From: Phycisphaerales bacterium
GTDB taxonomy: Bacteria > Planctomycetota > Phycisphaerae > Phycisphaerales > SM1A02
Assembly (NCBI GenBank): GCA_009691915.1
Contig: SIAD01000001.1
Location: 124,001-188,000, forward strand
Length of the DNA stretch: 64,000 bases
Direction of reading: 5' to 3'
Positions within the stretch are counted from its first letter, which is position 1, and each line of letters starts with the position of its first letter. The notes below the pieces were generated by a model that saw only the letters and a list, made by a program, of their open reading frames with translations, was not told where the DNA came from and searched no databases. Positions 1 through 64,000 of the stretch are shown in pieces. The translations under genes were made by a program, and so were the position numbers.

Positions 1-912
1 TTCTCCCTGCTCCGTCTGCATGATGTCGTCAACGACGATGTTGGCAGCAGCCAGCGCCGTGAAGATCCGACCTTGCAGGCCGATGGTGTTGCGGATCTGG
101 CGGATGCTGACGCGCCCAAGGTCTTCCTTGAGGGCGCAGCCGACGACTGCGAGTTCTTCCATGGCTTGGCTCTCCCGTGCGATCATCGTGCCCGGATCGG
201 GCTTCTGACTGTGACGGACATGAATGGGGACACCGAATTTCTCCCCGAAGAGGACGGCGCGCGGGTGCATCACCCCGGCGCCCAGCGTCGCCAGCTCCAG
301 CATTTCCTCGTAGGAAATCCTCGGAAGTCGACACGCCGAACGGACGATCCGTGGATCGGCGGTGTAGACGCCGTCGACATCGGTGTAGATCTCGCAGCAG
401 CCGCCAGTATCCGCGACTCGAAGCGCGGCCGCGATGGCCACCGCCGTCGTATCACTCCCGCCTCGCCCCAGCGTCGTGACTTCGCCGTCATCGGAGATTC
501 CTTGAAACCCCGCGACCACCGGCACTTCACCGCGCGAGAGGAGCCGACCGAGGCGGCCCGATTCAATCCGAGTGATCCGTGACCGTCCATGAACGCCGTC
601 GGTGCGAATCCCCGCCTGCCCACCGGTCAAGCTGGTCGCGGCGCACCCCAACTCGCGCAGGGCCATCGCCATGAGTCCGACCGCGACTTGCTCCCCCGTC
701 GCCATCACCATGTCCAGTTCGCGCCGGTCGGGGATCGGCGAGACGCGCTCGGCGAGCGCGATCAATTCGTCAGTCGTATGCCCCATGGCACTCACGACTA
801 CGACCAAATCGAACCCCGCCTCGCGCGCCTTGGCGACTCGTCGCGCGACGCGCATGATCCTCTCTGGATCCCCGACACTCGTGCCGCCGAACTTCTGGAC
901 AATCGTGGGCAT
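1..912 (-). CDS. lysC: Aspartate kinase (3' part cut off by window edge)
   Basis: Phosphorylates L-aspartate, the first step towards lysine, threonine and methionine. Read on the minus strand, the frame is open from the ATG at 912 to base 1 (304 codons, no stop). It begins with the kinase signature VQKFGGTSV and later has the substrate and nucleotide loops (TGEQVA, GRGGSDTTA, YTDVDGVYTADPR). It then enters the ACT regulatory domain (VVGCALKEDLGRVS). The missing part is the end of the ACT region. The start sits 11 nt after the typA stop. A TAGACT hexamer built on that stop lies 8 nt before the ATG, so it may have its own leaderless-type transcript as well as read-through from typA. The identification is secure. 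Confidence 0.95.
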   Translation of the reverse strand, partial: MPTIVQKFGGTSVGDPERIMRVARRVAKAREAGFDLVVVVSAMGHTTDELIALAERVSPIPDRRELDMVMATGEQVAVGLMAMALRELGCAATSLTGGQAGIRTDGVHGRSRITRIESGRLGRLLSRGEVPVVAGFQGISDDGEVTTLGRGGSDTTAVAIAAALRVADTGGCCEIYTDVDGVYTADPRIVRSACRLPRISYEEMLELATLGAGVMHPRAVLFGEKFGVPIHVRHSQKPDPGTMIARESQAMEELAVVGCALKEDLGRVSIRQIRNTIGLQGRIFTALAAANIVVDDIMQTEQGE

Positions 913-920
913 CACTCACC

Positions 921-926
921 AGTCTA
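921..926 (-). promoter_or_regulatory. -10 box of lysC, overlapping the typA stop
   Basis: TAGACT on the minus strand, 8 nt before the lysC ATG. Its first three bases are the typA TAG stop codon. No clear -35. Confidence 0.45.
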
Positions 927-2810
927 AGCCGAGGTCTCCGCGGAAACCGCTGCCGCTTCCCGGTCCTTCATCTGGCGATTGATCCGCCGACGGTCCGCCT
1001 CGCGGAGGATCTTCTTGCGGATCCGGACCGCGCTCGGGGTGATTTCGACATACTCGTCACCCTCCAGGTACTCAAGGGCCGACTCCAGCGTGAATGGCCT
1101 CGGCGCCTTGAGGACGACGGTGGCCTCCTTGCTGGACTCGCGCACATTGGACATCGGCTTGGCCTTCACGACATTCACATGCAGGTCGTTGTCGCGGTTG
1201 TGCTCCCCGACGACCATTCCCTCGTAGATCACATCGGCGTTGCTCACAAACATGAATCCGCGCTCGGCGAGATTGAGAAGGGAAAAGGTCGTGGCGGTCC
1301 CCGCCTCCACCGCGACCATGACCCCGTTGGACCGCCGCTTGGGGGCAAACCGTACGGGGCGGTAGTCGCTGAAGGAGTGGTGCATGACCGACTCGCCCCC
1401 CGTGGCGTTGAGGATCCGTGTTCGCAGTCCGATCAGTCCCCGTGCGGGGATGTCTGCTTCCACATGGGTTCGCGTCCCCCGCATTTCCACCTTGGTGATC
1501 TCCGCCCCCCGCTGCCCCAGCAACTCGAGCGCCGGTCCCATCGCGGTTTGGACGACATCGAGAGCCAGCCGCTCGTAGGGCTCGCACTTCACGCCGTCGA
1601 TCTCCCGTTCGATGACCTCGGGCTTCCCGACGGTGAGTTCGAATCCTTCACGGCGCATCGTCTCCAGCAGCACCCCGAGGTGCAGGAGTCCACGCCCAGA
1701 GACATGAAACTCCTCCGTGCTGTCACCGGGTGCGACGCGAAGCGCCACATTGGAGCGCAGTTCCCGTTCAAGCCGCTCGGCGATCTGACGGCTGGTGACG
1801 AACTTCCCCTCACGGCCGCCCAGCGGTCCGTCGTTGATCCGAAACACCATGTGCAATGTGGGATCATCGACCCGCACTCGCGTCATTGGAATCGGTCGGT
1901 CGAAGGCGCAGACCGTGTCGCCAATCTGGATGTCGGTGATCCCCTCGATGAGGCAGAGGTCGCCAGCCGCGATCGAGTCGGCGGCGACGCGCGAGAGTCC
2001 CTCGAACCGCTTCACACCTTGAACTCGTGCTTTCTGCACACTGCCGTCCGCCTTGCACACCGTGACCGGCGAATTCGCGCGCAGGGTCCCCGCGAAAACC
2101 CGTCCGATCCCCAGCCGTCCGACATAATCGTTCGAGTCGAGGTTGACAACAAGGAACTGGAGTGACGCTTCTGGATCTCCCGTTGGCGCCGGCACCCGCT
2201 CGGCGATCGCCGCGAACAGGTCATCGACTCCACGCGATCGGTCGTCGCGGGTTCGGCTAGCCCAGCCATCGCGTCCTGACGCCCAGACGACCGGAAAGTC
2301 GAGGGCAAGGTCGTCGGCACCGAGATCAATGAGCAGATCGAAGACCTCATTGACGACCTCCTGGGGGCGTGCATCGGGCCGGTCGCACTTGTTGACAACG
2401 ACGATGGGCTTGAGCCCGACCTCCAAGGCCTTCGAGAGAACAAATCGCGTCTGGGGCATTGGTCCCTCCATGGCGTCGATCAGGATCAGGCATCCATCGG
2501 CCATGCGCAGCACTCGTTCGACTTCGCCGCCGAAGTCCGCGTGGCCCGGGGTGTCGATGATGTTGACGCGCAGGGACTCGCCCGCGCGTGGTCCGAAGCG
2601 GACGGTGTACTCGACGGCGCAGTTCTTCGAGAGGATAGTGATGCCCCGCTCGCGCTCCAGTGGATTCGAGTCAAGCACGCACTCGGCACCAGTCTCCACC
2701 TCGCCCGCGGCGCTCGAAGCGCGCAGCATCGCGTCTACAAGTGTGGTCTTTCCGTGATCGACATGCGCGATGATCGCGACATTTCTGAGATTCTGTTGGG
2801 CGACGGACAT
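924..2810 (-). CDS. typA: Ribosome-associated GTPase TypA/BipA
   Basis: Translation-factor GTPase of the EF-G/LepA group that binds 70S ribosomes and helps 50S assembly and stress growth. The 628 aa match the family length (about 600-630). G motifs are clear: P-loop AHVDHGKTT (15-23), switch I RGITI (55-59), DTPGH (86-90), NKCD (140-143). Domains II, III and V follow, with the TypA-specific C-terminal stretch ending near EADRRRINRQ. The ATG at 2810 starts the conserved N-terminus directly. A TAGGCT hexamer at 2833-2838 (minus) could be the -10 of a short-leader transcript. lysC follows in the same direction. Confidence 0.97.
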   Translation of the reverse strand: MSVAQQNLRNVAIIAHVDHGKTTLVDAMLRASSAAGEVETGAECVLDSNPLERERGITILSKNCAVEYTVRFGPRAGESLRVNIIDTPGHADFGGEVERVLRMADGCLILIDAMEGPMPQTRFVLSKALEVGLKPIVVVNKCDRPDARPQEVVNEVFDLLIDLGADDLALDFPVVWASGRDGWASRTRDDRSRGVDDLFAAIAERVPAPTGDPEASLQFLVVNLDSNDYVGRLGIGRVFAGTLRANSPVTVCKADGSVQKARVQGVKRFEGLSRVAADSIAAGDLCLIEGITDIQIGDTVCAFDRPIPMTRVRVDDPTLHMVFRINDGPLGGREGKFVTSRQIAERLERELRSNVALRVAPGDSTEEFHVSGRGLLHLGVLLETMRREGFELTVGKPEVIEREIDGVKCEPYERLALDVVQTAMGPALELLGQRGAEITKVEMRGTRTHVEADIPARGLIGLRTRILNATGGESVMHHSFSDYRPVRFAPKRRSNGVMVAVEAGTATTFSLLNLAERGFMFVSNADVIYEGMVVGEHNRDNDLHVNVVKAKPMSNVRESSKEATVVLKAPRPFTLESALEYLEGDEYVEITPSAVRIRKKILREADRRRINRQMKDREAAAVSAETSA

Positions 2811-2844
2811 GGGTGGTGGGTAGAGTCTTGCAAGCCTACCTGCG

Positions 2845-3207
2845 ATGGCCTATTTAGCGCCACAGAATCTTCCGTCGCGCCCGACATGGACAAGGATCGG
2901 TCTGGCTATTGCCATCGCGGTTCTCTCCGACCTCTTCAGCTTCTTCACAAGCGCGTGGGTGATCACCGAGCCGATCGTCCTGGCGGTCGATGTGGTCACC
3001 GCCGCTGCAATCTGGATGGCCCTCGGGTGCCCGGCGATTCTTCTTGTTGCACTCCTAGCTGAGGCGATCCCGGGCGTCGGAATGTTGCCCCTGTGGACGA
3101 TGGTCGTCCTGATCATCGCATCGACGGGGCGTCTTCCGGGCCGCGGTGGCAACGTGATTGCACCCGTACCGAATCCGACGGATCCCCCGCGGATTCAGAG
3201 ACCGTAG
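2845..3207 (+). CDS. Small hydrophobic membrane protein, unknown function
   Basis: 120 aa with three likely membrane segments (about residues 18-35, 42-62 and 66-92) and a short proline-rich cytoplasmic or periplasmic tail. I do not recognise a family. It is divergent from typA, and a TAGAGT hexamer at 2821-2826 could serve as its -10. Its last 13 bases overlap the end of the convergent carboxypeptidase gene. The alternating hydrophobic composition and GC-rich third positions support a real gene, but no homology can be asserted from sequence alone. Confidence 0.55.
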   Translation: MAYLAPQNLPSRPTWTRIGLAIAIAVLSDLFSFFTSAWVITEPIVLAVDVVTAAAIWMALGCPAILLVALLAEAIPGVGMLPLWTMVVLIIASTGRLPGRGGNVIAPVPNPTDPPRIQRP

Positions 3208-4751
3208 AGCGGTCGGAGCTTTCCTTCGAGGTGTGCCATGAACGGCTCGGCCGAGAGCGTTGCGCCCGTCACCCGCTGGCAGAGCTCGGCCGACGAGTAT
3301 CGTCGCCCATGAGCATGGATTCCGGCATTGAGCCAGCGGAGAAGCGGCTCGAACTCCCCACGGGAGTAGCCATCTTCGAGCCCCGGAATCTCACGCCTGG
3401 CCGCTTCATGGAACTGCGCGGCGTAGAGCGTCCCAAGCGTGTAGGTCGGGAAGTACCCGAAGGCTCCCATGCTCCAGTGAACATCCTGTAGGCACCCGAG
3501 CCGGTCGTTAGGGACCGTGACCCCGAGGTGCTCCTTGATGAGCCGGTTCCATTCCCCTGGGAGCTCCCCGACCGAGAGCGCACCGGACACGAGCCGCCGC
3601 TCCAGTTCGAACCGCACCATCACATGAAGGTTGTAGGTCGCCTCGTCGGCATCGACGCGGATCAATCCGGGCTTCACGACATTGGCGGCGCCGTAGAGCT
3701 CGTCAACAGAGAAGCGATCGCAGCTAGGCGCAAAGTGACTGCGCATGGCAGTGGTGCACCACTGCCAGAACCCACGCGACCGACCAACCTGGTTCTCCCA
3801 CATCCGGCTCTGGCTCTCGTGAATGCCCAGTGACACGGCCGTCCCCGAGGGAAGACCGATCTCCCGTTCCGGGAGTCCCTGTTCATACATGCCGTGCCCA
3901 GCCTCGTGGATCGAGGATCCGAGCGCGTCGTTGACGCACCGAAGGTCGTAGCGCGTCGTCAAACGCACATCGTGGCAGTGAGTCGATCCGCAGAACGGGT
4001 GCGTGCTGGTGTCCAGGCGGCCCCGAGACAGATCGAAGCCGAGGCGCGCGATGACATGCCGCACGAACAGTTGCTGGGTCTCGAGTGGGAGTTCATGGTC
4101 GTTGAACTCGTCGGATGGGCGGCGCGAGGCGCCGGCGATCTCGGCGATGAACGCTACGAGCCGCGCCCTGAGCGGCGTGAAGATGGCCGTCACATGAGCG
4201 GCAGTGCAGCCTGGTTCGAAGGCATCGGCGAGCGCGTCCCAAGGTTCGCCACCTTCAGGAGTTCCCAGCAGCGCCGCACGATCTCGCGTGAGTGCAACGA
4301 TATTCGTCAGCCAGGGCTCAAACGCCGGAAAGTCACTATCGCGCCGCGCGCCGATCCACGCTTGCTGGGCATTCGAGACGACCTCGGCGAATTCGGACAC
4401 ATGCTCGACGGGGAGTCGAGTCTCGCGCAGGTAGTCGCGTCGTGCCTCCCGAACATTGGCGGCCTCCATCGATCCCGATTCGATAAACCCGCGATCAGCC
4501 TCGAGTTCACCGAGCCAGTCGCCCACGCGCGGGTCGGTCGTGCGTTCGTGCTGCAATCGGGCGAGCAACGCCAGCTGCCGACTGCGATGCTCGATCCCCC
4601 GTGGTGGTGCCATGGTCTCCTGATCCCAGGTGAGGACCGCCCCTGTTGAGCGAAGGAGATTGGCCTCGCGCAGCGCCGACGCGAGTTGCCCATAGGCGGG
4701 CGGTAGCGGGTGTGGATCGAGCGAACTGAATGCGGCGGCGGCGTTGGTCAC
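3195..4751 (-). CDS. M32-family metallocarboxypeptidase (Taq type)
   Basis: Zinc (or cobalt) carboxypeptidase that trims C-terminal residues from peptides, probably in the cytoplasm because there is no signal peptide. The 518 aa are close to the family's ~500. The zinc motif HEAGH is at 282-286, with the M32 hallmark HESQS at 311-315 supplying the third ligand. The HPF motif (251-253) and the D-x-R-x-T-T stretch after it are also present. The ATG at 4751 begins a typical helical N-terminus. Nothing suggests an operon. The 3' end runs 13 nt into a convergent small gene. Confidence 0.95.
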   Translation of the reverse strand: MTNAAAAFSSLDPHPLPPAYGQLASALREANLLRSTGAVLTWDQETMAPPRGIEHRSRQLALLARLQHERTTDPRVGDWLGELEADRGFIESGSMEAANVREARRDYLRETRLPVEHVSEFAEVVSNAQQAWIGARRDSDFPAFEPWLTNIVALTRDRAALLGTPEGGEPWDALADAFEPGCTAAHVTAIFTPLRARLVAFIAEIAGASRRPSDEFNDHELPLETQQLFVRHVIARLGFDLSRGRLDTSTHPFCGSTHCHDVRLTTRYDLRCVNDALGSSIHEAGHGMYEQGLPEREIGLPSGTAVSLGIHESQSRMWENQVGRSRGFWQWCTTAMRSHFAPSCDRFSVDELYGAANVVKPGLIRVDADEATYNLHVMVRFELERRLVSGALSVGELPGEWNRLIKEHLGVTVPNDRLGCLQDVHWSMGAFGYFPTYTLGTLYAAQFHEAARREIPGLEDGYSRGEFEPLLRWLNAGIHAHGRRYSSAELCQRVTGATLSAEPFMAHLEGKLRPLYGL

Positions 4752-4776
4752 CGACCCAAGGTAGCAGCCCCAATGA

Positions 4777-4806
4777 AGACGCCCCCTCCATCGAGAGGGG
4801 GCGTCT
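4777..4806 (-). terminator. Intrinsic terminator-like hairpin after the ankyrin gene
   Basis: Perfect 12-bp stem (arms 4777-4788 and 4795-4806) with a 6-nt loop, 28 nt past the stop of the minus-strand DUF1573/ankyrin gene. The T-run after it is weak, so it may also act as an RNA-stabilising hairpin. Confidence 0.65.
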
Positions 4807-4834
4807 GTTCAATTCAGTTTCGCTTGATGCGAGG

Positions 4835-6667
4835 TCAAGGCACCGCTGGTGTCGGAGACGGAACGGGAATCGCGCTGGCCGCTCCCTTGGATTGGAGCAA
4901 CTCGGCGATCTTCTTACCCTGCTCGTCGGTGCGTCGTTGAGCGAGATCAAGCGCCGTACGACCCGTCCCGTCCTTGCCGCTGAGATCGGCCTGTGCATCG
5001 ATGAGCATCTGCACCTTTTCGGTGGTTCCTGAGAGTGCCGCCAGCTGCACCGGCGTGTACCCCTGCTTGTTGGCCATGTTGACATCAGCTCCGGCCACGA
5101 TGAGCAGTCTCACGCTGTCGGGCTTACCGCTGCGAACCGCGCGCATGAGCGCCGTGTCGCCTGTGACCCCGTCCTTGACATTGAGGTCGGGCTTCTTGGC
5201 AAGGATGACAGCGACCGTCTCTGGCTTGCCGATGCCAGCCGCCCAGATGAGTGGAGTGAGGCCGTTGACATCGACTACTCCCACATCCGCCCCCTTGTCG
5301 AGCAGCAACTTGACGGTTTCGGCATTGCCGAGCCCGCACGCCCAGGTCAGCGGCGTGCCACCGATCTGATCGCGCGCGGTCACACTGGCGCCTGCGGCAA
5401 TGAGGCGGCTCGTAGCGTCAACGCTCCCGGTCTCAGCCGCGAGCGTCAGCGGACCCTTGCCCGTGCGATCCTGCGCATTCACATCGGCCTTTGCCTCGAT
5501 GAGGATGCCGACGATCTCGCCACGGTTCTCGCGCGCGGCCCAGTGAATCGCTGTGCGGCCGGTGTCTGGATCGACCTCATTGACATTGGTTCCCGAGGCG
5601 GCGAGCAATTCCTTCACCTTGGCTACATCGCCCTTCTGCGCGGCGCTCACCAGTTGGCTCGAGGGAGCATTCGATGCGGGCCTCGGCGTTGGGGCAGGTG
5701 CGTTGGGCGCACCAGTGACCGTGATCGGCCGTTTGATCATCACACTGACGGCGGACGACTTGGGATGGTCGGTGGCAATGGTGAGTTTGATCGCCCGACC
5801 CTGCTCCTCCCATTTTGCCCAGTCAATGTGGATGACATGCTCGGCAGAGGACTCAGGACCGGCATCGGTGACGACTGGTGGATTGATCCCCGTGATCTTG
5901 AACGCCTGACCGTCGGCGGCGGCGACTACGAGTTTGCCATCGTTGCCCTGGCTTGCGGGATCCTTGGCCGTGCTCTCAATCACGTCGGGAGTGACCGTGA
6001 CATACGCGGCGACCTCCCCCTCGACTGTCAAGACGAGAGGTGCTGCTCCTTCGATCTGGAAGGTGATCCGCTTGGAAAGATGAATCCCCTGCTTAGGTCC
6101 AGGTTTGAGAGTGATCTCCATGTCCGTCGAACCGCCGACTGGAATCGGCTCCTTGGGGGCGTTCGCGGTCGTGCAGCCGCAGCCGGGGACTGCCTTGATG
6201 ATGGTCACCGGCTTGTCGGAGACATTCCGGATAGTGATCTTCCCAGTCTTCGGAACATCCGCCTGCATCTCACCGAGATTGAGAATCGCGGGCTCAAACA
6301 CTATCGGTGGCGGGCCCGATGCGACCTGTTGTCCACCGGCCGCGGCGAGCGCCTTGGAGTCGAGAGTGCGGGCTTCCGGCTTCACCGCCCTGATGTCCTG
6401 AGCCGAGTCCTTCGTGACCTGGTTTCGCGTCGAGAGCAGGCCGTCAGAGGAGGACGACGCCGGCTTCCTGTTGGTCGTGGGGTTTCCAGCCGGCACACGG
6501 TCAGGAGCGCTCTGCAAAGGATGCGGAATCGGAACATCGGCGGGATCCGGGATCGACGGCGGCGCGGCGGGCGCTTGTGAGTAGGCCAGAGGCGCGCAGG
6601 CGAGCGAGGCGATCATGAAGGCGGACGCGATGTGGGTCACGAGTGTGGTGGTATTGGATCGATCCAT
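4835..6667 (-). CDS. Secreted DUF1573 and ankyrin-repeat protein
   Basis: Probably exported; the start chosen is the ATG at 6667, because it gives a signal peptide (hydrophobic core about residues 9-27, then AYSQA). It also has AGGA 10 nt upstream; the frame is open 20 codons further. The mature part has a proline/serine-rich linker, then a DUF1573 immunoglobulin-like domain (about 122-225) with its conserved CGC (163-165). A second beta-rich stretch follows, then about eight ankyrin repeats from residue 340 to near 600. DUF1573 is common in Planctomycetota and Bacteroidota envelope proteins, but its role is unknown. The ankyrin part suggests protein binding in the periplasm. This domain pairing is unusual. 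Total 610 aa. Confidence 0.85.
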   Translation of the reverse strand: MDRSNTTTLVTHIASAFMIASLACAPLAYSQAPAAPPSIPDPADVPIPHPLQSAPDRVPAGNPTTNRKPASSSSDGLLSTRNQVTKDSAQDIRAVKPEARTLDSKALAAAGGQQVASGPPPIVFEPAILNLGEMQADVPKTGKITIRNVSDKPVTIIKAVPGCGCTTANAPKEPIPVGGSTDMEITLKPGPKQGIHLSKRITFQIEGAAPLVLTVEGEVAAYVTVTPDVIESTAKDPASQGNDGKLVVAAADGQAFKITGINPPVVTDAGPESSAEHVIHIDWAKWEEQGRAIKLTIATDHPKSSAVSVMIKRPITVTGAPNAPAPTPRPASNAPSSQLVSAAQKGDVAKVKELLAASGTNVNEVDPDTGRTAIHWAARENRGEIVGILIEAKADVNAQDRTGKGPLTLAAETGSVDATSRLIAAGASVTARDQIGGTPLTWACGLGNAETVKLLLDKGADVGVVDVNGLTPLIWAAGIGKPETVAVILAKKPDLNVKDGVTGDTALMRAVRSGKPDSVRLLIVAGADVNMANKQGYTPVQLAALSGTTEKVQMLIDAQADLSGKDGTGRTALDLAQRRTDEQGKKIAELLQSKGAASAIPVPSPTPAVP

Positions 6668-6819
6668 TGCAGAGGTTCCTGATTGAGGCGAGAACGGCTG
6701 AGCATATCGGCCGCCGCGCACATGCACAGCGGAATTGAACTATCGGTCATTCGCGGACTGAGTTCACACCGCTCGGCGCGATTCGGTCTGATCGGTGGCA
6801 GATAACGCGCTCTCCTCTC

Positions 6820-6825
6820 TACACT
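6820..6825 (+). promoter_or_regulatory. Possible -10 box of the MEMO-family gene
   Basis: TACACT ending 10 nt before the ATG at 6836. The intervening bases are pyrimidine-rich with no Shine-Dalgarno sequence. Confidence 0.35.
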
Positions 6826-6835
6826 TCCCGTTCCC

Positions 6836-8053
6836 ATGGATCCACTTCCTGCCCACCGTGAGCGTCCCCACATCCGTCCGTTCCTCCCGATCGGCGTTCA
6901 AAACGAGGAAAAGAAGGTGTTTGTGGCTCTGCGCGACCCGGCGAACCTTCGCGGAGACGGAAACGCACCGGTCGTTCCTCCGGAAGTTCTGCCCCTGATC
7001 GGCCTCCTGCAAGGCGAGGCCTCGCTGGAGGAGATCACGGAAAAGACCGGTGCGCCAAGAGAGTTTCTGGTGCAGTTGGTCTCGGCACTCGACGACGCTG
7101 GACTTCTCTGGGGTCCGAACGCGGAGCGACTCGAACGAGAGGCGCTCGATCGGATCCGTTCCGCGCAGGCCTTCCCCATGGGCGCCGCACTCGCTGCGGG
7201 CGAGAATCCCGAGGAAGCGACGGCCTCGATCCGGCGGCTGCTCGATGCAGCCGAAGATCCCGAACTCGACGGAGAGTTATTGGGAATCGTCGCCCCTCAC
7301 CTCGACTACGCGCGCGGCGGACCGACCTACGCGACTGCCTACAAAGCGTGTGTGAAGGAACCCAGAGTGGATCGCATCGTCGTTCTCGGAACCAATCACT
7401 TTGGAGTCGGTGACGGCATCGTCATGAGCACGCATGGCTTCTCGAGCCCGTGGGGAGCCTTTCCGGCCGACCATCAAGTGGTCGGCGGGCTCGGACGCGA
7501 GCTCGGTGATCGCCTCTTCAAGGACGAGATCGACCACCTTGCCGAACACTCAATCAGCATCCATCTTCCATGGGTTCACACGGTGTTCGGCAGAGTTCCC
7601 ATCGTCGCGGCGCTCGTCCCCAGTCCCCTTCGTCCGATGATCGCCGATGACGGGGCGCGCGTGTCGTACGACGAGTTCCTGCCCGCCTTGACCGCGGCGA
7701 TCAAGGCGGCGCCGGGGCGCACACTGGTGATCGCAAGCGCGGATCTGAGCCATGTCGGACCGCAGTTCGGTGACCAGACTCCCGTCGGTGCTGAGATTCG
7801 CAAGCAGGTTGAGCGGTATGACCGGGCACTGCTGGCAACCTACCTCGAAGGAAACATGGACTCGTTCCTCACCAAGATCGGCGCGGACCAGAATGCTCAG
7901 CGCTGGTGCAGCGTCGGGAACATGACGGCGGCAAAGCTCGTGACCGGGGCGCTGCCGGAACTAGTGCAGTACACGCAGAGCCCCGCGGACGCTGATCCAA
8001 ACGGTCAGGCCCTCGTGACCTGCGCTGCGATGGGGCTCGTGAGGCTCGACTAG
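6836..8053 (+). CDS. MEMO family protein (AmmeMemoRadiSam system protein B type)
   Basis: The C-terminal ~270 aa are the MEMO fold, related to extradiol dioxygenases. Expected metal-site stretches are GIVAPHLDYARGG, VLGTNHFG and AEHSISIHLPWV. The biochemical role in bacteria is unsettled. In many genomes it is linked to an AMMECR1 protein and a radical-SAM protein, and neither is seen nearby here. An extra N-terminal ~110 aa (a short helical, winged-helix-like stretch about residues 50-95) precedes the MEMO domain, so the protein (405 aa) is longer than the usual ~270-300. dtd follows 23 nt downstream on the same strand. Confidence 0.9.
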   Translation: MDPLPAHRERPHIRPFLPIGVQNEEKKVFVALRDPANLRGDGNAPVVPPEVLPLIGLLQGEASLEEITEKTGAPREFLVQLVSALDDAGLLWGPNAERLEREALDRIRSAQAFPMGAALAAGENPEEATASIRRLLDAAEDPELDGELLGIVAPHLDYARGGPTYATAYKACVKEPRVDRIVVLGTNHFGVGDGIVMSTHGFSSPWGAFPADHQVVGGLGRELGDRLFKDEIDHLAEHSISIHLPWVHTVFGRVPIVAALVPSPLRPMIADDGARVSYDEFLPALTAAIKAAPGRTLVIASADLSHVGPQFGDQTPVGAEIRKQVERYDRALLATYLEGNMDSFLTKIGADQNAQRWCSVGNMTAAKLVTGALPELVQYTQSPADADPNGQALVTCAAMGLVRLD

Positions 8054-8076
8054 ATGGGTGCTCTCGCCTTCCAACG

Positions 8077-8553
8077 ATGATCGCCGTCGTCCAACGGGTT
8101 GCTCACGCCAAGGTCACAGTAGGCACCGAAACCGTTGGTGCCATTGACGGCGGGCTTCTCGTGCTTCTTGGAGTTGCCAAGGGCGATGATGCCACTGCGG
8201 TCGAGTGGATGGCGCGAAAGATCGCAGCACTGCGGATCTTCGAGGATCAGCAGGGCAAGATGAATCTCGATGTCCGCCAGATTGGCGGGTCGATCCTCCT
8301 AGTGAGTCAGTTCACGCTGCTCGGTGACACGAACCGGGGAAATCGACCGGGATTCGCGGGGGCCGAGGAACCATCGTTGGCAGCAACGCGGTGCGATGAG
8401 GTGGCCAACGCCATCGCCGCTCAGGGAGTTCCCGTGTCACAGGGCCGATTCGGTCAGTCCATGAGGGTCGAACTCCTCAACGACGGGCCGGTCACTATCG
8501 TGCTGGATTCGCTGCGCAACTCTGCGCCTGTCGGGCAGAGCGGATCGGAATAA
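8077..8553 (+). CDS. dtd: D-aminoacyl-tRNA deacylase
   Basis: Proofreading enzyme that hydrolyses D-amino acids (and glycine) from mischarged tRNA. The 158 aa are close to the family's ~145-150. Both signature motifs are present: SQFTL (77-81) and NDGPVT (135-140), the latter carrying the cross-subunit Gly-cisPro. The ATG at 8077 begins the conserved MxAVVQRV start. Probably cotranscribed with the MEMO-family gene. Its stop codon lies in the A-run that forms the T-run of the opposite-strand terminator. Confidence 0.96.
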   Translation: MIAVVQRVAHAKVTVGTETVGAIDGGLLVLLGVAKGDDATAVEWMARKIAALRIFEDQQGKMNLDVRQIGGSILLVSQFTLLGDTNRGNRPGFAGAEEPSLAATRCDEVANAIAAQGVPVSQGRFGQSMRVELLNDGPVTIVLDSLRNSAPVGQSGSE

Positions 8554-8575
8554 AAAAAGAGCCCGCCGCTGGCTC
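8552..8575 (-). terminator. Rho-independent terminator for the minus-strand glycosylase unit
   Basis: Read on the minus strand: GAGCC stem, 7-nt loop, GGCTC, then seven Ts (bases 8552-8558). It lies 164 nt past the uracil-DNA glycosylase stop. The 8554-8738 interval holds nothing else I can identify. Confidence 0.65.
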
Positions 8576-8738
8576 AAGGCCGCGACAGGCTCCTCGTGGG
8601 GGCTTGTCGGACAGGCGGATCCATCATCCGCTGTCCATCGGTCAGTATCCCATCCAGTTTCCCTTCCTCCTTTGACCGATACGCACACCACCCCATGTGG
8701 GTTCCGCAATCTGGAGACACGATCGGGGGCGGGTCCCC

Positions 8739-9503
8739 TCAGCTCGCCTGCAGGCGTTCGACGACGGCCTTGAGGTCCGACCACACTTCGGACCGGGTCT
8801 GCTGTGTGTAGTTGCGCAGGAGGTAGGCCGGATGAAAGGTCGGCATGACTGGAATCGCATCGGCACCGCTCCCCGCAGGCGGGATCCAACTCGTCCATTT
8901 CCCCCGCAACTTCGTGATTCCAGTGTCGACATTCAGGAGCAGCTGCGTCGCCGGTCCGCCAAGCGGCACGAGGACCCTTGGTCGAACGATGAGGATTTGC
9001 TCAGTCAGGTACGGCCCGCACTTTGCGATTTCATCAGGAAGTGGCGTCCTGTTGTTGGGTGGGCGACACTTGAGGACATTGGCGATGTAGCAGTCTTCGC
9101 GGCGGAAACCCATGGCACGGATCATCTCGTCGAGCTTCTGACCGGCCCTTCCCACGAACGGACGGCCCACCTGGTCCTCGGTCTCGCCCGGAGCTTCCCC
9201 GACGAAGAAGATTTCAGCAGATGCGCTCCCCTCACCAAAGACAGTTCGGGTGTGAGATCGCGATGCGGTGCAGTGCGGACACTCCGTATCGTGCCGCAGT
9301 TGCAGCTCGGCAAGCCGCGACTCCCGGTCGGTGCCACCAGATGGAATCACCCGTTGGATCGGCGCGGACAGGTTTGCTGCAGGCGGCTCCGCGGCCAGTC
9401 CAACCACCCACGGGACATCGACGGCCCCCATCAGCATGTCGCACTCAACGAGGCGACGCGCCTGGTCAGCGGGTCTTGGGTCCATCTGGTCGCCCCGGCT
9501 CAT
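8739..9503 (-). CDS. Family 4 uracil-DNA glycosylase (Fe-S)
   Basis: Base-excision repair enzyme removing uracil from DNA. The core has the family-4 motifs GEAPG (102-106), a KCRPP-N-R stretch near 145-152 and HPAYLLR (224-230). The four Cys expected to hold the 4Fe-4S cluster are C75, C78, C146 and C162. The 254 aa include an N-terminal extension of ~65 aa before the first Cys pair. The ATG at 9503 overlaps the upstream gene by 38 nt; the internal ATG at 9485 is an alternative start. Cotranscribed with the upstream hypothetical gene. Confidence 0.93.
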
Positions 9504-10047
9504 CGGCCAGTTGGAACATCGACTGCGTCCTCAGGACGAGCCCGCAGTCACTACGCAGATGCCAACTTTGCGCATGGATTTCGGACCGGTACCGTTGCAG
9601 ATCGACAATGGAGAGATTGGGTTTGTTGGTCGTCGGATCGTTCCACGCGACCATGAGCGACTCGTTCTCCCGACCGTGGACCAGCATTTCCTTGTAGGTG
9701 CCCAGATACAGGTGTTCGGCGAGGGTTTCGGTCTGGACCGTCGTCATATAGCTCAGACTCTCCGAGATTGTCTCCTCGTGGTCATGCTCGCCCGCGCAGA
9801 TCATGTTGGTGGTCAGCCCGCGCTCGGGCAGCCCCTGTGGCTGCTCGGTCACGACCTCGACAACGCATGTGTCCCCCATCTGGTAGCGGCTCGCATGCCC
9901 CCCCTTGCAGACCCAGGCTTCCGCTTCAAGTGCGCCGTTTTCAATCCGGCGTCGGCCCTCAATGGCGAAGAACTCCGGGTGGACGGCCTTTCGGTACACG
10001 AGCAGCGTATAGGACTGGAGGCTGTTTGACTTCGGTGGGGTCGTCAT
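9466..10047 (-). CDS. Conserved hypothetical protein, possibly DUF2617-like
   Basis: About 193 aa from the ATG at 10047. The frame is open to a GTG at 10089, but I prefer 10047 because a TACGAT hexamer lies 11 nt upstream of it and the first conserved-looking residues follow. The region YTLLVYRKAVHPEFF and the later AGEHDHEE resemble my recollection of the DUF2617 family, whose function is unknown. This assignment is tentative. No signal peptide or membrane segment is seen. It overlaps the start of the uracil-DNA glycosylase gene downstream, suggesting translational coupling. Confidence 0.7.
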   Translation of the reverse strand: MTTPPKSNSLQSYTLLVYRKAVHPEFFAIEGRRRIENGALEAEAWVCKGGHASRYQMGDTCVVEVVTEQPQGLPERGLTTNMICAGEHDHEETISESLSYMTTVQTETLAEHLYLGTYKEMLVHGRENESLMVAWNDPTTNKPNLSIVDLQRYRSEIHAQSWHLRSDCGLVLRTQSMFQLADEPGRPDGPKTR

Positions 10048-10136
10048 GGGCGAGTTCGATCGTAGCGATTTATCTCTCAAAGGCAACACTCCTGAGGAGA
10101 ATCATTCGAGGGCCTAACACCCGCAAAACAGAGAGA

Positions 10137-10160
10137 GGGCGGACCCTTTCGGATCCGCCC
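10137..10160 (-). terminator. Terminator of RNase P RNA
   Basis: 10-bp stem with one T-G wobble and a GAAA loop on the minus strand, followed by a pyrimidine/T-rich run (TCTCTCTGTTTT). It starts a few bases after the RNase P RNA 3' end. Confidence 0.85.
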
Positions 10161-10161
10161 A

Positions 10162-10534
10162 ACGCTGTGGTCGTAAGCCGAATTCTGTTCCCTTGCGGGT
10201 GACGGCCATTTCTCTCTGGACCACCGTTGCCGATGGCCTCGAAGCACGCTACCCGTCCTCGACCTGCGGACAGCAGGCGACGGCTGAACCGTCAGAGGAC
10301 TGCTTGCGCTTGCACGCGGTGGGGTTTGCCCTGCCTGCCCCGTCACCGAGGCAGCGGTGCGCTCTTACCGCACCTTTTCACCCTTGCCGTGGCTTGCGCC
10401 AAGGCGGTTTGTTTTCTGTGGCACTGTCCCGAGCATGCGTCAATGCTGGTGGTCGTTAGCCACCACCGTGTCCTGTCGTGTTCGGACTTTCCTCGCTCGG
10501 CACTTGACCGAGGGCGACCGTCTGACCACACCCA
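10162..10534 (-). ncRNA. rnpB: RNase P RNA, bacterial type A
   Basis: Catalytic RNA that matures tRNA 5' ends. Conserved blocks on the minus strand: GAGGAAAGTCC (10484-10494), the ACAAACCGCC, GGGTGAAA-type and GTGCGGTAAGAGCGCACCGC-type regions in the middle, GGCAAACCCC in the P15 loop (10321-10330), and ACAGAATTCGGCTTA near the 3' end (10174-10188). The P1 helix closes TGTGGTC (10524-10530) with GACCACA (10166-10172), which fixes both ends to within a few bases. The ~370 nt suit type A. The P15 loop reads GGC where E. coli has GGU. A TACCCT hexamer is placed correctly as -10, and a strong terminator follows. Confidence 0.97.
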
Positions 10535-10535
10535 T

Positions 10536-10541
10536 AGGGTA
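10536..10541 (-). promoter_or_regulatory. -10 box of rnpB
   Basis: TACCCT on the minus strand, placing the expected transcription start near 10530, which is the first base of the P1 helix. No convincing -35. Confidence 0.5.
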
Positions 10542-10545
10542 GCCG

Positions 10546-10551
10546 TAGACT
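10546..10551 (+). promoter_or_regulatory. -10 box of the 10558 gene, leaderless geometry
   Basis: TAGACT followed by exactly 6 nt and the GTG at 10558. No Shine-Dalgarno sequence. Lies 4 nt from the divergent rnpB -10. Confidence 0.55.
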
Positions 10552-10557
10552 TCGCGC

Positions 10558-11565
10558 GTGGCAGAGGACTCGGCGGAACCCTCGGGGAGCAGCGACGGTG
10601 CAGGAAGGCGACCGCTGTGTATCTGGCTCGCACGAGAGTGTGCCCCGTGGCTTGTCCAGTCGGTGGCCGCGACGCGGTCCAATGTCCTCGCGGTGGGCGC
10701 AGAGGAGCGCGCCCTTCGCACCACCTTCGGCATCGACCCGGTCCACCACAGCGATCTGCGCTCCTTCTGCTCGCTGACCACCGAGTTGCCGATGCTCTTC
10801 TGCGGGTTTGGTCAGACCGAGGCCTCCGAGCAGGTTCTCCGCGGTCGGGCGGTGGTGTACACAACGGAACCGTGGATTGTGAGAGGGTCGACGAGTCAAT
10901 CCGCGGCGTTCGAAGTAGTCCTGCCTGGCATCCCGCCTGATGGGCCATTCGCGAGCGCCACTGAGTCCCTGCGGGAACTCGGAATGCCCACCGCCATGCA
11001 CACCGAGTCGTTCGGCGAAGTTACGCATGGGTCGATTCTCGCTCGACTCAACGAAGCCGCACGACTGACTTGTGCATGGATGGGGGTTCCCAATCGTGTA
11101 TCGACGGCGGTTGCCGGCCAGTCGTTCATTCGGCTTGGTGAAGACCGCCCCGACTCAGCGAGCCGCTCCTTTCGACTCTGGAAGGGGACGATTGCTGTCA
11201 GCTGCCAGTTCCCCGACGGGCGTGCCGCGTCAATCGTTGCGTCGAACACTCATCCGGTGTGGAGCCGAAGAGCGGTGGCGAACGGAGCGTTCGGCACCAT
11301 GACTGTCACCGATGATCGGCTGCACTGGATCAGTTCGAGTGGGAGAGTTGTCGAGGGCGGTGACGAACCCATCCGTGCTTGCGCCTCCGAGCCGATCGCC
11401 GTGGTGTGCGCCGCGACTCTCATGGGTGGGGAGGCATTCGAGCGCTCGCTTGGGCCGGAGACCCACTCGATCTCAGGCGCACTCGTTGAGGCCGCGTGTC
11501 TCAGCGCACTGACAGGCGAACCCGAATCCCCATTGCGGATCGCGAGATTGCTGGTGCGGATCTAG
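10558..11565 (+). CDS. Uncharacterised protein with Gfo/Idh/MocA-like C-terminal half
   Basis: 335 aa, no signal peptide. The second half has features of Gfo/Idh/MocA sugar dehydrogenases: a beta-sheet run ending GAFGTMTVTDDRLHW and a terminal SALTGEPESP motif. The N-terminal half lacks a recognisable GxGxxG nucleotide site, so it may be a degenerate, non-enzymatic relative. This is inference from pattern only. The start is the GTG at 10558, supported by a leaderless -10 box. It is divergent from rnpB and converges on rplU, with four bases between the stop codons. Confidence 0.65.
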   Translation: MAEDSAEPSGSSDGAGRRPLCIWLARECAPWLVQSVAATRSNVLAVGAEERALRTTFGIDPVHHSDLRSFCSLTTELPMLFCGFGQTEASEQVLRGRAVVYTTEPWIVRGSTSQSAAFEVVLPGIPPDGPFASATESLRELGMPTAMHTESFGEVTHGSILARLNEAARLTCAWMGVPNRVSTAVAGQSFIRLGEDRPDSASRSFRLWKGTIAVSCQFPDGRAASIVASNTHPVWSRRAVANGAFGTMTVTDDRLHWISSSGRVVEGGDEPIRACASEPIAVVCAATLMGGEAFERSLGPETHSISGALVEAACLSALTGEPESPLRIARLLVRI

Positions 11566-11569
11566 GAAG

Positions 11570-11890
11570 CTATCTCACGATGTCGGAGATCTTGACTTCG
11601 ATCACGCCCTGACGATGCCCCTTGTGACGACGCCATCCCTTGCGACGGCTGTACTTGTTCAACACCGTCTTGGGCTGTCGTTTGAGTCCAATGACTTCGG
11701 CCGTCACGGACGCCTTGGCGACATACGGGGCGCCGATGGTGGCGGCGGTGCCGTCCTCCTGGCTGATGGCAAGCACGCGCGAAAAAGTCAGCGTCGAGGT
11801 GCCCTCGGGAATCTTGCGGAGGTCAACTTCGATCACATCGTCCTTGCGGACCATGATCTGGGTTCCACTGTCTTCGATGATCGCGTACAT
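11570..11890 (-). CDS. rplU: 50S ribosomal protein bL21
   Basis: Structural protein of the large subunit that binds 23S rRNA. 106 aa, typical length. The bL21 pattern is clear: MYAIIEDSGTQ at the start, then KRQPKTVLNKYSRRKGWRRHKGHRQ-type basic stretch (shown in pieces: KRQPKTV, KYSRRKGWR, HKGHRQ) near residues 70-95. The usual partner rpmA (bL27) is not downstream, so the L21-L27 pair is split here. The start is preceded by a run of C and a TATAGT hexamer, without a Shine-Dalgarno site. Confidence 0.97.
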   Translation of the reverse strand: MYAIIEDSGTQIMVRKDDVIEVDLRKIPEGTSTLTFSRVLAISQEDGTAATIGAPYVAKASVTAEVIGLKRQPKTVLNKYSRRKGWRRHKGHRQGVIEVKISDIVR

Positions 11891-11900
11891 GGGGGGAGGG

Positions 11901-11906
11901 ACTATA
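11901..11906 (-). promoter_or_regulatory. -10 box of rplU
   Basis: TATAGT ending 10 nt before the ATG. The 10-nt interval is all C and T, so no ribosome binding site is possible there. Confidence 0.5.
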
Positions 11907-11911
11907 CCTGA

Positions 11912-13105
11912 TCACCGCGCTTTCGCCAACGCTCCCAGCGAACCCGCGCCCAGTCGAGCCCCCGCCAGAGCGAGCGTCTCCATCCGTTTGCAGAAGGCGA
12001 ACCTGAGCCACCGCTGGTCGGGGTCCGCCTGATCATGGAAGGCACTGGCGGGGATCGAGGCGACCCCGGCTTTGACGAGGGTCGATGCCGCCGTCATGTC
12101 GTCGGGGAATCCTGCGGCGATGGCATCTGCCAGGATGAAATACGAGCCCTCGGGGTCGACGCACTCAAATCCAGCGCCGCGCAAAATGCTCAGGAGTGCC
12201 CCTCGACGCTCGCGGTACTCCCAGCGAAGCTGGGTGAGGTACGCACCGTCGTCGCAGACCGCATCTAGGGCTTCAGCGCAGGCCTGCTGCAGCGGAGTCG
12301 GGGCGCAGAATGTAAGGAACTGGTGCGCGCTGCGGATGGCCATCGAGATCGGCGCGGGGGCGACCGCCCAGCCGACCTTCCAGCCGGTCAGGGAAAAGGT
12401 CTTTCCAAGACTCCCGAGGATGACCGTGCGCTCGCGCATGCCGGGGAGCGATGCAATCGACGAGTGCTTGCGCGCGAATGTGATCTCGGAGTAGACCTCG
12501 TCGGAAAGGACAAGTGCGTCGAACTCGCGAGCTAGGTTCGCAACGACAGCGCACTCGTCGGGGTCAAACATCCGCCCGGTGGGATTGTGCGGGCTGTTGA
12601 AGAGAATCGCACGGGTCCTGTTGGAGAAGGCGCTGCGAAGCAGCTCGTCGGTGATGCGGAAGGCCGGACCCGTGAGTCGGACGCGGCGCGCAATCCCCCC
12701 CGCCATCGCCACGCACGCCGCGTAGGAGTCGTAGGAGGGATCGATGAGAACGACTTCGTCGCCGGGGTTTAGGAGGCCCAGAAGTACCGCCGCAATCGCT
12801 TCGGTACACCCCGCGGTGATGGTGACTTCGCGCTCAGGGTCCACCTCGAAACCCGCACTGTGCGCGCTGTAGCGCGCGATGGCGCGGGTTGCCGAGGGGA
12901 GCCCGAAGGAACGGGAGTATTGCCCTTGTCCCTCGTCGATCGCACGCTTCGCTGCCTCCTTGACGAAGCTGGGTCCATCGAAGTCTGGAAACCCCTGCCC
13001 GAGGTTCACAGCATTGTGTTCGAGGGCGAGGCGGCTCATTGTCGAGAAGATCGACTCACCAAACGGGGCAAGGCGATCGGAGGTCTGGTGACTTCGATGG
13101 TTCAT
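11912..13105 (-). CDS. PLP-dependent aminotransferase, class I/II
   Basis: Transfers amino groups using pyridoxal phosphate. The closest types are the kynurenine/methionine or N-succinyl-diaminopimelate aminotransferases, but substrate cannot be told from sequence. From the ATG at 13105 the protein has 397 aa. It has the NLGQGFPDF start, SPHNPTG (171-177), SDEVY, and the PLP-lysine motif SLGKTFSLTGWK (Lys near 235). The frame is open to 13165, but that would overlap the divergent pseudouridine synthase gene. The chosen ATG has GGGGAA upstream and a TATGAT -10 (13131-13136). Confidence 0.92.
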   Translation of the reverse strand: MNHRSHQTSDRLAPFGESIFSTMSRLALEHNAVNLGQGFPDFDGPSFVKEAAKRAIDEGQGQYSRSFGLPSATRAIARYSAHSAGFEVDPEREVTITAGCTEAIAAVLLGLLNPGDEVVLIDPSYDSYAACVAMAGGIARRVRLTGPAFRITDELLRSAFSNRTRAILFNSPHNPTGRMFDPDECAVVANLAREFDALVLSDEVYSEITFARKHSSIASLPGMRERTVILGSLGKTFSLTGWKVGWAVAPAPISMAIRSAHQFLTFCAPTPLQQACAEALDAVCDDGAYLTQLRWEYRERRGALLSILRGAGFECVDPEGSYFILADAIAAGFPDDMTAASTLVKAGVASIPASAFHDQADPDQRWLRFAFCKRMETLALAGARLGAGSLGALAKAR

Positions 13106-13142
13106 CGCGGCGTTCCCCAGCGGATCTGCGATCATAGGACCT

Positions 13143-13982
13143 GTGGGAATCCATCCTGTCGCCAACCCGAAGGTGACCTGCCGAGAGCTCTATGGCGATG
13201 ACTGGTTCGTGGCGTTTGACAAGGAGGCGGGCCGTGTCACCCAGCCGGGTGAGGGACATAAGGACGACAGTCTGCTGAATGGCGTGTTCGCCCTCTCGGG
13301 CGCTGCACAGTCGCGGCTTGGAAGCCTCCGCGACTGGGGGCTGCTACATCGCCTCGACAAGGACACCTCCGGCGTCGTGATCATTGCACGGACCAAAGAG
13401 GCCTACGACGGCATCCGGGCGCAGTTCGAGGCGCGAAAAGTAGAAAAGACCTACCTCGCGGTCGTGCGCGGGCGACTTCAGGCGCGCGCGGGCACTTGCC
13501 GCCACTCATTGCGCGAGGAGCGCCGAGGCGAGATGAAGGTGAGCGTCCTCGTCCAACGAGGCGAAGAGTGTGTCACCCACTGGCGCGTCCTCGCGTCGTC
13601 GGGGAATCTGATGGTGGTCGCCTGTGCCATCGAGACGGGAAAGCTCCACCAGATCCGTGCGCATATGGCCTACCTCGGAGCGCCGGTGGAAGGAGATGCC
13701 GTCTACCGCTCGCTCCTGCCACCAAACACGAGCAGGCCGCATGCGATCCGTGCCCGCCTGGCACCGTCCCTGCGGCTGCATGCCTGGCGGATTGCATTCG
13801 CGCATCCTTCTGATGGACGCAGGATCGAGATCGAGGCGCCGCCACCTCTGCCAATGGTCGATTCGATGAATCTGGCTTCGGGATCAACCTCCGCGTCCGG
13901 GGCGCCGGTCAACCGGGCGCTGCGGCGGGAACTCGACGCACTAGGGAGTTCCCGCTGGTGGGTCCGGACGGTGGCGAAGTGA
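13143..13982 (+). CDS. RluA-family pseudouridine synthase
   Basis: Isomerises uridine to pseudouridine in rRNA or tRNA. 279 aa with the catalytic motif HRLDKDTSG (69-77, catalytic Asp72), followed by the KxYxAxVxG block (KTYLAVVRG) and the KLHQIRAHM motif near residue 165. No S4 domain is visible, so it is an RluA/TruC-like rather than RluB-like member. The start is the GTG at 13143. The next gene begins with a GTGA stop-start overlap, indicating an operon. Confidence 0.93.
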   Translation: MGIHPVANPKVTCRELYGDDWFVAFDKEAGRVTQPGEGHKDDSLLNGVFALSGAAQSRLGSLRDWGLLHRLDKDTSGVVIIARTKEAYDGIRAQFEARKVEKTYLAVVRGRLQARAGTCRHSLREERRGEMKVSVLVQRGEECVTHWRVLASSGNLMVVACAIETGKLHQIRAHMAYLGAPVEGDAVYRSLLPPNTSRPHAIRARLAPSLRLHAWRIAFAHPSDGRRIEIEAPPPLPMVDSMNLASGSTSASGAPVNRALRRELDALGSSRWWVRTVAK

Positions 13983-14983
13983 CGGCCCCGGCTGCCGCAT
14001 CAGGATGGATCCGCCGCGCTTCAATCGTCGCGCTCAAGGCGACCATCGCCCTGTTGGTGACAGCGACCGTTGTCGGGGTGACTCTGTGGAACTGGCCGAG
14101 CGGGTTCTACAGGATCGCGACATGGCTGGCCAGACAGGGCGCGGGAATCGATCTCGTCTTCATAGATGTTCATGGAGATCCAACCCCCGCGCTTGACCGT
14201 GACGACTCGGAGGGCGCTTCTGCGGGCGCCGCCAGCGACCTCACGCCGATTCTTTTTCTGCACGGTTGGGGCACAAGCAAGGAGGCGTGGCTCGCGCAAA
14301 TGCGCCTCTTCGGGCGCGGACGCCGAGTGATTGCCCCGGATCTGCCTGGGTTCGGAGACCACCCGCTACGGCTTGATCAGGCCGCGCTAGACGGCGACGG
14401 GTATGTCGAGTGGATCGAAGCATTCCGGGTGGCGGCGGGTCTTGGGAGGGTGGATGTCGTCGGCGAGTCGATGGGCGGCGCACTCGCGGCGGCGTATGGA
14501 GCGAAGCACCCCGAGAGCGTCAGGCGACTCGTCCTCGAGTCGCCCGCCGGAGTTCGACCACCCCATCTGAACGCGTTCATGCAGGAGATCGCAAAGGGGG
14601 AGAACCCGCTGCGGATCGCCTCCGAAGAGGACTTCGACCGGGTGATCTCTCTGGTTTTCGCTCAGCCGCCTCCGGTTCCGACCCCAATCAAGCGATACCT
14701 CGTCGATCGCGCACAGCAGACCCTGGGACGGCAACAGGAGATGGTCGACACGCTGCGGGGGTTTCTGCTGGAAGGAAACGAGCCGCTCCTGGGTGCAATC
14801 CGCGCACCGACACTCGTCATCTACGGCTCCGCCGACCGAGTCACTGATCCGTCGATGCTGGAGGTGTACACCGCCGGGATCAAGGGTTCGACTGGCCTCC
14901 TCGTCCCGGGCGCAGGGCATGTCGTCTTCCACGACGCGCCGAGAGAGGTCTACCGCGCGGTGACCGAGTTTCTCAATCGTTGA
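13979..14983 (+). CDS. Membrane-anchored alpha/beta hydrolase
   Basis: 334 aa from the GTG at 13979, which overlaps the preceding TGA as GTGA; an upstream in-frame GTG at 13958 is possible. An N-terminal membrane helix is followed by the hydrolase fold: oxyanion stretch LHGWG, nucleophile elbow GESMGG, acid in GSADRVTD and catalytic His in GAGHVVFHD. The full Ser-Asp-His triad is therefore present. The substrate is unknown. The active domain should lie outside the cytoplasmic membrane. Translationally coupled to the RluA-family gene. Confidence 0.88.
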   Translation: MTAPAAASGWIRRASIVALKATIALLVTATVVGVTLWNWPSGFYRIATWLARQGAGIDLVFIDVHGDPTPALDRDDSEGASAGAASDLTPILFLHGWGTSKEAWLAQMRLFGRGRRVIAPDLPGFGDHPLRLDQAALDGDGYVEWIEAFRVAAGLGRVDVVGESMGGALAAAYGAKHPESVRRLVLESPAGVRPPHLNAFMQEIAKGENPLRIASEEDFDRVISLVFAQPPPVPTPIKRYLVDRAQQTLGRQQEMVDTLRGFLLEGNEPLLGAIRAPTLVIYGSADRVTDPSMLEVYTAGIKGSTGLLVPGAGHVVFHDAPREVYRAVTEFLNR

Positions 14984-15005
14984 ACTCTGAGTCTCGGGGC
15001 GGTCG

Positions 15006-16028
15006 CTAGAGCCTGGAGATGACAGCCGCTGTGAACTCCGCCGTCGAAAGAGTCCCACCAAGGTCGCGGGTCTTGCAGCCATCCACGAGCGCGCGGTCAT
15101 AGGCCTGCCTGATCCGGGTGGCGGTCTGAGCAAGGGCCGCGTCGGAGTGCATCTCGGAGAGGTAATTGAGCATCATGACGGCACTCATCGTGATCGCCAA
15201 GGGGTTGGCGATTCCCTTACCGGCAATGTCAGGGGCGCTGCCATGTACCGCCTCGAAGACAGCGGCGTGTTCGCCGAGGTTCGCCCCCGGCACGACACCA
15301 AGTCCTCCGACGAGCCCCGCACAGAGGTCGCTGAGGACATCGCCGTACAGGTTTTCCATGAGGAGGACATCAAATCTCGTTGGATCCTGCACCAGCTTCA
15401 TGCAGGCCGCATCGATGATGAGTTCTTCGTACTCGATCTGCGGAAACTTGGCATCGCGCACTTCTCGCGCGCAGCGGATGAAGAGCCCGTCGGAAAGCTT
15501 CATGATGTTGGCCTTGTGGAACACCGAGACCTTGCGGCGATTGCGGTGGACTACGTAGCGGAAAGCGAAGTCGGCGATCCGAAGGCACGCATCACGCGTG
15601 GCCACCTTCATGCTTGTCACGACTCCATGGGTGATCTCGTTCTCGATGCCCGCATAGAGCCCCTCAGTGTTCTCGCGGACGACGACGATGTCGACTGAGT
15701 CAAAGCGGGTCTTGACCCCGGCGAGCGACCGCACCGGCCGCACCGCACCGTAGAGATCGAGCGTCTTGCGAAGAGCCACATTGACCGAAGAGAACCCGCC
15801 TCCGACAGGCGTTGTGCATGGCCCCTTGAGCGCGACTCGATGGGTCCGAATTGCGTCCACGGTCGAGGGTGGTAGGAGCTCCTTCTCCCCTGCTTCGAGC
15901 GCGGCAATACCAGCCTTCTTCTCGACCCACTCAATCGGCGCGCTCGCGGCTGCGAGGATCGCGCAGGCCGCATGCGCGACTTCGGGACCGATCCCATCGC
16001 CAGGAATGAGCACTACGGTGTATGTCAT
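15006..16028 (-). CDS. NAD-type isocitrate dehydrogenase (isocitrate/isopropylmalate family)
   Basis: Oxidative decarboxylation of isocitrate to 2-oxoglutarate is the likely reaction. 340 aa with IPGDGIGPE near the N-terminus, VALRKTLDLYGAVRP (substrate loop), VVRENTEGLYAG, KANIMKLSDG, and the cofactor region HGSAPDIAGKGIANP. The S-x-N substrate motif (SSVNVALRK) favours isocitrate over isopropylmalate, and no leu genes are nearby. The compact length resembles NAD-dependent (mitochondrial-like) enzymes rather than the long NADP type. Homoisocitrate dehydrogenase cannot be excluded. Confidence 0.88.
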   Translation of the reverse strand: MTYTVVLIPGDGIGPEVAHAACAILAAASAPIEWVEKKAGIAALEAGEKELLPPSTVDAIRTHRVALKGPCTTPVGGGFSSVNVALRKTLDLYGAVRPVRSLAGVKTRFDSVDIVVVRENTEGLYAGIENEITHGVVTSMKVATRDACLRIADFAFRYVVHRNRRKVSVFHKANIMKLSDGLFIRCAREVRDAKFPQIEYEELIIDAACMKLVQDPTRFDVLLMENLYGDVLSDLCAGLVGGLGVVPGANLGEHAAVFEAVHGSAPDIAGKGIANPLAITMSAVMMLNYLSEMHSDAALAQTATRIRQAYDRALVDGCKTRDLGGTLSTAEFTAAVISRL

Positions 16029-16037
16029 CGGTCGCCA

Positions 16038-16043
16038 ACGATA
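16038..16043 (-). promoter_or_regulatory. -10 box of the isocitrate dehydrogenase gene
   Basis: TATCGT on the minus strand ending 9 nt before the ATG at 16028, no Shine-Dalgarno site. Confidence 0.45.
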
Positions 16044-16095
16044 GCAAAGCCGCGCTTGGCATCAGGAATGGATCGCCGGAGAGCGAGAAATGAAA

Positions 16096-16123
16096 GTCCC
16101 CCGAGACGATTGCCTCGGGGGGC
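16096..16123 (-). terminator. Terminator after the LysM gene
   Basis: 8-bp GC stem (16098-16105 with 16114-16121, extendable by two pairs) and an 8-nt loop, followed on the minus strand by ACTTTCATTTC. It closes the rhomboid-tgt-yajC-secDF-LysM unit before the isocitrate dehydrogenase gene. Confidence 0.7.
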
Positions 16124-16148
16124 TTGGAGAACTCGCGGTGATTGGCGG

Positions 16149-16961
16149 TCAGCCCTTGGCTGGAATCGTCAACTTCATGCCGACTTTGATCGCGCTGGGA
16201 TTTGAGCCGATCGCCGACTTGTTGGCGTCGTATATGCGCTTCCATCCGGAACGGTTTCCGTACAGCTTGTCGGAGATCGACGCCAGGGTCTCTCCCTTGG
16301 CGACGACATGTTCGGCCGCTGTCTCCTTCGCCGCCTTGGGGCTTGCGGACGATGCGGTGCGAATCGCAGACGCCGCTTTGGAAGGCAGATTGATCTTCTG
16401 GCCAACCTTCAGGTTCGACGCGCTCATGCCCGGATTCGCCTTGACGATCGAATGCCATGCATCGACATCGTGGAACCATTCACCGGCGATGGCGCTCAGG
16501 GTGTCACCCGACTTGACAACATAGGTCGTGTAGTCGTCAACTGGTTTGGCCTTGGCTGTTTTGACGACAACCGGGGCGGGCTCGGGAACCACTGGAGCCA
16601 TCGGTTCTGGAGACACAACTCCCGGGGATCCCATCGGATTGACCGGAGCGTTCCAGGTGAGCGGATCTGGGGAGTTGGTGGGCGGAGCGAATGCTGCTCC
16701 GTTCATTCCCATCGTGTCGTTGGAGGCGGTCAAACCTGCTCCAATCCCAGTTGCTGACGGGGGCTCCGGCAGCGCACTGTTGGGAGTCAGCGTCAGTGAT
16801 GACGCCTCGTCCATCGTGCCGGGATCTCCCGATGCCATCGGGTCCGTGGTCGTGGTTTGGGTCTGGTCGGTGCTGGGTGGTGCGAGGAATCCGTAGTAGA
16901 TCCCCGCCATCAGAAAGAGCCCGACGACTGAAAAAATGACGATCTTTGCTCCGCGAGTCAT
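16149..16961 (-). CDS. Membrane-anchored protein with two LysM domains
   Basis: 270 aa. An N-terminal membrane anchor (about residues 7-27) is followed by a long proline/threonine-rich low-complexity linker. Two LysM peptidoglycan-binding modules follow: one at about 143-193 (VVKSGDTLSAIA...VGQKINLP) and one at about 214-267 (VVAKGETLASIS...VGMKLTIP). It probably binds cell-wall glycan in the periplasm and has no catalytic domain. The start has a strong Shine-Dalgarno sequence (GGAGGT, 6 nt before the ATG). It lies 47 nt after secDF and is likely cotranscribed with it. Confidence 0.88.
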   Translation of the reverse strand: MTRGAKIVIFSVVGLFLMAGIYYGFLAPPSTDQTQTTTTDPMASGDPGTMDEASSLTLTPNSALPEPPSATGIGAGLTASNDTMGMNGAAFAPPTNSPDPLTWNAPVNPMGSPGVVSPEPMAPVVPEPAPVVVKTAKAKPVDDYTTYVVKSGDTLSAIAGEWFHDVDAWHSIVKANPGMSASNLKVGQKINLPSKAASAIRTASSASPKAAKETAAEHVVAKGETLASISDKLYGNRSGWKRIYDANKSAIGSNPSAIKVGMKLTIPAKG

Positions 16962-17008
16962 TGGTGGACCTCCATGTCCATTGATAGGTGATGAACCGTC
17001 CGTGAAAA

Positions 17009-20000
17009 CTAAGCTGGGGTGGGAGATGCCATCCCTTGGGTGCCTGTGCGGGCGAGACCGACTGCAACGCGATCTTCGTGCCGGACAAATGTCATCGGCG
17101 CGGCAATCACGACAGAGCTGATCGTTCCCGCGATCAAGCCAACGATGAAAGTGAACGCAAACGGGGCGATCGCCGGACCGCCATAGACATAGAGCACGCC
17201 GGCGCTCACCAGGGTCGTACCACCAGTAAGCAGGGTTCGGCTAAAGGTCTGATTGATCGCATCATTGATGTTCTTCCATGAGGCATGAGGGAGTTTCCCC
17301 TTGTTCTCGCGGATGCGGTCGAGTATGACGATGGTGTCGTTCAATGAGTATCCAATGATCGTCAAAAGGGCAGCGATTACATTGAGATCGATGCGGAACT
17401 CTTCGAGAAGGGTCATCTTTCCAAACTCGGTCCCGGCAACGCGAAGGGTGATCGCAAGGACCCCTAGGCAGACGAGGACATTGAATGAGACCGCCGTGAT
17501 GGTGGCGACCGAGTACCGGAAGCTCGAGAATCGCAGCCAGATATAAAGGATCATCCCGAACAGACTGACGATGACGGCGACGATGGCGCTGGCGGCGAGG
17601 TTCTCGGCGACCCTCGGGCTGAAGGAGTTGACCTGATCCAGACTGAGTTTGGAGGTGAACGCTGCCTGAATCAGTTTCCACTCAGGGACGGCGACGACCC
17701 GCTCCCAGGTGGCTGCGTCAACCTTGGTCAGAAGCGCAGTCGGTTCGGTCACCATGACCGCTACGGCCGTCCATCCTTTGGCTGGGTTGGCGGGATCCGC
17801 GGGCGTTACCCCAACGACTTGGGTCGGGCGGGAGCTCTGCGACGAGAAGTCGGGCTGCTTGCGCATCCGACCGATCCTCGACTCCGCTTCCTCAATGGTG
17901 ACAGGAGGTTGCAGGTCCTTGAGGAGAATGACAACCCCCCCGAGGTAGTCCCTTGTAGAGTCTTTCACCGCGGGTTCGCCGATGACCTGCCCCACCGTGT
18001 CGGCTCCGACGGCGAAGGTGTACGAGGAACCTTCAGATACCCCGGCGCCGCTGAACTGGACGGGTTTGACCGCATCAAGGCTGTCGGCGAACGCACCCGC
18101 GACCGCGTGTACCAGGGGCTCGGTGACGGTCTGGTCGCTGCTGAGGTTCGCCGGATTGGCGACTCGGACCTGGAATCCGGTGGCATAGCCGTCGGGGGTA
18201 GTTTCGCCGACGGTCAGCACATTGGCAGATCGGAGTTCGTGCAGCGTCGGGTCTGTCGCGGCATCTCCAAGAGCATGGATCCTTGACTCCACCGTCTCTC
18301 GGGACAGGAAGAGTCTTCCGCCCTCCGAAGTCGGCTCGCCACCGACCGCTTTGCGGGTCATCAGGGTCATGGTGACGCCACCGCGGAACTCGGTCTCGAG
18401 CATCTCTCGGCCTGCGGACCAGACCAGCCCGAGGCAGACAACGCCGACTGCTGCGGCAGCCGCCCAGAGCGCCCAGCGGATCCTCAGCCAGTCGAAGTTC
18501 GGGCGGAGAACCTTCATCATCGAGGGGAAAAGCGTCGGCAGCATGGGGAGCCGCCTCATCCCGCACCAGTTGATGAGGATGGCATACATGATTCTTGTAC
18601 AGAACAGCGCCGTGAACAGCGTGGTGAGCACACCGATCATCATGGTCAGCGCGAACCCCTTCACCTCCGTCGCTGCCGTCTTGTAGAGGACAACGCAGAC
18701 AATGAGGTTGGTGACATTGCCGTCGACGATCGCGTTGAACGCACGGGAGAATCCGAGGTCTATCGCCGTCTTCAGAGGCTCCTTGTGATCGATGAGTTCC
18801 TCGCGCGCCCGTTCGTAGACGAGCACATTGGCGTCGACCGCCATTCCCACGACGAGGGCGACTCCAGCGAGCCCCGGCAGCGTGAATGATCCATCGACCC
18901 CCGCCATGATCCCGAAGATCATGGCAAGGTTGATGGCGATGGCGATGACGGCAATCAGCCCGGCGCCGAGGTAGTAGAAAGTGATCAGGAGGCTGGTGGC
19001 GATCGCCGCAATGACAACTGCCCTGAGCCCGCGCTCAAGGTTGTCCTTGCCCAGCGCCGGTCCGAGGATGCTGACGGAGATCGGCTCCGGATGGAGCTTG
19101 GCCTCCAGTTCGCCGCCTTGAAGGACGCGGATCAGGTACTGGATCTCGTCGTTTGAAAAGGAACCGGTGACCTGTCCGTTGGTAGTGATCGGCCCCTGCA
19201 GAGTCGGTGCCGAGAAGAGCTGGCCGTCAAGGACTATGGCCATCGGACGGCCGATGTTGACGGCCGTCAGTCGTCCCATGTACTGCCCGCCCGAGGGATC
19301 GAGCTGGAATGCGACCGCCGCGCGGCCGAGTTCGTCCTGGGTCTGGAAGACATTCTTCATAGACCACTGCCGACCGCCCAGGTGGTCGAGGGTCATGAGA
19401 TCGGTCACATAGAGGAGGACATGTGGCGTGCCGTCGTAACTCGCCGCCACGAGGTCGCGGGGCTTGAGATAGTCGGTCGGATTTGCCATGAGGGTCTGGA
19501 TCTCTTCCGGCGACTCCCCCCACTGCTTCGGGTCATTGATAGGGAACCATCGAGCGACCGGCGAGTCAGTGCCGCCGGGACCGCGCTCCGCGAGCTGCGT
19601 GCGCAGTTCCTCGGGGTTCACTCCTTCCGGAGCCGCTGCGCTCACGGCAATGTGGAACTCGAGGACGCCAGCGCCCCGGAGAAGGCGCTTGAGATCCTCG
19701 GGGTCGTCGTATCCAGTCACCATTGCGGAGTACTTCGCGCCCAGTACAGCCAGCGCGTCAATCTCGCTGGCGTAGTCGGGCTGCAGTGCCTTGAGGCGCA
19801 CCAGCTCGAGTTCACGCGGGCTATCGTCGGTCTCGGCGGTTCCGTCGGCGGCTGCCTTCGGTCGTCCCTTCTCGTCGCGAGCCTTCGATCTGAGATCGGA
19901 GAGCGCGAGCGCGCGGGTGAGTCGCGCCTCGTTGATGTTTGACTCGGCGATCCGGGCCCGGAGCGACTGTTCCTTGACTTCAGCAAGCGCGATCCTCTCC

Positions 20001-20563
20001 TCGATAGCCGCGAGATCCGCTTGCGAGGCGTTGGCGGTGATCGCCGCCTGATAGTCGGCCCGCCCCGCGATCGCGTCATTGGATGCGCGCTGAAGTTCGT
20101 CGAGGGTCAGCCGCCGCGACGCGGGCGCGACCGTTGCTCCAGTCTTCGGCGCTGGCACGAGATTCACAGCACTCGCACCCGCAAGCGCCTGATCGAGTTC
20201 TCGGGCCGAAATCGTCATCTGGGCACCAAGCGCCGCCACCTGGGCGCGGAACTCGTCACCCATCGCCCGCACCTCCGGCGACGGAAGAGGCATCACGACT
20301 TCAATCCGGTCGAGCCCCTGCGGCTGGAGCGAGATGTCCAGCACCCCCTGCGGATTCACACGGCGCTTCAATGACTCGACGACCTGCACGAGCACCCTCT
20401 GCGAGTCCCCCGTCGGTGGCATCGCCACCGAGTACACCATGCTGACGCCGCCACGCAGATCCTTGCCCAGCCGGATGCTCTGGTCGAGCGGAAAGACCTG
20501 CCAGACGCAAACCGCGATGACGACCACCGCGAGAATGAGCCGCGGAACGATCTTGATGTTCAC
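17009..20563 (-). CDS. secDF: Fused protein-export membrane protein SecDF
   Basis: Proton-driven helper of Sec export. SecD and SecF are in one 1184-aa chain. The SecD half starts with a membrane helix, then the GKDLRGG motif, an unusually long P1 periplasmic region, and the membrane motif VVGMAVDANVLVYER. The SecF half has EFRGGVTMTL and later IIGYSLNDTIVILDRIREN. Between about residues 150 and 250 the P1 region contains a charged, alanine-rich helical insertion not found in short SecDs, which explains the length over the usual 740-1000 for fusions. The ATG overlaps the yajC stop by four bases (ATGA). Confidence 0.95.
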   Translation of the reverse strand: MNIKIVPRLILAVVVIAVCVWQVFPLDQSIRLGKDLRGGVSMVYSVAMPPTGDSQRVLVQVVESLKRRVNPQGVLDISLQPQGLDRIEVVMPLPSPEVRAMGDEFRAQVAALGAQMTISARELDQALAGASAVNLVPAPKTGATVAPASRRLTLDELQRASNDAIAGRADYQAAITANASQADLAAIEERIALAEVKEQSLRARIAESNINEARLTRALALSDLRSKARDEKGRPKAAADGTAETDDSPRELELVRLKALQPDYASEIDALAVLGAKYSAMVTGYDDPEDLKRLLRGAGVLEFHIAVSAAAPEGVNPEELRTQLAERGPGGTDSPVARWFPINDPKQWGESPEEIQTLMANPTDYLKPRDLVAASYDGTPHVLLYVTDLMTLDHLGGRQWSMKNVFQTQDELGRAAVAFQLDPSGGQYMGRLTAVNIGRPMAIVLDGQLFSAPTLQGPITTNGQVTGSFSNDEIQYLIRVLQGGELEAKLHPEPISVSILGPALGKDNLERGLRAVVIAAIATSLLITFYYLGAGLIAVIAIAINLAMIFGIMAGVDGSFTLPGLAGVALVVGMAVDANVLVYERAREELIDHKEPLKTAIDLGFSRAFNAIVDGNVTNLIVCVVLYKTAATEVKGFALTMMIGVLTTLFTALFCTRIMYAILINWCGMRRLPMLPTLFPSMMKVLRPNFDWLRIRWALWAAAAAVGVVCLGLVWSAGREMLETEFRGGVTMTLMTRKAVGGEPTSEGGRLFLSRETVESRIHALGDAATDPTLHELRSANVLTVGETTPDGYATGFQVRVANPANLSSDQTVTEPLVHAVAGAFADSLDAVKPVQFSGAGVSEGSSYTFAVGADTVGQVIGEPAVKDSTRDYLGGVVILLKDLQPPVTIEEAESRIGRMRKQPDFSSQSSRPTQVVGVTPADPANPAKGWTAVAVMVTEPTALLTKVDAATWERVVAVPEWKLIQAAFTSKLSLDQVNSFSPRVAENLAASAIVAVIVSLFGMILYIWLRFSSFRYSVATITAVSFNVLVCLGVLAITLRVAGTEFGKMTLLEEFRIDLNVIAALLTIIGYSLNDTIVILDRIRENKGKLPHASWKNINDAINQTFSRTLLTGGTTLVSAGVLYVYGGPAIAPFAFTFIVGLIAGTISSVVIAAPMTFVRHEDRVAVGLARTGTQGMASPTPA

Positions 20564-20997
20564 GGCTTGGACTCCTGCGGGTCGCGCCCGCTGGAGATGA
20601 TCTGAACGATCGCGCTCTTGGTGAATGTCATCCGGACATTCGAGTTTTCGTCGACCTTGAGGACGACTGTGTCGCCCTTGATCTCAACTACTGATCCGAT
20701 GATGCCGCCGGAAGTCTGGACTTCATCGTGCTTCTTCATCGAAGACATCAGTGTCGCGCGCTTCTTCTTCTCGCGCCGTCCGCTCATCACCGAGATGAAG
20801 ACCATGATGACTAGAAAGGGAATGATGATCCAGATCATTCCGAACGGATCGCCCGCGGGTCTGGCGGCGGCCCCAGCGGGATCGACCGGCGCACCTGTGG
20901 TCGGGGAGGTAGTGGCGGCTACTGGCTGTCCTGCCAAAGGCGGCGCGTCCTGAAAGAATCCGATCACGGGTGCGCTGTTCAGAAAGGTGTCACTCAT
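20560..20997 (-). CDS. yajC: Sec translocon accessory protein YajC
   Basis: 145-aa small membrane protein of the SecDF-YajC complex. The start is the ATG at 20997; the frame is open far upstream but that part lies inside tgt. One membrane helix (about residues 50-70, IWIIIPFLVIMVF) is followed by the cytoplasmic YajC domain with QTSGGIIGSVVEI and a basic RREKKKR. The N-terminal ~45 aa before the helix are longer than in E. coli YajC. It overlaps tgt by 8 nt upstream and secDF by 4 nt downstream, so the three genes form one coupled unit. Confidence 0.95.
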   Translation of the reverse strand: MSDTFLNSAPVIGFFQDAPPLAGQPVAATTSPTTGAPVDPAGAAARPAGDPFGMIWIIIPFLVIMVFISVMSGRREKKKRATLMSSMKKHDEVQTSGGIIGSVVEIKGDTVVLKVDENSNVRMTFTKSAIVQIISSGRDPQESKP

Positions 20998-22177
20998 CCG
21001 AGGCTCCAGAGGGGTAGTTGATGTGGTCGTGGGCCGGCGTGGCGCTGGCCCAACGGCTGCGTAGGTCAAGCCATGCATCTTCGTCGATTGCACGCCGGAT
21101 GTCCAGTAGCAGCCGTTGGTACAGGCGGACATTATGCAGCGATACGAGAATCGGGCCGAGCATTTCCTGCGCGAGAAACAGATGCCTGAGATATCCGCGC
21201 GAGAACCCTGCGGAGCACGCTTCGCAGTCGCACCCCGGCTCGATCGGGCTTTCGTCGTCCGCATGGACCGCGTTGCGCAGCCGGATCGAACCCCCCTGAG
21301 TGAATGCGAATCCGTTGCGGCCATTGCGCGTGGGCAGGACGCAGTCGAACATGTCGATCCCACTCTCTACCGCCATGATGATGTCGCTCGGATACCCGAC
21401 TCCCATGAGATACCGGGGCTTGGCCAGTGGCAGGAGCGCCGCCGTGTGGCGGACGACCCGCTCGATCGCGTCCGGGCCCTCTCCCACCGCCACTCCGCCG
21501 ATGGCGTAGCCGGGCAGGTCGAAATTGCATGTGGCCTCGACCGAGGCGCGCCTGAGCTCGAGGTCAGTCCCACCCTGCACAATTCCGAAGAGGGCCTGGT
21601 CGTCGCGGGTGTGCGCTCTAATGCATCGCTCGAGCCAGCGAAGCGAGCGGTCTTTCGCCTCAGCCAGTCGAGTGTGCACGACGGTCGTCATGGGGCCGAT
21701 TGCGGCGGCGGGACAGTCGTCAAACGCCATCGCGATGTCCGATCCAAGGTCCTGCTGAATCTCCATGCTCGACTCGGGCCCCAGATGAACGACAGCTCCG
21801 TCTATGAACGACCGGAAGGTGACGCCATCCTCGTCGACTCTGTTGATTTCAGCCATTGAAAACGCCTGGAACCCCCCCGAGTCGGTGAGGATCGGCCCGT
21901 CCCAGCGCATGAATGAGTGGACACCGCCCAAAGCCTTGATGCGCCTGTGGCCCGGCCGCAGCAGGAGATGGAAGGCGTTGTTGAGGATGCAGTTGGTCCC
22001 GGTGGCGCGGACCTGCGCGGGAGTCAGTCCCTTCATCGCCCCTGCGGTCGCAACCGGCATGAATGCCGGAGTATCAAACGATCCATGGGGAGTCGTGATC
22101 CTTCCGTGGCGTCCCCCATGACCGGCAGAAGTGCGGAAGATCTCGAATCGGAGCGGCCCCGCGCCGGAAGAGTTCAT
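20990..22177 (-). CDS. tgt: tRNA-guanine transglycosylase
   Basis: Exchanges guanine-34 for the queuosine precursor preQ1 in tRNAs with GUN anticodons. From the ATG at 22177 the protein has 395 aa. Key motifs: ILTDSGGFQAFS (catalytic Asp region), GIVQGG, YAIGGVAVGE, FDCVLPTRNGRNG with the nucleophilic Asp, and zinc ligands C-D-C-x2-C (CDCEAC) with a later His in SLHNVRLYQRL. The start overlaps the rhomboid gene stop (ATGA), and the tgt-yajC-secDF order is a common bacterial arrangement. Confidence 0.96.
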   Translation of the reverse strand: MNSSGAGPLRFEIFRTSAGHGGRHGRITTPHGSFDTPAFMPVATAGAMKGLTPAQVRATGTNCILNNAFHLLLRPGHRRIKALGGVHSFMRWDGPILTDSGGFQAFSMAEINRVDEDGVTFRSFIDGAVVHLGPESSMEIQQDLGSDIAMAFDDCPAAAIGPMTTVVHTRLAEAKDRSLRWLERCIRAHTRDDQALFGIVQGGTDLELRRASVEATCNFDLPGYAIGGVAVGEGPDAIERVVRHTAALLPLAKPRYLMGVGYPSDIIMAVESGIDMFDCVLPTRNGRNGFAFTQGGSIRLRNAVHADDESPIEPGCDCEACSAGFSRGYLRHLFLAQEMLGPILVSLHNVRLYQRLLLDIRRAIDEDAWLDLRSRWASATPAHDHINYPSGASDE

Positions 22178-23310
22178 GGACCTTCGTTTCGCTGCCTCGT
22201 CGCCTCGTGTAGCGCCTGCCGCTCTCGCTGGGTGAGTGACTGGATTCCCTGCGCGCGCACTTTGTCGAGAATCCGGTCGATTTCCTCGACCTCGCCTTGA
22301 GTTGACGCTAGCGCACTTCGGGGCGCATGCGCCTTGCCCCCGAAGTGCGCGCTGCTCGGATCGACTCTTCCAAGCAGGTCGAAGAAACTCCTCAGCCGCT
22401 CTGGATTGTGAATGAGATACCACCCGGCGAGTGCGCCGCCGACGTGGGCCGCCTCGCCACCCGCGTTCTGCCAGCGAAACAACACGGATGCGATGGCGAT
22501 TAGTACGAGACCGTAGGCGAGCGTGACCAGTCGCATCGGGATCACGAAGAAGAGCAGCACCTGTGCGTTGGGCATCAAGCGCGCCGCGGCAATGATCACG
22601 CCGAACACGCCCGCACTCGCTCCGATCAACGGCATGTCCGGGTCGTTCACAAGGAGTCCGGGGATGGCGACGCGACCGTTGCTCGCCTGATACATCAGGA
22701 ACCCGCCGAAGTTGAGCATTAGATAGAGCAGTGCGCCGGCGACTCCACACAGCAGGTAGAACGCGGTGAAACGCTTGCTTCCGAGGTACCGCTCCACGAT
22801 GGGCCCAAAGAAGAAGAGCCCGATCATGTTGAAGATCAGGTGCGTGAGGTCCGCGTGACAGAATTGGAACCCGATCACTCGCCAGACCTGGAGTGCGCTT
22901 GTTCCGACACCGGGGATCGACGAATAGAGAGCCGTCGAGGTGGAGAAGTAGAACCACCGTTGGAGAAACGGCATCGACTGCACCGTATTGACGGCGATCA
23001 TTTCGGGATCGCTGTTGGTCCTCAACGCGAAGACAGCCTGCTCTCCGCCGAGGCTCCGAGATGGATCCTGATCAATCGTCGAGAGGCTGGTGACGATGGT
23101 TCCGTCCAGCACCCGGCGCTGGATCTCGTCGGGAATCCCCGGCTGCCAGGAGGATCCGACGACCACCCATTGCCTGGGTAGGAACCCGTCGAGCACAAAC
23201 ACCGCGACACAGATGGCGACCAACCATGTGGTTGCGCTCCACCCGAACCCCGCGCGGCTTCGCGCTGCGCTGGTCGGTTCCCTCCAATACTCGCGGTCGT
23301 GAGAACCCAT
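22174..23310 (-). CDS. Rhomboid-family intramembrane serine protease
   Basis: Cleaves membrane protein segments within the bilayer. 378 aa with an N-terminal cytoplasmic tail, a first membrane helix, a long loop containing a ~90-residue insertion, then the rhomboid core. The core has HLIFNMIGL, the serine motif GASAG, and the catalytic His in EAAHVGGALAGW. A C-terminal cytoplasmic tail of ~80 aa is charged. The nucleophile and His are both present, so it should be active. A leaderless-type TAGCCT box lies 6 nt before the ATG. First gene of the tgt-yajC-secDF unit, suggesting a link to membrane protein biogenesis or quality control. Confidence 0.92.
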   Translation of the reverse strand: MGSHDREYWREPTSAARSRAGFGWSATTWLVAICVAVFVLDGFLPRQWVVVGSSWQPGIPDEIQRRVLDGTIVTSLSTIDQDPSRSLGGEQAVFALRTNSDPEMIAVNTVQSMPFLQRWFYFSTSTALYSSIPGVGTSALQVWRVIGFQFCHADLTHLIFNMIGLFFFGPIVERYLGSKRFTAFYLLCGVAGALLYLMLNFGGFLMYQASNGRVAIPGLLVNDPDMPLIGASAGVFGVIIAAARLMPNAQVLLFFVIPMRLVTLAYGLVLIAIASVLFRWQNAGGEAAHVGGALAGWYLIHNPERLRSFFDLLGRVDPSSAHFGGKAHAPRSALASTQGEVEEIDRILDKVRAQGIQSLTQRERQALHEATRQRNEGP

Positions 23311-23316
23311 CGCCCA

Positions 23317-23322
23317 AGGCTA
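23317..23322 (-). promoter_or_regulatory. -10 box of the rhomboid-tgt-yajC-secDF unit
   Basis: TAGCCT on the minus strand, then 6 nt, then the ATG at 23310. No Shine-Dalgarno sequence. Confidence 0.55.
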
Positions 23323-23360
23323 CCGAGGTCCGGGCCGCGTCGCCGCGAGATGCGTAGCGG

Positions 23361-23882
23361 TCACCGAGGCATGAGCCGCCAGAGGGAGTAGGCGGCGATT
23401 GACTTTCCGTCAGCGACCTCACCCGAGACGATCATCGCCTCGAACTCGGATGCCGTTCGCAGGACGACTTCGATCCGTTCGTCGCTCTGATGGCGAAGCG
23501 CACATGGGGATAGACCGGTGGCGACGAAGGCATGCATGAGTTCGTCGGTGAACCCTGGTGATGTGTAGAACTTTCCCAACGGTTCGATGCGCGCGGCTGA
23601 GAATCCCGTCTCTTCCTCGAGTTCGCGCCGCGCGGCCTCCTCTGGACACTCGCCTGGCTCGAGTTTTCCCGCGCAGAACTCGACCATCCATCTCCCGGTG
23701 GCGATGCGGAAATTTCGGATCGTCACCAGCGACCCATCGTCGAGCACTCCGAGGACGCAGACGGCACCGGGGTGCCTCACAATCTCGCGCTTCGCCTCGC
23801 CACCGCCGCGGAGCGGCACGGTCAGCCGTTCGACCACAAACACCGCGCCGCGAAGGACTATCTCCGACCCTTCACTAGACAT
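23361..23882 (-). CDS. Nudix hydrolase, ADP-ribose pyrophosphatase type
   Basis: Hydrolyses nucleoside diphosphates linked to another group. 173 aa. The Nudix box reads GKLEPGECPEEAARRELEEE-TGF in two parts, about residues 72-94, and is complete (G-x5-E-x7-REL-x-EE-x-G). The upstream arginine/aromatic pattern and the region FYTSPGFTDE after the box are typical of ADP-ribose pyrophosphatases (NudF-like). Divergent from mlaF, and the two start sites share a 23889-23900 element. Confidence 0.9.
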   Translation of the reverse strand: MSSEGSEIVLRGAVFVVERLTVPLRGGGEAKREIVRHPGAVCVLGVLDDGSLVTIRNFRIATGRWMVEFCAGKLEPGECPEEAARRELEEETGFSAARIEPLGKFYTSPGFTDELMHAFVATGLSPCALRHQSDERIEVVLRTASEFEAMIVSGEVADGKSIAAYSLWRLMPR

Positions 23883-23891
23883 CGAGCGGCG

Positions 23892-23897
23892 ATCATA
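23892..23897 (-). promoter_or_regulatory. -10 box of the Nudix gene
   Basis: TATGAT on the minus strand ending 9 nt before the ATG at 23882. Overlaps by two bases the mlaF -10 on the other strand. Confidence 0.45.
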
Positions 23898-23901
23898 GGA
23901 T
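23896..23901 (+). promoter_or_regulatory. -10 box of mlaF-mlaD
   Basis: TAGGAT, then 7 nt, then the ATG at 23909. This spacing argues for 23909 over the earlier in-frame ATG at 23900, which would overlap the box itself. Confidence 0.45.
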
Positions 23902-23908
23902 GGCGGAA

Positions 23909-24709
23909 ATGGGCGAGCTGGCCGACATGCGGGTAGTCAACCTCTGGAAGCGCTTCGCGCGGGAGGAAGTTCTCAAGGGAGTGACTCTCGACTTTGCGAA
24001 GGGGCAGATCACCGTGGTGCTTGGCCCCTCGGGGTGCGGCAAGAGCATCCTCTTGAAGCACCTCGTCGGCCTTCTGCGCCCCGACCGGGGAGAGGTATGG
24101 TTCGGACCTACCCGGATCGACGCCATGCCGGAGCGGGAACTGGGGATTGTCCGGCGCCAGATCGGCTTTCTGTTCCAGCAAAGTGCGCTCTTTGACTCGC
24201 TCTCGGTGCGCGAGAACATTGCCTTTCCCCTACGCGAACATGGGCTTGAGGATGAGGGGCGGATCGAGGCACGGATCATGCGTGTGCTCAGCCTCGTCGG
24301 GCTTGAGGAGACTCGGGACCAGATGCCGTCCGAACTCTCCGGCGGGCAGCGAAAGCGCGTGGCGCTTGCGCGCGCCGTGGTGCTAGAGCCGCGCGTCGTG
24401 CTGTACGACGAGCCGACAACCGGGCTCGACCCGATCCGGGCCGAGGTCATCAACGAACTGATCCTCAAACTTGCGGACGCGCTGGGGGTCACGAGCATCG
24501 TCGTGACGCACGACCTGGTGAGTGCTTTCCGGATCGCCGACCGAATGGTGCTCCTCCACGGCGGAAGAGTGGCACTCGAGGGGACTCCAGCGGAGTTCAA
24601 GGCGACCACCGATCCCGTGGCTGGCCAATTCCTGCGCGGGGAAGTGAGCGCGGAGGAACTGGCGAAAATCCGTCGACATGGGGATCATGTGGGGGCCGAG
24701 CGACCATGA
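23909..24709 (+). CDS. mlaF: MlaF-like ABC transporter ATP-binding protein
   Basis: ATPase of an MCE-type lipid transporter of the envelope. 266 aa from the ATG at 23909 (an ATG three codons earlier is less likely). Walker A GPSGCGKS, Q-loop FLFQQSALFD, signature LSGGQRKRVALARA, Walker B VVLYDEPTTGLDP and switch His in VVTHD are all intact. The Q-loop wording and the TGLDPIRA stretch are characteristic of MlaF/TGD3 proteins. mlaD follows with an ATGA overlap. No gene for the MlaE permease is adjacent. Confidence 0.9.
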   Translation: MGELADMRVVNLWKRFAREEVLKGVTLDFAKGQITVVLGPSGCGKSILLKHLVGLLRPDRGEVWFGPTRIDAMPERELGIVRRQIGFLFQQSALFDSLSVRENIAFPLREHGLEDEGRIEARIMRVLSLVGLEETRDQMPSELSGGQRKRVALARAVVLEPRVVLYDEPTTGLDPIRAEVINELILKLADALGVTSIVVTHDLVSAFRIADRMVLLHGGRVALEGTPAEFKATTDPVAGQFLRGEVSAEELAKIRRHGDHVGAERP

Positions 24710-25587
24710 AGGAGAGCACACGCAACTTCGCCACCGGGATCGTGTCGATCATCGCCTTTGCCGGCTTGGCTTTTCTGCTGCTTCTGTTCGGCGACCTCGA
24801 CATGGTCAGTACGGGCACCTACCGGATCGTCGTCGAGGCCAATGACGCGATCGGGCTTAGAGCCGGAAGCCGGGTCTCGCTCGCGGGCGTCCCCATCGGC
24901 GAGGTTGATGGTGTTGTCGTGCGGCTCGATCCGCAACAACCTGTGCGAATCGTTGCCTCGATCGACAATGCGGTAGACATTCCCGCAGGTGTCGCGGCCA
25001 CAGTCGCGACGAGCCTCCTCGGCGGGACTTCGCGGCTCGACCTCGTCATGCCGCCGGACTACGCCGTCGGGGGGATGACTCTTCCCCATGATGGGAGCGC
25101 GGTGCTCATCGCGAACCTCGAGGGGCTTGAGGCTAAGTTCGCGCGGGTCCTTTCCGAGAAACTCGGAGGTATGGACGCGGCCATGAAGGCGATCGAAGCG
25201 GCGGCCAAGGACGCTCAGAGATGGCTCGGAGACGAACAATTGCTCGCCGATGCGCGCAGCGCAGTCTGGAAGGCCAACACGCTGATCGAGCAGGCCACCA
25301 ATGCGCTCGTGGCAGTCACTGAGTCGGCGCATGCCTTTCAGTCCGACTCGAAGCAGCTTCTCGCGTCGATGCAGCCCGTATTCGATCAACTGTCAAAGAC
25401 TCTGGCACAGGTCGAACTGCTCACTACTGACGCGCGCAAGGGTCAGGGGACGATCGGCCAGCTCATGAGCAACCCGGATCTCTACAACGCCCTTGTCGAT
25501 AGCGCGAAGCGGCTGAAGGCGACGCTCGCTGAAGTCGAGATCCTCATGCAGAAAGTTCGCGCCGAGGGGCTTGGGGTCAAGTTCTAG
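24706..25587 (+). CDS. mlaD: MCE-domain lipid-transport protein (MlaD-like)
   Basis: 293 aa. An N-terminal membrane anchor (about residues 8-28) is followed by an MCE domain (about 37-115: NDAIGLRAGSRVSLAGVPIGEV). A long helical, alanine-rich C-terminal region (about 140-290) follows. MCE proteins form hexameric rings or tubes that move phospholipids between membranes. The C-terminal helix may form a needle-like stalk or contact the outer membrane. Translationally coupled to mlaF (ATGA). A strong bidirectional terminator follows. Confidence 0.9.
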   Translation: MKESTRNFATGIVSIIAFAGLAFLLLLFGDLDMVSTGTYRIVVEANDAIGLRAGSRVSLAGVPIGEVDGVVVRLDPQQPVRIVASIDNAVDIPAGVAATVATSLLGGTSRLDLVMPPDYAVGGMTLPHDGSAVLIANLEGLEAKFARVLSEKLGGMDAAMKAIEAAAKDAQRWLGDEQLLADARSAVWKANTLIEQATNALVAVTESAHAFQSDSKQLLASMQPVFDQLSKTLAQVELLTTDARKGQGTIGQLMSNPDLYNALVDSAKRLKATLAEVEILMQKVRAEGLGVKF

Positions 25588-25610
25588 AGGACAATCCTGT
25601 AGCGCACAAA

Positions 25611-25646
25611 ACTGGCGGCGCCGCGAATGCTCGCAGCGCCGCCAGT
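25611..25646. terminator. Bidirectional terminator between mlaD and the OmpA-like gene
   Basis: Perfect 10-bp outer stem (25611-25620 with 25637-25646), with an inner GCGA/TCGC stem. It lies between two convergent genes. T-runs on either side are weak. Confidence 0.7.
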
Positions 25647-25680
25647 GGATTCACAGTCGTCTGTTCTTGAGACGGTCAAG

Positions 25681-26316
25681 TCATGGAGTGACGACGATGA
25701 CCTCGACGCGGCGACTCTTCGCTTTCGTGTCGAGCGGCATGTCGGCCCCGAAACTAGATAGCGAGACAGACTTGCCGTCAACTCCCTTCGAGATCAGGTA
25801 CTCGCGCACCGCATAGGCGCGGTCGAAACCGAGGTAGTAGTTGTCCTTGAATTTCGAGAACTTGATGGGATCGGTGTCGGTGAACCCGGCAACACGAATG
25901 ACCCGTCCCGCGTAGTTGTCCTTGAGCACAGCCGCCACATTGTCGAGCGACTTCTTGGCACCGTTCTTGAGTGACTCCTTGCCCGAGTCGAAGAGAACAT
26001 CTCCCTCGATCGACACATGGATCTCGTTGCCGTTGGCGGTGACCGACACGCCCTCGATATTGGCGAAGGCGCCGGTGTCCGCTTCGGTGGCGAGTGCTGC
26101 CTGCGACTCCTGAGCCTCCGCTGCCGCTGCACGAGCGAGCGCTGCATCCCTGTCCCGCGTCGCCTGTTCAAGCGCGGTGTGGGCCTGAGACAACTGTGTC
26201 TTGAGCGTGTCGTTCTCGCTCAGGAGTGTGCCGTTTTGTTTCTGGGCTGAGCCGTCGCATCCAGCGATGAGCGCGATGACTGTGATGCTACCTGCGACAA
26301 ACCATGTCTTCTTCAT
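25681..26316 (-). CDS. OmpA-like peptidoglycan-associated lipoprotein
   Basis: 211 aa from the ATG at 26316, which has AGGA 7 nt upstream; the frame is open further but that part is inside the prepilin peptidase gene. A lipoprotein signal ends in the lipobox IAGC (Cys20). A coiled-coil of ~60 aa follows (leucine/alanine heptads, about 28-80), then an OmpA C-terminal domain with the peptidoglycan-binding pattern VAGFTDTDP and the terminal SRRVEVIV. It likely tethers the outer membrane to the wall. The extended coiled coil acts as a spacer, as in Pal/Lpp-type proteins. Confidence 0.92.
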   Translation of the reverse strand: MKKTWFVAGSITVIALIAGCDGSAQKQNGTLLSENDTLKTQLSQAHTALEQATRDRDAALARAAAAEAQESQAALATEADTGAFANIEGVSVTANGNEIHVSIEGDVLFDSGKESLKNGAKKSLDNVAAVLKDNYAGRVIRVAGFTDTDPIKFSKFKDNYYLGFDRAYAVREYLISKGVDGKSVSLSSFGADMPLDTKAKSRRVEVIVVTP

Positions 26317-27601
26317 CTGAGAGTCCTTTCTCCGAAGTGCGTTGTCCTTCCGGACGATCCGAAAGATGCCGTATTTGAGCAGGTCGGATGGGCTGTTGTA
26401 AAGAGCGTGGCGCAGGAATAAGTCCAGGGAACAGCAATCGTCCGGCGTCGTGGAACGCCGGGCGCAGGAGGACGAGAGCCACGATCGCGAGCGCGAGATG
26501 GGGGCCGTATGGGAGTTCCCTGCGAATCGTGCGGCCGCGCAGCCTCCCGACGAACCCGCTGAATCCAATCCATGCCAGTCCAGAGAATGGCGCAATGAAG
26601 AATGCGGCAACCGGGTCGACCCAGCCAAGGACCGCCCCTGCGGCCCCCACGAGGTGGACATCACCCATCCCCATCGCTTCGACTCCCTTGGCAAGCGTCG
26701 CAATGATGCGAACCGCCCAGACAACGCCGCACCCGACGAGGTATCCAAGTACGGACCCACAAAGTCCTTGAATGGCAGATGGGGGGACTTCGGGAAGACC
26801 CCGCGTTGCGAACCACCCGATGAGGGCACCCAGCACGATGGGCAGCAGAAACGCACACTCATGCCGCATCTCCCGCCGGGCGTGCGGGTACTGCGCGAGG
26901 GTCTCCCCGTCCTTGACATACTCGGAATAGTCCTTGAATGACCGCTTCAGGACGCCGATGGCGAGGAGTGCGTTGGCGCAGAGGACACCAGCCCCACCCC
27001 CCAGTGCGAATCCGACTCCCCCCCACCCGATCGCCGGAAGCGGCCAACGGGCGACCGCGGCATCGGAGGAGACGCTCCCCTCGACCGTCCAGGCGACGAT
27101 CCCCACGAGGGTCGCTGTCAGAGTGACCTCCATCGGGATCGTGAATGTGCGGATGTCGGTGATTGTCGCCGCCACCAGCGACGCAATGAGAACAAGAAGG
27201 GCGATGAATGCCGGGGATGCGCCGAGAATCCCTTGCGCCTGGAACCAGGATGCGCCTCCCCGGCCCCACCAACCACCGGGATCGACCGCGAAGTCGACCC
27301 AATATGCGGCGGCGAACAGCACCGCCATCAGGAGTTCGATGACCGGGTACTGCAGCGAGATGCTCGAGCCACAGCTCCAGCATCGTCCGCGGCTGATCGC
27401 CCAGCCGATGATCGGTAGGTTTTCATGCACCCGGAGCCTGCGCCCGCAAGCGGTGCAACGGCTGGGCGGATTGATAATGCTCATCCCCATGGGGAGGCGG
27501 TACGCAACGACATTAGCGAAACTGCCAACGCAGGCTCCGAGCGCAGCGACAAAGGCGAGGGCCATGAGGTGCGGTGCCGAGATCGCGAGCCAATCAACCA
27601 T
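26288..27601 (-). CDS. Prepilin peptidase (A24 family), with N-terminal methylase-type domain
   Basis: Cleaves type IV pilin and type II secretion pseudopilin leaders. 437 aa from the ATG at 27601. The N-terminal part has the two zinc-binding C-x2-C pairs (CTACGRRL and CWSCGSS) of the methyltransferase-type domain. The first catalytic Asp is in a TDIRTFTIP stretch and the second in GMGDVHL. Multiple membrane helices are present. The extra ~100 aa between the two Asp regions make it longer than the usual ~260-290. It implies type IV pili or type II secretion in this organism. The 5' end overlaps xseB by 8 nt, and the 3' end overlaps the OmpA-like gene. Confidence 0.9.
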   Translation of the reverse strand: MVDWLAISAPHLMALAFVAALGACVGSFANVVAYRLPMGMSIINPPSRCTACGRRLRVHENLPIIGWAISRGRCWSCGSSISLQYPVIELLMAVLFAAAYWVDFAVDPGGWWGRGGASWFQAQGILGASPAFIALLVLIASLVAATITDIRTFTIPMEVTLTATLVGIVAWTVEGSVSSDAAVARWPLPAIGWGGVGFALGGGAGVLCANALLAIGVLKRSFKDYSEYVKDGETLAQYPHARREMRHECAFLLPIVLGALIGWFATRGLPEVPPSAIQGLCGSVLGYLVGCGVVWAVRIIATLAKGVEAMGMGDVHLVGAAGAVLGWVDPVAAFFIAPFSGLAWIGFSGFVGRLRGRTIRRELPYGPHLALAIVALVLLRPAFHDAGRLLFPGLIPAPRSLQQPIRPAQIRHLSDRPEGQRTSEKGLSDEEDMVCRR

Positions 27602-27857
27602 CGGTGCGCTTTGCCAGATCCGTCGCGGTGATCCGCTCGATCTCCGTCCGCGCACTCTCGAGGATATCCCGACAGCGCCTCACGAGGGCCGCCCCCCGCC
27701 GATACTGACGCACGCTCTCCTCGAGCGGAACATTCCCCCCTTCGATGCGCGCGACTATTCCCTCGAGTTCGGCGATGGCCGCTTCGTAGGAGAGGCTTGA
27801 TGGCTCGGCGAGCGTGCCCACTTCGCCCTCATCCAGGATCTTTTTCGCTGCCGCCAT
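27594..27857 (-). CDS. xseB: Exodeoxyribonuclease VII small subunit
   Basis: 87 aa, typical of XseB. The conserved core is YEAAIAELEGIVARIEGG followed by PLEESVRQYRRG (shown as separate parts). It forms the multimeric small-subunit arm that binds XseA to degrade single-stranded DNA. It lies directly after xseA in the same direction, 29 nt apart, but has its own TAGACT box 6 nt before the ATG. It overlaps the prepilin peptidase start by 8 nt. Confidence 0.94.
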   Translation of the reverse strand: MAAAKKILDEGEVGTLAEPSSLSYEAAIAELEGIVARIEGGNVPLEESVRQYRRGAALVRRCRDILESARTEIERITATDLAKRTDG

Positions 27858-27863
27858 GAGGGG

Positions 27864-27869
27864 AGTCTA
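27864..27869 (-). promoter_or_regulatory. -10 box of xseB, leaderless geometry
   Basis: TAGACT on the minus strand, 6 nt, then the ATG at 27857. Lies in the 29-nt gap between xseA and xseB. Confidence 0.5.
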
Positions 27870-27886
27870 GTGAGTGCGAGGATCGA

Positions 27887-29152
27887 TCAACGCGAGTCTG
27901 GATTGCTGTGTTGTTGGGTGGTGCCTTCGACGACGCTGGCAATCTCGCCCCGTGCAAGGATGGTGCGCAGCCGATCGCCAGTGGTCGCGTCCGCGGCGTT
28001 TCGCAGGGTATTTCCCGACCGATCGAGCGTAATCGAGTACCCGCGCTCGAGAACCGCCAGCGGCCCGATGGCTTCGAGCGTCCGTTCGACGCTAGTGACT
28101 CTGGCGGCGACGACCTCAAGTGCGCGTGCGGCTCCACGGCCTAGACGCATCGCGAACTGTGCGAGTAGCGACAGCCGGACTTCGATCCCGGTGGCGGGGT
28201 CCAAGAGGGCGCGGCTTCGAGATGCGACCTCGATGCGTGAGTGCGCCCGTACCGCATGATGCTCCCACGCACGGATGAGCCTGTGCGCAAGGGAGTCGAG
28301 CTCTTCCGACAATGCCGCGCGACTTGCGAGAGTTTCAGTGACTGCTCGCGATGGCGTCGGCGCACGCAGGTCGGCGACGAGGTCGGCGATGGTGGTGTCG
28401 CTCTCGTGGCCGATCCCGGTCACGATCGGAGTCCGCATGGCGAGGATGGCGTCGGCGACGACCCGCTCGTTGAAGGCCCAGAGGTCTTCAAGGCTTCCGC
28501 CACCTCGGACGAGGAGCACGAGGTCGATCCGAAGACCGGACGCTGCCGCATCGATCGCGGCGAGCGCGGCAGCGATCCCCGGAGCCGCGTCCCGACCCTG
28601 CACCCGCACATCAACAAGAATGATCCGCGCCGCAGGGAATGTCTGAGCCGCGGCCTGAAGGCAGTCGGCTTCCGCGGCGCTGTTTGCGCTGGTCACAATG
28701 GCCACCCCCATGGGGATCGCAGGGATAGGCACCTTCCGGGCCGGATCGAAGTACCCGAGGCCGCGGAGTTCTTCGCACAGCGCCCGGTACTTCGCGTCGA
28801 GACTGCCGGCGCCAATGGGCTCGATCGTCGAACACTGAAGTTGCGTCCGTCCCTGGGGCGGATAGTGTGTGACCTGCGCCGCGACGACGACCGCAGATCC
28901 ATCCTTGGGTGCACACTTGGAGCGCGCGGCGTCGCTTCGGAACAGAACGCAGTCGATGCGGGACTCGGAATCCTTGAGCGAGAAGTACCAGTGGCCGCTG
29001 ACGCATCGAGAGTTCGAGACCTCTCCGCGCACCAGGACCCGGCCCACGGAGCCTTCGAGCGCGCGCCGAATCAGTTGAGAGAGGGCCGAGACTTCCAGAA
29101 TCGGTTCCTCTTGCGCTAGGCCTAGCTGCGGTTCGTTGGGGCGTTGGGCCAC
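27887..29152 (-). CDS. xseA: Exodeoxyribonuclease VII large subunit
   Basis: Catalytic subunit of the single-strand-specific exonuclease. 421 aa from the GTG at 29152. An OB-fold N-terminal domain (LVRGEVSNSRCVSGHWYF...KD) is followed by the catalytic region with GVAIVTSANSAAEAD, VRGGGSLEDLWAFNER, TGIGHESDTTIAD, APTPSRA, and a C-terminal helical arm ending LERGYSI. The frame is open to 29197, but the GTG at 29152 has a TACGAT box exactly 6 nt upstream and avoids overlap with recG. Confidence 0.95.
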   Translation of the reverse strand: MAQRPNEPQLGLAQEEPILEVSALSQLIRRALEGSVGRVLVRGEVSNSRCVSGHWYFSLKDSESRIDCVLFRSDAARSKCAPKDGSAVVVAAQVTHYPPQGRTQLQCSTIEPIGAGSLDAKYRALCEELRGLGYFDPARKVPIPAIPMGVAIVTSANSAAEADCLQAAAQTFPAARIILVDVRVQGRDAAPGIAAALAAIDAAASGLRIDLVLLVRGGGSLEDLWAFNERVVADAILAMRTPIVTGIGHESDTTIADLVADLRAPTPSRAVTETLASRAALSEELDSLAHRLIRAWEHHAVRAHSRIEVASRSRALLDPATGIEVRLSLLAQFAMRLGRGAARALEVVAARVTSVERTLEAIGPLAVLERGYSITLDRSGNTLRNAADATTGDRLRTILARGEIASVVEGTTQQHSNPDSR

Positions 29153-29157
29153 GGGGC

Positions 29158-29163
29158 TATCGT
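29158..29163 (+). promoter_or_regulatory. -10 box of recG (shared core with xseA)
   Basis: TATCGT, 6 nt, then the GTG at 29170. Confidence 0.6.
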
Positions 29164-29164
29164 A
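29159..29164 (-). promoter_or_regulatory. -10 box of xseA (shared core with recG)
   Basis: TACGAT on the minus strand, 6 nt, then the GTG at 29152. Five of six base pairs are the same as in the recG box on the other strand. Confidence 0.6.
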
Positions 29165-29169
29165 GGTGC

Positions 29170-31290
29170 GTGGCCGACCCGACTTCCGAAGCACCACTCG
29201 ATCTCAAGTCGCCGCTGGGAAACATCAACGGCGTCGGAGCGCGGACGGCCACGGCGCTGGCGCGTCTCGGTCTCCGCACAGTCGGTGATCTCCTGAAGCA
29301 TCTTCCGATTCGGTACGAAACTGAGATGCCAGAGGAAGCGGTCGCCGAAGCCACGCGCCGCACCTCACTCGACGACACCGCAGTCACACGAACTGTCCGC
29401 GGGGAAATCCTCAAGATTCGAGTGGTGCCGGGGCGGCGACCTCGTCTCGAGGCACTCCTCAGCGACGAGAGCGGCACGATCCGCCTCGTCTGGTTCAACT
29501 CGTCGTGGCTTGCCCGCAAGATTCATCCGGGAATGCGGGGGCTTGCGCAGGGGCGAGCGAAGGTCCGTTCCGGGTACCTCGAGATGGTCAATCCGAAGTG
29601 GGAGGAGATCCAGGATCTCGAAGAGCCTCGGCCGACTTCCCTTCGGCTGAGGCCGATCTACTCGGCGTCGGAGGAGCTCTCGTCACCGACGATCGAGCGA
29701 ATCGTCGACGGAGTGCTTCCCGCGGCACTCGTCTCGATTATCGATCTCCTGCCGCCGGAGCTAGTCACGCGCCGGTCGCTTGTCACGCTTGGAGAGGCGT
29801 ACCGGATGGTTCACCGACCGGCCACTGCGGCGGATGCAGAGCGAGGGAGGTTGCGCCTCGCCTACGACGAGTTGCTGATGCTTCAGCTGGCGATGGCGAT
29901 GCGCCGCTGGCAGGTCCGCAACAGGATGCGCGCCGCAGAGCTGCCCGTCTCAGCGGCAATCCATGAGCGGATCACCGCACGGCTGCCATTCAGGTTGACA
30001 CCTGCCCAGTCGGCGGCGTGCGCCGAGATCAAAGCGGACATTGCGCGGGCGATCCCGATGAATCGACTCCTACAGGGAGATGTCGGCTCGGGGAAGACCG
30101 CCGTCAGCGTCTATGCGATGCTTGCGGCGGTTGCCCACGGACATCAAGCCGCGATCGTCGCGCCGACCGAGATTCTGGCGCAGCAGCATCTGGCGACCGT
30201 CGAGTCGATCCTCGCGGGGAGCAAGGTGCGGATCGCGGGATTCACGGGGGCGCTAAGGACCGCCGATCGAGCGATGGTCCTGGCCGGACTCGAGTCCGGA
30301 GGGTTCGACATCGTCATCGGCACCCACGCCCTGCTCTCCCATGAAGTCCGATTCAAGAGCCTCGCGGTCGCGGTGATCGATGAACAGCACCGGTTCGGGG
30401 TCGAGCAGCGCGCCGCCCTGCGTGGCAAGGGCGGAGTTGGTCTTACGGTGCCTCACACGCTGGTCATGACGGCCACGCCGATCCCGAGGACGCTGGCGCT
30501 GTCCTTCTTCGGAGATCTCGATATCAGCAGCCTCAAGGGGAGACTTCCCGGACGGTCTGCCCCCACTACTCGAGTCCTGCCCAGCGAGCGACGCGGTGAG
30601 GTCTACGAGTGGGTCCGCACGAAACTCGTTGCGGGCGAGCAGGCATTCATTGTGGTGCCGGCAATTGACGAGAGTGCCCGTGGGCTCGCTGATGTCTCCT
30701 CCCATGCGGAGTTTCTTGAGCGCGGACCCCTCGAGGGATTCCGCATCGGACGACTGCACGGTCAACTGAGTTCCCGCGAGCGTGAAGAGGTCATGGAGGC
30801 ATTCCGCTCTGGCTCGCTCGACGCGATGGTCGCGACGATCATGATCGAAGTCGGCCTTGACATTCCAAACGCGACGATGATGGTTGTTGAGCACGCCGAA
30901 CAGTTCGGCCTCTCGCAGCTCCACCAGCTGCGGGGGCGTGTCGGACGGGGCGGAAAGCCTGGGGAGTGTGTCTTCCTGGGGGATCCCACCACCGAGGTCG
31001 CCACGACACGGCTCAACGCGCTCGCACGGACGAGCGACGGCTTCGAGATTTCGGAGCTCGACCTTTCGCTGCGCGGGCCTGGCGAGTTCTTCGGCTCGCG
31101 CCAGTCGGGGCTCCCCGAGTTGCGCGTCGCTGACCTCGCGCGCGATCTCCCGCTCCTCATGGAAGCACGCGCTGATGCCGAGGCGTGGATCGGTCAATCG
31201 GGCGACCTCACGGCACTAAGCGATGCGCCGCTACGGAGGAAGGTGCTCGGGCTCTACGGCAATGCCCTCGGCATCAGCGACATCGGTTAG
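29170..31290 (+). CDS. recG: ATP-dependent DNA helicase RecG
   Basis: Remodels stalled forks and Holliday junctions. 706 aa, typical length. The wedge/OB-fold N-terminal part (INGVGARTATALARLG) is followed by the helicase motifs. These are GDVGSGKT (Walker A), APTEILAQQH (motif Ia), DEQHRFGVEQR (motif II with the RecG-type DEQH box), TATPIPRTLA (III), and in the second half VATIMIEVGLDIPNA and QLRGRVGRG (VI). The GTG at 29170 is supported by its -10 box. The stop TAG at 31288-31290 doubles as the first half of the next gene's -10. Confidence 0.97.
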   Translation: MADPTSEAPLDLKSPLGNINGVGARTATALARLGLRTVGDLLKHLPIRYETEMPEEAVAEATRRTSLDDTAVTRTVRGEILKIRVVPGRRPRLEALLSDESGTIRLVWFNSSWLARKIHPGMRGLAQGRAKVRSGYLEMVNPKWEEIQDLEEPRPTSLRLRPIYSASEELSSPTIERIVDGVLPAALVSIIDLLPPELVTRRSLVTLGEAYRMVHRPATAADAERGRLRLAYDELLMLQLAMAMRRWQVRNRMRAAELPVSAAIHERITARLPFRLTPAQSAACAEIKADIARAIPMNRLLQGDVGSGKTAVSVYAMLAAVAHGHQAAIVAPTEILAQQHLATVESILAGSKVRIAGFTGALRTADRAMVLAGLESGGFDIVIGTHALLSHEVRFKSLAVAVIDEQHRFGVEQRAALRGKGGVGLTVPHTLVMTATPIPRTLALSFFGDLDISSLKGRLPGRSAPTTRVLPSERRGEVYEWVRTKLVAGEQAFIVVPAIDESARGLADVSSHAEFLERGPLEGFRIGRLHGQLSSREREEVMEAFRSGSLDAMVATIMIEVGLDIPNATMMVVEHAEQFGLSQLHQLRGRVGRGGKPGECVFLGDPTTEVATTRLNALARTSDGFEISELDLSLRGPGEFFGSRQSGLPELRVADLARDLPLLMEARADAEAWIGQSGDLTALSDAPLRRKVLGLYGNALGISDIG

Positions 31291-31293
31291 GCT
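31288..31293 (+). promoter_or_regulatory. -10 box of the ABC ATPase gene, overlapping the recG stop
   Basis: TAGGCT, beginning with the recG TAG stop, then 7 nt and the ATG at 31301. Confidence 0.5.
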
Positions 31294-31300
31294 TGGGTTC

Positions 31301-31999
31301 ATGCACGCGCCAAGCTTCGCATCGCCTTCTGGCGCGTCCGGCATCGAAATCCATGGGCTCGAGTTTGCCTATCCAAGCGGCTTCCGTCTAGTGGTCGATT
31401 CGCTGACTATCGCTCGTGGAGAACAGGTGCTTCTGGCGGGGAGTTCAGGCAGCGGCAAGTCGACGCTCCTACATCTGGCGGCAGGGATTGAGCGGTCTGT
31501 GCGCGGATCGGTCTTCATCGAAGGCACGGACATTCTGGCTCTTTCCGGAGCATCGAGGGACCTCTTTCGAGGTCGTCGCATCGGGATGATCTTCCAGACA
31601 TTCAACCTCCTTCACGGGTTCACGGCCATCGAAAATGTCATGATGCCGCTGATGCTCTCAGGGTTCAGCGCCTCGGAGCAGCGATCTCGCGCTCGTGATG
31701 CGCTCTCGCGACTGGGGATCGAGCGCCACGAGGCGAGCGTCGATGCACTCAGCGTCGGCCAGCAGCAACGGGTCGCTGTAGCCCGGGCGATTGCCGGGGG
31801 CCCCGCGGTCGTCCTTGCCGACGAACCGACCGCCAGTCTTGATGCCGTGAATGCCTCGGCCGCGATCGACCTCATCAAGGAGGCAGCGCACAACGCAGGT
31901 GCGTCGCTCATCCTCACGAGCCACGATCCCGCCATGCGCAGCCGCTTCGAGCGAGTCGTTGATGTGAGCCGGTACGCGAGCAGCGGAGCGACTCGATGA
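31301..31999 (+). CDS. ABC transporter ATP-binding protein (LolD/MacB-type)
   Basis: 232 aa from the ATG at 31301; an earlier in-frame start lies inside recG. Walker A AGSSGSGKST, Q-loop IFQTFNLL, Walker B VVLADEPTASLD and switch His in TSHD are intact. The signature reads LSVGQQQRVAVARA, with Val in place of the usual first Gly of LSGGQ. The P-loop and the ATVENV-like region (FTAIENVMMPL) place it with LolD/MacB/FtsE proteins that pair with FtsX-type permeases, and the next gene is one (ATGA overlap). Confidence 0.92.
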   Translation: MHAPSFASPSGASGIEIHGLEFAYPSGFRLVVDSLTIARGEQVLLAGSSGSGKSTLLHLAAGIERSVRGSVFIEGTDILALSGASRDLFRGRRIGMIFQTFNLLHGFTAIENVMMPLMLSGFSASEQRSRARDALSRLGIERHEASVDALSVGQQQRVAVARAIAGGPAVVLADEPTASLDAVNASAAIDLIKEAAHNAGASLILTSHDPAMRSRFERVVDVSRYASSGATR

Positions 32000-33306
32000 A
32001 TGACATGAGGATCGTCATCAGGAGCCTGCGGGAACGATCGCTCGCAAGCACGGTGACCGTCGGCATGGTTGCCGTTGCGGTGGCGCTGCTGCTCGTACTG
32101 CTCTCGATGAGGCAGGCGGCGTCCGACGCGTTCCGGCGCGGAACCGGCAATGTCCATCTCCTGGTCAGCGCCGACGCGAGTCCGCTGGTCGCGGTGCTCA
32201 ACGGACTCTTCTACGCCAACGCCCCCGCCAATCCGATCACCTACGCCAAGTTCAGCGAGATTCGTGACAGCTTCCCATGGCTGTGGGCGATCCCAACGCA
32301 ACTTGGAGACTCCTACCGAGGGAGTCCGGTTCTGGCCGCGCCCAACTCGTTCCTCGCGGACTTCGAGCCATCGGCGGGACAGCCGTTCGCCTTCGCCAGG
32401 GGTCGGGCAGTCGCCAAGGAGTTCGAGGTCGTGGCGGGGAGCGTCGCGGCTAGCGAGCATGGGCTCGAGATCGGCCAGAGAATTGCCATGACCCACGGGG
32501 CTGGTGCCGCCAGCGTCGGCGGCCATGAGCACACGGATCATCCCTATGAAGTTGTGGGAATCCTGGCGTCGACCGGCTCCGCCCACGACCGTGCGCTCTT
32601 CACAAACCTTGAGAGTTCATGGATCATCCACGCCGAAGATCGGCGCGAGCGCGCCGCGCCCGAGGAACACGACGGGGCCCACCACCGCGGCCATGACCAT
32701 GAACATGAGCATGTCGATGCAGCGGACCTGACCGACGAGGACCGGCTCGTGACGGGAATCCTTCTCAGGATCCCGACTCGTCCCGGCAGCGACGCGTCCG
32801 CGTCGCTCGCCTCGCAGTTCGACAGACTTCGGCGGGATACTTCGATCACGGTCGCCCAGCCTGCCCAGCAGATCGGTCGCCTCATGGCGATTGTCGGTGA
32901 CATCGACTGGCTCTTTATCGCGATGGGTGTGGTCGTCCTCGCGTCCAGTGCGCTCAGCATCCTTCTCGCGATGATCTCATCGATGGAACTGCGGCGACGA
33001 CAAGTGGCGATTCTCCGGGTGCTCGGCGCGAGTGCCTGGCGGGTCTTCGCGCTTGCGGTCACGGAGAGCACAGCGATCGGGATCGCGGGTGCGGTCGCTG
33101 GATGCGCGATCGCTATCGTGGGGTGCTCGCTGGCAAGCACAATGCTCGAGGGCAGGATTGGAATCTCACTCTCTAGCGGAGTCGATCCGAGGAGCTGCGC
33201 CGAGGTTGCCATCGGAGCGGTGGTTCTCTGCGCATTTGCGGGGGTGATCCCTGCGGTGAAGGCCTACCGAACCACCATTGCGGATCATCTGCGGCCGATC
33301 GCATAG
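31996..33306 (+). CDS. FtsX/MacB-type ABC permease with histidine-rich periplasmic loop
   Basis: 436 aa. One N-terminal membrane helix, a large extracytoplasmic domain, then three C-terminal helices, as in the FtsX/LolE/MacB group. The periplasmic domain carries a metal-binding-like run at about 212-239 (His/Asp/Glu rich: HDGAHHRGHDHEHEH). Two more His clusters lie earlier (HEHTDH near 177-182). This suggests zinc or similar metal sensing or handling. Partner of the preceding ATPase (ATGA overlap) and of the DUF3299-like gene that follows. The set resembles the zinc-regulated zrg ABC loci of gammaproteobacteria; that link is inference. Confidence 0.88.
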   Translation: MNDMRIVIRSLRERSLASTVTVGMVAVAVALLLVLLSMRQAASDAFRRGTGNVHLLVSADASPLVAVLNGLFYANAPANPITYAKFSEIRDSFPWLWAIPTQLGDSYRGSPVLAAPNSFLADFEPSAGQPFAFARGRAVAKEFEVVAGSVAASEHGLEIGQRIAMTHGAGAASVGGHEHTDHPYEVVGILASTGSAHDRALFTNLESSWIIHAEDRRERAAPEEHDGAHHRGHDHEHEHVDAADLTDEDRLVTGILLRIPTRPGSDASASLASQFDRLRRDTSITVAQPAQQIGRLMAIVGDIDWLFIAMGVVVLASSALSILLAMISSMELRRRQVAILRVLGASAWRVFALAVTESTAIGIAGAVAGCAIAIVGCSLASTMLEGRIGISLSSGVDPRSCAEVAIGAVVLCAFAGVIPAVKAYRTTIADHLRPIA

Positions 33307-33309
33307 GCT
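33304..33309 (+). promoter_or_regulatory. Possible -10 box at the permease stop codon
   Basis: TAGGCT starting with the permease TAG stop. The next start (GTG at 33326) is 16 nt away, so a leader of about 10 nt would result. Confidence 0.3.
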
Positions 33310-33325
33310 TGGAAACTGAAATCGA

Positions 33326-34060
33326 GTGCGCGCCTTCTGGACCACCATCCTGATCCTTGCCGCAGCCGGGATCGCCGTCCTCCTTGCTACTCGGGGGACC
33401 GAGACTCCGACCCCGGTCGTTGCCGATGCTCCGTGCGCCGTGCCATCCAATGGCGCGCAAGCGACGCCGCCGCAGAGTATGGAGATGCCGAGCGGTGCAG
33501 CCACGGTTGTTGCGCCTCCTGTCGAGAGTCCGCCCACCGGCGCGTCGCTCGCCCTGGGACTCAACGAGACGATTCCCGGGGCCTCCGTGCGCCCCGGCAC
33601 ACTCGTCATGAAGGGCGGGGAAATCTTTGCCGACGGAAAGTTCTCGATCCGTGGCCATGGAACCAAGGAGTCCCCATACGACATCTCCTGGGATCTCCTC
33701 ATGAGTGCTTCGGACACATTCATTCCGAGGCTCGGCGAAAAGCAGATTCCCCAGCGCATTGCTCTCCTCAACAACGCGCATGTGAGGGTCTCGGGATTTA
33801 TCGCGTTTCCGCTGGTTGCGACCGAGGCCAGTGAATGCCTCGTGATGCTCAATCAATGGGACGGCTGTTGCATCGGTGTCCCTCCGTCTCCCTACGACGC
33901 GGTTGAGGTCAAACTGATACTCCCCGCAGACAACTCGCGGCGGCACCTGGTCCGCGTCGGGACCATCGATGGAGTCTTCCACATCGACCCCTATGTCGTC
34001 GAGCGCTGGCTCGTCGGCCTGTACACCATGGATTCTGCCACGCTCTCGACGGAGATGTGA
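33326..34060 (+). CDS. DUF3299-like periplasmic membrane-anchored protein
   Basis: 244 aa. An N-terminal membrane helix (about 5-22), a low-complexity Pro/Thr-rich linker (to ~75), then a domain with NNAHVRVSGFIAFP and, at 173-195, LVMLNQWDGCCIGVPPSPYDAVEV (given in pieces: NQWDG, CCIGVPPSP, YDAVEV). The Cys-Cys (181-182) and the PP-x-P motif resemble DUF3299 proteins, which are often found beside FtsX-type ABC genes. Function unknown. The GTG at 33326 is the only usable start after an in-frame stop at 33317. Confidence 0.8.
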   Translation: MRAFWTTILILAAAGIAVLLATRGTETPTPVVADAPCAVPSNGAQATPPQSMEMPSGAATVVAPPVESPPTGASLALGLNETIPGASVRPGTLVMKGGEIFADGKFSIRGHGTKESPYDISWDLLMSASDTFIPRLGEKQIPQRIALLNNAHVRVSGFIAFPLVATEASECLVMLNQWDGCCIGVPPSPYDAVEVKLILPADNSRRHLVRVGTIDGVFHIDPYVVERWLVGLYTMDSATLSTEM

Positions 34061-34063
34061 CTC

Positions 34064-35749
34064 ATGATGACCACGCTGCTCCTGGCCCTCTCGCTCACTC
34101 AGGCTGCGCCGACTCCCGCAGCAGCCCTCGAGTCGATGCGCGCGATCGTCGCCTCGGATCCGGCGCGCTGCGCCATCAGAAAGATCGGGTCGTCGTGGTC
34201 GGGCGCGCCGATCGAGGTGTTAGTGATTTCGGAGAACGCCGCGACGGCCGACGAGCGCCCTGCGGTCCTCGTCGTCGCGGGGATCGACGCGGAGCGGCCT
34301 TCTTCCGTCGCAGTGGCGGTCGAGGCGGCGCGCAAACTTCTCGCTACACCGGAGGAACTGAAGGGGCGCACCTACTACATCGTCCCCTGCGCGAATCCGG
34401 ATGCGCTGCTGGACACGGCGAAACGCGCTCCAGCCAACAGCGCCCGCAATGGACGCGCCGTCGACGAGGACCGCGACCGAAGAGCCGACGAGGATCCGCC
34501 GCGCGACATCGACGGCGACGGGCGCATCCTCGTGATGCGGCGGATTTCGCCCGGTGCCGATGATCCGCCGACTCACCTGCCTGATCCAGCCGACCCGCGG
34601 CTGATGCGCTCGCCCGACGCAGCCAAGGATCTGCGCGCCACTCACTCGATGTCCATCGAGGGGCTCGACTCCGACGGCGACGGGCTCGTCGCCGAGGATG
34701 CCATCGGAGGTGTCGATTTCGATCGCAACTTTCCCCATCGTTGGAAGGAGTTCGACCCCTCCGCCGGGGCCTATCCACTGAGTGAACCTGAGACGATGGC
34801 TCTCGCACGGTTCGTGATCGATCATCCGCGAATCGTGGCCGCGGTCGTGGCCTCCCGGTGGGACAACATGGTTGTGATGCCCGACTCCAAGGCGAAGGAC
34901 ATCACCGGCAAGTCCCCGATGACGCTCCACGGCGACGATCAGCCGTTGTGGGAGGAACTCGGGCGAATCTGGAAGGAACGATCAGGGCAGACACGAGCGC
35001 AGGAGTGGGATCCATCGGGATCGCTGGCGCTCTGGCTCTATGTTCACCGCGGCATTCCGACCTGTGCGACGCAACTCTGGGGTCGACCAGATCCATCACC
35101 GCTTCCGCCGCCACCCGTACCCGCAGCACCAGAGTCCGCGCCACCCGTACCTGCACCACCCGCGCCTCCCAAGGCTGCCGACGAGGAGTCTCTCCAGTGG
35201 CTCCTTGTCAGCGACCGCGACCAAGGCGGTCGCGGATTTGTCCCATGGGCGCCGTTTGATCACCCGACACTTGGGAAGGTTGAGATAGGCGGATTCGCGC
35301 CAGGATTCCGCACCGACCCTCCGGCATCCGAGATCGACCGACTCGCCAAGGCGCTAGCCGGGATCGCCTCGACCCTCGCAAACCGGCGACCACGCTGCGA
35401 GTTCGCCAATGTCTCAGCGCGACAAGTCACACCCGGACTTATCGAGATCGAATGCGAAGTCGTCAACACCGGATGGCTCCCGACAGCGACCGCCATGGGC
35501 CGGATGAACAAGACGCCGCCGCCGATCGTTGTGCGCATCTCCGCTCCCAAGGAGTGCCTCGAGAGCGGCCGGCGAGTGACCATCATCGACGGTCTCGCCG
35601 GTGCCGGTGGGCGACAGAGATTCAAGTGGCTCGTCCGCGCGCAACCCGGAGAACGCCTCGTCATTGAGTCTCGTTGGAAGCCACAGGGAACGACGCGGGT
35701 GTCAATCATTGACGGCGCGGTTCAGCCCACGATGGAGGTAGTGCCATGA
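34064..35749 (+). CDS. M14 carboxypeptidase-like protein lacking all catalytic residues
   Basis: 561 aa, secreted (signal near residues 1-17). Paralog of the next gene. It keeps the M14 scaffold, including the Asp-Arg-Asn stretch DFDRNFP (about 218-224) and two Asp-rich calcium-type loops (DEDRDRRADED; DSDGDGLVAED). By alignment with the neighbour, however, the zinc ligands His101 and Glu104 become Asp75 and Arg78. The third His303 is replaced by Trp near 266, and the catalytic Glu376 becomes Gln337 (CATQLW). It is therefore probably a binding protein or a regulator of the active paralog. A proline/alanine repeat linker (about 344-372) and a beta-rich C-terminal domain follow. Confidence 0.85.
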   Translation: MMTTLLLALSLTQAAPTPAAALESMRAIVASDPARCAIRKIGSSWSGAPIEVLVISENAATADERPAVLVVAGIDAERPSSVAVAVEAARKLLATPEELKGRTYYIVPCANPDALLDTAKRAPANSARNGRAVDEDRDRRADEDPPRDIDGDGRILVMRRISPGADDPPTHLPDPADPRLMRSPDAAKDLRATHSMSIEGLDSDGDGLVAEDAIGGVDFDRNFPHRWKEFDPSAGAYPLSEPETMALARFVIDHPRIVAAVVASRWDNMVVMPDSKAKDITGKSPMTLHGDDQPLWEELGRIWKERSGQTRAQEWDPSGSLALWLYVHRGIPTCATQLWGRPDPSPLPPPPVPAAPESAPPVPAPPAPPKAADEESLQWLLVSDRDQGGRGFVPWAPFDHPTLGKVEIGGFAPGFRTDPPASEIDRLAKALAGIASTLANRRPRCEFANVSARQVTPGLIEIECEVVNTGWLPTATAMGRMNKTPPPIVVRISAPKECLESGRRVTIIDGLAGAGGRQRFKWLVRAQPGERLVIESRWKPQGTTRVSIIDGAVQPTMEVVP

Positions 35750-37509
35750 AGCGGAGTGTGTTCCGATTCGCGTTCGTCGCCTTTGCCGTGATGGCGGCGG
35801 CAACGCCAGCGTCCTACGCCCAGCAGCGACTACCGGGCAAGGTGGACATCGCGTGGAACCGCTTCTACGACTATGAGGAGATTGTGGGGATGGCGCGCTC
35901 TCTCGTCGGCGCGTATCCGAACCTCCTCTCGCTCGAAGAGGTTGGTAAGTCGGCACAGGGGCGACCTATGCTGGTCATCACACTCAACAACCCAGCGACC
36001 GGAGCGGCGGCGACCAAACCCGCGATGTGGATCGACGGGAACATCCACGGCAACGAGATCCAGGCCAGTGAGACGGTCATGTATTCGATCGACTATCTCT
36101 GTCGCGGCTATGGGGTCGTTCCCGCGCTGACTTCCCTCATCGACGAGTGCGCCTTCTACTTCGGTCCGTCACTCAATCCGGACGGACGGGCCAACTGGTT
36201 CCGGAACCAGAACAATCCCCACTCCTCTCGGACGGGGATGGTTCCGACCGACGATGACCGCGACGGAACGGCCGACGAAGACGGCCCTGACGATCTCGAC
36301 TCCGACGGATCGATCGGTCACATGTGGCGCAAGGATCCCAACGGAACCCATCGGCGCAATCCGCGCGACCCCAGAATCCTCGAGCCGGTCCCGACGGAAC
36401 CGCGGCCGGACGGAACCATCGAGCGCGGCGAGTGGTCGCGCGCCGGTTCCGAGGGAATCGACAACGACGGCGACGGGATGATCAACGAGGATGGCCCCGG
36501 TGGATACGACATGAATCGCAACTGGCCGGGCGACTGGCAGCCCGAGTATGTCCAGGGCGGTGCCGGCGATTATCCCCTCTGCTATCCCGAGACGAAGTGC
36601 ATCGCTGACTGGGTGCTCAAGCATCCCAATATCGCCGCCGGACAGAGCTACCACAACGCGGGGGGAATGATTCTGCGCGGACCCGGTGCGGACTACCGTG
36701 AACCGATCTACGACCGTTCAGACATCGCCGTGTACGACTCGATCTCGCAGGTCGGGGCCGAAATGCTCCCCTTCTACCGCCCGATGGTCGTGTACAAGGA
36801 TCTGTATACGGTCCATGGAGGGTCGATCGACTGGATTGCCGAGTCGCTTGGCATCATCAGCTTTACCAACGAACTCTGGTCTGACAAGAGAGTCCTTCAG
36901 AGCGGTGCCGAGCCGGATCCGGAGCAGGAGCTTCGTTGGCGCGATCGCATGCTCTTCGGGCAGACGATGTCCGATTGGCGCGAACTCACTCATCCCGAAT
37001 ACGGCACGATCCTCGTGGGCGGCGGCACGAAGTGGTCGAGCCGGATTCCCCCGAACTTCATGCTCGAGGAGGAGGCGCACCGCAACTTCGCCTTCACCAT
37101 GTTTCACGCGCAGCAGATGCCCAGTCTCAGGTTCCAGTCTGTGCGTGTCAAGCCGATGGGGACTGATCTCTGGGAAGTGACGGTCGAAGTGAACAATCAG
37201 CGGCGCATTCCGACGCGGACCGCCCGCGCGACAGCGATGAAGATCGGCCTTCCGGATGTGCTGTCTCTGACGGGTGTCGCCGCGGAAGTGGTCGCCGCAG
37301 GACGGTTGCAGAACCGCCACGCCACCGCGTTCGAGCCCGTACGGAAGAACCCGCAGTCGCTGCAGTTGGACGGCGGGATTCCCGGCCTCGGAACCGAATC
37401 GTTCCGTTTCATGGTTCACGGGAAGGCAAACGCCCAGCTGCGTCTTCGTCTTGAAGGGGAGAAGTTCAAGGCGATCGAGCAGATCGTGACGCTCACGCCT
37501 ACGCCGTGA
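35746..37509 (+). CDS. Secreted M14-family zinc carboxypeptidase
   Basis: 587 aa with a signal peptide (cleavage near ASYAQ, 22-26). Zinc ligands are His101 and Glu104 in DGNIHGNE and His303 in SYHNAGG. Arg258 is in YDMNRNWP for carboxylate binding, and catalytic Glu376 is in FTNELW. Asp-rich calcium-type loops (TDDDRDGTADEDG, DNDGDGMINEDG) are inserted between the ligands. A beta-sandwich C-terminal domain (about 470-587) follows. It should remove C-terminal residues from extracellular or periplasmic peptides. The start overlaps the stop of its inactive paralog (ATGA). Confidence 0.92.
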   Translation: MKRSVFRFAFVAFAVMAAATPASYAQQRLPGKVDIAWNRFYDYEEIVGMARSLVGAYPNLLSLEEVGKSAQGRPMLVITLNNPATGAAATKPAMWIDGNIHGNEIQASETVMYSIDYLCRGYGVVPALTSLIDECAFYFGPSLNPDGRANWFRNQNNPHSSRTGMVPTDDDRDGTADEDGPDDLDSDGSIGHMWRKDPNGTHRRNPRDPRILEPVPTEPRPDGTIERGEWSRAGSEGIDNDGDGMINEDGPGGYDMNRNWPGDWQPEYVQGGAGDYPLCYPETKCIADWVLKHPNIAAGQSYHNAGGMILRGPGADYREPIYDRSDIAVYDSISQVGAEMLPFYRPMVVYKDLYTVHGGSIDWIAESLGIISFTNELWSDKRVLQSGAEPDPEQELRWRDRMLFGQTMSDWRELTHPEYGTILVGGGTKWSSRIPPNFMLEEEAHRNFAFTMFHAQQMPSLRFQSVRVKPMGTDLWEVTVEVNNQRRIPTRTARATAMKIGLPDVLSLTGVAAEVVAAGRLQNRHATAFEPVRKNPQSLQLDGGIPGLGTESFRFMVHGKANAQLRLRLEGEKFKAIEQIVTLTPTP

Positions 37510-38786
37510 GCGCAAGCGGTTCTGAGCCTGCATTCGACATTGCCGTTGTCGGCGCCGGGGCCGCCGGATTATTCGCGGCGATTCATGCGGCACGCTCTCG
37601 ACCGGGCCTGCGAGTCGTTGCACTCGACCGTGCACGAACGCTGGGAGCGAAGATCCTCGTCGCCGGCGGTGGGCGCTGCAATGTGACTCACTACGCCGTC
37701 ACCGAACGCGACTTCTGTGGGGGTTCGCCGTCCGTTGTCCGCCGAGTCCTCCACCGCTTCCCGGTGAGTGACACGGTGGAGTTCTTCCAACGAGAAGGCG
37801 TTGAACTAAAGCGCGAAGAGACCGGGAAACTGTTCCCGGTGTCGGACAAGGCTCGATCAATCCTCGACGCACTCCTCGGTGCTGCAAGTGCGCTGGGCGT
37901 TGAAGTCCGTCATCCCTGGATTGTGGACTCCATCGCGCGCGGGAGTGAGCCGGGGTCTGCCTTCGTCATTCAGTCCGCTGCCGCATCAGTGCGCGCCGGG
38001 CGAGTCATTCTCGCCACCGGGGGCAAGAGCCTCCCCAAGTCGGGATCGGATGGAAGCGGATATGCACTCGCCCAGGGGTTTGGCCATTCGTTGACCCAGC
38101 TCATCGAACCGGCGCTCGTCCCGCTCACCCTTCCTGCTGGGCACTGGATCACCACCCTCAGCGGTGTCGCCATCCCGGCCCGCCTGCGCATCGTCGGCGC
38201 GGGATCGGCGCGCAGTCCGGACATTGAGGGGGCGGTTCTCTGCACACACTTCGGGCTGAGCGGTCCGGCGATCCTCGATATGAGCCGCCACTGGATCCAT
38301 GCGCATGCCGGAACTTCCAGTGCTCGCCTCCGCATCAACTGGATTCCGTCTCAGACACCCGACTCGCTCCACGGTCTCCTCACGGCGGCGAAGGGGCAGA
38401 GCATTCTCTCGGTGCTACGCGGTTTGCTACCGGAACGATTCCTGCGCGCGGCGTGCGCCCACGCCGGAGTCGAACCTACAAGCGGAGTGCAGCAAGTGTC
38501 CAGGAGTCAGCGGGCCATGCTGGTGTCAGTGCTGTCGGCCTGCGAAATCGAACCGACAGGAACCCGCGGATTCGTGGCCGCCGAGACCACCGCTGGCGGG
38601 GTCCCGCTGGCGGAGATTGATCCCGAGACGATGGAGAGCACACGGTGCCATGGGCTCTTTTTCTGCGGCGAAATCCTTGATGTGGACGGCCGGATCGGAG
38701 GGTTCAGTTTCCAGTGGGCGTGGTCGAGCGCCTTCGTCGCCGGGTGCGCTGCGGCGCGCTTGACCCAGTCCCCTACGAAAGCGTGA
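37506..38786 (+). CDS. HI0933-family FAD/NAD(P)-binding oxidoreductase
   Basis: 426-aa flavoprotein. The FAD-binding dinucleotide fold is VVGAGAAGLFAA (about 14-25), followed by the family motif AKILVAGGGRCNVTH and a late GGVPLAEIDPETMES with the closing FFCGEILDVDGRIGGFSFQWA-type region (in pieces: FCGEILDVDG, GGFSFQWA). The family (also BaiN/YhiN) includes enzymes reducing cholate derivatives and unknown substrates. The reaction cannot be assigned. The GTG start overlaps the preceding TGA (GTGA), placing it in the same operon as the M14 pair. Confidence 0.9.
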   Translation: MSASGSEPAFDIAVVGAGAAGLFAAIHAARSRPGLRVVALDRARTLGAKILVAGGGRCNVTHYAVTERDFCGGSPSVVRRVLHRFPVSDTVEFFQREGVELKREETGKLFPVSDKARSILDALLGAASALGVEVRHPWIVDSIARGSEPGSAFVIQSAAASVRAGRVILATGGKSLPKSGSDGSGYALAQGFGHSLTQLIEPALVPLTLPAGHWITTLSGVAIPARLRIVGAGSARSPDIEGAVLCTHFGLSGPAILDMSRHWIHAHAGTSSARLRINWIPSQTPDSLHGLLTAAKGQSILSVLRGLLPERFLRAACAHAGVEPTSGVQQVSRSQRAMLVSVLSACEIEPTGTRGFVAAETTAGGVPLAEIDPETMESTRCHGLFFCGEILDVDGRIGGFSFQWAWSSAFVAGCAAARLTQSPTKA

Positions 38787-39246
38787 ATCCCCGCATCCGC
38801 AGGGCGACCTCGCGCACGATCGCCGCAACCTCTACCGGATCGGCGGCCGAGCACTGTCGTGACTCCACTGCGCGGTAGAGATCCGCAATGGCCCAGGCCT
38901 TGGTCGAATCGCTGATTCCATCGCGAGGGATGAGGTGCGCGTGCAGGTGCTTTGCCCCCTCCCCGAACATCACGACATAGATGCGCGGAATCTTCAGCGC
39001 ATCGCGGATCGCCCTCATGGCTCCCCCGAGGGCACGGGAAAATTCGCGCTCCTCCGTGGGGTCGAGGTCGGCAACCCCTCCGATATGTCGGATACTGTCG
39101 AGAAGAAACCACCCGGGCATCGGGGCAGGATGGGCGTGATGCCTGAGCAGCCACCGGTCCGATCTCCACGCGAGGCGTGCGGTGGTGGCCATCTCGCCGA
39201 GTCCTAATGCTGCATGCTCAGCGCACACCGCGCAGGGTTCGGTCAC
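38773..39246 (-). CDS. HIT-family nucleotide hydrolase/transferase
   Basis: 157 aa. The histidine triad is H100-L-H102-A-H104-L. A C-x2-C pair at residues 5-8 could bind zinc, as in some HIT proteins. Members act on AMP-linked or dinucleoside substrates. It overlaps the mazG-like gene by 4 nt (ATGA), so they are coupled, consistent with nucleotide house-cleaning. Its 3' end overlaps the convergent flavoprotein gene by 14 nt. Confidence 0.88.
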   Translation of the reverse strand: MTEPCAVCAEHAALGLGEMATTARLAWRSDRWLLRHHAHPAPMPGWFLLDSIRHIGGVADLDPTEEREFSRALGGAMRAIRDALKIPRIYVVMFGEGAKHLHAHLIPRDGISDSTKAWAIADLYRAVESRQCSAADPVEVAAIVREVALRMRGFTLS

Positions 39247-39527
39247 TTCGTTCCCTTGGGGCCGCCATCCTTCAGGTACTTGCTGGCGACCGCCCGCTCA
39301 AGATCGACATTGCAGATGTTGGCAAGCGTGCAGAGCCACGCAAGACAGTCTGCGAACTCTTCGTCGAGGTTTTCCTGCTCGGGCTCACCCGCATCATGCT
39401 TGGCGATCGCGTGGGCCAGTTCCCCGAACTCCTCCGCGAACCACACAAAGGTCTTGGAGGCGCCTCGCGCGCAATCGGTGGCTCCGTACCGCTGGGCAAT
39501 GTGCAACTGAAATGCGGCGAGTTCCAT
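39243..39527 (-). CDS. MazG-like nucleotide pyrophosphohydrolase
   Basis: 94 aa, a single MazG domain. The metal-binding pattern is EEFGELAHA (about 32-40) plus DEEFADCLAW (about 55-64). It likely hydrolyses (d)NTPs or related nucleotides to monophosphates. Coupled to the downstream HIT gene. A TAGGCT box lies 6 nt before the ATG without a Shine-Dalgarno site. Confidence 0.88.
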   Translation of the reverse strand: MELAAFQLHIAQRYGATDCARGASKTFVWFAEEFGELAHAIAKHDAGEPEQENLDEEFADCLAWLCTLANICNVDLERAVASKYLKDGGPKGTK

Positions 39528-39533
39528 CCCCGG

Positions 39534-39539
39534 AGCCTA
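39534..39539 (-). promoter_or_regulatory. -10 box of the mazG-like/HIT unit
   Basis: TAGGCT on the minus strand, 6 nt, then the ATG at 39527. Confidence 0.55.
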
Positions 39540-39563
39540 TCCAGCAGTCACGCGGTCATGGGG

Positions 39564-41219
39564 TCATGGGGGTGGCTGCGCGTCACCACACTGGCACGGT
39601 CCCCAGTGGCCGATGCAGTAGGACATGTCGAGGCCATCGACCACGAGGTTGCCGTCGTAGTCGGCGACGAAGTCGTCGGGAGCCGTGCCACCCCAGTGAG
39701 AGAAGAACTTGGCGAGGTCCAGACCGTCGACGACGCCATCTCCAGTCAGATCCCACGCGCAGCCGATCGTGTCGATCGGGTAGGAGAACGCCGCTCCCTG
39801 CTGGGGCCCACTGGGACCCGGCGCGCGTGGCGCCGAGATCAATATCTCTGCGACCCCGACTCGAATCGCCGTTCCGAAACTTGCGTCCGGCGTCGAGGCA
39901 GTCGACGGTGGCGCGTACTCGGTGTTCTGGGTCCAGGTCGCGCAGGTCGCTGCGTCGGTGGAGTAGATGTAGACGCTGCCCCGACTGGGAACCTGGCTAG
40001 TGCCGGATCCGACATCGACGCCCGGCGCTCCGACGGCCGCTCGATCGCTCCAGATTCCGGCGGACGCGCCGAAGAGATCACCGCTCTGCGCATCGGACGC
40101 GACTAGCGAAGCCTCCCACTCATACTGCTCGGACAGTAGATCCCTGGCGTAGATGTACGCCGCCCCGGCGTTTGGCATCGAGGCGACCTTACGATTCGGT
40201 GCCCCGATAATCAGCCTTCCCTGCTGCGCGTCGATCGAGGTGCCGAACTGGTCGTAGCTCTCGGGCGCCACCGCAACAATTCGCTGAGTCAGTGTCCACT
40301 CGCCCCACACTGGGTCGCTGGCCAGTGTGACTGGGGCGGGATCCGCCTCTGAGGAGCGGCGAAAGACATACACGGCACCCTGACTGGCCGTCACGGGGCT
40401 GGCGCGCTTCGCACCCACGAGGAGATACTTCCCCTCCATGCGAACCGATGTCCCGAAGAGCGCCCCGGCCGTCGAGAGTGCGGTCTCACCCAGGAGAACT
40501 GGCATCTCAATGTTGGCCTTCAAGGTCCAGACCCCCGCCTCAAACTCCCAGATAGTGACTGATCCGCTGTCGATGCGCGAGCCTCCGGTGGGGATTGGAA
40601 TGTCGTCCGTCGCGGCGCCAATGGCGAGAGTGTGGCGCGAAGTGCCATCACCGAACACCTCGCGCTGGACGCTGAGCGCAGCCCCGAAGAGGTCGTTCGA
40701 CCTCGGGTTAGGATGGGCCAGAAAGACTGGTGATCCCCAGGATCCGGATTCCCAACGCCAGGCGAAGACTCCGCCCGCCTGGAGCTGGTTCGGCAGAGGC
40801 AGTGCTTCGACAATGATGTCGACCCCGGGCGCGCCTGCTACCACCATGTCGCTAACCATGTCGACGGCTGTGCCAGTGAAGTCGTTGGCATGCCCCAAGA
40901 GCACCACGAGATTCGTTTCCAGGATGTAGCCGTCTCCGCCACGGCGGTACACCGCGGCCGAGCCCTGGGCATTGTGCGTCACTCCATCAAGTGTGAATGG
41001 CCGCTGCGGAGATCCCACGAGAACCTTGTCCTCGTGGAAGGCGATCGACGCGCCAAAGCGGTCGTCCGCGCCGCCGCCGCTCGGGGGGACGAACACGAAC
41101 GACGGATCAGGGGATTGTCCCGCCTGCGCGCGCACCACGGAGACAGCAGCAAGCGCGATCATCACGACTGCGGACCCGACGCCGATGGTGGAACCTCTCT
41201 GTGTCAGCAAACCATGCAC
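39564..41219 (-). CDS. Secreted FG-GAP-like beta-propeller protein with C-terminal dockerin-like repeats
   Basis: 551 aa. An N-terminal signal peptide (hydrophobic core about 13-30) starts from the GTG at 41219. About seven FG-GAP/integrin-type repeats follow, each with a pattern like DRFGASIAF...VLVGSP or DLFGASAGIWSDRAAVGAPGV (given in pieces). The last ~60 aa have two copies of a calcium-loop motif: TGDGVVDGLDLAKFFSHWG and DGNLVVDGLDMSYCIGHWG. Such C-terminal repeats are frequent on surface or secreted proteins of Phycisphaerae and resemble dockerin type I. A role in attachment or matrix building is plausible but not proven. The N-terminal Cys-rich-free propeller looks non-enzymatic. Confidence 0.88.
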   Translation of the reverse strand: MHGLLTQRGSTIGVGSAVVMIALAAVSVVRAQAGQSPDPSFVFVPPSGGGADDRFGASIAFHEDKVLVGSPQRPFTLDGVTHNAQGSAAVYRRGGDGYILETNLVVLLGHANDFTGTAVDMVSDMVVAGAPGVDIIVEALPLPNQLQAGGVFAWRWESGSWGSPVFLAHPNPRSNDLFGAALSVQREVFGDGTSRHTLAIGAATDDIPIPTGGSRIDSGSVTIWEFEAGVWTLKANIEMPVLLGETALSTAGALFGTSVRMEGKYLLVGAKRASPVTASQGAVYVFRRSSEADPAPVTLASDPVWGEWTLTQRIVAVAPESYDQFGTSIDAQQGRLIIGAPNRKVASMPNAGAAYIYARDLLSEQYEWEASLVASDAQSGDLFGASAGIWSDRAAVGAPGVDVGSGTSQVPSRGSVYIYSTDAATCATWTQNTEYAPPSTASTPDASFGTAIRVGVAEILISAPRAPGPSGPQQGAAFSYPIDTIGCAWDLTGDGVVDGLDLAKFFSHWGGTAPDDFVADYDGNLVVDGLDMSYCIGHWGPCQCGDAQPPP

Positions 41220-41301
41220 CTCGGAAGAACCATACGGTTCATTCGGCGATTTTGCCAGACCGGAAAGGCAAAAAACAACCGAAAAGTACCAGGACTGTCA
41301 A

Positions 41302-41375
41302 CGTCCTCGGTGCGGCTCGAACGCACAACCTTTGCCTTCGGAGGGCAACGCTCTATCCAATTGAGCTACGAGGAC
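41302..41375 (-). tRNA. tRNA-Arg (anticodon CCG)
   Basis: Minus-strand cloverleaf of 74 nt. Acceptor arms GTCCTCG (41369-41375) and CGAGGAC (41303-41309) pair fully. The D-loop is AGCTCAATTGGATAGAG. The anticodon loop CTCCGAA (CCG, reading CGG) is closed by TTGCC/GGCAA, and the T-arm is GTTCGAG-type. The discriminator base is G and CCA is not encoded, so it must be added enzymatically. Confidence 0.97.
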
Positions 41376-41387
41376 CTCTTCTGACCG

Positions 41388-41393
41388 AGTCTA
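41388..41393 (-). promoter_or_regulatory. -10 box of tRNA-Arg
   Basis: TAGACT on the minus strand, 12 nt before the mature 5' end, giving a leader of about 5-6 nt. Confidence 0.45.
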
Positions 41394-41429
41394 GCAGCCC
41401 CGCAAGAAGTCCCCAGTGAACCCACCCGT

Positions 41430-41435
41430 TAGCCT
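41430..41435 (+). promoter_or_regulatory. -10 box of the MFS gene
   Basis: TAGCCT, 6 nt (CCCTCC), then the ATG at 41442. No Shine-Dalgarno sequence. Confidence 0.5.
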
Positions 41436-41441
41436 CCCTCC

Positions 41442-42665
41442 ATGGCGCCCGCAGCAAACGCGACTTCGCAGAAGAGGTCGAACTGGGGCATCGCGGCGAT
41501 CACCTTTCTCAATTCGCTCGCGACCGGAGTCCTCTGGAATGGTCTCGGATTTGTCACTGACAGGCAGTTCCACTACACGCAGACCGAAACTTTCCTCCTC
41601 TTCATCGCTACGGGTGGCGTCTACACGATCGCGGCGATGTACTCAGGGTCCCTTGTGCGTCGGCTCGGGCACCATACGAGCCCGCGACGAATCATGGCGT
41701 GGTTGTTCGGTGTCCAGATCGTCGTCGCTCCCGCGGTCTACTTCGGCCAATCGAGCCTGGGTCTGGTCGTCGTCGCCGTCGTGACGAGCGTCACAGGAGC
41801 CCTTCTCTGGCCCATCGTTGAGGCGTATGTGGCTGCCGGCCGCTCTCCCGACTCGGCTCGCCGAGCAATTGGCAGATGGTGCCTCGTGTGGATGGGGTCG
41901 GTCGCTTTGGTGCTCGTCCTCATGGCACCCCTGACCAACTCCGACGGACGGCTGACCACGAAGTTGGCGCTTGCGGCCATTGCCCCGATGAGTCTCCTGT
42001 CGCTGATCTGCCTCCGGTTTGTTGCGAAGCGCCCTGCCGCCCACTGCGAAGGGCATGAAGTTGCGCCGGCGGCGTACACCATGCACCTGCGCAGTGCGCG
42101 GATTCTGCTTCCGGCCTCCTATCTCCTCGTCGGAGCGCTGAGCCCGCTCATGCCGTACCTGCTCGACCGGCTCGATCTTCCGCTGTCGGCGCAGACTCCG
42201 CTGACGGCGATCTGGCTGACTGCTCGGCTCGTGGTCGTTGCGGTCCTCGCCCATGTCTGGTTCTGGCACGGACGGTGGGGTGCGCTCTTGTGCGGCGCGC
42301 TCTGCTTGGCAGGTGGGTTCGCGCTCGTCGTTGCCGTGCCCAGTGTTCCCACCGTCATTGCGGGCCTCGCCCTCTTTGGCGCGGGGCATGGAGTCATCTA
42401 CTACGCCGCGCTCTATTACGCGCTGCGGGTTGGCAACACCGAGGTCGATGCAGGGTCGACGCACGAGGCGCTCATCGGTCTGGGTTATGTCGTCGGGCCC
42501 GCGGCGGGACTCGCAGGCACGCTCCTAGGCGGCGGCGGCTGGACCGTTGGAATCATCTGGTTGATTCTCGCGCTCGTGGCGATCCCCGCCTGCCAACCTT
42601 GGGTCACCCAGAGGCGCACGGCGAGAGTGCTGCAGAGAGCGCCCGATCAATCCCGGGCTGGGTGA
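41442..42665 (+). CDS. MFS transporter
   Basis: 407 aa with about 12 hydrophobic segments and the MFS-type loop GSLVRRLGHHTSPRR between helices 2 and 3. The central cytoplasmic loop carries a His/Arg-rich stretch. No substrate can be inferred, and the neighbours give no hint. Convergent with the epimerase gene, the 3' ends overlapping by 62 bp. Confidence 0.85.
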   Translation: MAPAANATSQKRSNWGIAAITFLNSLATGVLWNGLGFVTDRQFHYTQTETFLLFIATGGVYTIAAMYSGSLVRRLGHHTSPRRIMAWLFGVQIVVAPAVYFGQSSLGLVVVAVVTSVTGALLWPIVEAYVAAGRSPDSARRAIGRWCLVWMGSVALVLVLMAPLTNSDGRLTTKLALAAIAPMSLLSLICLRFVAKRPAAHCEGHEVAPAAYTMHLRSARILLPASYLLVGALSPLMPYLLDRLDLPLSAQTPLTAIWLTARLVVVAVLAHVWFWHGRWGALLCGALCLAGGFALVVAVPSVPTVIAGLALFGAGHGVIYYAALYYALRVGNTEVDAGSTHEALIGLGYVVGPAAGLAGTLLGGGGWTVGIIWLILALVAIPACQPWVTQRRTARVLQRAPDQSRAG

Positions 42666-43563
42666 AGACGAACCCTGATGACACAAGGGCTCGCGGGCGG
42701 ACGAACTGTCCTGACAAGAGCAGCTCCTCACCCATCTGCCCCAGCATGAGTCGGACAACCGCGGCGGGCATTGGGAGAATGGCCTTGCGCCGGAGCGCGT
42801 GCGCCAAGGCGACTGCGAACTCTCGCTGAGTGATCTCTTGCGGTGCGACAGCGTTGATGCCGCCGCGCAACTCAGAGTGATCCACGGCCCAGGAGATGGC
42901 GCCGACGGCATCGTCGATGTGGATCCACGGGAATCCCTGGGCGCCGCCGCCGAGCGGTCCACCGAGCCCAAAGAGAAACGGCAGCCGAAGCATTGCCAGG
43001 ACGCCGCCTCTGGCACTGAGAACGACCCCGAACCGCAACTGCACGCTCCGGGTGCCGAACGACTCCGCACGGTGCGCTTCGGTCTCCCAGGCTTCGGCAA
43101 CTTCAGCGAGAAATCCGCGCCCGACGGGAGCTCCCTCGTCGAGGGACCGCACAGACGAGTTGCCGTAGTAGCCGGCCCCCGACGCGCACACGAGGGTCTT
43201 GGGCGGCCGACTCAATCTCGCCAACGCCCCCAGGAGACTGCGCGTGGAGGCGACACGACTAGTGAGAATCAGCGCCTTGCGCGCTCGAGTCCAGCGCCGT
43301 TGTGCAATTGACGCCCCCGCGAGGTGGACCACCGCATCGAATCCTTCGAGGGCCGATGCGTCCCACGCTCCGGATGGGTTCCACTGGAGTTGCCCATCCG
43401 ACTCGGCCCCTCCGCGGACCAGCCGCACCACCCGAGAGGCTGAGCTATCGAGCCTGGCGCAGAGTGCGCTCCCAACGAGCCCGCTCGCTCCTGTCACAGC
43501 GACCTGCAATCCAGCGCACGGCGTTGTCGTAGTGGTTCTCTCGTGAACCGGCGGCGCGCTCAT
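42604..43563 (-). CDS. NAD(P)-dependent epimerase-like protein (TIGR01777/SDR39U1 family)
   Basis: 319 aa. A Rossmann motif VTGASGLVGSAL is near residues 22-34. The family pattern of YfcH-type proteins follows: HLAGASIAQRRWT, SRVASTRSL, GAGYYGN, and a terminal region with SQFVRPRAL... (here SGQFVRPRALVSSGF). Its physiological role is unknown. The N-terminal 20 residues are extra. A TAGAGT box lies 6 nt before the ATG. Confidence 0.92.
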   Translation of the reverse strand: MSAPPVHERTTTTTPCAGLQVAVTGASGLVGSALCARLDSSASRVVRLVRGGAESDGQLQWNPSGAWDASALEGFDAVVHLAGASIAQRRWTRARKALILTSRVASTRSLLGALARLSRPPKTLVCASGAGYYGNSSVRSLDEGAPVGRGFLAEVAEAWETEAHRAESFGTRSVQLRFGVVLSARGGVLAMLRLPFLFGLGGPLGGGAQGFPWIHIDDAVGAISWAVDHSELRGGINAVAPQEITQREFAVALAHALRRKAILPMPAAVVRLMLGQMGEELLLSGQFVRPRALVSSGFVFTQPGIDRALSAALSPCASG

Positions 43564-43569
43564 GCGAGC

Positions 43570-43575
43570 ACTCTA
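43570..43575 (-). promoter_or_regulatory. -10 box of the TIGR01777 epimerase gene
   Basis: TAGAGT on the minus strand, 6 nt, then the ATG at 43563. Confidence 0.55.
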
Positions 43576-43614
43576 TCGCCGTGATCGGTTGATCATCCTC
43601 CACATAGGTTGGGC

Positions 43615-43620
43615 TATGCT
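43615..43620 (+). promoter_or_regulatory. -10 box of gmhA
   Basis: TATGCT, 6 nt, then the ATG at 43627. Confidence 0.6.
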
Positions 43621-43626
43621 GAAGAG

Positions 43627-44202
43627 ATGGCACACGCCACAAGCACCCAGGACCTTGTAAGTCGTCGGCTCGCGGAGTCGCAGAGGGCACTGGCCGCGCT
43701 CGGCTCGATGCGCGAAAGCCTTGTGGAGTTGACCCAGGTGGTCCGCGACAGTGTGGAGGCGGGCAGGCTCACTATGACCTGCGGCAACGGGGGAAGTGCT
43801 GCCGAGGCGATGCACCTCGCCGAAGAACTCATCGGTCGATACCGATCCAATCGCGCGCCGATCGCTGCTATCTGCCTCAATTCCGATCCAACCGCGATCA
43901 CCTGTATCGCCAATGACTTCGGATTTGACGAGGTGTTTGCGCGGCAGGTCGATGCACTTGGTTCGGACGGCGCGCTGCTCATCGTCTTCTCGACCTCTGG
44001 CCGCAGCCCGAACATTCTGCGTGCACTCGAACAGGCCCGCAGCCGCGGAATGCGGTCGGTCGGCCTCCTCGGAGGTGATGGAGGACCCGCCGCCTCGATG
44101 TGCGACCACGCCATCGTCGTTCGGGGGGTCGATTCCGCGGCCGTGCAGGAGGCGCATCAGGTGATTCTGCATCTTCTGTGCGAGGCCCTCGAGCCTGCGT
44201 AG
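43627..44202 (+). CDS. gmhA: Phosphoheptose isomerase-like SIS protein
   Basis: Converts sedoheptulose-7-phosphate to heptose-7-phosphate for LPS inner core or other heptoses. 191 aa. The GmhA pattern is clear: TCGNGGSAAEAMHLAEEL, IANDFGFDEVFARQV, STSGRSPNILRAL, and a C-terminal QEAHQVILHLLCE that completes the active site (given in pieces). The start at 43627 is preferred over a TTG at 43609 because of the leaderless -10 box. No other heptose genes are in the window. Confidence 0.93.
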   Translation: MAHATSTQDLVSRRLAESQRALAALGSMRESLVELTQVVRDSVEAGRLTMTCGNGGSAAEAMHLAEELIGRYRSNRAPIAAICLNSDPTAITCIANDFGFDEVFARQVDALGSDGALLIVFSTSGRSPNILRALEQARSRGMRSVGLLGGDGGPAASMCDHAIVVRGVDSAAVQEAHQVILHLLCEALEPA

Positions 44203-44218
44203 CGTCCCGACACCGCTG

Positions 44219-44243
44219 GCGCCGAGCGCTCGGAACTCGGCGC
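44219..44243. terminator. Hairpin after gmhA
   Basis: 8-bp perfect GC stem (44219-44226 with 44236-44243) between gmhA and the next gene. No T-run, so attenuation or RNA stability is as likely as termination. Confidence 0.35.
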
Positions 44244-44271
44244 GCGAAGAACCCCACGAGAACTCCTCCTC

Positions 44272-45324
44272 ATGATCCAGACGCTTCGCGCCATCGCCTT
44301 CGCGTACGCCTGCCGACTCGCCGTTCCGATCTGGGTCCTTGCGGGTGCCTGCTTCAAACTCGTTGAACGCAATCCCAAGCTCCTTCCATCGCCCGTCCTC
44401 GATACGGTCCGCGGCCTCGACGGCGCGTTCGGCTCTTCGGGAGTTGCATGGCTCGACCTCTCGATGCGGATCATTATTCTGGGGGAATTCGCGCTTGTCG
44501 CGATCATGCTGACGATGCCCCGTCTGGCGCGCATGGCCGCGATCATTACGCTTTCTATTTTCTGCCTGATCCTCCTCGTCGTGATAGTGCCTGCCTTCAA
44601 TGACGGCGGGATCGAGGGGGCGATCAAGGGATCCTGCGGCTGTTTCGGCACGGGAGGGCCAAACCCGCTGGCGATGCTCGTCATCGATGGGATGCTTCTG
44701 TTCTTCGCCCTTGCCGCCAAGCGCTCAGTGAGGGCGATGCCGACGGGTGCGTTCTTCGGGCTTCCGGCGGCCGCGTGTCTCGTCGCCCTGGGACTCTCAG
44801 CAATCTGGCTCACTCCGAGGCGCGCCGACATAGATCTCACGCCCAATGAAGCGGACACCGCATCGACTGCTCACACCGTGGCCGCAACGACCGAGTCGGG
44901 ATGGCCTGGGCTGCCCGCGCAGGCAGCCCCCTACTACATCCCCGAGTTTTCGTCGTGGATCGGCGCCCGCCTCGACTCACAGGAGATGGCGAGGCTCATG
45001 ACGCCCGAGCCTCCGGCCTCGCTCAATCAGGGAACATGGTTCGTCCTCTTCTACCGGATGGATTGTGAACACTGCCACGAGCTCATGCAGGCGCGGTTCA
45101 CTGGTCCCCTGGATGTGCCGATTCTCGCGATCGCGATCCCCGACACTGATCCTGCGGCTCACCTGGAGATGCCGTGCGAGGTGTGTCAGTTGCGCACGCT
45201 GGTCAAGGGACCGGAGTATGTTCTGACCACGCCAGTACTCATGCGAGTTGAGAATGGCGTGGTCACTCGCCTTGCGACCGATCCCGAAGATCACGACGCC
45301 ATCGAACGCTGCATGAAACCTTGA
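44272..45324 (+). CDS. MauE/DoxX-like membrane protein fused to thioredoxin-like dithiol domain
   Basis: 350 aa. The N-terminal half has four to five membrane helices with the MauE-type motif GSCGCFG (about 121-127). After a linker the C-terminal half is extracytoplasmic and contains two Cys pairs: CEHC (in YRMDCEHCHEL, thioredoxin-like) and CEVC. It probably moves electrons or forms/reduces disulfides in the periplasm. The exact substrate is unknown. Upstream of a paralog with the same C-terminal design. No Shine-Dalgarno site is obvious. Starts 69 nt after gmhA. Confidence 0.85.
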   Translation: MIQTLRAIAFAYACRLAVPIWVLAGACFKLVERNPKLLPSPVLDTVRGLDGAFGSSGVAWLDLSMRIIILGEFALVAIMLTMPRLARMAAIITLSIFCLILLVVIVPAFNDGGIEGAIKGSCGCFGTGGPNPLAMLVIDGMLLFFALAAKRSVRAMPTGAFFGLPAAACLVALGLSAIWLTPRRADIDLTPNEADTASTAHTVAATTESGWPGLPAQAAPYYIPEFSSWIGARLDSQEMARLMTPEPPASLNQGTWFVLFYRMDCEHCHELMQARFTGPLDVPILAIAIPDTDPAAHLEMPCEVCQLRTLVKGPEYVLTTPVLMRVENGVVTRLATDPEDHDAIERCMKP

Positions 45325-46307
45325 CCCGGACTGCGATGCTCACCTTCACCAATCGACTGCTCATTCCGATCCTCCTTCTGGCGACCGTCGGGCACTGGCA
45401 CACCCATGGACTTGACTCGTTCCCGCAGTGGATGGGGAATCTCGCGCGTCGCGGAGGGATCGAGGAACTCTCCGTCGCGCGGATCGCCATGGGCGTGATG
45501 GCAGCCGCCGCGTTCACGCTGCTCTTGTGCGGGACGAAACGCCGGCCGGGACTTGCCCAGGCGGTGGCTGTCATCTACGCCTTCGGATGCGTTGCGACGA
45601 TTGCATCACTGATGGCTCAACCAGCCAGTCAGGGCTCAGGACTTGCTCCAGTGGCACTGACTGCGCTCGGGCTCGGCATCTCTCTCGCCGCCTACACCCT
45701 CGTGGCAAAGTCTCCACGCCAGGAGCATGCCCCCAGCCGCTTCGGCGGATTCTGGATCGGCACGGCAGTCGCCGCAATCTGGGTCGGTTCGATCGCCGTG
45801 AGTGCCCGTCTTGATCTCGCCCCTCGCTCTGCGACGCTCGCCCCCCAAGCCGGCACCGACTCGATCGTGCTCGATCACATTCAGTGGCAGGGGCGCACGA
45901 TTCCCGATACTGGTCTCTCCCGCCTCGTCCCGATGCTCACCCCCAATACGCTCGAAGGCCGCTCGATCGTGATCCTCTACAACCGCGAGTGCAGCCACTG
46001 CCGCGAGGTGTTCGAGCAGTACCTGTCGAACCCAATTCCGGACACGCGCGTGATTGCCATCGAGATCCCTCCCAATCCCGGCTCAGTGCCCCTGTCGGGC
46101 GACGATCTTGGAGAGATGCCCTGTGGCGGATGCGAGCGGATGACACTGCCCCAAGGGAAGTCTTACATCATCAAACCCCCCACCGTGCTCGTCGTGCTCG
46201 AAGGGCGCGTGATCTGCACGACCGACACTGACTTCAAGGCGTGTTTGGAGAATCTCCCGCCCCTGCCACCGCCCGCCTCGACCCAGATCGCGCCGCCCGT
46301 GCCGTGA
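45321..46307 (+). CDS. Second membrane-anchored thioredoxin-like dithiol protein
   Basis: 328 aa from the TTG at 45321 (TTGA overlap with the previous stop), or 323 aa from the ATG at 45336. The N-terminal half has four membrane helices but lacks the Cys of the MauE motif. The C-terminal half matches the preceding protein: CSHC in NRECSHCREVF and CGGC in MPCGGCERM, followed by the cis-Pro-like KPPTVLVV. The two genes form a tandem pair and likely a redox relay. A proline-rich tail ends the protein. The 3' end overlaps tilS by 74 bp on the opposite strand. Confidence 0.82.
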   Translation: MTRTAMLTFTNRLLIPILLLATVGHWHTHGLDSFPQWMGNLARRGGIEELSVARIAMGVMAAAAFTLLLCGTKRRPGLAQAVAVIYAFGCVATIASLMAQPASQGSGLAPVALTALGLGISLAAYTLVAKSPRQEHAPSRFGGFWIGTAVAAIWVGSIAVSARLDLAPRSATLAPQAGTDSIVLDHIQWQGRTIPDTGLSRLVPMLTPNTLEGRSIVILYNRECSHCREVFEQYLSNPIPDTRVIAIEIPPNPGSVPLSGDDLGEMPCGGCERMTLPQGKSYIIKPPTVLVVLEGRVICTTDTDFKACLENLPPLPPPASTQIAPPVP

Positions 46308-47316
46308 TTGCCGTCCGTGTCAGGCGGACCTGCTTGGCGCGCACCTCGATCGTCACACCATGGCCGCTGAACTTCCTCGGGCTCGTCCCCCGGCCGCACG
46401 CGGCAGATACCGCTTTTCGCACGAGCATCGGCGAGGCGTCGATCCCCCGGATCTCAGCGGCTCGCTGGAGAAGTGCGCGGCTTAGTGTCGCCCCGTGACG
46501 ACGCATTTGCGCGCGATCGATGAACTCTCCCGTCCATCCCTGTCTCCTTGCGATCCGCCCCAGCGCCCAGTGACCGCAGCGCGCGTCGTCGCAGGCCCGC
46601 GCGGCGTGTACGGCGATCGTGCTCCATCGTGCCAGAAGTGGCGGGATGACGCGGGCGCGCAGGTGTCCGCGTACGGTGGCTTCGTTGGCGTTCGATTCGT
46701 CGCGCACGAACGACACGCCGCAGGAGTCGCATAGTCCCTCCAGCTCGGCCCGATTGCGATCGAGAAGCGGTCTTACAACGCGCACCTCACGGACATGAAT
46801 CCCCCGACGGATCCAGGGGATCCCGGCGAGTCCACGCGCCGAGACGCCGCGCCCTAGGCGCATGAGCAGCGTTTCGAGCACATCGTCGGCGTGATGCCCC
46901 AGTAGGACCCATGGCAGTCCGCTTCTTTGTGCCGCCTGCTCAATCGCCTCGTGCCGAAGCGCGCGGGCACGCGCTGCAAGACCCGCGTGGTCCCGACCGG
47001 GGTGGACATGAAGCACTTCCAGGGGCACACTGAGCTGGCGGCAGACTGCCTCGCAGACGAGCGCATCGGCATCAGCCGACGAGCGCAGGTGATGGTGGAC
47101 ATGGACTGCACCGACGAGAGCGTTGGGGCGCTCCCGTCGAGCGATGGCTACCGCGAGCAGAAGCAGTGCGGTCGAGTCGGGGCCGCCGCTCAGTGCGACG
47201 GTCATGCCGGTGGACTCGGGACGCCTGCAGCGCGCGGCAAGGTTCGCCGCGCACGCCGCCGCCAGCGGATGCCGACCTGCTTTCAGGAGAATCGTGGCAC
47301 CCGCTGCGCGCTTCAC
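46234..47316 (-). CDS. tilS: tRNA(Ile)-lysidine synthase
   Basis: Converts C34 of the CAU-anticodon isoleucine tRNA to lysidine. 360 aa. The PP-loop SGGPDS is at 43-48, followed by VHVHHHLR, the AARALRHEAIEQAA helix, LLGHHADD, and FVRDESNAN-type motifs. The long C-terminal domain of E. coli TilS is shortened. The start is the GTG at 47316, with a TAGCAT box 6 nt upstream. Confidence 0.93.
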   Translation of the reverse strand: MKRAAGATILLKAGRHPLAAACAANLAARCRRPESTGMTVALSGGPDSTALLLLAVAIARRERPNALVGAVHVHHHLRSSADADALVCEAVCRQLSVPLEVLHVHPGRDHAGLAARARALRHEAIEQAAQRSGLPWVLLGHHADDVLETLLMRLGRGVSARGLAGIPWIRRGIHVREVRVVRPLLDRNRAELEGLCDSCGVSFVRDESNANEATVRGHLRARVIPPLLARWSTIAVHAARACDDARCGHWALGRIARRQGWTGEFIDRAQMRRHGATLSRALLQRAAEIRGIDASPMLVRKAVSAACGRGTSPRKFSGHGVTIEVRAKQVRLTRTAITARAARSGSRRAVAGAGDSPNTP

Positions 47317-47320
47317 AAGA

Positions 47321-48034
47321 TCATGCTACGGCGGCTCGCATTCGCGTCTGCCGTGACGGTTGCGTGCACCTCGGGGATGCGAGTGCGCATCGCACCATCC
47401 GTTCGACGGCGAACGGATCATCGGCGGTTGCATCCGCGCCGATTTCCTCGGCTAGTCCCGGGGCACGGGCGAAGACTCCTCCGCCGCACACGATTGGAAG
47501 GTGTGGAGTGGCGCCGATCGTGCGGATTGTGTCGATCAGCATCCGTATGCGCGGGGCGTCGGACGCGGCTGCGGCGAACACCACGAGCGCATCCGGGCGC
47601 CGTGACGACACCTCCGACAGGATCTCGTCGTTGGCGACCCCACCGCCCGCGAAAAGTACTTCGTAGCCGCTGGATTCGAGAATATCGGCGCACAATTGTC
47701 CGGCCATGTCTTCGCTCTCGTTGGGCCCACAGACACATACCAGCCGTCGCCCGTTGCGGGGTGCCTGTTCGTAGAGAGCCTGCGTCTGGTCAATGAGCAT
47801 GCGAAGAATTCGCGTGGCGTACTGGTACGCCAGTGAGGTCAGTTGATCCTGTCTCCACATGCGGAAGACCGTCTGCATCGTCGGCCAGTAGAGATCGGTG
47901 GACAAGGCCATCGCACCGATCCCATGCATCTGCGCCTGATCGATGAACAGTCGTGTGGCGACGCGGTCGCCGCTGACACAGAGTTGCAGGAGTCGTTCGA
48001 GGACGAGTTCGGTGTTGAAGGGCTTCTTGGTCAT
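47321..48034 (-). CDS. B12-binding-domain-like protein lacking the cobalamin histidine
   Basis: 237 aa from the ATG at 48034 (a GTG at 48070 is possible). The N-terminal ~90 aa form a helical cap like B12-2/MerR-associated domains. The following Rossmann-like region (about 95-200) resembles cobalamin-binding domains: LVCVCGPNESEDMAG, GYEVLFAGGGV, and PIVCGGGVFA. The position of the DxHxxG cobalt-binding motif reads PNESEDMAG, so the lower-ligand His is absent. It could bind B12 base-off/His-off or have lost it, perhaps serving as a sensor or scaffold. Divergent from ubiE. Separated by 4 nt from tilS. Confidence 0.75.
   Translation of the reverse strand: MTKKPFNTELVLERLLQLCVSGDRVATRLFIDQAQMHGIGAMALSTDLYWPTMQTVFRMWRQDQLTSLAYQYATRILRMLIDQTQALYEQAPRNGRRLVCVCGPNESEDMAGQLCADILESSGYEVLFAGGGVANDEILSEVSSRRPDALVVFAAAASDAPRIRMLIDTIRTIGATPHLPIVCGGGVFARAPGLAEEIGADATADDPFAVERMVRCALASPRCTQPSRQTRMRAAVA
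47323..47328 (-). promoter_or_regulatory. -10 box of tilS
   Basis: TAGCAT on the minus strand, 6 nt, then the GTG at 47316. Overlaps the end of the B12-domain-like gene. Confidence 0.5.
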
Positions 48035-48175
48035 GGAGTGTTGATCGACTGCGCTGTACCAAACCCGCACACCTCACCCCGACACGCGTGATTCGCGCGT
48101 TATCTGACACGGATCTGTTCCCTTATCGGGCACCGCGGAACTGGCGCCTGCGAGTGCCGTCGCTCACAGTCTCTA

Positions 48176-48181
48176 TAGGAT
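48176..48181 (+). promoter_or_regulatory. -10 box of ubiE
   Basis: TAGGAT, 6 nt, then the TTG at 48188. Confidence 0.5.
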
Positions 48182-48187
48182 CAGGAC

Positions 48188-48970
48188 TTGGCTTCAGAGA
48201 CCCCGACGACACCGCCCCCCGCCTGGGATTCCGAGCGACTCTCCCGCGACCCCCACAAGGACAGTGAAAAGGCTGAGCGGGTGCAGGCAATGTTCTCGGC
48301 CATCGCTCACGCATACGACCTCAACAACCGAGTGCACTCCATGGGGCTCGACCAGGCGTGGCGGCGTCGGGCGGTGGCGGAATCTGGTCCTGTCGAAGGG
48401 GCCGATGTGCTCGATGCCGCGTGCGGAACGGGCGACCTTGCCGCGCATTACGCACGGGCGGGCGCACGGTCGGTCGTCGGACTCGACTACACCAAGGCGA
48501 TGCTTGAGGTCGCCCGCACCAAGGCACTTCGCGAAGGGGGCGCGGTCGGAGCGATCCGTTTCGTCGAAGGCGATGCCCTCAGACTTCCCTACTCCGACGC
48601 TGCGTTCGACATCGTGTCGATCGCCTTCGGGATCAGAAATGTCACCGATCCGGTGATGGCGATCTCGCAGTTTCGGCGGGTGCTGAGGCCCAGTGGACGG
48701 CTGGCGATCTTGGAGTTCTCCCGGCCGAGATCGGTGCTGGTTCGGGCGGCGCACGGGCTCTACACCAGGCGAATCATGCCATGGACCGCCTCCTGGCTTG
48801 CCGCTGATCGGTCGGGCGCCTACCGGTACCTGCCGCGGTCGGTGGAGACCTTTCTCGACGCGGCGCAACTTGCTGATTCGCTGCGCGAGTGCGGATTTGC
48901 CACCGTTGCTCAGCACCGGCTCGCCTTCGGGACCTGCACACTGACCATCGGAAGAATTGCATCGGCCTGA
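48188..48970 (+). CDS. ubiE: Demethylmenaquinone/ubiquinone C-methyltransferase
   Basis: SAM-dependent methylation in quinone synthesis (menaquinone is expected in this lineage). 260 aa. UbiE motifs: AYDLNNRVHSMGLDQAWRR, VLDAACGTGDLA (motif I), GDALRLPYSDAAFD, FGIRNVTD, LEFSRP and a YRYLPRSVETF near the C-terminus (given in pieces). The TTG start at 48188 is supported by the -10 box. Confidence 0.94.
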   Translation: MASETPTTPPPAWDSERLSRDPHKDSEKAERVQAMFSAIAHAYDLNNRVHSMGLDQAWRRRAVAESGPVEGADVLDAACGTGDLAAHYARAGARSVVGLDYTKAMLEVARTKALREGGAVGAIRFVEGDALRLPYSDAAFDIVSIAFGIRNVTDPVMAISQFRRVLRPSGRLAILEFSRPRSVLVRAAHGLYTRRIMPWTASWLAADRSGAYRYLPRSVETFLDAAQLADSLRECGFATVAQHRLAFGTCTLTIGRIASA

Positions 48971-48978
48971 ACGATCGC

Positions 48979-48984
48979 TATACT
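48979..48984 (+). promoter_or_regulatory. -10 box of the amidohydrolase-like gene
   Basis: TATACT, 8 nt, then the ATG at 48993. Close to the bacterial consensus. Confidence 0.55.
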
Positions 48985-48992
48985 CGACGCCG

Positions 48993-49919
48993 ATGATTTT
49001 CGACGCAATGACGCGGGTCTGGCACTCGCCTGAGCAGCTCGGCTTCGAACTCACCGACGCGGTGCGCGCCTTGTCGGGTCGCCCTGGGGAAATCGATGGC
49101 ACGGTGGGAGCACACGCGCGCGCCCTCGAATGCGTCGGTGCCGCGCTGGTCCACGGATTCCGTTCCTATGCGCTGCAGGCCGTCGTTCCTCCGGAGATCG
49201 TGGCATCGATGGTTCGGCGCCAGCCCCATCGTCTCGTCGGCATCGCGGGGATCGATCCAATGTCCCCTTCCTGGAGCGAAGACCTCGACAAGGCGGAGGC
49301 CTTAGGCCTCGCCGGAGTGAACATATCTCCGTCGGCGCAGGGTTTTCATCCAACGCATTCCAACGCGATGCGGCTCTTTGACCGCTGCGTCCAGAGTGGA
49401 CTTCCAGTATTCGCGAGCCGCCCCGGCTGCATGACCGCGTCGATGGTGCTCGAGTACGACCGACCCACGCCCTGGGACGAGGTCGCGCGCTCGTTCCCGA
49501 AACTCAACATCGTGCTTGGGCAGTTCGGGTTCCCCTGGATCGACGAGACGATCGCCTTGCTCTCCAAGCACCCCCGCATCTACACCGAGACCAGCGGCAT
49601 CGCATCCCAACCGTGGCGTCTCTATACGACGCTCCTGCTGGCATACGAGGCCGGTGTACTCGACAAGGTCTTCTTCGGCAGCGGGTTCCCATTTGGCAAC
49701 CCGGCCTCCGCGGTCGAAGCGATCTACTCGCTCAACTCCTACGCGTTGGGCACACACCTTCCCTCGATCCCGCGTGCGTCGCTTCGATCGATCGTCGAGC
49801 GCAACCCGGTGGTCACGCTCGCGATGAAGGTCCCGATGGCCTGTGGCTCCTCCTCGCCGACCCCAGTGACCCCAGTGCGCAGTGATGTCCGAGGAACTGC
49901 GCCGACGCCGTGGCGTTGA
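48993..49919 (+). CDS. Amidohydrolase-2-like protein without metal ligands
   Basis: 308 aa TIM-barrel-like protein of the amidohydrolase 2 (ACMSD-type) family: VGIAGIDPM, LGLAGVNISPSAQGFHP, FDRCVQSGLPVFA, KLNIVLGQFGFPW, KVFFGSGFPF. The residues that bind metal in the family are all changed. The N-terminal D-x-H-x-H becomes D4-A-M-T-R8. The later His become Ser (FASRPG) and Gln (LGQFG), and the Asp of FGSDFP becomes Gly. It is therefore probably a non-enzymatic homolog. The ATG at 48993 is preferred; the frame is open 12 codons upstream. Confidence 0.8.
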   Translation: MIFDAMTRVWHSPEQLGFELTDAVRALSGRPGEIDGTVGAHARALECVGAALVHGFRSYALQAVVPPEIVASMVRRQPHRLVGIAGIDPMSPSWSEDLDKAEALGLAGVNISPSAQGFHPTHSNAMRLFDRCVQSGLPVFASRPGCMTASMVLEYDRPTPWDEVARSFPKLNIVLGQFGFPWIDETIALLSKHPRIYTETSGIASQPWRLYTTLLLAYEAGVLDKVFFGSGFPFGNPASAVEAIYSLNSYALGTHLPSIPRASLRSIVERNPVVTLAMKVPMACGSSSPTPVTPVRSDVRGTAPTPWR

Positions 49920-50635
49920 TCGTGGGTCGGCAGTCATGGTCAGTGTGTGTTGCGGTAGTCGGGGCGATCGCCTGTTATTGCGCAGGGTGCGGCGTTAGCG
50001 CTCCCGATCGCCTCGAAGTCACGAGTTTGGGGGAAACACCACGGACCCTGCGCGCGGATCTTGGTACGGGGACTTATTCGCAGGAACTCGCCAATACATC
50101 GTTCGTACTTTCCGACTTGACTCTCGAGCAACTCGAACACGGTGGAGAGATGAACGGTCATGTTCTCCATGTGAACCTGCTCTGGATCCCCAAGGCGGGC
50201 AAGACGGCGATGGATCCGCAGGCAACCAATACCAGCCTCCGGCTCGTCATCTTCTCGGGCAAGGAGATGGGCATTTATGGCGGCGGCGGATTCGCCTGGC
50301 CGCGCGGCGAACCCCTTGATCTCGAATTCGGAATCGACATCGTTGGCTCCAGCATCACGCTGCTCGCATCGACGAAGGGTTTTCACGACCTTCTGAGCCC
50401 AGCCGAGTTGACGGGGCGCCTTTCCTCACGATTCGACGAGGACCTTACACGGCGTATGCGACGCACGGCGAGTCAGGTCGTGAGCAACGCGTTGAAGAAG
50501 GTGGAGTGGGTCGGCCCACGACTGGAGTCGCTAGAACAGGAGGTGAGCGAAGGATCCCTCCTCGTCGCCCACCCACCGGTCAACGCGAAAGAACTCGTCG
50601 CGCGATCTCCGACATGTTCGCCATGGTCTGAGTGA
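49910..50635 (+). CDS. Lipoprotein of unknown function
   Basis: 241 aa. A signal region with a lipobox-like CAGC (Cys27) starts from the GTG at 49910, which overlaps the preceding gene by 10 nt. The mature part is beta-rich and has no family I recognise. A helical region near 170-200 ends the fold. Expected on the periplasmic face of a membrane. Overlaps the convergent Nudix gene by 56 bp at its end. Confidence 0.65.
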   Translation: MALIVGRQSWSVCVAVVGAIACYCAGCGVSAPDRLEVTSLGETPRTLRADLGTGTYSQELANTSFVLSDLTLEQLEHGGEMNGHVLHVNLLWIPKAGKTAMDPQATNTSLRLVIFSGKEMGIYGGGGFAWPRGEPLDLEFGIDIVGSSITLLASTKGFHDLLSPAELTGRLSSRFDEDLTRRMRRTASQVVSNALKKVEWVGPRLESLEQEVSEGSLLVAHPPVNAKELVARSPTCSPWSE

Positions 50636-51248
50636 CCTCCGAGGTCGGTTCGGGCAGCGCCTCGAGCCGCGCAAGAGACAGTTCTGAGTATTCCCAGTTT
50701 GGTGGATGCTCCGGAGGATGAGAGAGCGCGATCTCGTGGACAATCTCCCAGTTTCTCACCAGCGGATCAAAGAGCATCGCGACTGCACGGGGCGGTTTCG
50801 CCACAGGTATTCCGCATTCTTCCACCAGTTCTCGTGCGATCGAGTCTCTCGGGTCTTCCCCTGGCTCGGCGGATCCTCCGGGAGCGAATTCCCAGCACCC
50901 GGGATAGGACGCGCATGCCTCGGAACGGCGGCCTAGAAGCACAAGCCCATTCCAATGCGAGACCGCCTTCACACCTAGGCCAATGAATCCGGTTGCGACC
51001 ACCCGCCGCACCGCACCCATCCGGTAGGTCGTGCGTCCGACATGGATCGATGCTCCTCCGTATCCATTGCGGCTCACGGCAACGACATGCCAGCAAGCGC
51101 CATCGACCAAGCGCGGGTTCGCCGACTTCAGTGTGTCCCACGCATCGGCAATCTCTCCCTCGGTGCAACCCGGGACGAACGCCGAGGAGGTATCGATCAA
51201 TACGGGAGGCCGTCGAAGCCAGATGATCCTGGCGGCGCTGGTGTTCAT
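50580..51248 (-). CDS. Nudix hydrolase with N-terminal extension
   Basis: 222 aa from the ATG at 51248. The Nudix box GGSAEPGEDPRDSIARELVEE-CGI (in two parts, about 137-160) is complete. About 120 aa precede it with an embedded Nudix-associated beta-sheet (GRTTYRMGAVRRVVAT). This architecture (N-terminal ~100 aa plus Nudix) is seen in NADH- and mRNA-cap-like hydrolases, but the substrate cannot be fixed. A further in-frame start upstream at 51326 is unlikely. Confidence 0.8.
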   Translation of the reverse strand: MNTSAARIIWLRRPPVLIDTSSAFVPGCTEGEIADAWDTLKSANPRLVDGACWHVVAVSRNGYGGASIHVGRTTYRMGAVRRVVATGFIGLGVKAVSHWNGLVLLGRRSEACASYPGCWEFAPGGSAEPGEDPRDSIARELVEECGIPVAKPPRAVAMLFDPLVRNWEIVHEIALSHPPEHPPNWEYSELSLARLEALPEPTSEVTQTMANMSEIARRVLSR

Positions 51249-51386
51249 GCCACCCCGATCAATAGGTCGGGGTCTCGGCCCCGCCCGACCACAACCAGTC
51301 GTAGGTCGCTTCCACGCGCTCTGCAAGCTGTCGAAAACCGCCGGCTCAACACCCGTAAATCCTCATGGCAATGACCACGCCAACCG

Positions 51387-51638
51387 ATGAAACAAGCCGA
51401 GATGACCCACGAAATGAATGAACCCAACACTCGATCCAACGGCTCCGTCGACCACCTGGTCGAAATGATCGTCGCCCTCAACCCTGGTGCGGACCGGACA
51501 TGGCTCACCTCGTTCGACGCCTACGACCTGCATCGCTATCTCCAGCATCTCGAGGTGGCGAATGAGCCGCGCGAGACCGCGACGCCGTGGGAGCGGCTCG
51601 GAGACACACCCGCAATCGTCAGCCGCGACGCGGCCTGA
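51387..51638 (+). CDS. Small acidic protein, unknown
   Basis: 83 aa, mostly helical and acidic, with no recognised family. Starts at the ATG at 51387 in the intergenic region between the Nudix gene and the response regulator. No clear ribosome binding site. Composition (many Glu/Asp/Asn) is plausible for a real small protein but not decisive. Confidence 0.4.
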   Translation: MKQAEMTHEMNEPNTRSNGSVDHLVEMIVALNPGADRTWLTSFDAYDLHRYLQHLEVANEPRETATPWERLGDTPAIVSRDAA

Positions 51639-51687
51639 CCCCCACAACCTGCTTCGCCGGGCACACCGCACCGAGAGAGTGCCCCGC

Positions 51688-52197
51688 TCACCCGTGTGAG
51701 TCTCCCGTCCCCTTGCTGGCATTCCTTCTCTGAGCGAGGAATTCTGTCATCCGTCGCTTGAGGACTCTGAGCCTCAGAAGTCCCTGCACCCTCGTCAGCA
51801 GCTCGACCTTGTTGACTGGCTTGGAGACGAAGTCGTCGCAGCCGCATTCGACCGCTCGCTCCATGTCCCCCACTTCGTGCAACGCCGTCACCATGACGAT
51901 GACGGTGTCCTTCGTGTGAGGAGAACTCTTGACATGCTTGCAGACATCAAATCCCGACATGCGCGGCATCATCACATCAAGAAGTACGAGGTCGGGCTGC
52001 TCGCGCTCCACCGCGGCAATCGCCTCAGCTCCGTCCTGAGCCGAGAGGATTATGCATGGAAGACTCTCCATGTAGGCCTGGATGAGCTCGAGGTTCTGCA
52101 GGTTGTCGTCGACGATCAGAACCTTGGTCTGGCTCAGATCGACATCGCCGACCACACTTGAAGCCTCGTCAGGTCCCTTCAGAGGGGTCGATTCCAT
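51688..52197 (-). CDS. CheY-like response regulator
   Basis: 169 aa, single receiver domain and a short tail. The acidic pocket VDDN, the phosphorylated Asp in LLDVMMP (about residue 73), the Thr in MVTALHE and Lys in SKPVNK are conserved. No DNA-binding output domain, so it acts by protein contacts. No kinase gene is adjacent. A TATACT box lies 6 nt before the ATG. Confidence 0.93.
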   Translation of the reverse strand: MESTPLKGPDEASSVVGDVDLSQTKVLIVDDNLQNLELIQAYMESLPCIILSAQDGAEAIAAVEREQPDLVLLDVMMPRMSGFDVCKHVKSSPHTKDTVIVMVTALHEVGDMERAVECGCDDFVSKPVNKVELLTRVQGLLRLRVLKRRMTEFLAQRRNASKGTGDSHG

Positions 52198-52203
52198 GAC
52201 CCG

Positions 52204-52209
52204 AGTATA
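52204..52209 (-). promoter_or_regulatory. -10 box of the response regulator
   Basis: TATACT on the minus strand, 6 nt, then the ATG at 52197. One of the best consensus matches. Confidence 0.6.
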
Positions 52210-52220
52210 GGGCGGACCCC

Positions 52221-55187
52221 CTATCGCCTCGCCGACGATGCTCCGTCGCTGATCGCTCTCGCCACCAACTCGATCGGATGGAACGAGTCACGGCGAGTGC
52301 ATTCGTGAACCTGATGGCGGCAGCTGGTTCCCGGCGCGCAGACGATGGCCTGGGGAGCTCCCTCAAGATGCTTCAGCATGTCTCCTTCGGCGATGGCGCG
52401 CGAGAGTGCATGCGTCGAAGCCTCGAGGCCGAAGGCCCCGGCCATGCCGCAGCATCCCGACGGCAGCAGGCGGGCATTCGCGCCGAATATCCGGCGCAGG
52501 AGCCGGAGCGAACTCTCGCCGCCCCAGAGCGCCTTCTGGTGGCAGTGCGCGTGGAGAACGATCTCCTCAGAGGTCGGCGCGAAGATGGGACGGCATGGAT
52601 GGCGATCCCATTCGCGATCGAGCCACTCCTCGACGAGCCACGCGCGCTCTCCGATCCACGACAGGTCAGCAGTACCAATCGACATTCGCAACTCCATCCA
52701 ATCGTCCTTGATCGCACTCAGGCACGAGGGCTCGAGGCAGAGGATCGCGATGGCCGACTCCCGCCGCGCAAGGGTGCCAAGCCGAAGGGCAGTCGACGCG
52801 GCAACCCGCGATGCCTCCGCCAGCATCCCCGACGAGATCGCCGCGCGGCCGCAGCATCCGACATCGGCGAGGACAACTCGATACCCGAATGCTTCGAGCA
52901 CCTCCACCGCAGCTCGACCAACCGCCGGCTCCGACCACTGCGAGAAGCAGTCCCCGAACAGAATGACTGAGGGGTTGTCCTTGAGCGACTCCGGGTGTCC
53001 TGCGGCGGACGCACAGCGCCGCCGCGCCTTGAGCCATCGCCCAAGCGGCGGGCCGATCTTCGGCAGCGACACTCCGGGTGCGAATCCAAGCGCAGCGGCT
53101 ATCGCTCGGCGCGTCGGATGGAAATCCGCCGCCCACTGGCTAGCCGGCCAGAGTGCCGACGCAAGGCGAGTGGCCTGTCGCACTCGTCCCTTCACCTGCG
53201 TGCGCCAGGGAATGGAGCCGCGCTCGTGGAAACCCTGCGCAGTGAATTCGGCCTTGAGTTTCGCGATGTCGACATTGCTTGGGCACTCTGACTTGCACGC
53301 CTTGCAGGAGAGACACAGGGCGAGCGTCTCCTGCGTTTCATGGTCACGCCACCTCCCGGTCTGACCGAACTGCCCAGTCACGGCGAGGCGCAGCGCGTTG
53401 GCACGACCGCGGGTGGAGTGGCGCTCGTCCCGAAGCGCTCGGTAGGACGGGCACATCGTGGCGCCCTCCGTGAGTCTCCGGCACAGCCCCGCGCCATTGC
53501 ATTGCTCAAGCGCGTGCAGGAGCCCCTCTTCGCGCTCGTAGCGGTAGAAGGTCGGGATCTGTGGCGCTGCCACGAAGTGCGCATCATCCGGACGCGCTCT
53601 CAAGTGGGTGGTCATCATCGCCGGATCGTCGTTGTCGACGAGGTTGCCGGGATTGAGAAGCCCCTTCGGATCAAAGATGTTCTTCACTTGCCTCAGGGCG
53701 CTGGCGATCTCAGGGCCCAGAACCCGCGAGAGCAACGGAGTCCGCACACGGCCGTCGCCATGTTCGCCACTTAGTGCGCCCTCGTACTGGACGACTAGAT
53801 CGGCTACATCGAGAGCAATGGCACGCATGACACTAAGGTCAGCCTCGCTCCCAAGGGCCACGAGCGGGCGGATGTGAAGACACCCGACCGAGGCGTGCGC
53901 GTAGTACGCGGCGGTGGTCCCGTGCTTGGCCACGATCGCCCGGAATTCCGCGACGAACCGCGACAATTTGGCAGGATCGACCGCTGTGTCCTCGACAAAA
54001 GTGAGCGGCTTTCGAGGCCCAGGAACGGCGTGGAGGAGTGGCTCGCCGGCCCTGCGCAGTCTCCATGCAGCCTCCATGGACTTGGCGTCCGTGTGGCGCG
54101 AGATCACGATGCCCGGCAGTGCCCCCGCGAGCAGGTCCATCTTGGACTCTACCTCTTCGACCGTGTCTCCGAAGTACTGGACATACATGACCGCACCCAG
54201 AGATCCACTCGGCGGCTTCGGCAGGACCTCGACATCCGCTCGATGGATGCGATTGCGCAACGCCATGGAAATGACCATGTCGTCGACCAGCTCGACGGCA
54301 CTGGGGTTGGTCGCGATCATCGCCGTCAGAGGAGCGAGCGCTTCGGGCACGGAAGCGAAGGCGGCAATGGCCAGCCCCTTCACACGCGGACGCTTCACGA
54401 GCGCCAACTCCGCATTGAGCGTGACGGCCAGGGTTCCCTCCGCCCCACACAGGAGATGCGCCAGATTGACCCGGTCGAATGTTCCCTCTGTCGATGCTCT
54501 CAACTGAGACAGCAGGATGTCGAGGTTGTAGCCATCGACATGGCGACGGATCTTTGGAAAGCGTCGGTCGATCTGGGTCGCGATCGGCATGACGATCGCG
54601 GCGAGCCGCCTCGTGAGTTCGTGGACAGCGCGATCACGCTGAGCCGCTCCGAGATCGAATCGTCTGCGCGTTCCGTCAGCGAGGAGCGCATCGATTGAGA
54701 CGAGATTCTCAACGGTGCGGCCGTAGAGAATGGAGTTGGCCCCCGCAGAGTTGTTCCCGATCATCCCGCCCAGGGTGGCATGCGAGGAAGTCGCCACATC
54801 GGGGCCGAACATCAGCCCGGAGGGTGCTAGCGCGGCGTTGAGTTGGTCGAGCACCACCCCCGGCTCGACGCTGGCGCACCCCATGGCTGGATCGATGGAG
54901 CGAATGGCTCGGCAGTGCGCGCTGAAGTCGACGACGACAGCGCGGTTGATGGTCTGTCCGGCGAGTGCAGTGCCGCCTCCTCGCGGCATGACCGGGACTC
55001 CCGCAGAAAGACAGCAGTTCACGGCGGCGACGGCGTCTTCGACATCCTCCGGGATGACGACACCGAGCGGTTCGACCTGATAAATGCTGGCGTCGGTGGC
55101 GTAGAGCATCCGGTCATGGTGACCGAATCGCACTTCGCCTCGAACAGTGCGCGTGAGCCTCTCCTGGATCGACGCGGTGCTGGTCAC
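52221..55187 (-). CDS. YdiJ-like FAD-linked oxidoreductase with Fe-S C-terminal module
   Basis: 988 aa from the GTG at 55187, chosen because it overlaps the previous stop (GTGA). Domains: FAD-binding PCMH (PRGGGTALAGQTINRAVV and GGMIGNNSAGANSI-type motifs), FAD-oxidase C (HASVGCLHIRPL, EHGDGRVRTPLL), then the 4Fe-4S motifs CNGAGLCRR and CLSCKACKSECP. Last come the CCG domains (GCCGRA, GCCGMAG) of the GlcF/lactate-oxidase type. It resembles D-2-hydroxyglutarate/D-lactate dehydrogenases of the YdiJ group that feed electrons to quinones. Only 23 nt separate its stop from the start of the response regulator downstream. Confidence 0.93.
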   Translation of the reverse strand: MTSTASIQERLTRTVRGEVRFGHHDRMLYATDASIYQVEPLGVVIPEDVEDAVAAVNCCLSAGVPVMPRGGGTALAGQTINRAVVVDFSAHCRAIRSIDPAMGCASVEPGVVLDQLNAALAPSGLMFGPDVATSSHATLGGMIGNNSAGANSILYGRTVENLVSIDALLADGTRRRFDLGAAQRDRAVHELTRRLAAIVMPIATQIDRRFPKIRRHVDGYNLDILLSQLRASTEGTFDRVNLAHLLCGAEGTLAVTLNAELALVKRPRVKGLAIAAFASVPEALAPLTAMIATNPSAVELVDDMVISMALRNRIHRADVEVLPKPPSGSLGAVMYVQYFGDTVEEVESKMDLLAGALPGIVISRHTDAKSMEAAWRLRRAGEPLLHAVPGPRKPLTFVEDTAVDPAKLSRFVAEFRAIVAKHGTTAAYYAHASVGCLHIRPLVALGSEADLSVMRAIALDVADLVVQYEGALSGEHGDGRVRTPLLSRVLGPEIASALRQVKNIFDPKGLLNPGNLVDNDDPAMMTTHLRARPDDAHFVAAPQIPTFYRYEREEGLLHALEQCNGAGLCRRLTEGATMCPSYRALRDERHSTRGRANALRLAVTGQFGQTGRWRDHETQETLALCLSCKACKSECPSNVDIAKLKAEFTAQGFHERGSIPWRTQVKGRVRQATRLASALWPASQWAADFHPTRRAIAAALGFAPGVSLPKIGPPLGRWLKARRRCASAAGHPESLKDNPSVILFGDCFSQWSEPAVGRAAVEVLEAFGYRVVLADVGCCGRAAISSGMLAEASRVAASTALRLGTLARRESAIAILCLEPSCLSAIKDDWMELRMSIGTADLSWIGERAWLVEEWLDREWDRHPCRPIFAPTSEEIVLHAHCHQKALWGGESSLRLLRRIFGANARLLPSGCCGMAGAFGLEASTHALSRAIAEGDMLKHLEGAPQAIVCAPGTSCRHQVHECTRRDSFHPIELVARAISDGASSARR

Positions 55188-56431
55188 GCGGCAGATGGGT
55201 GGAAGTGGGCCCCGTGAAGCGCCTTCAGTCGGGCCATGTAGGCATCTCCGAGGGTGATCCCTCGGCGCTCCATCATCGAGCGCACCGTCTGGTCGAACCG
55301 GTCGAAACGGTAGGACTGGGTTCTCTCCTGGGTCAGCCATGCGAATCGCTCGACAAACGCTGGGGGACGAGCCGTGGCGATCATCGCCCCTGTCCCGATG
55401 GTCGATCCCGTCGTCAGTGCCACCAGGATGCCCACCTTTGCGTGATCGCCGATCACACCGCCGTAGAACTGGCGGCCCGTCCGCTCATTCCCGCCGGCGG
55501 CATCGAGCCGCGTCGCGACTTCCCCATAGGTATTCAGAAGATTGGAATTGCATGCGCCGGCACCGATGTTGACCCATTCGCCGATGAGGGCGTCCCCCAG
55601 ATGGCCATCGTGTGCCTTGTTCGAGTACGCCTGAAACACGGAGGACCCGACTTCGCCGCCAACCTTGCATGACGGCCCGACAACCGTGCGACCCTTGATG
55701 AGCGCACGGTCGATGATCGTCGAGTTCGCAAGGATGGCCGTCGGGCCGCACACGACGGCACCGGGACGGACGGTCGCGCCCTTCCCCAGGAGCACAGGTC
55801 CGTCAGTGGTGTCGATCACCGCGCCCGGCAGCACCTCTGCGGTCGGGTCCATCAAGAGCGGACCGTGGCCCAGTCGATGGACTCCCGTTGCGCTCCGGTC
55901 GGTCATTTCGCCAGCCCTGCTGAAAGTAGCGATGTCGGCAGGGACACTGTGAGCCAGCCGATCGAGTAGCGCCCACGGAGATCGGACGACAGTCCCAGAG
56001 GTCAGCCCCCGCTTCACGACCTTGGCGCTCAGATGCGCTGCGGTCGCACCTCGCTCGAGGCACTTCGCCGCATCGACGCGGGAGAGGCGGGCCATCGCGA
56101 TTGTGTCATCACCGACGATGATCGCGTCCCCGAGATTCAGCGTCGTCAGATCGGAGAGGCAGTCGAGCGCCCCGTTGATCAGCACGACTTCAGTCGCCCC
56201 CTCGGGAATCCTGCCCACCGACACCGGTTCCTGCGCGTACCGCTCCGTCACCACCGCGAGCAGATGGTCCTGTGGAAAGAGCGCGTCAACCCGTCCGAGG
56301 ACGCAGTGCGTTCGTTCATTGCAGGTGAGTGCGCCGAGCCGTTGATCGAAACTTGCGCGGAGATCGGCCAGCGGCCCGAAGCGCGAACGGCCATCGTCGA
56401 AGAGCGCGACCACCGTGCCTGCGGCGTTCAT
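55184..56431 (-). CDS. Alternative GlmU-like sugar-nucleotide transferase (TIGR03991 type)
   Basis: 415 aa. The N-terminal part is a shortened nucleotidyltransferase-like domain. The C-terminal part is a left-handed beta-helix with GEWVNIGAGACNSNLLNTYGEV and GVIGDHAKVGI-type hexapeptide repeats that resemble UDP-GlcNAc or sugar-phosphate acetyltransferases. Similar proteins in Bacteroidota and Planctomycetota substitute for GlmU. It may make UDP-GlcNAc for peptidoglycan or LPS, fitting the mre genes upstream. A TAGAGT box built on the mreD stop lies 6 nt before the ATG. Overlaps the following YdiJ-like gene (GTGA). Confidence 0.88.
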   Translation of the reverse strand: MNAAGTVVALFDDGRSRFGPLADLRASFDQRLGALTCNERTHCVLGRVDALFPQDHLLAVVTERYAQEPVSVGRIPEGATEVVLINGALDCLSDLTTLNLGDAIIVGDDTIAMARLSRVDAAKCLERGATAAHLSAKVVKRGLTSGTVVRSPWALLDRLAHSVPADIATFSRAGEMTDRSATGVHRLGHGPLLMDPTAEVLPGAVIDTTDGPVLLGKGATVRPGAVVCGPTAILANSTIIDRALIKGRTVVGPSCKVGGEVGSSVFQAYSNKAHDGHLGDALIGEWVNIGAGACNSNLLNTYGEVATRLDAAGGNERTGRQFYGGVIGDHAKVGILVALTTGSTIGTGAMIATARPPAFVERFAWLTQERTQSYRFDRFDQTVRSMMERRGITLGDAYMARLKALHGAHFHPSAA

Positions 56432-56437
56432 GGGTGC

Positions 56438-56443
56438 ACTCTA
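56438..56443 (-). promoter_or_regulatory. -10 box of the GlmU-like gene at the mreD stop
   Basis: TAGAGT on the minus strand. The TAG is the mreD stop. Then 6 nt and the ATG at 56431. Confidence 0.5.
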
Positions 56444-57034
56444 CTGGCGCGTGATCCTCGCGGAGCCACCCTGGGTTCGCGATCGGCTCAGGAGCGAGGG
56501 GAATCCCCAGAGGCCTGCGGTGCGCAGGAGAAGCCAACCGAATGGGATTGCCAAGATCGCCGTCGATACTGCCTGAAAGAACTGTCGCCCGAGCTGCGTG
56601 AGTGATGACTCGTCTCCCCAGGGCGCGGGAGAGTCCGGGTACCAAGCACGGATCGTCCACGCCGCGACCCAGACGAGCCCGTCGGCGAGACCCATCACGA
56701 GTGTCATTGCTCCGAGAGCCAGCGGATTCCGGCGCACCAAGGTTCCGCGCAACCCGACGACGGCCTGAACGCCAAAGAGGAGGCCTAGCGTGTGGGGACC
56801 GACTAGGAAAAGCGGCGATCGCGGACCAGCCATGGATGGCTCCGAGAGGTCCATGAGAACCCCAGAGAGGAGCGCTGCCCAGTTGACTGTCGCCGTGTCG
56901 GCATGAATCGCCACGAAGACGACGAGGACGACGAGGAGCCTCGGAGAGACACCCCCCACATCTAGGGCTCCCATGAGCGATGCGTCCGCCACGAGCGCGA
57001 CAAGTGCCGCCGCAATGAAGATGGGCCACTTCAC
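56441..57034 (-). CDS. mreD: Rod-shape protein MreD
   Basis: 197 aa, about five membrane helices, no catalytic motifs, as expected for MreD of the elongasome. The assignment rests mainly on its position after mreBC, since MreD sequences vary greatly. It overlaps the mreC stop by 4 nt (ATGA). A basic tail (SRSRTQGGSARITRQ) is cytoplasmic. Confidence 0.82.
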   Translation of the reverse strand: MKWPIFIAAALVALVADASLMGALDVGGVSPRLLVVLVVFVAIHADTATVNWAALLSGVLMDLSEPSMAGPRSPLFLVGPHTLGLLFGVQAVVGLRGTLVRRNPLALGAMTLVMGLADGLVWVAAWTIRAWYPDSPAPWGDESSLTQLGRQFFQAVSTAILAIPFGWLLLRTAGLWGFPSLLSRSRTQGGSARITRQ

Positions 57035-57873
57035 CGTTGACCCTCCCCGACCTTGATGATCAACGCTCCGATGGTTGAGGCATCGACCGAAGGTTCGACA
57101 ACCACTTCACCGCGCAGTGGCTGTGCCTCCTTGCGACGGACTTTGATGACCCGTCCCACCCGCATCCCTTGCGCCCCCGGAGGCCACGCAGCATCCGCCA
57201 CTCGGACAGCGTCGCCCACCGAGACTGGAGAGCCAAGGTCGATGTCCCCGATGAGCACCCCGGATCCATCAGGTGAGAGTTGAACCGCGACCGTCCTGGG
57301 CTTTCGGGAACGCTCCTCCGAGACCGGCACGATGATTGAGTCGATCCGCGGAGTTCCTCGCGCAGAGATCGATACGACAAAGCAGCCGATCTCACCGACA
57401 TCGGGCGCCACACGGCCGACGATCGCATCTCCGCCGACTACCGCAACATCTCCGGACGAGATCCCCTGCCTCTTTCCTGCATTCACCTTGAGAGCGATCC
57501 CTCCCGCGGCTTGCGAGCGTGAGAGGACATCCGCTCCCACCAGCCTAACCGGGGTCGATGCGCGGTCTGCGGCGGCCGTCGCCTGAAACTCGGCGAGCCG
57601 TCGCTCAAGCTCCGCAACCCGCAGGCGCTCGGCATGCCAGAGACCTCGGAAGTAGTCGCGGTCCTCCGAGATGGATCCGTCAGCCGCCGGGGTTGCTCCG
57701 CTCCCTGGTCTCAGCCAGACGCGCAGGGCCGTCGAGCCGTGCGAGAGCGGCGACAGAGGAATCCACAGGACCGACGAGAGGTCGCCCGTGATCGCGGCAA
57801 TCCATGGCGTTGGGAGAAGCCCCCCTAGCACTACGCAGGTGACAACCAGCGCAATCGGTGGAACTCTTCGCAC
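57031..57873 (-). CDS. mreC: Rod-shape protein MreC
   Basis: 280 aa. A membrane helix near the N-terminus (about 6-26), a coiled coil (about 78-96), then the two six-stranded beta-domains of the MreC periplasmic fold (VLSRSQAAGGIALKVNAGKRQGI, VVGGDAIVGRV, VLIGDIDL in pieces). It scaffolds wall-elongation proteins. Preceded 24 nt upstream by mreB. The GTG at 57873 is the start. A near-match TAGGGA lies 6 nt before it. Confidence 0.92.
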   Translation of the reverse strand: MRRVPPIALVVTCVVLGGLLPTPWIAAITGDLSSVLWIPLSPLSHGSTALRVWLRPGSGATPAADGSISEDRDYFRGLWHAERLRVAELERRLAEFQATAAADRASTPVRLVGADVLSRSQAAGGIALKVNAGKRQGISSGDVAVVGGDAIVGRVAPDVGEIGCFVVSISARGTPRIDSIIVPVSEERSRKPRTVAVQLSPDGSGVLIGDIDLGSPVSVGDAVRVADAAWPPGAQGMRVGRVIKVRRKEAQPLRGEVVVEPSVDASTIGALIIKVGEGQR

Positions 57874-57897
57874 GCGGCTTCCCTAGGCGACGCGCTG

Positions 57898-58968
57898 CTA
57901 GAACTCCTCGACATCGGACTCGAGAGTCGCCTTGTACTGCTCAAGATTCTCGAGGTACACCGCTGTGCCGCGCGCCACGCAGGTCAGCGGGTCGTCCGCG
58001 ATCTTGACGACGAGCCCGGTCCGGTCGGCGATCATCCGGTCGATCCCTCGAAGCAGCGCCCCGCCACCGGCGAGGGTGATGCCGTTGTGTGCCAGATCGG
58101 GATTGCACAAGTCGGCGGCCAGTTCGGGTTCGGCTTCCCGAAGCGTCTTGACGACCTCATCGCCAATTTTCCGCAACGGTTCGGTGAGCGCCTCGCGCAC
58201 CTGAACCGAGTTGACTTCGATCTGTCGCGGCAGCCCCGACTGGACATCACGGCCTCTTACCTTCATCGCCAACTCTTCCTGCAGCGGCCACGCACTTCCG
58301 ATGCGAATCTTGATTTGCTCCGAAGTCTGCTCGCCGACGCGCAGTCCGAGTCTCTCTTCGAGATACTTGATGATCGCCTCGTCGAAGTCGTCACCCGCGA
58401 CGCGAAGGCTCGACGCCTTGGCGATGTCGGCCAGGCTGAGGATGGCGATTTCAGTCGTTCCGCCACCGATATCGACGACCATCGAAGCCGTGGCTTCATC
58501 GAAGGGCAGATTGGCACCGATGGCGGCGGCCATCGGTTCTTCGAGGAGGAAGACTTTGCGCGCACCGGCGCGTTCGGCACTGTCGAGCACGGCCCTCTTC
58601 TCAACCGCCGTGATTCCCGATGGAATCGAGATCACGACGCGCGGCCCGAAGATCCTGCTCCGGCCCATCACCTTTTGAATGAAGTACTTGAGCATCGCCT
58701 CGGTGATCTCGAAGTCCGAGATGACACCGTCCTTCAAAGGGCGGATCGCCTGAATCGATCCCGGAGTTTTGCCCAGCATCTCTTTGGCGGCAAACCCGAC
58801 GGCCGTGCCGTTCATGAGGACCTTGTTCGTCCCCTTGCGCACGGCAACGACGGAGGGTTCGTTGAGCACGATCCCCTCACCTCGCACACACACCAAGGTG
58901 TTGCACGTCCCTAGGTCAATTCCCATGTCGACGCTGAACCACCCCATCATCTTCTGCAGACCCATCAT
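57898..58968 (-). CDS. mreB: Rod-shape determining protein MreB
   Basis: Actin homolog guiding cell-wall synthesis. About 356 aa from the ATG at 58968; the frame is open to a GTG at 58992, and the next ATG at 58965 is also possible. The actin-fold motifs are intact: MGIDLGTCNTLV, LNEPSVVAVRKG, RPLKDGVISDFE, MVVDIGGGTTEIA, LAGGGALLRGID. An AAGGAGGT Shine-Dalgarno sequence lies at 58991-58998, a good match but 22 nt before the preferred ATG, so the real start is uncertain within 9 codons. Confidence 0.95.
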   Translation of the reverse strand: MMGLQKMMGWFSVDMGIDLGTCNTLVCVRGEGIVLNEPSVVAVRKGTNKVLMNGTAVGFAAKEMLGKTPGSIQAIRPLKDGVISDFEITEAMLKYFIQKVMGRSRIFGPRVVISIPSGITAVEKRAVLDSAERAGARKVFLLEEPMAAAIGANLPFDEATASMVVDIGGGTTEIAILSLADIAKASSLRVAGDDFDEAIIKYLEERLGLRVGEQTSEQIKIRIGSAWPLQEELAMKVRGRDVQSGLPRQIEVNSVQVREALTEPLRKIGDEVVKTLREAEPELAADLCNPDLAHNGITLAGGGALLRGIDRMIADRTGLVVKIADDPLTCVARGTAVYLENLEQYKATLESDVEEF

Positions 58969-59021
58969 TGTGTTTCGCCCATAGGTGGCCACCTCCTTGG
59001 CCGGATGCGGAAGAGTATTGA

Positions 59022-59414
59022 TCAGTTCGAGGATACCACCGCGAACGGATTGCCTTCGTCGGTCGTGCCCTCAACCCCGTCAAGGTTGTCCACGGCAATC
59101 AGCACGCATCCCGCAGCGAGCGCGATGGCCGCGGCAGCGAGAACCGCGGTGTAGATGTCGAGGTCCCCTGATGGTCGATGCGATGTTTGTCGGGTGCCGT
59201 CCGCAGCTTTGGCACCGCCGAAGCCGCCCTTGCCTGCCTTCCCGGACACCTTGGCCTTTGCTGAGCGCGCGAACAGCCCCTTCTTCGCAGGCTTCATCGA
59301 GGAGGACGAAGGTTCACCGCCATCGGCCTCATCCGAGCCCCCAATGGCCTCGGTGGTCATGGGTGGCTTCGCGGGTGTTGCGCCGGACTTCTTTCCAATT
59401 CCGAAGAATGCCAT
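59022..59414 (-). CDS. Small membrane protein with basic/low-complexity N-terminus
   Basis: 130 aa. The N-terminal ~85 aa are Lys/Ser/Gly-rich and cytoplasmic. One membrane helix (about 88-108: YTAVLAAAAIALAAGCVLIAV) follows, then a short acidic tail. No family recognised. GAGG lies 9 nt before the ATG. It sits just upstream of mreB and downstream of a coiled-coil membrane protein, so it may belong to the same cell-shape unit. Confidence 0.6.
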   Translation of the reverse strand: MAFFGIGKKSGATPAKPPMTTEAIGGSDEADGGEPSSSSMKPAKKGLFARSAKAKVSGKAGKGGFGGAKAADGTRQTSHRPSGDLDIYTAVLAAAAIALAAGCVLIAVDNLDGVEGTTDEGNPFAVVSSN

Positions 59415-59451
59415 CGAGTGACCTCAGGTTCCTTATGGACGCCTACCGACC

Positions 59452-60345
59452 CTACCGGCCCTTTCGAGAACTGACGCGCTGGCCGGCGCTGACCGAGCCG
59501 CGCCCCGCCGGATCCTCGAGTTCGACAAGTCCGACCGACTTGTTCATGTCGACGGAGGTGATTCGGAGGCGACCGATGAAGCGCGACCCATCACCGATCG
59601 TTAGGGTCCAACCGACCCGAACGCCGTCGCGACTGCCTGCATCGATCTCCGCATAGGTCGAGTCGCCGGTGCGCTTCACATCAATGACCCTGGCGACGAT
59701 ACTTCGATCGGCGACTGCCGTAGCGGCCTCGCCGCCCGCGGGGCCAGCTGCCTCCACACCGAACTTGGCGGTGTAGTCACGGACGATCTGATCGGACTTG
59801 GTTTGCGCCGACGAGAGCGCGCTCACTTGCTCCTTGAGATCCCCAAGCGCCTCCTGGGCGACGCGCAGGTCACTCTCGCTCTTGCCCATTCGCTGCTCCA
59901 CATCAATGCGGGTCTTCTCGCAGTCGAGCGCAAGCGTCCGCTGAGTGTCCAGTTCCTCGCTGAGCGTTTTCGTGAGATCAGTCTTCGCCCGGTCGGTCTC
60001 GGTCATCACCGAGAGCGTCTGCTCCAGCCCCGAGAGGCGAGCCTTGAACTGTGCGACCTCAGCGTCGAGCGTCTTGATCCGTGTCGCGCTCTGTGCGATT
60101 TCGCTCTGCAGCCGAATCCGCTCAGAGTCGAGGTCCTTGATCTGGAGGGCGGTGTCGTTCTCCGACTTCGCACGAAGGGCGCGCTCGGCATCGAGTTCGC
60201 CCCTCGCCACCCGCACCGCCGCCTCCTTATCGCTGATCTGTTGCTTCAGCGCACCCTGGTTGCTGCTCTGAACCGCCGCAAGCGGGACTAGCGCGACAGC
60301 CAGAAGCGAAACGAGGACAACGAAGACTTTCGTGAGGATGTGCAC
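59452..60345 (-). CDS. Membrane-anchored coiled-coil protein with MreC-like layout
   Basis: 297 aa from the GTG at 60345. An N-terminal membrane helix (about 7-25) is followed by a long coiled coil (about 30-185, leucine/alanine/glutamate heptads). A small beta-rich domain (about 200-290) with VARVIDVKRTGDSTYAEID and GSRDGVRVGWTLTIGDG (in pieces) follows. This order, helix then coiled coil then beta-barrel, mirrors MreC. It lies two genes before mreB, suggesting a role in wall or envelope organisation. An upstream TTG (60375) is less likely. Confidence 0.68.
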   Translation of the reverse strand: MHILTKVFVVLVSLLAVALVPLAAVQSSNQGALKQQISDKEAAVRVARGELDAERALRAKSENDTALQIKDLDSERIRLQSEIAQSATRIKTLDAEVAQFKARLSGLEQTLSVMTETDRAKTDLTKTLSEELDTQRTLALDCEKTRIDVEQRMGKSESDLRVAQEALGDLKEQVSALSSAQTKSDQIVRDYTAKFGVEAAGPAGGEAATAVADRSIVARVIDVKRTGDSTYAEIDAGSRDGVRVGWTLTIGDGSRFIGRLRITSVDMNKSVGLVELEDPAGRGSVSAGQRVSSRKGR

Positions 60346-60502
60346 TTGGATCCTAGGAAATGTTGGGACGGTCAACCGTACGCACGTCTGCCACGGCCAG
60401 ATCCAAGATTCGGCCTCGACGCGAACGGGGATTATTACACCGCTGCCCTGAGCGTGTCAACGCAGGACACTTCGGCGACAGCATTGCAGAATCCGCGAAT
60501 AT

Positions 60503-63500
60503 CTACCGGGATGCCCGCAGGTACGCGGCAGCCGCAGTGAGCCTGACCATCGGCGCGGGGTCATCAAGGAGCGGTGTCAGCGCCGTCCGGGCTTGTGGGC
60601 CTCCCGCCCACCCAAGCGTCGCGGCGGCCTGTGCTCGAATGGCCGGCGACTGGTCACGAGATGCCATCCCACAGACCTGATAGATGGGCTCGAGGTTTTC
60701 TTCGCCAATCCGCGCCAGCGATGCCCCTGCGATCAATCGAACTTCGAGCGGCCTCTCGAGCGGGCCTTTGCCGTTCCAGAGTCCAATGAGGTGGTCGCGA
60801 GCCCCACGGTCCTCCGTCTCACCAACCATCTGACAGGCAAGCGCTACGATCTCGCTCTGTTCGCTCGGGGCGAAGAGCGCGGCGCGGATCGGATCGTACT
60901 GACGGTAGTCGCCCATCTTGGCCATGGCTTCGGCAGCCTGCAGATCGACAAGGCGCAGTCGCGTGGGATCACCGGTATCGAGCCGGCGACCGACTACCGA
61001 CTCAACGAGCGGAATTGCACTGGGGTTGCGCAATTCGCCTAGGACGAGGAGCGCATTAGAGCGCGTCTGGGTGTCGTAGCTCATCACCAGTTCGGCCAGA
61101 GGCGAAAGATCAACACTTCGGCCAAGGCGCACGAGGGCATACAGCGCTGCAGCGCGCACGGAGGCATTGGGGTCGAGTGCCAAAGGCTCAACGAGCTCGG
61201 CGCACTCCTGAAGTTTGCGCTTGCCGACGATCACCGCCGCGGCGAAGCGCACGCCAGGGTTCTCGTCGGCGAGCAACCTACGAAGAACTGGGAGGAGGTC
61301 CGTGGGCGAGTGCTCGAGTCCTTCTAGTGCGTGGACTCGATAGATCGGCTGGTCGGTTTGGGATGCCGCCAGGAGAATCGCCATGGCGCGCGTCAGAGCG
61401 ACGGAGGACTCAATCGACGGCGGCTCCGCCGACTCACTTGGAGCGGCTGCGACGGAGACGACCGCGACCGCGGGCTCCGCGGGAGGCGGCTTTTCGAGGG
61501 ATACCGCGGGCTCGGCGGGAGGCGGAGCCTCAAGTGCGGCGGTCGCGGCCGCATGGGTGGTCTCGGGCGCTTCAGGAGTCGGGGGTACATGAGGAATCGG
61601 GGGAGCCTCCGCGATCTCGGGCGTTTCGGGGGCGCTTGCGCACACGATGGTCGCGTCAGATCTGGGTGGGCGCGAACTCCACGAAGATCCACCAGTGCTG
61701 TCGACCACTGCACGACCGCTCTCGAGAGTGCCCTTCGCGCACCCGGGGAATCCAGCTGTTGCCGCGAGCGAGAGCGCCATCACAACGACCGCCTTTGCGC
61801 CCCGCGCCGAACGCACTCTTGGCCACATCAGCATCAGGACAGTCAAGGCACACATCACGGGCGATAGTACATCTCCGAAGTGGCCATAGATCGTCTCGCG
61901 GCTGTCGAGCCGACACTGAACCACGAATCCCCCACTGGTACGCGCTCCGACGCGCGCGCCACTGAGTGGTCGGCCCGCGCTGTCGAATGCCTCGGATATT
62001 CCGGTGTTAGCCGCTCGCACCATCGGCGTCCGCAGTTCAATGCAGCGCCACCTCGCGATGAGCGCATGCTGCTCCCGCCCCGCGTCACTGGACCCAAACC
62101 ATCCGTCGTTGGAGAGATTGACAATCACCGACGCGCGTCGGACGCCATCACCTCCGTAAACGAGGCGACGGACCACATGAGGCACTGTGTCCTCGAAACA
62201 TATCGGTGTCGCAATCGGGCATTCGCACTCTACCGTTGTGCTGGAGAACCGCAGCGCGAGCGGATCGCATACCTCCCCCTCATCGAGATCGAAGGTCATT
62301 CCTACTGCGCTAACCGAGAGCAATTGCTGCTCAAGCCACTCCCACTTGGAGATGTAGGGCATGGTCTCACCGAACGGCGTGAGAAACGACTTGTCGTACC
62401 GCTGCACCGAGCCGTCGGGGACGACGAGGTACGCGCTGTTGTAGTGCCGCGACCAGCTCCAGCGCTCGTCCTCCGGGATGAGGTCGAGATAAGCCGGGCT
62501 TCCCAGGAGCATGGGAACACCGGTCAACTCGGCGATCGCCTTCGGAACTTGCGCAAATCGCGCGCCGGGCCACCACCCACCATTGACGAGCGTCGCAATG
62601 GTGGCCGGTTCGAGCCCAAAGCCAGGAAGAATCGTCTCTGGCCAGACGGTGAGATCGACTCGGTTTCCGCTGCGGAGCGTCTCCGTCCACAGCGCAATGG
62701 TCGAGCGAGCGAACTCGCCGACATCGCGCTCCTGGAGTTCGCGTGGCCAGGCGACAGAATTGCTAACGCTCAGGTTGGGTTGGAACACGAGGATTGCGGG
62801 TCCATCGCGGAGATGGCCGGGCATCTCGCGAATCCGCTGCCAACCGTAGATCGCGGCCCCAGCAACCAGCGCGAGAGTGCCAATCGCTGCGACTTGGCGC
62901 GCCCGTCGTCCCACCCGACACGATGATCGATCATCGACTCTCTCCAGAAGGTCAACTCCCACGCCAGTCACCGCAACACAGAGCAGCGTGACGAGTGGAA
63001 CGCCACCGAGATCGGCGATCTGCGCGCATGGGGTATCGATGAGCACCTGCCCGATCAGAAACCACGGATAGCCATCCATCACGACACTTCCCCGGAGCCA
63101 CTCGATCCCGACAATCACGATCGGCGCGAGCACCGCCCATGGAAGTCGTGCACCGAGGGCGCTCCTTCGGCATCGTCGAAGTGTCCACAGCGCGAGCACC
63201 CAGTACGACGCCAGGTAGAAGGCAAGAATCGGATAGCCGATCGCGGCGACTTGAACGAGCCACCACTCAAACCAGAGCCAGAGTGCGAGTGCAGTCAGAA
63301 AGAGTGCGGCGACCGTGCGGCGATCAAGGGCAGCCCGCGCCGCGAACAGGACGACTCCCGCGTAGCCGCCGGGGGCCATCCACCACCAACTGACGGGAGG
63401 AAAGGCGAGAGCGAAGCAGGCGGCACTGGCAAAGGCCACGATCCACGGGCTCACCGATCGAGGAGCCGGAGTGCGGTCAAATGGATCCCGTCCCACAGCG

Positions 63501-63508
63501 CGGCTCAC
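60503..63508 (-). CDS. lnt: Apolipoprotein N-acyltransferase fused to a HEAT-repeat lipoprotein-like domain
   Basis: 1001 aa, a continuous frame. The first ~565 aa are Lnt, which adds the third acyl chain to lipoproteins: membrane helices, then the nitrilase-like domain with catalytic Glu291 (VWPETILPG), Lys373 (YDKSFLTPFGE) and Cys437 (PICFED), all conserved. After the last Lnt helix comes ALSLAATAGFPGC (about 578-590), which looks exactly like a lipoprotein signal with lipobox. A Pro/Ala/Glu-rich linker and then ~300 aa of HEAT/PBS-type repeats follow to the end. An internal ATG at 61780 could give a separate lipoprotein of 425 aa. Start GTG 63508 follows the accD stop immediately. Confidence 0.88.
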   Translation of the reverse strand: MSRAVGRDPFDRTPAPRSVSPWIVAFASAACFALAFPPVSWWWMAPGGYAGVVLFAARAALDRRTVAALFLTALALWLWFEWWLVQVAAIGYPILAFYLASYWVLALWTLRRCRRSALGARLPWAVLAPIVIVGIEWLRGSVVMDGYPWFLIGQVLIDTPCAQIADLGGVPLVTLLCVAVTGVGVDLLERVDDRSSCRVGRRARQVAAIGTLALVAGAAIYGWQRIREMPGHLRDGPAILVFQPNLSVSNSVAWPRELQERDVGEFARSTIALWTETLRSGNRVDLTVWPETILPGFGLEPATIATLVNGGWWPGARFAQVPKAIAELTGVPMLLGSPAYLDLIPEDERWSWSRHYNSAYLVVPDGSVQRYDKSFLTPFGETMPYISKWEWLEQQLLSVSAVGMTFDLDEGEVCDPLALRFSSTTVECECPIATPICFEDTVPHVVRRLVYGGDGVRRASVIVNLSNDGWFGSSDAGREQHALIARWRCIELRTPMVRAANTGISEAFDSAGRPLSGARVGARTSGGFVVQCRLDSRETIYGHFGDVLSPVMCALTVLMLMWPRVRSARGAKAVVVMALSLAATAGFPGCAKGTLESGRAVVDSTGGSSWSSRPPRSDATIVCASAPETPEIAEAPPIPHVPPTPEAPETTHAAATAALEAPPPAEPAVSLEKPPPAEPAVAVVSVAAAPSESAEPPSIESSVALTRAMAILLAASQTDQPIYRVHALEGLEHSPTDLLPVLRRLLADENPGVRFAAAVIVGKRKLQECAELVEPLALDPNASVRAAALYALVRLGRSVDLSPLAELVMSYDTQTRSNALLVLGELRNPSAIPLVESVVGRRLDTGDPTRLRLVDLQAAEAMAKMGDYRQYDPIRAALFAPSEQSEIVALACQMVGETEDRGARDHLIGLWNGKGPLERPLEVRLIAGASLARIGEENLEPIYQVCGMASRDQSPAIRAQAAATLGWAGGPQARTALTPLLDDPAPMVRLTAAAAYLRASR

Positions 63509-64000
63509 CTAGTTGCCTGAGTAGTCGATTATTCGGCTGATTTCGCTGCGGAGATTGGCGCGGTGCACGATCCGATCAACGAAGCCCGCTGCCAACAGGA
63601 ACTCGCTCGTCTGGAATCCGTCCGGGAGGTCCTGACGGATCGTCTGCTTGATGACCCGTGGACCTGCGAACCCGATGAGTGCCTTCGGCTCGGCGAAGAT
63701 GACATCACCAAGCATGGCGAAGCTCGCGGTGACCCCGCCCGTCGTGGGGTCCGTGAGTACGGAGATGAACAGGCCGCGTTCATCGTCGAGCCGCGCGAGC
63801 GCCGCGCTCGTCTTTGCCATCTGCATCAACGAGAACCCCGACTCCTGCATTCGCGCACCGCCGGAACAGCTGACGATGACCAGTGGCAGTCGATGGTCGA
63901 TGGCCTGTTCGATCGCACAGGTAACCTTCTCGCCGACCACCGAACCCATCGATCCCGCCAGAAAGGTGAAGTCCAGCGCCGCGATGCATACGCGCCGCCC
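63509..64000 (-). CDS. accD: Acetyl-CoA carboxylase carboxyltransferase beta subunit (5' part outside window)
   Basis: The frame is open to the right window edge, giving the C-terminal ~163 aa of AccD. Motifs: [17 protein letters not shown], the [11 protein letters not shown] catalytic loop, [33 protein letters not shown]. It transfers the carboxyl group from biotin to acetyl-CoA, committing carbon to fatty acids. The zinc-finger N-terminus is missing only because of the edge. The lnt start follows directly, linking fatty acid and lipoprotein acylation genes. Confidence 0.95.

Follow-up and report, generated by a model that had tools for sequence, protein, structure and literature searches.

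Two overlapping genes in the window, the 64,000-nucleotide stretch of a Phycisphaerales genome analysed here, encode a tandem of M14 peptidase paralogs, of which the first (protein A) has lost its zinc-binding and catalytic residues and the second (protein B) has kept them. Across relatives the two genes occur in a fixed order and are inherited together, A evolves under purifying selection, and in one genome both are naturally fused into a single reading frame. On balance, A is probably a dedicated non-catalytic subunit of B in a secreted two-subunit carboxypeptidase. The pair is laid out as follows:

34064..35749, + strand: protein A, 561 aa, a pseudopeptidase of M14 fold, apparently secreted, whose C-terminal domain is rich in strands.
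35746..37509, + strand: protein B, 587 aa, a zinc carboxypeptidase of family M14, apparently secreted, in which the active-site residues are intact.
35746..35749, + strand: ATGA, shared by the stop of A and the start of B, as read from the sequence.

An earlier reading made from the sequence alone had described two secreted paralogs coupled by ATGA, and both open reading frames and the overlap at 35746-35749 were confirmed. The N-termini of A and B are hydrophobic and signal-peptide-like in hydropathy profiles, and the C-terminal domain of B can be aligned with that of A. Peptidase_M14 (PF00246) scored 66.4 bits in A and 148.4 bits in B (cut-off 21.6) and was the sole Pfam family reported for either protein at an E-value of 0.01; in particular, no profile of M16, the family of the mitochondrial processing peptidase (MPP, M16B), was found in A or B. 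The M14 match of B begins at residue 49. Apart from A and B, the 2.27 Mb genome contained no M14 match at an E-value of 0.001. B thus has both the profile (PF00246) and the fold (a match of its predicted model) of an active M14 enzyme, and A has the profile and the fold with the catalytic residues gone, as in an M14 pseudopeptidase.

The zinc ligands and catalytic Glu of B are His101, Glu104, His303 and Glu376, and Asn257, Arg258 and Tyr354 are further residues of its site. This tetrad, already named in the sequence-only reading, is borne out by the sequence and by all B rows of the alignment of relatives (131/131, where HMM scores decided which rows were A and which B). The matching positions of A hold Asp75, Arg78, Asp220, Arg221, Ser264 (or a gap), Trp315 and Gln337, so that the zinc ligands and catalytic Glu of an active M14 enzyme are missing, with Asp75, Arg78, Ser264 or a gap, and Gln337 in their place. 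Three sites of A are concerned:

34286..34297, + strand: former HxxE zinc motif, now Asp75-Ala-Glu-Arg78, located by joint and profile-profile alignments.
34853..34864, + strand: former third zinc-ligand site, Ser264 to Asp267, of which Asp267 is a conserved residue of A-type proteins.
35072..35074, + strand: Gln337, replacing the catalytic Glu in both alignments (Glu in 0/120 A rows).

The earlier assignment of Asp75, Arg78 and Gln337 held, but that of Trp266 opposite His303 did not. In the joint alignment of 206 rows His303 faces Ser264, and when A and B were first aligned separately (45 rows each) and the two profiles then aligned with each other, it stands against a one-residue gap beside Ser264. 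Trp266 lies two positions past the His303 column, at a place where the commonest residue of relatives is His (42/103 rows). None of the seven His residues of A (171, 194, 225, 254, 289, 328 and 400) is near the third zinc-ligand site in sequence, and the absence of the zinc triad in A therefore stands. The recovery of a zinc site by a better alignment, which would have overturned the earlier reading, did not occur with either of the two alignment methods. The separate profile-profile alignment rules out that the residues were lost through chance alignment, and a frameshift or sequencing error in A is ruled out by the recurrence of both its open frame and the replacements in relatives.

We take these site residues to correspond to positions 69, 72, 145, 196, 248 and 270 of carboxypeptidase A, Tyr354 of B being presumably position 248. 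Positions 69, 72, 145, 196 and 270 are also tabulated in the excerpt of PMC11266112 that we draw on. Position 248 holds Tyr in 131/131 B rows vs 0/124 A rows. Arg258 of B, at the Arg145 position of carboxypeptidase A, is kept in A as Arg221, and Arg is found there in 89/127 A rows.

The loss is shared by the A rows of relatives. When A rows with all four columns filled were considered (n=120), 104 matched none of the tetrad residues, 12 matched one and 4 matched two; 13/133 A rows and 1/132 B rows had been dropped for a gap at one of the four columns, and rows are not equivalent to genomes, as split A and the fusion add extra rows. The zinc triad was found in 0/120 A rows, and so was the catalytic Glu (0/120). 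The A or B labels of 78 rows had first been set by active-site residues, and trees and HMM scores agree with them. Nine of the 16 partially matching A rows belong to three families (f28, f30 and f35) and seven to the joint-alignment set, a scatter that fits a stepwise loss. Judged by these residues, A would lack enzymatic activity.

The former site of A has a residue pattern of its own. Position 264 is Gly in 102/127 A rows, and position 267 is Asp in 104/123 A rows vs Gly in 126/131 B rows. An acidic residue at 75 (91/120), a basic residue at 78 (95/120) and an acidic residue at 267 (107/120) occur together in 72/120 A rows. These frequencies could be taken to mean that A is alive, with a rebuilt metal site or another activity carried by Asp75, His78, His266 and Asp267. 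That full set is present in only 27/120 A rows, however, the A protein of the window has Arg78 and Trp266 instead, and the general base Glu is missing in 120/120 A rows, which makes a living A very unlikely.

Outside the former site, A retains the DFDRNFP motif and two acidic calcium-type loops, as had been noted from the sequence:

34463..34522, + strand: first acidic loop region of A, of calcium type and spanning residues 134-153, with Asp conserved in A rows.
34658..34699, + strand: second acidic loop of A, residues 199-212, with acidic residues conserved in A rows.

The loops are near-invariant. Asp136, Asp138, Asp148, Glu211 and Asp212 are found in 126/126 A rows with a letter at the position, Asp202 in 125/125, and Asp134, Glu199, Asp204 and Asp206 in 125/126. 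From this motif, the loops may bind calcium.

Structures of A and B were predicted as single chains with AlphaFold2 from five-row alignments (A, B, the A and B proteins of locus L034, and the single M14 protein of L035). Mean pLDDT was 62 for the A model and 60 for the B model, and most of the acidic-loop region scored under 50. Using VIA-align, the A model matched carboxypeptidases T and A4 with Z up to 22.2 (3prt, rmsd 3.3 over 254 aligned residues), and the B model matched TAFIa and carboxypeptidase B with Z up to 25.0 (3lms_A, rmsd 3.5 over 262 aligned residues); plain Foldseek likewise returned M14 matches, with poor superposition. The predicted scaffold of A is that of M14, a result that is not independent of homology, as B was in the alignment. 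The structure prediction proposed in the earlier reading thus supported the M14 fold of A, and the models are too weak for pocket geometry.

To define how widely the pair is kept, the window's own genome and relatives (101 genomes) were searched with A. Of these, 67 gave matches, including two marginal ones (E about 4e-4). Leaving the two marginal ones aside, A stands directly before B in 61 of 65, the window and one fusion counted; three are cut by contig ends (G017, G028 and G056), and in G029 the contig opens with the tail of A, which another gene separates from B. The intervening gene is presumably a 6-phosphogluconate dehydrogenase, judging from its motifs. Since searches started from A pick loci through A, we used a B-first search of 392 genomes spread over the presumed phylum as a check. 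It gave 98 genomes with a match at an E-value of 1e-40 or better and 82 with at least 360 bits, and A was directly upstream in 81 of these 82, partly cut by a contig end in some. In the exception, G199, the two genes lie on separate contigs, each at a contig end. In G102, B is in two pieces that fall under the 360-bit bound, and A still precedes it (L126). By the count from the B-first search, the pair is spread over 31 families.

Where the two are separate reading frames, they lie on the same strand with A first in 127/127 loci, and the estimated start of B is a median of 6 bases, and at most 609 (the split A of L178), away from the stop of A. Four loci sort as B then A in the frame ordering because stop-to-stop frames overlap, and the fusion was scored as B. 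The fetched stretches around 16 distant single M14 genes contained no A-type gene beside them (16/16; L196-L205 and L223-L228), and the A-only loci L070, L099, L148, L156, L206, L220 and L222 are all at contig ends. A scan of genome contigs with exact peptide patterns found two relatives, a number that is no measure of distribution. Inactive and active paralogs thus form a conserved two-gene unit, in order at 127/127 loci and together in 81/82 genomes of the phylum sample; their absence from relatives, which would have spoken against the sequence-only reading, is not what was found.

The genes around the pair are less constant. Upstream in the window, the same gene run contains:

31223-31999, + strand: ABC ATPase (Pfam).
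31996-33306, + strand: FtsX-type permease with a His-rich stretch (Pfam).
33326-34060, + strand: DUF3299-like protein (Pfam, below cut-off at 19.4 vs 22 bits).

Downstream, the co-directional run continues with an HI0933-like protein. The three upstream genes are similar to zrgC, zrgB and zrgE of Vibrio and to PA4064-PA4066 of Pseudomonas, as described in excerpts of PMC9817125 and PMC11481552, respectively. Homologs of both the FtsX and DUF3299 genes were present in 23/66 relatives' loci and in 1/80 of the later loci (L165), and every one of these loci belongs to the same family as the window. As these neighbours are confined to that family among the loci examined, zinc regulation was rejected as the key to the pair. 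No other flanking cluster recurred in more than 3 of 32 loci.

Phylogenetic trees separate A and B. In a FastTree phylogeny of 203 rows (3 of the 206 rows being left out), rooted on the single M14 gene of L035, all A rows form one clade (101/101, support 1.0) and all B rows another (101/101, support 0.996). A 286-row tree, which adds 17 single M14 genes and pairs of greater divergence, has a B clade of 131 rows (support 0.79) and an A clade of 128 (support 0.88) that encloses five extra A-type genes; three of the 17 single genes branch off on the side of A, where support is mixed. These sequence trees support an old split between A and B, which need not be each other's closest relatives. The family tree and neighbourhoods had been suggested as a check in the earlier reading, and they place the inactive paralog in its own clade and beside the active one.

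Across 96 genomes, A has a mean identity of 0.35 and B one of 0.50, and the two identity matrices correlate at 0.85, a value reached in 0/1000 permutations, for which shared ancestry alone could suffice. In seven of the eight closest pairs, dN/dS of A is 0.12-0.21, and that of B is 0.06-0.12 in six and 0.41 in one (L048-L050); A evolves faster than B in 6/7 pairs. These ratios indicate purifying selection on A. The sequence-only reading had proposed that the loss of all four residues on a kept scaffold points to selection for a non-catalytic role, a suggestion with which this selection and the near-invariant loops are in keeping. One might instead regard A as a decaying duplicate heading for loss, given its faster change in 6/7 pairs and an A split over two frames in G210 (L178), but the low dN/dS (0.12-0.21), the near-invariant loops and the retention of A beside B in 81/82 genomes leave this hardly tenable. 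Among seven genes shared by 17 loci, the A-B distance correlation ranks first of 21 gene pairs (raw 0.976, partial 0.65), with ABC-HI0933 second in the partial ranking (0.60); as a sign of coupling between A and B, this is suggestive only.

In one relative (G033, L037), a single frame of 1255 aa comprises both proteins, with A preceding B, and the surrounding genes are the same as those in the window. The fusion has a hydrophobic stretch at the start of A (2.57) and none before B (maximum mean hydropathy 0.17), and 128/132 B rows reach a mean hydropathy of 1.6 before B. A sequencing slip is a poor explanation, as both the stop and the second signal stretch are gone. The fusion also bears on whether A could be a folding helper or inhibitor that holds newly made B in the periplasm and is then released, like the prodomain of digestive carboxypeptidases. 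In favour of such a role, the gene for A comes first in 127/127 loci, and B, whose M14 match starts at residue 49, has little room for a prodomain. The fusion, however, leaves A and B joined, and a full-size M14 protein with near-invariant acidic loops exceeds an inhibitor's needs; we consider a transient helper quite unlikely.

At least five genomes of one family (G380, G412, G434, G437 and G462) contain a second A-type locus in addition to the A-B pair. In these second tandems (L215-L219), an A-type gene (321-351 bits for the A HMM and 133-167 for the B HMM) is followed by a still more degenerate M14-like gene, with 77-162 bits for either HMM, and there is no active M14 gene. The A-type genes lie inside the A clade, and their downstream partners form a separate clade. 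A-type genes thus keep to tandem pairs, yet do not strictly need an active partner. These loci favour pairing in itself, and they make it less likely that catalysis is the sole reason for A. They would suit A being an independent secreted binding protein, for instance one that recognises peptide C-termini or a surface polymer, which is merely co-expressed with B. The Arg at position 221 in 89/127 A rows agrees with this, as does the action of some known M14 pseudopeptidases in the extracellular matrix, mentioned in the excerpt of PMC11266112. On the other hand, the A-only loci seen outside the second tandems sit at contig ends, and A is fused to B in one genome, so that we regard an independent role as unlikely.

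The subunit reading draws on the fixed order, the co-occurrence in 81/82 genomes, the fusion, the separate clades, the dN/dS of A, the A-B correlation and the single M14 genes without A. Against it stand the A-type genes without an active partner in the second tandems, the intervening gene in G029, an A-B partial correlation barely above that of ABC-HI0933 and the faster change of A in 6/7 pairs; furthermore, co-inheritance and fusion would fit a shared pathway as well as contact. From the genes, we infer a physical A-B complex and its stoichiometry. In this complex, B would be the zinc enzyme, acting as a carboxypeptidase, and A, an old paralog that gave up zinc and catalysis, would have been kept as a B-binding subunit. 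A may stabilise B or help to hold the substrate, perhaps through the rebuilt pocket (acidic 75, basic 78 and Asp267) and the retained Arg221.

Carboxypeptidase D (M14B) likewise carries active and inactive M14 units in tandem, with an inactive domain III beside the active domains I and II, and in domain III, as in A, zinc-site and catalytic residues are replaced (PMC11266112, in the excerpt used). The best PDB sequence match of B is domain II of carboxypeptidase D (gp180; 1h8l, E 7.7e-18). Carboxypeptidase D is one eukaryotic polypeptide with the inactive domain last, whereas A-B are two bacterial genes with the inactive one first; A-B further differs from it by the acidic calcium-type loops and at the Arg145 position, which is Thr in domain III according to the same excerpt and Arg in 89/127 A rows. 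AEBP1, CPXM1, CPXM2 and Ecm14 also have an M14 fold with replaced active-site residues, like A, but are eukaryotic. None of the five M14 pseudopeptidases in the table excerpted from PMC11266112, domain III of carboxypeptidase D included, has lost all of 69, 72, 196 and 270, as 104/120 A rows have. According to the excerpt, M14 pseudopeptidases occur in vertebrates, Drosophila and yeast, and the function of several is still open. The titles and abstract openings of the part of the matching papers covered contained no bacterial gene pair of active and inactive M14 proteins.

Other peptidase families provide further parallels. Alpha/beta MPP (M16B) also consists of inactive and active paralogous subunits, encoded by a two-gene operon in prokaryotes, and single-chain forms exist among MPP-related enzymes (PMC11266112, same excerpt). 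MPP has a different family and fold, and its heterodimer is proven, whereas an A-B heterodimer is what we infer from the genes. Helicobacter pylori Csd1-Csd2 (M23B) form a heterodimer of zinc-bound active and metal-free degenerate paralogs, and the activation of amidases depends critically on residues that surround the degenerate site of EnvC (both from an excerpt of PMC5053510). Csd1-Csd2 belong to M23 and, in that excerpt, dimerise by helical domains, of which none was identified in A or B. By analogy, A as a non-catalytic subunit may be likened to alpha-MPP or Csd2.

A broader proposal, which we hold to be possible though doubtful, is that obligate tandem M14 pairs run through the phylum. 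In these, cleavage would fall to B, and a pseudo-subunit with a rebuilt pocket and a retained carboxylate-type Arg would hold on to the substrate or to a surface anchor; the second pairs of some genomes, both members being dead, would act as pure binding complexes. A dead M14 protein kept beside its live sister in 31 families constitutes a simple two-gene system for the function of dead peptidases, and the more than 100 natural A-B pairs (127 loci) can be used for interface prediction.

At one relative's locus (L037:3444-7208), the M14 pseudopeptidase (A) and the downstream zinc carboxypeptidase (B) are naturally fused in a single frame of 1255 aa, from which the second signal stretch is gone. 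At L067:3-4494, the tail of A is followed by a different gene and then by B, the sole case of an intervening gene among the loci seen. The A gene of genome G210 is broken across two frames (L178:2401-4084), reflecting either a frameshift or an assembly error.

In the window, the pair is preceded by the following set, which adjoins it in only part of the window's own family:

31223-34060, ABC ATPase, FtsX-type permease and DUF3299-like protein

The permease carries a His-rich stretch (32668-32712), likely a metal-binding loop. Elsewhere, an FG-GAP repeat protein (39564-41219, minus strand) has an Asp-rich C-terminus, which we take to be dockerin-like. The three-gene set resembles the Zur-regulated zrgC/zrgB/zrgE in Vibrio (PMC9817125) and PA4064-PA4066 in Pseudomonas (PMC11481552).

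Five genomes carry, separately from their A-B pair, an extra tandem of an A-type pseudopeptidase gene followed by a second M14-like gene whose catalytic residues are gone too:

L215:2416-5444, extra tandem
L216:1928-5355, extra tandem
L217:1987-5882, extra tandem
L218:2694-6136, extra tandem
L219:1820-5190, extra tandem

Finally, the A proteins of L187, L190, L191, L192 and L194 are divergent, still match the active-site His/Glu pattern at one or two positions, and possibly represent intermediates of loss.
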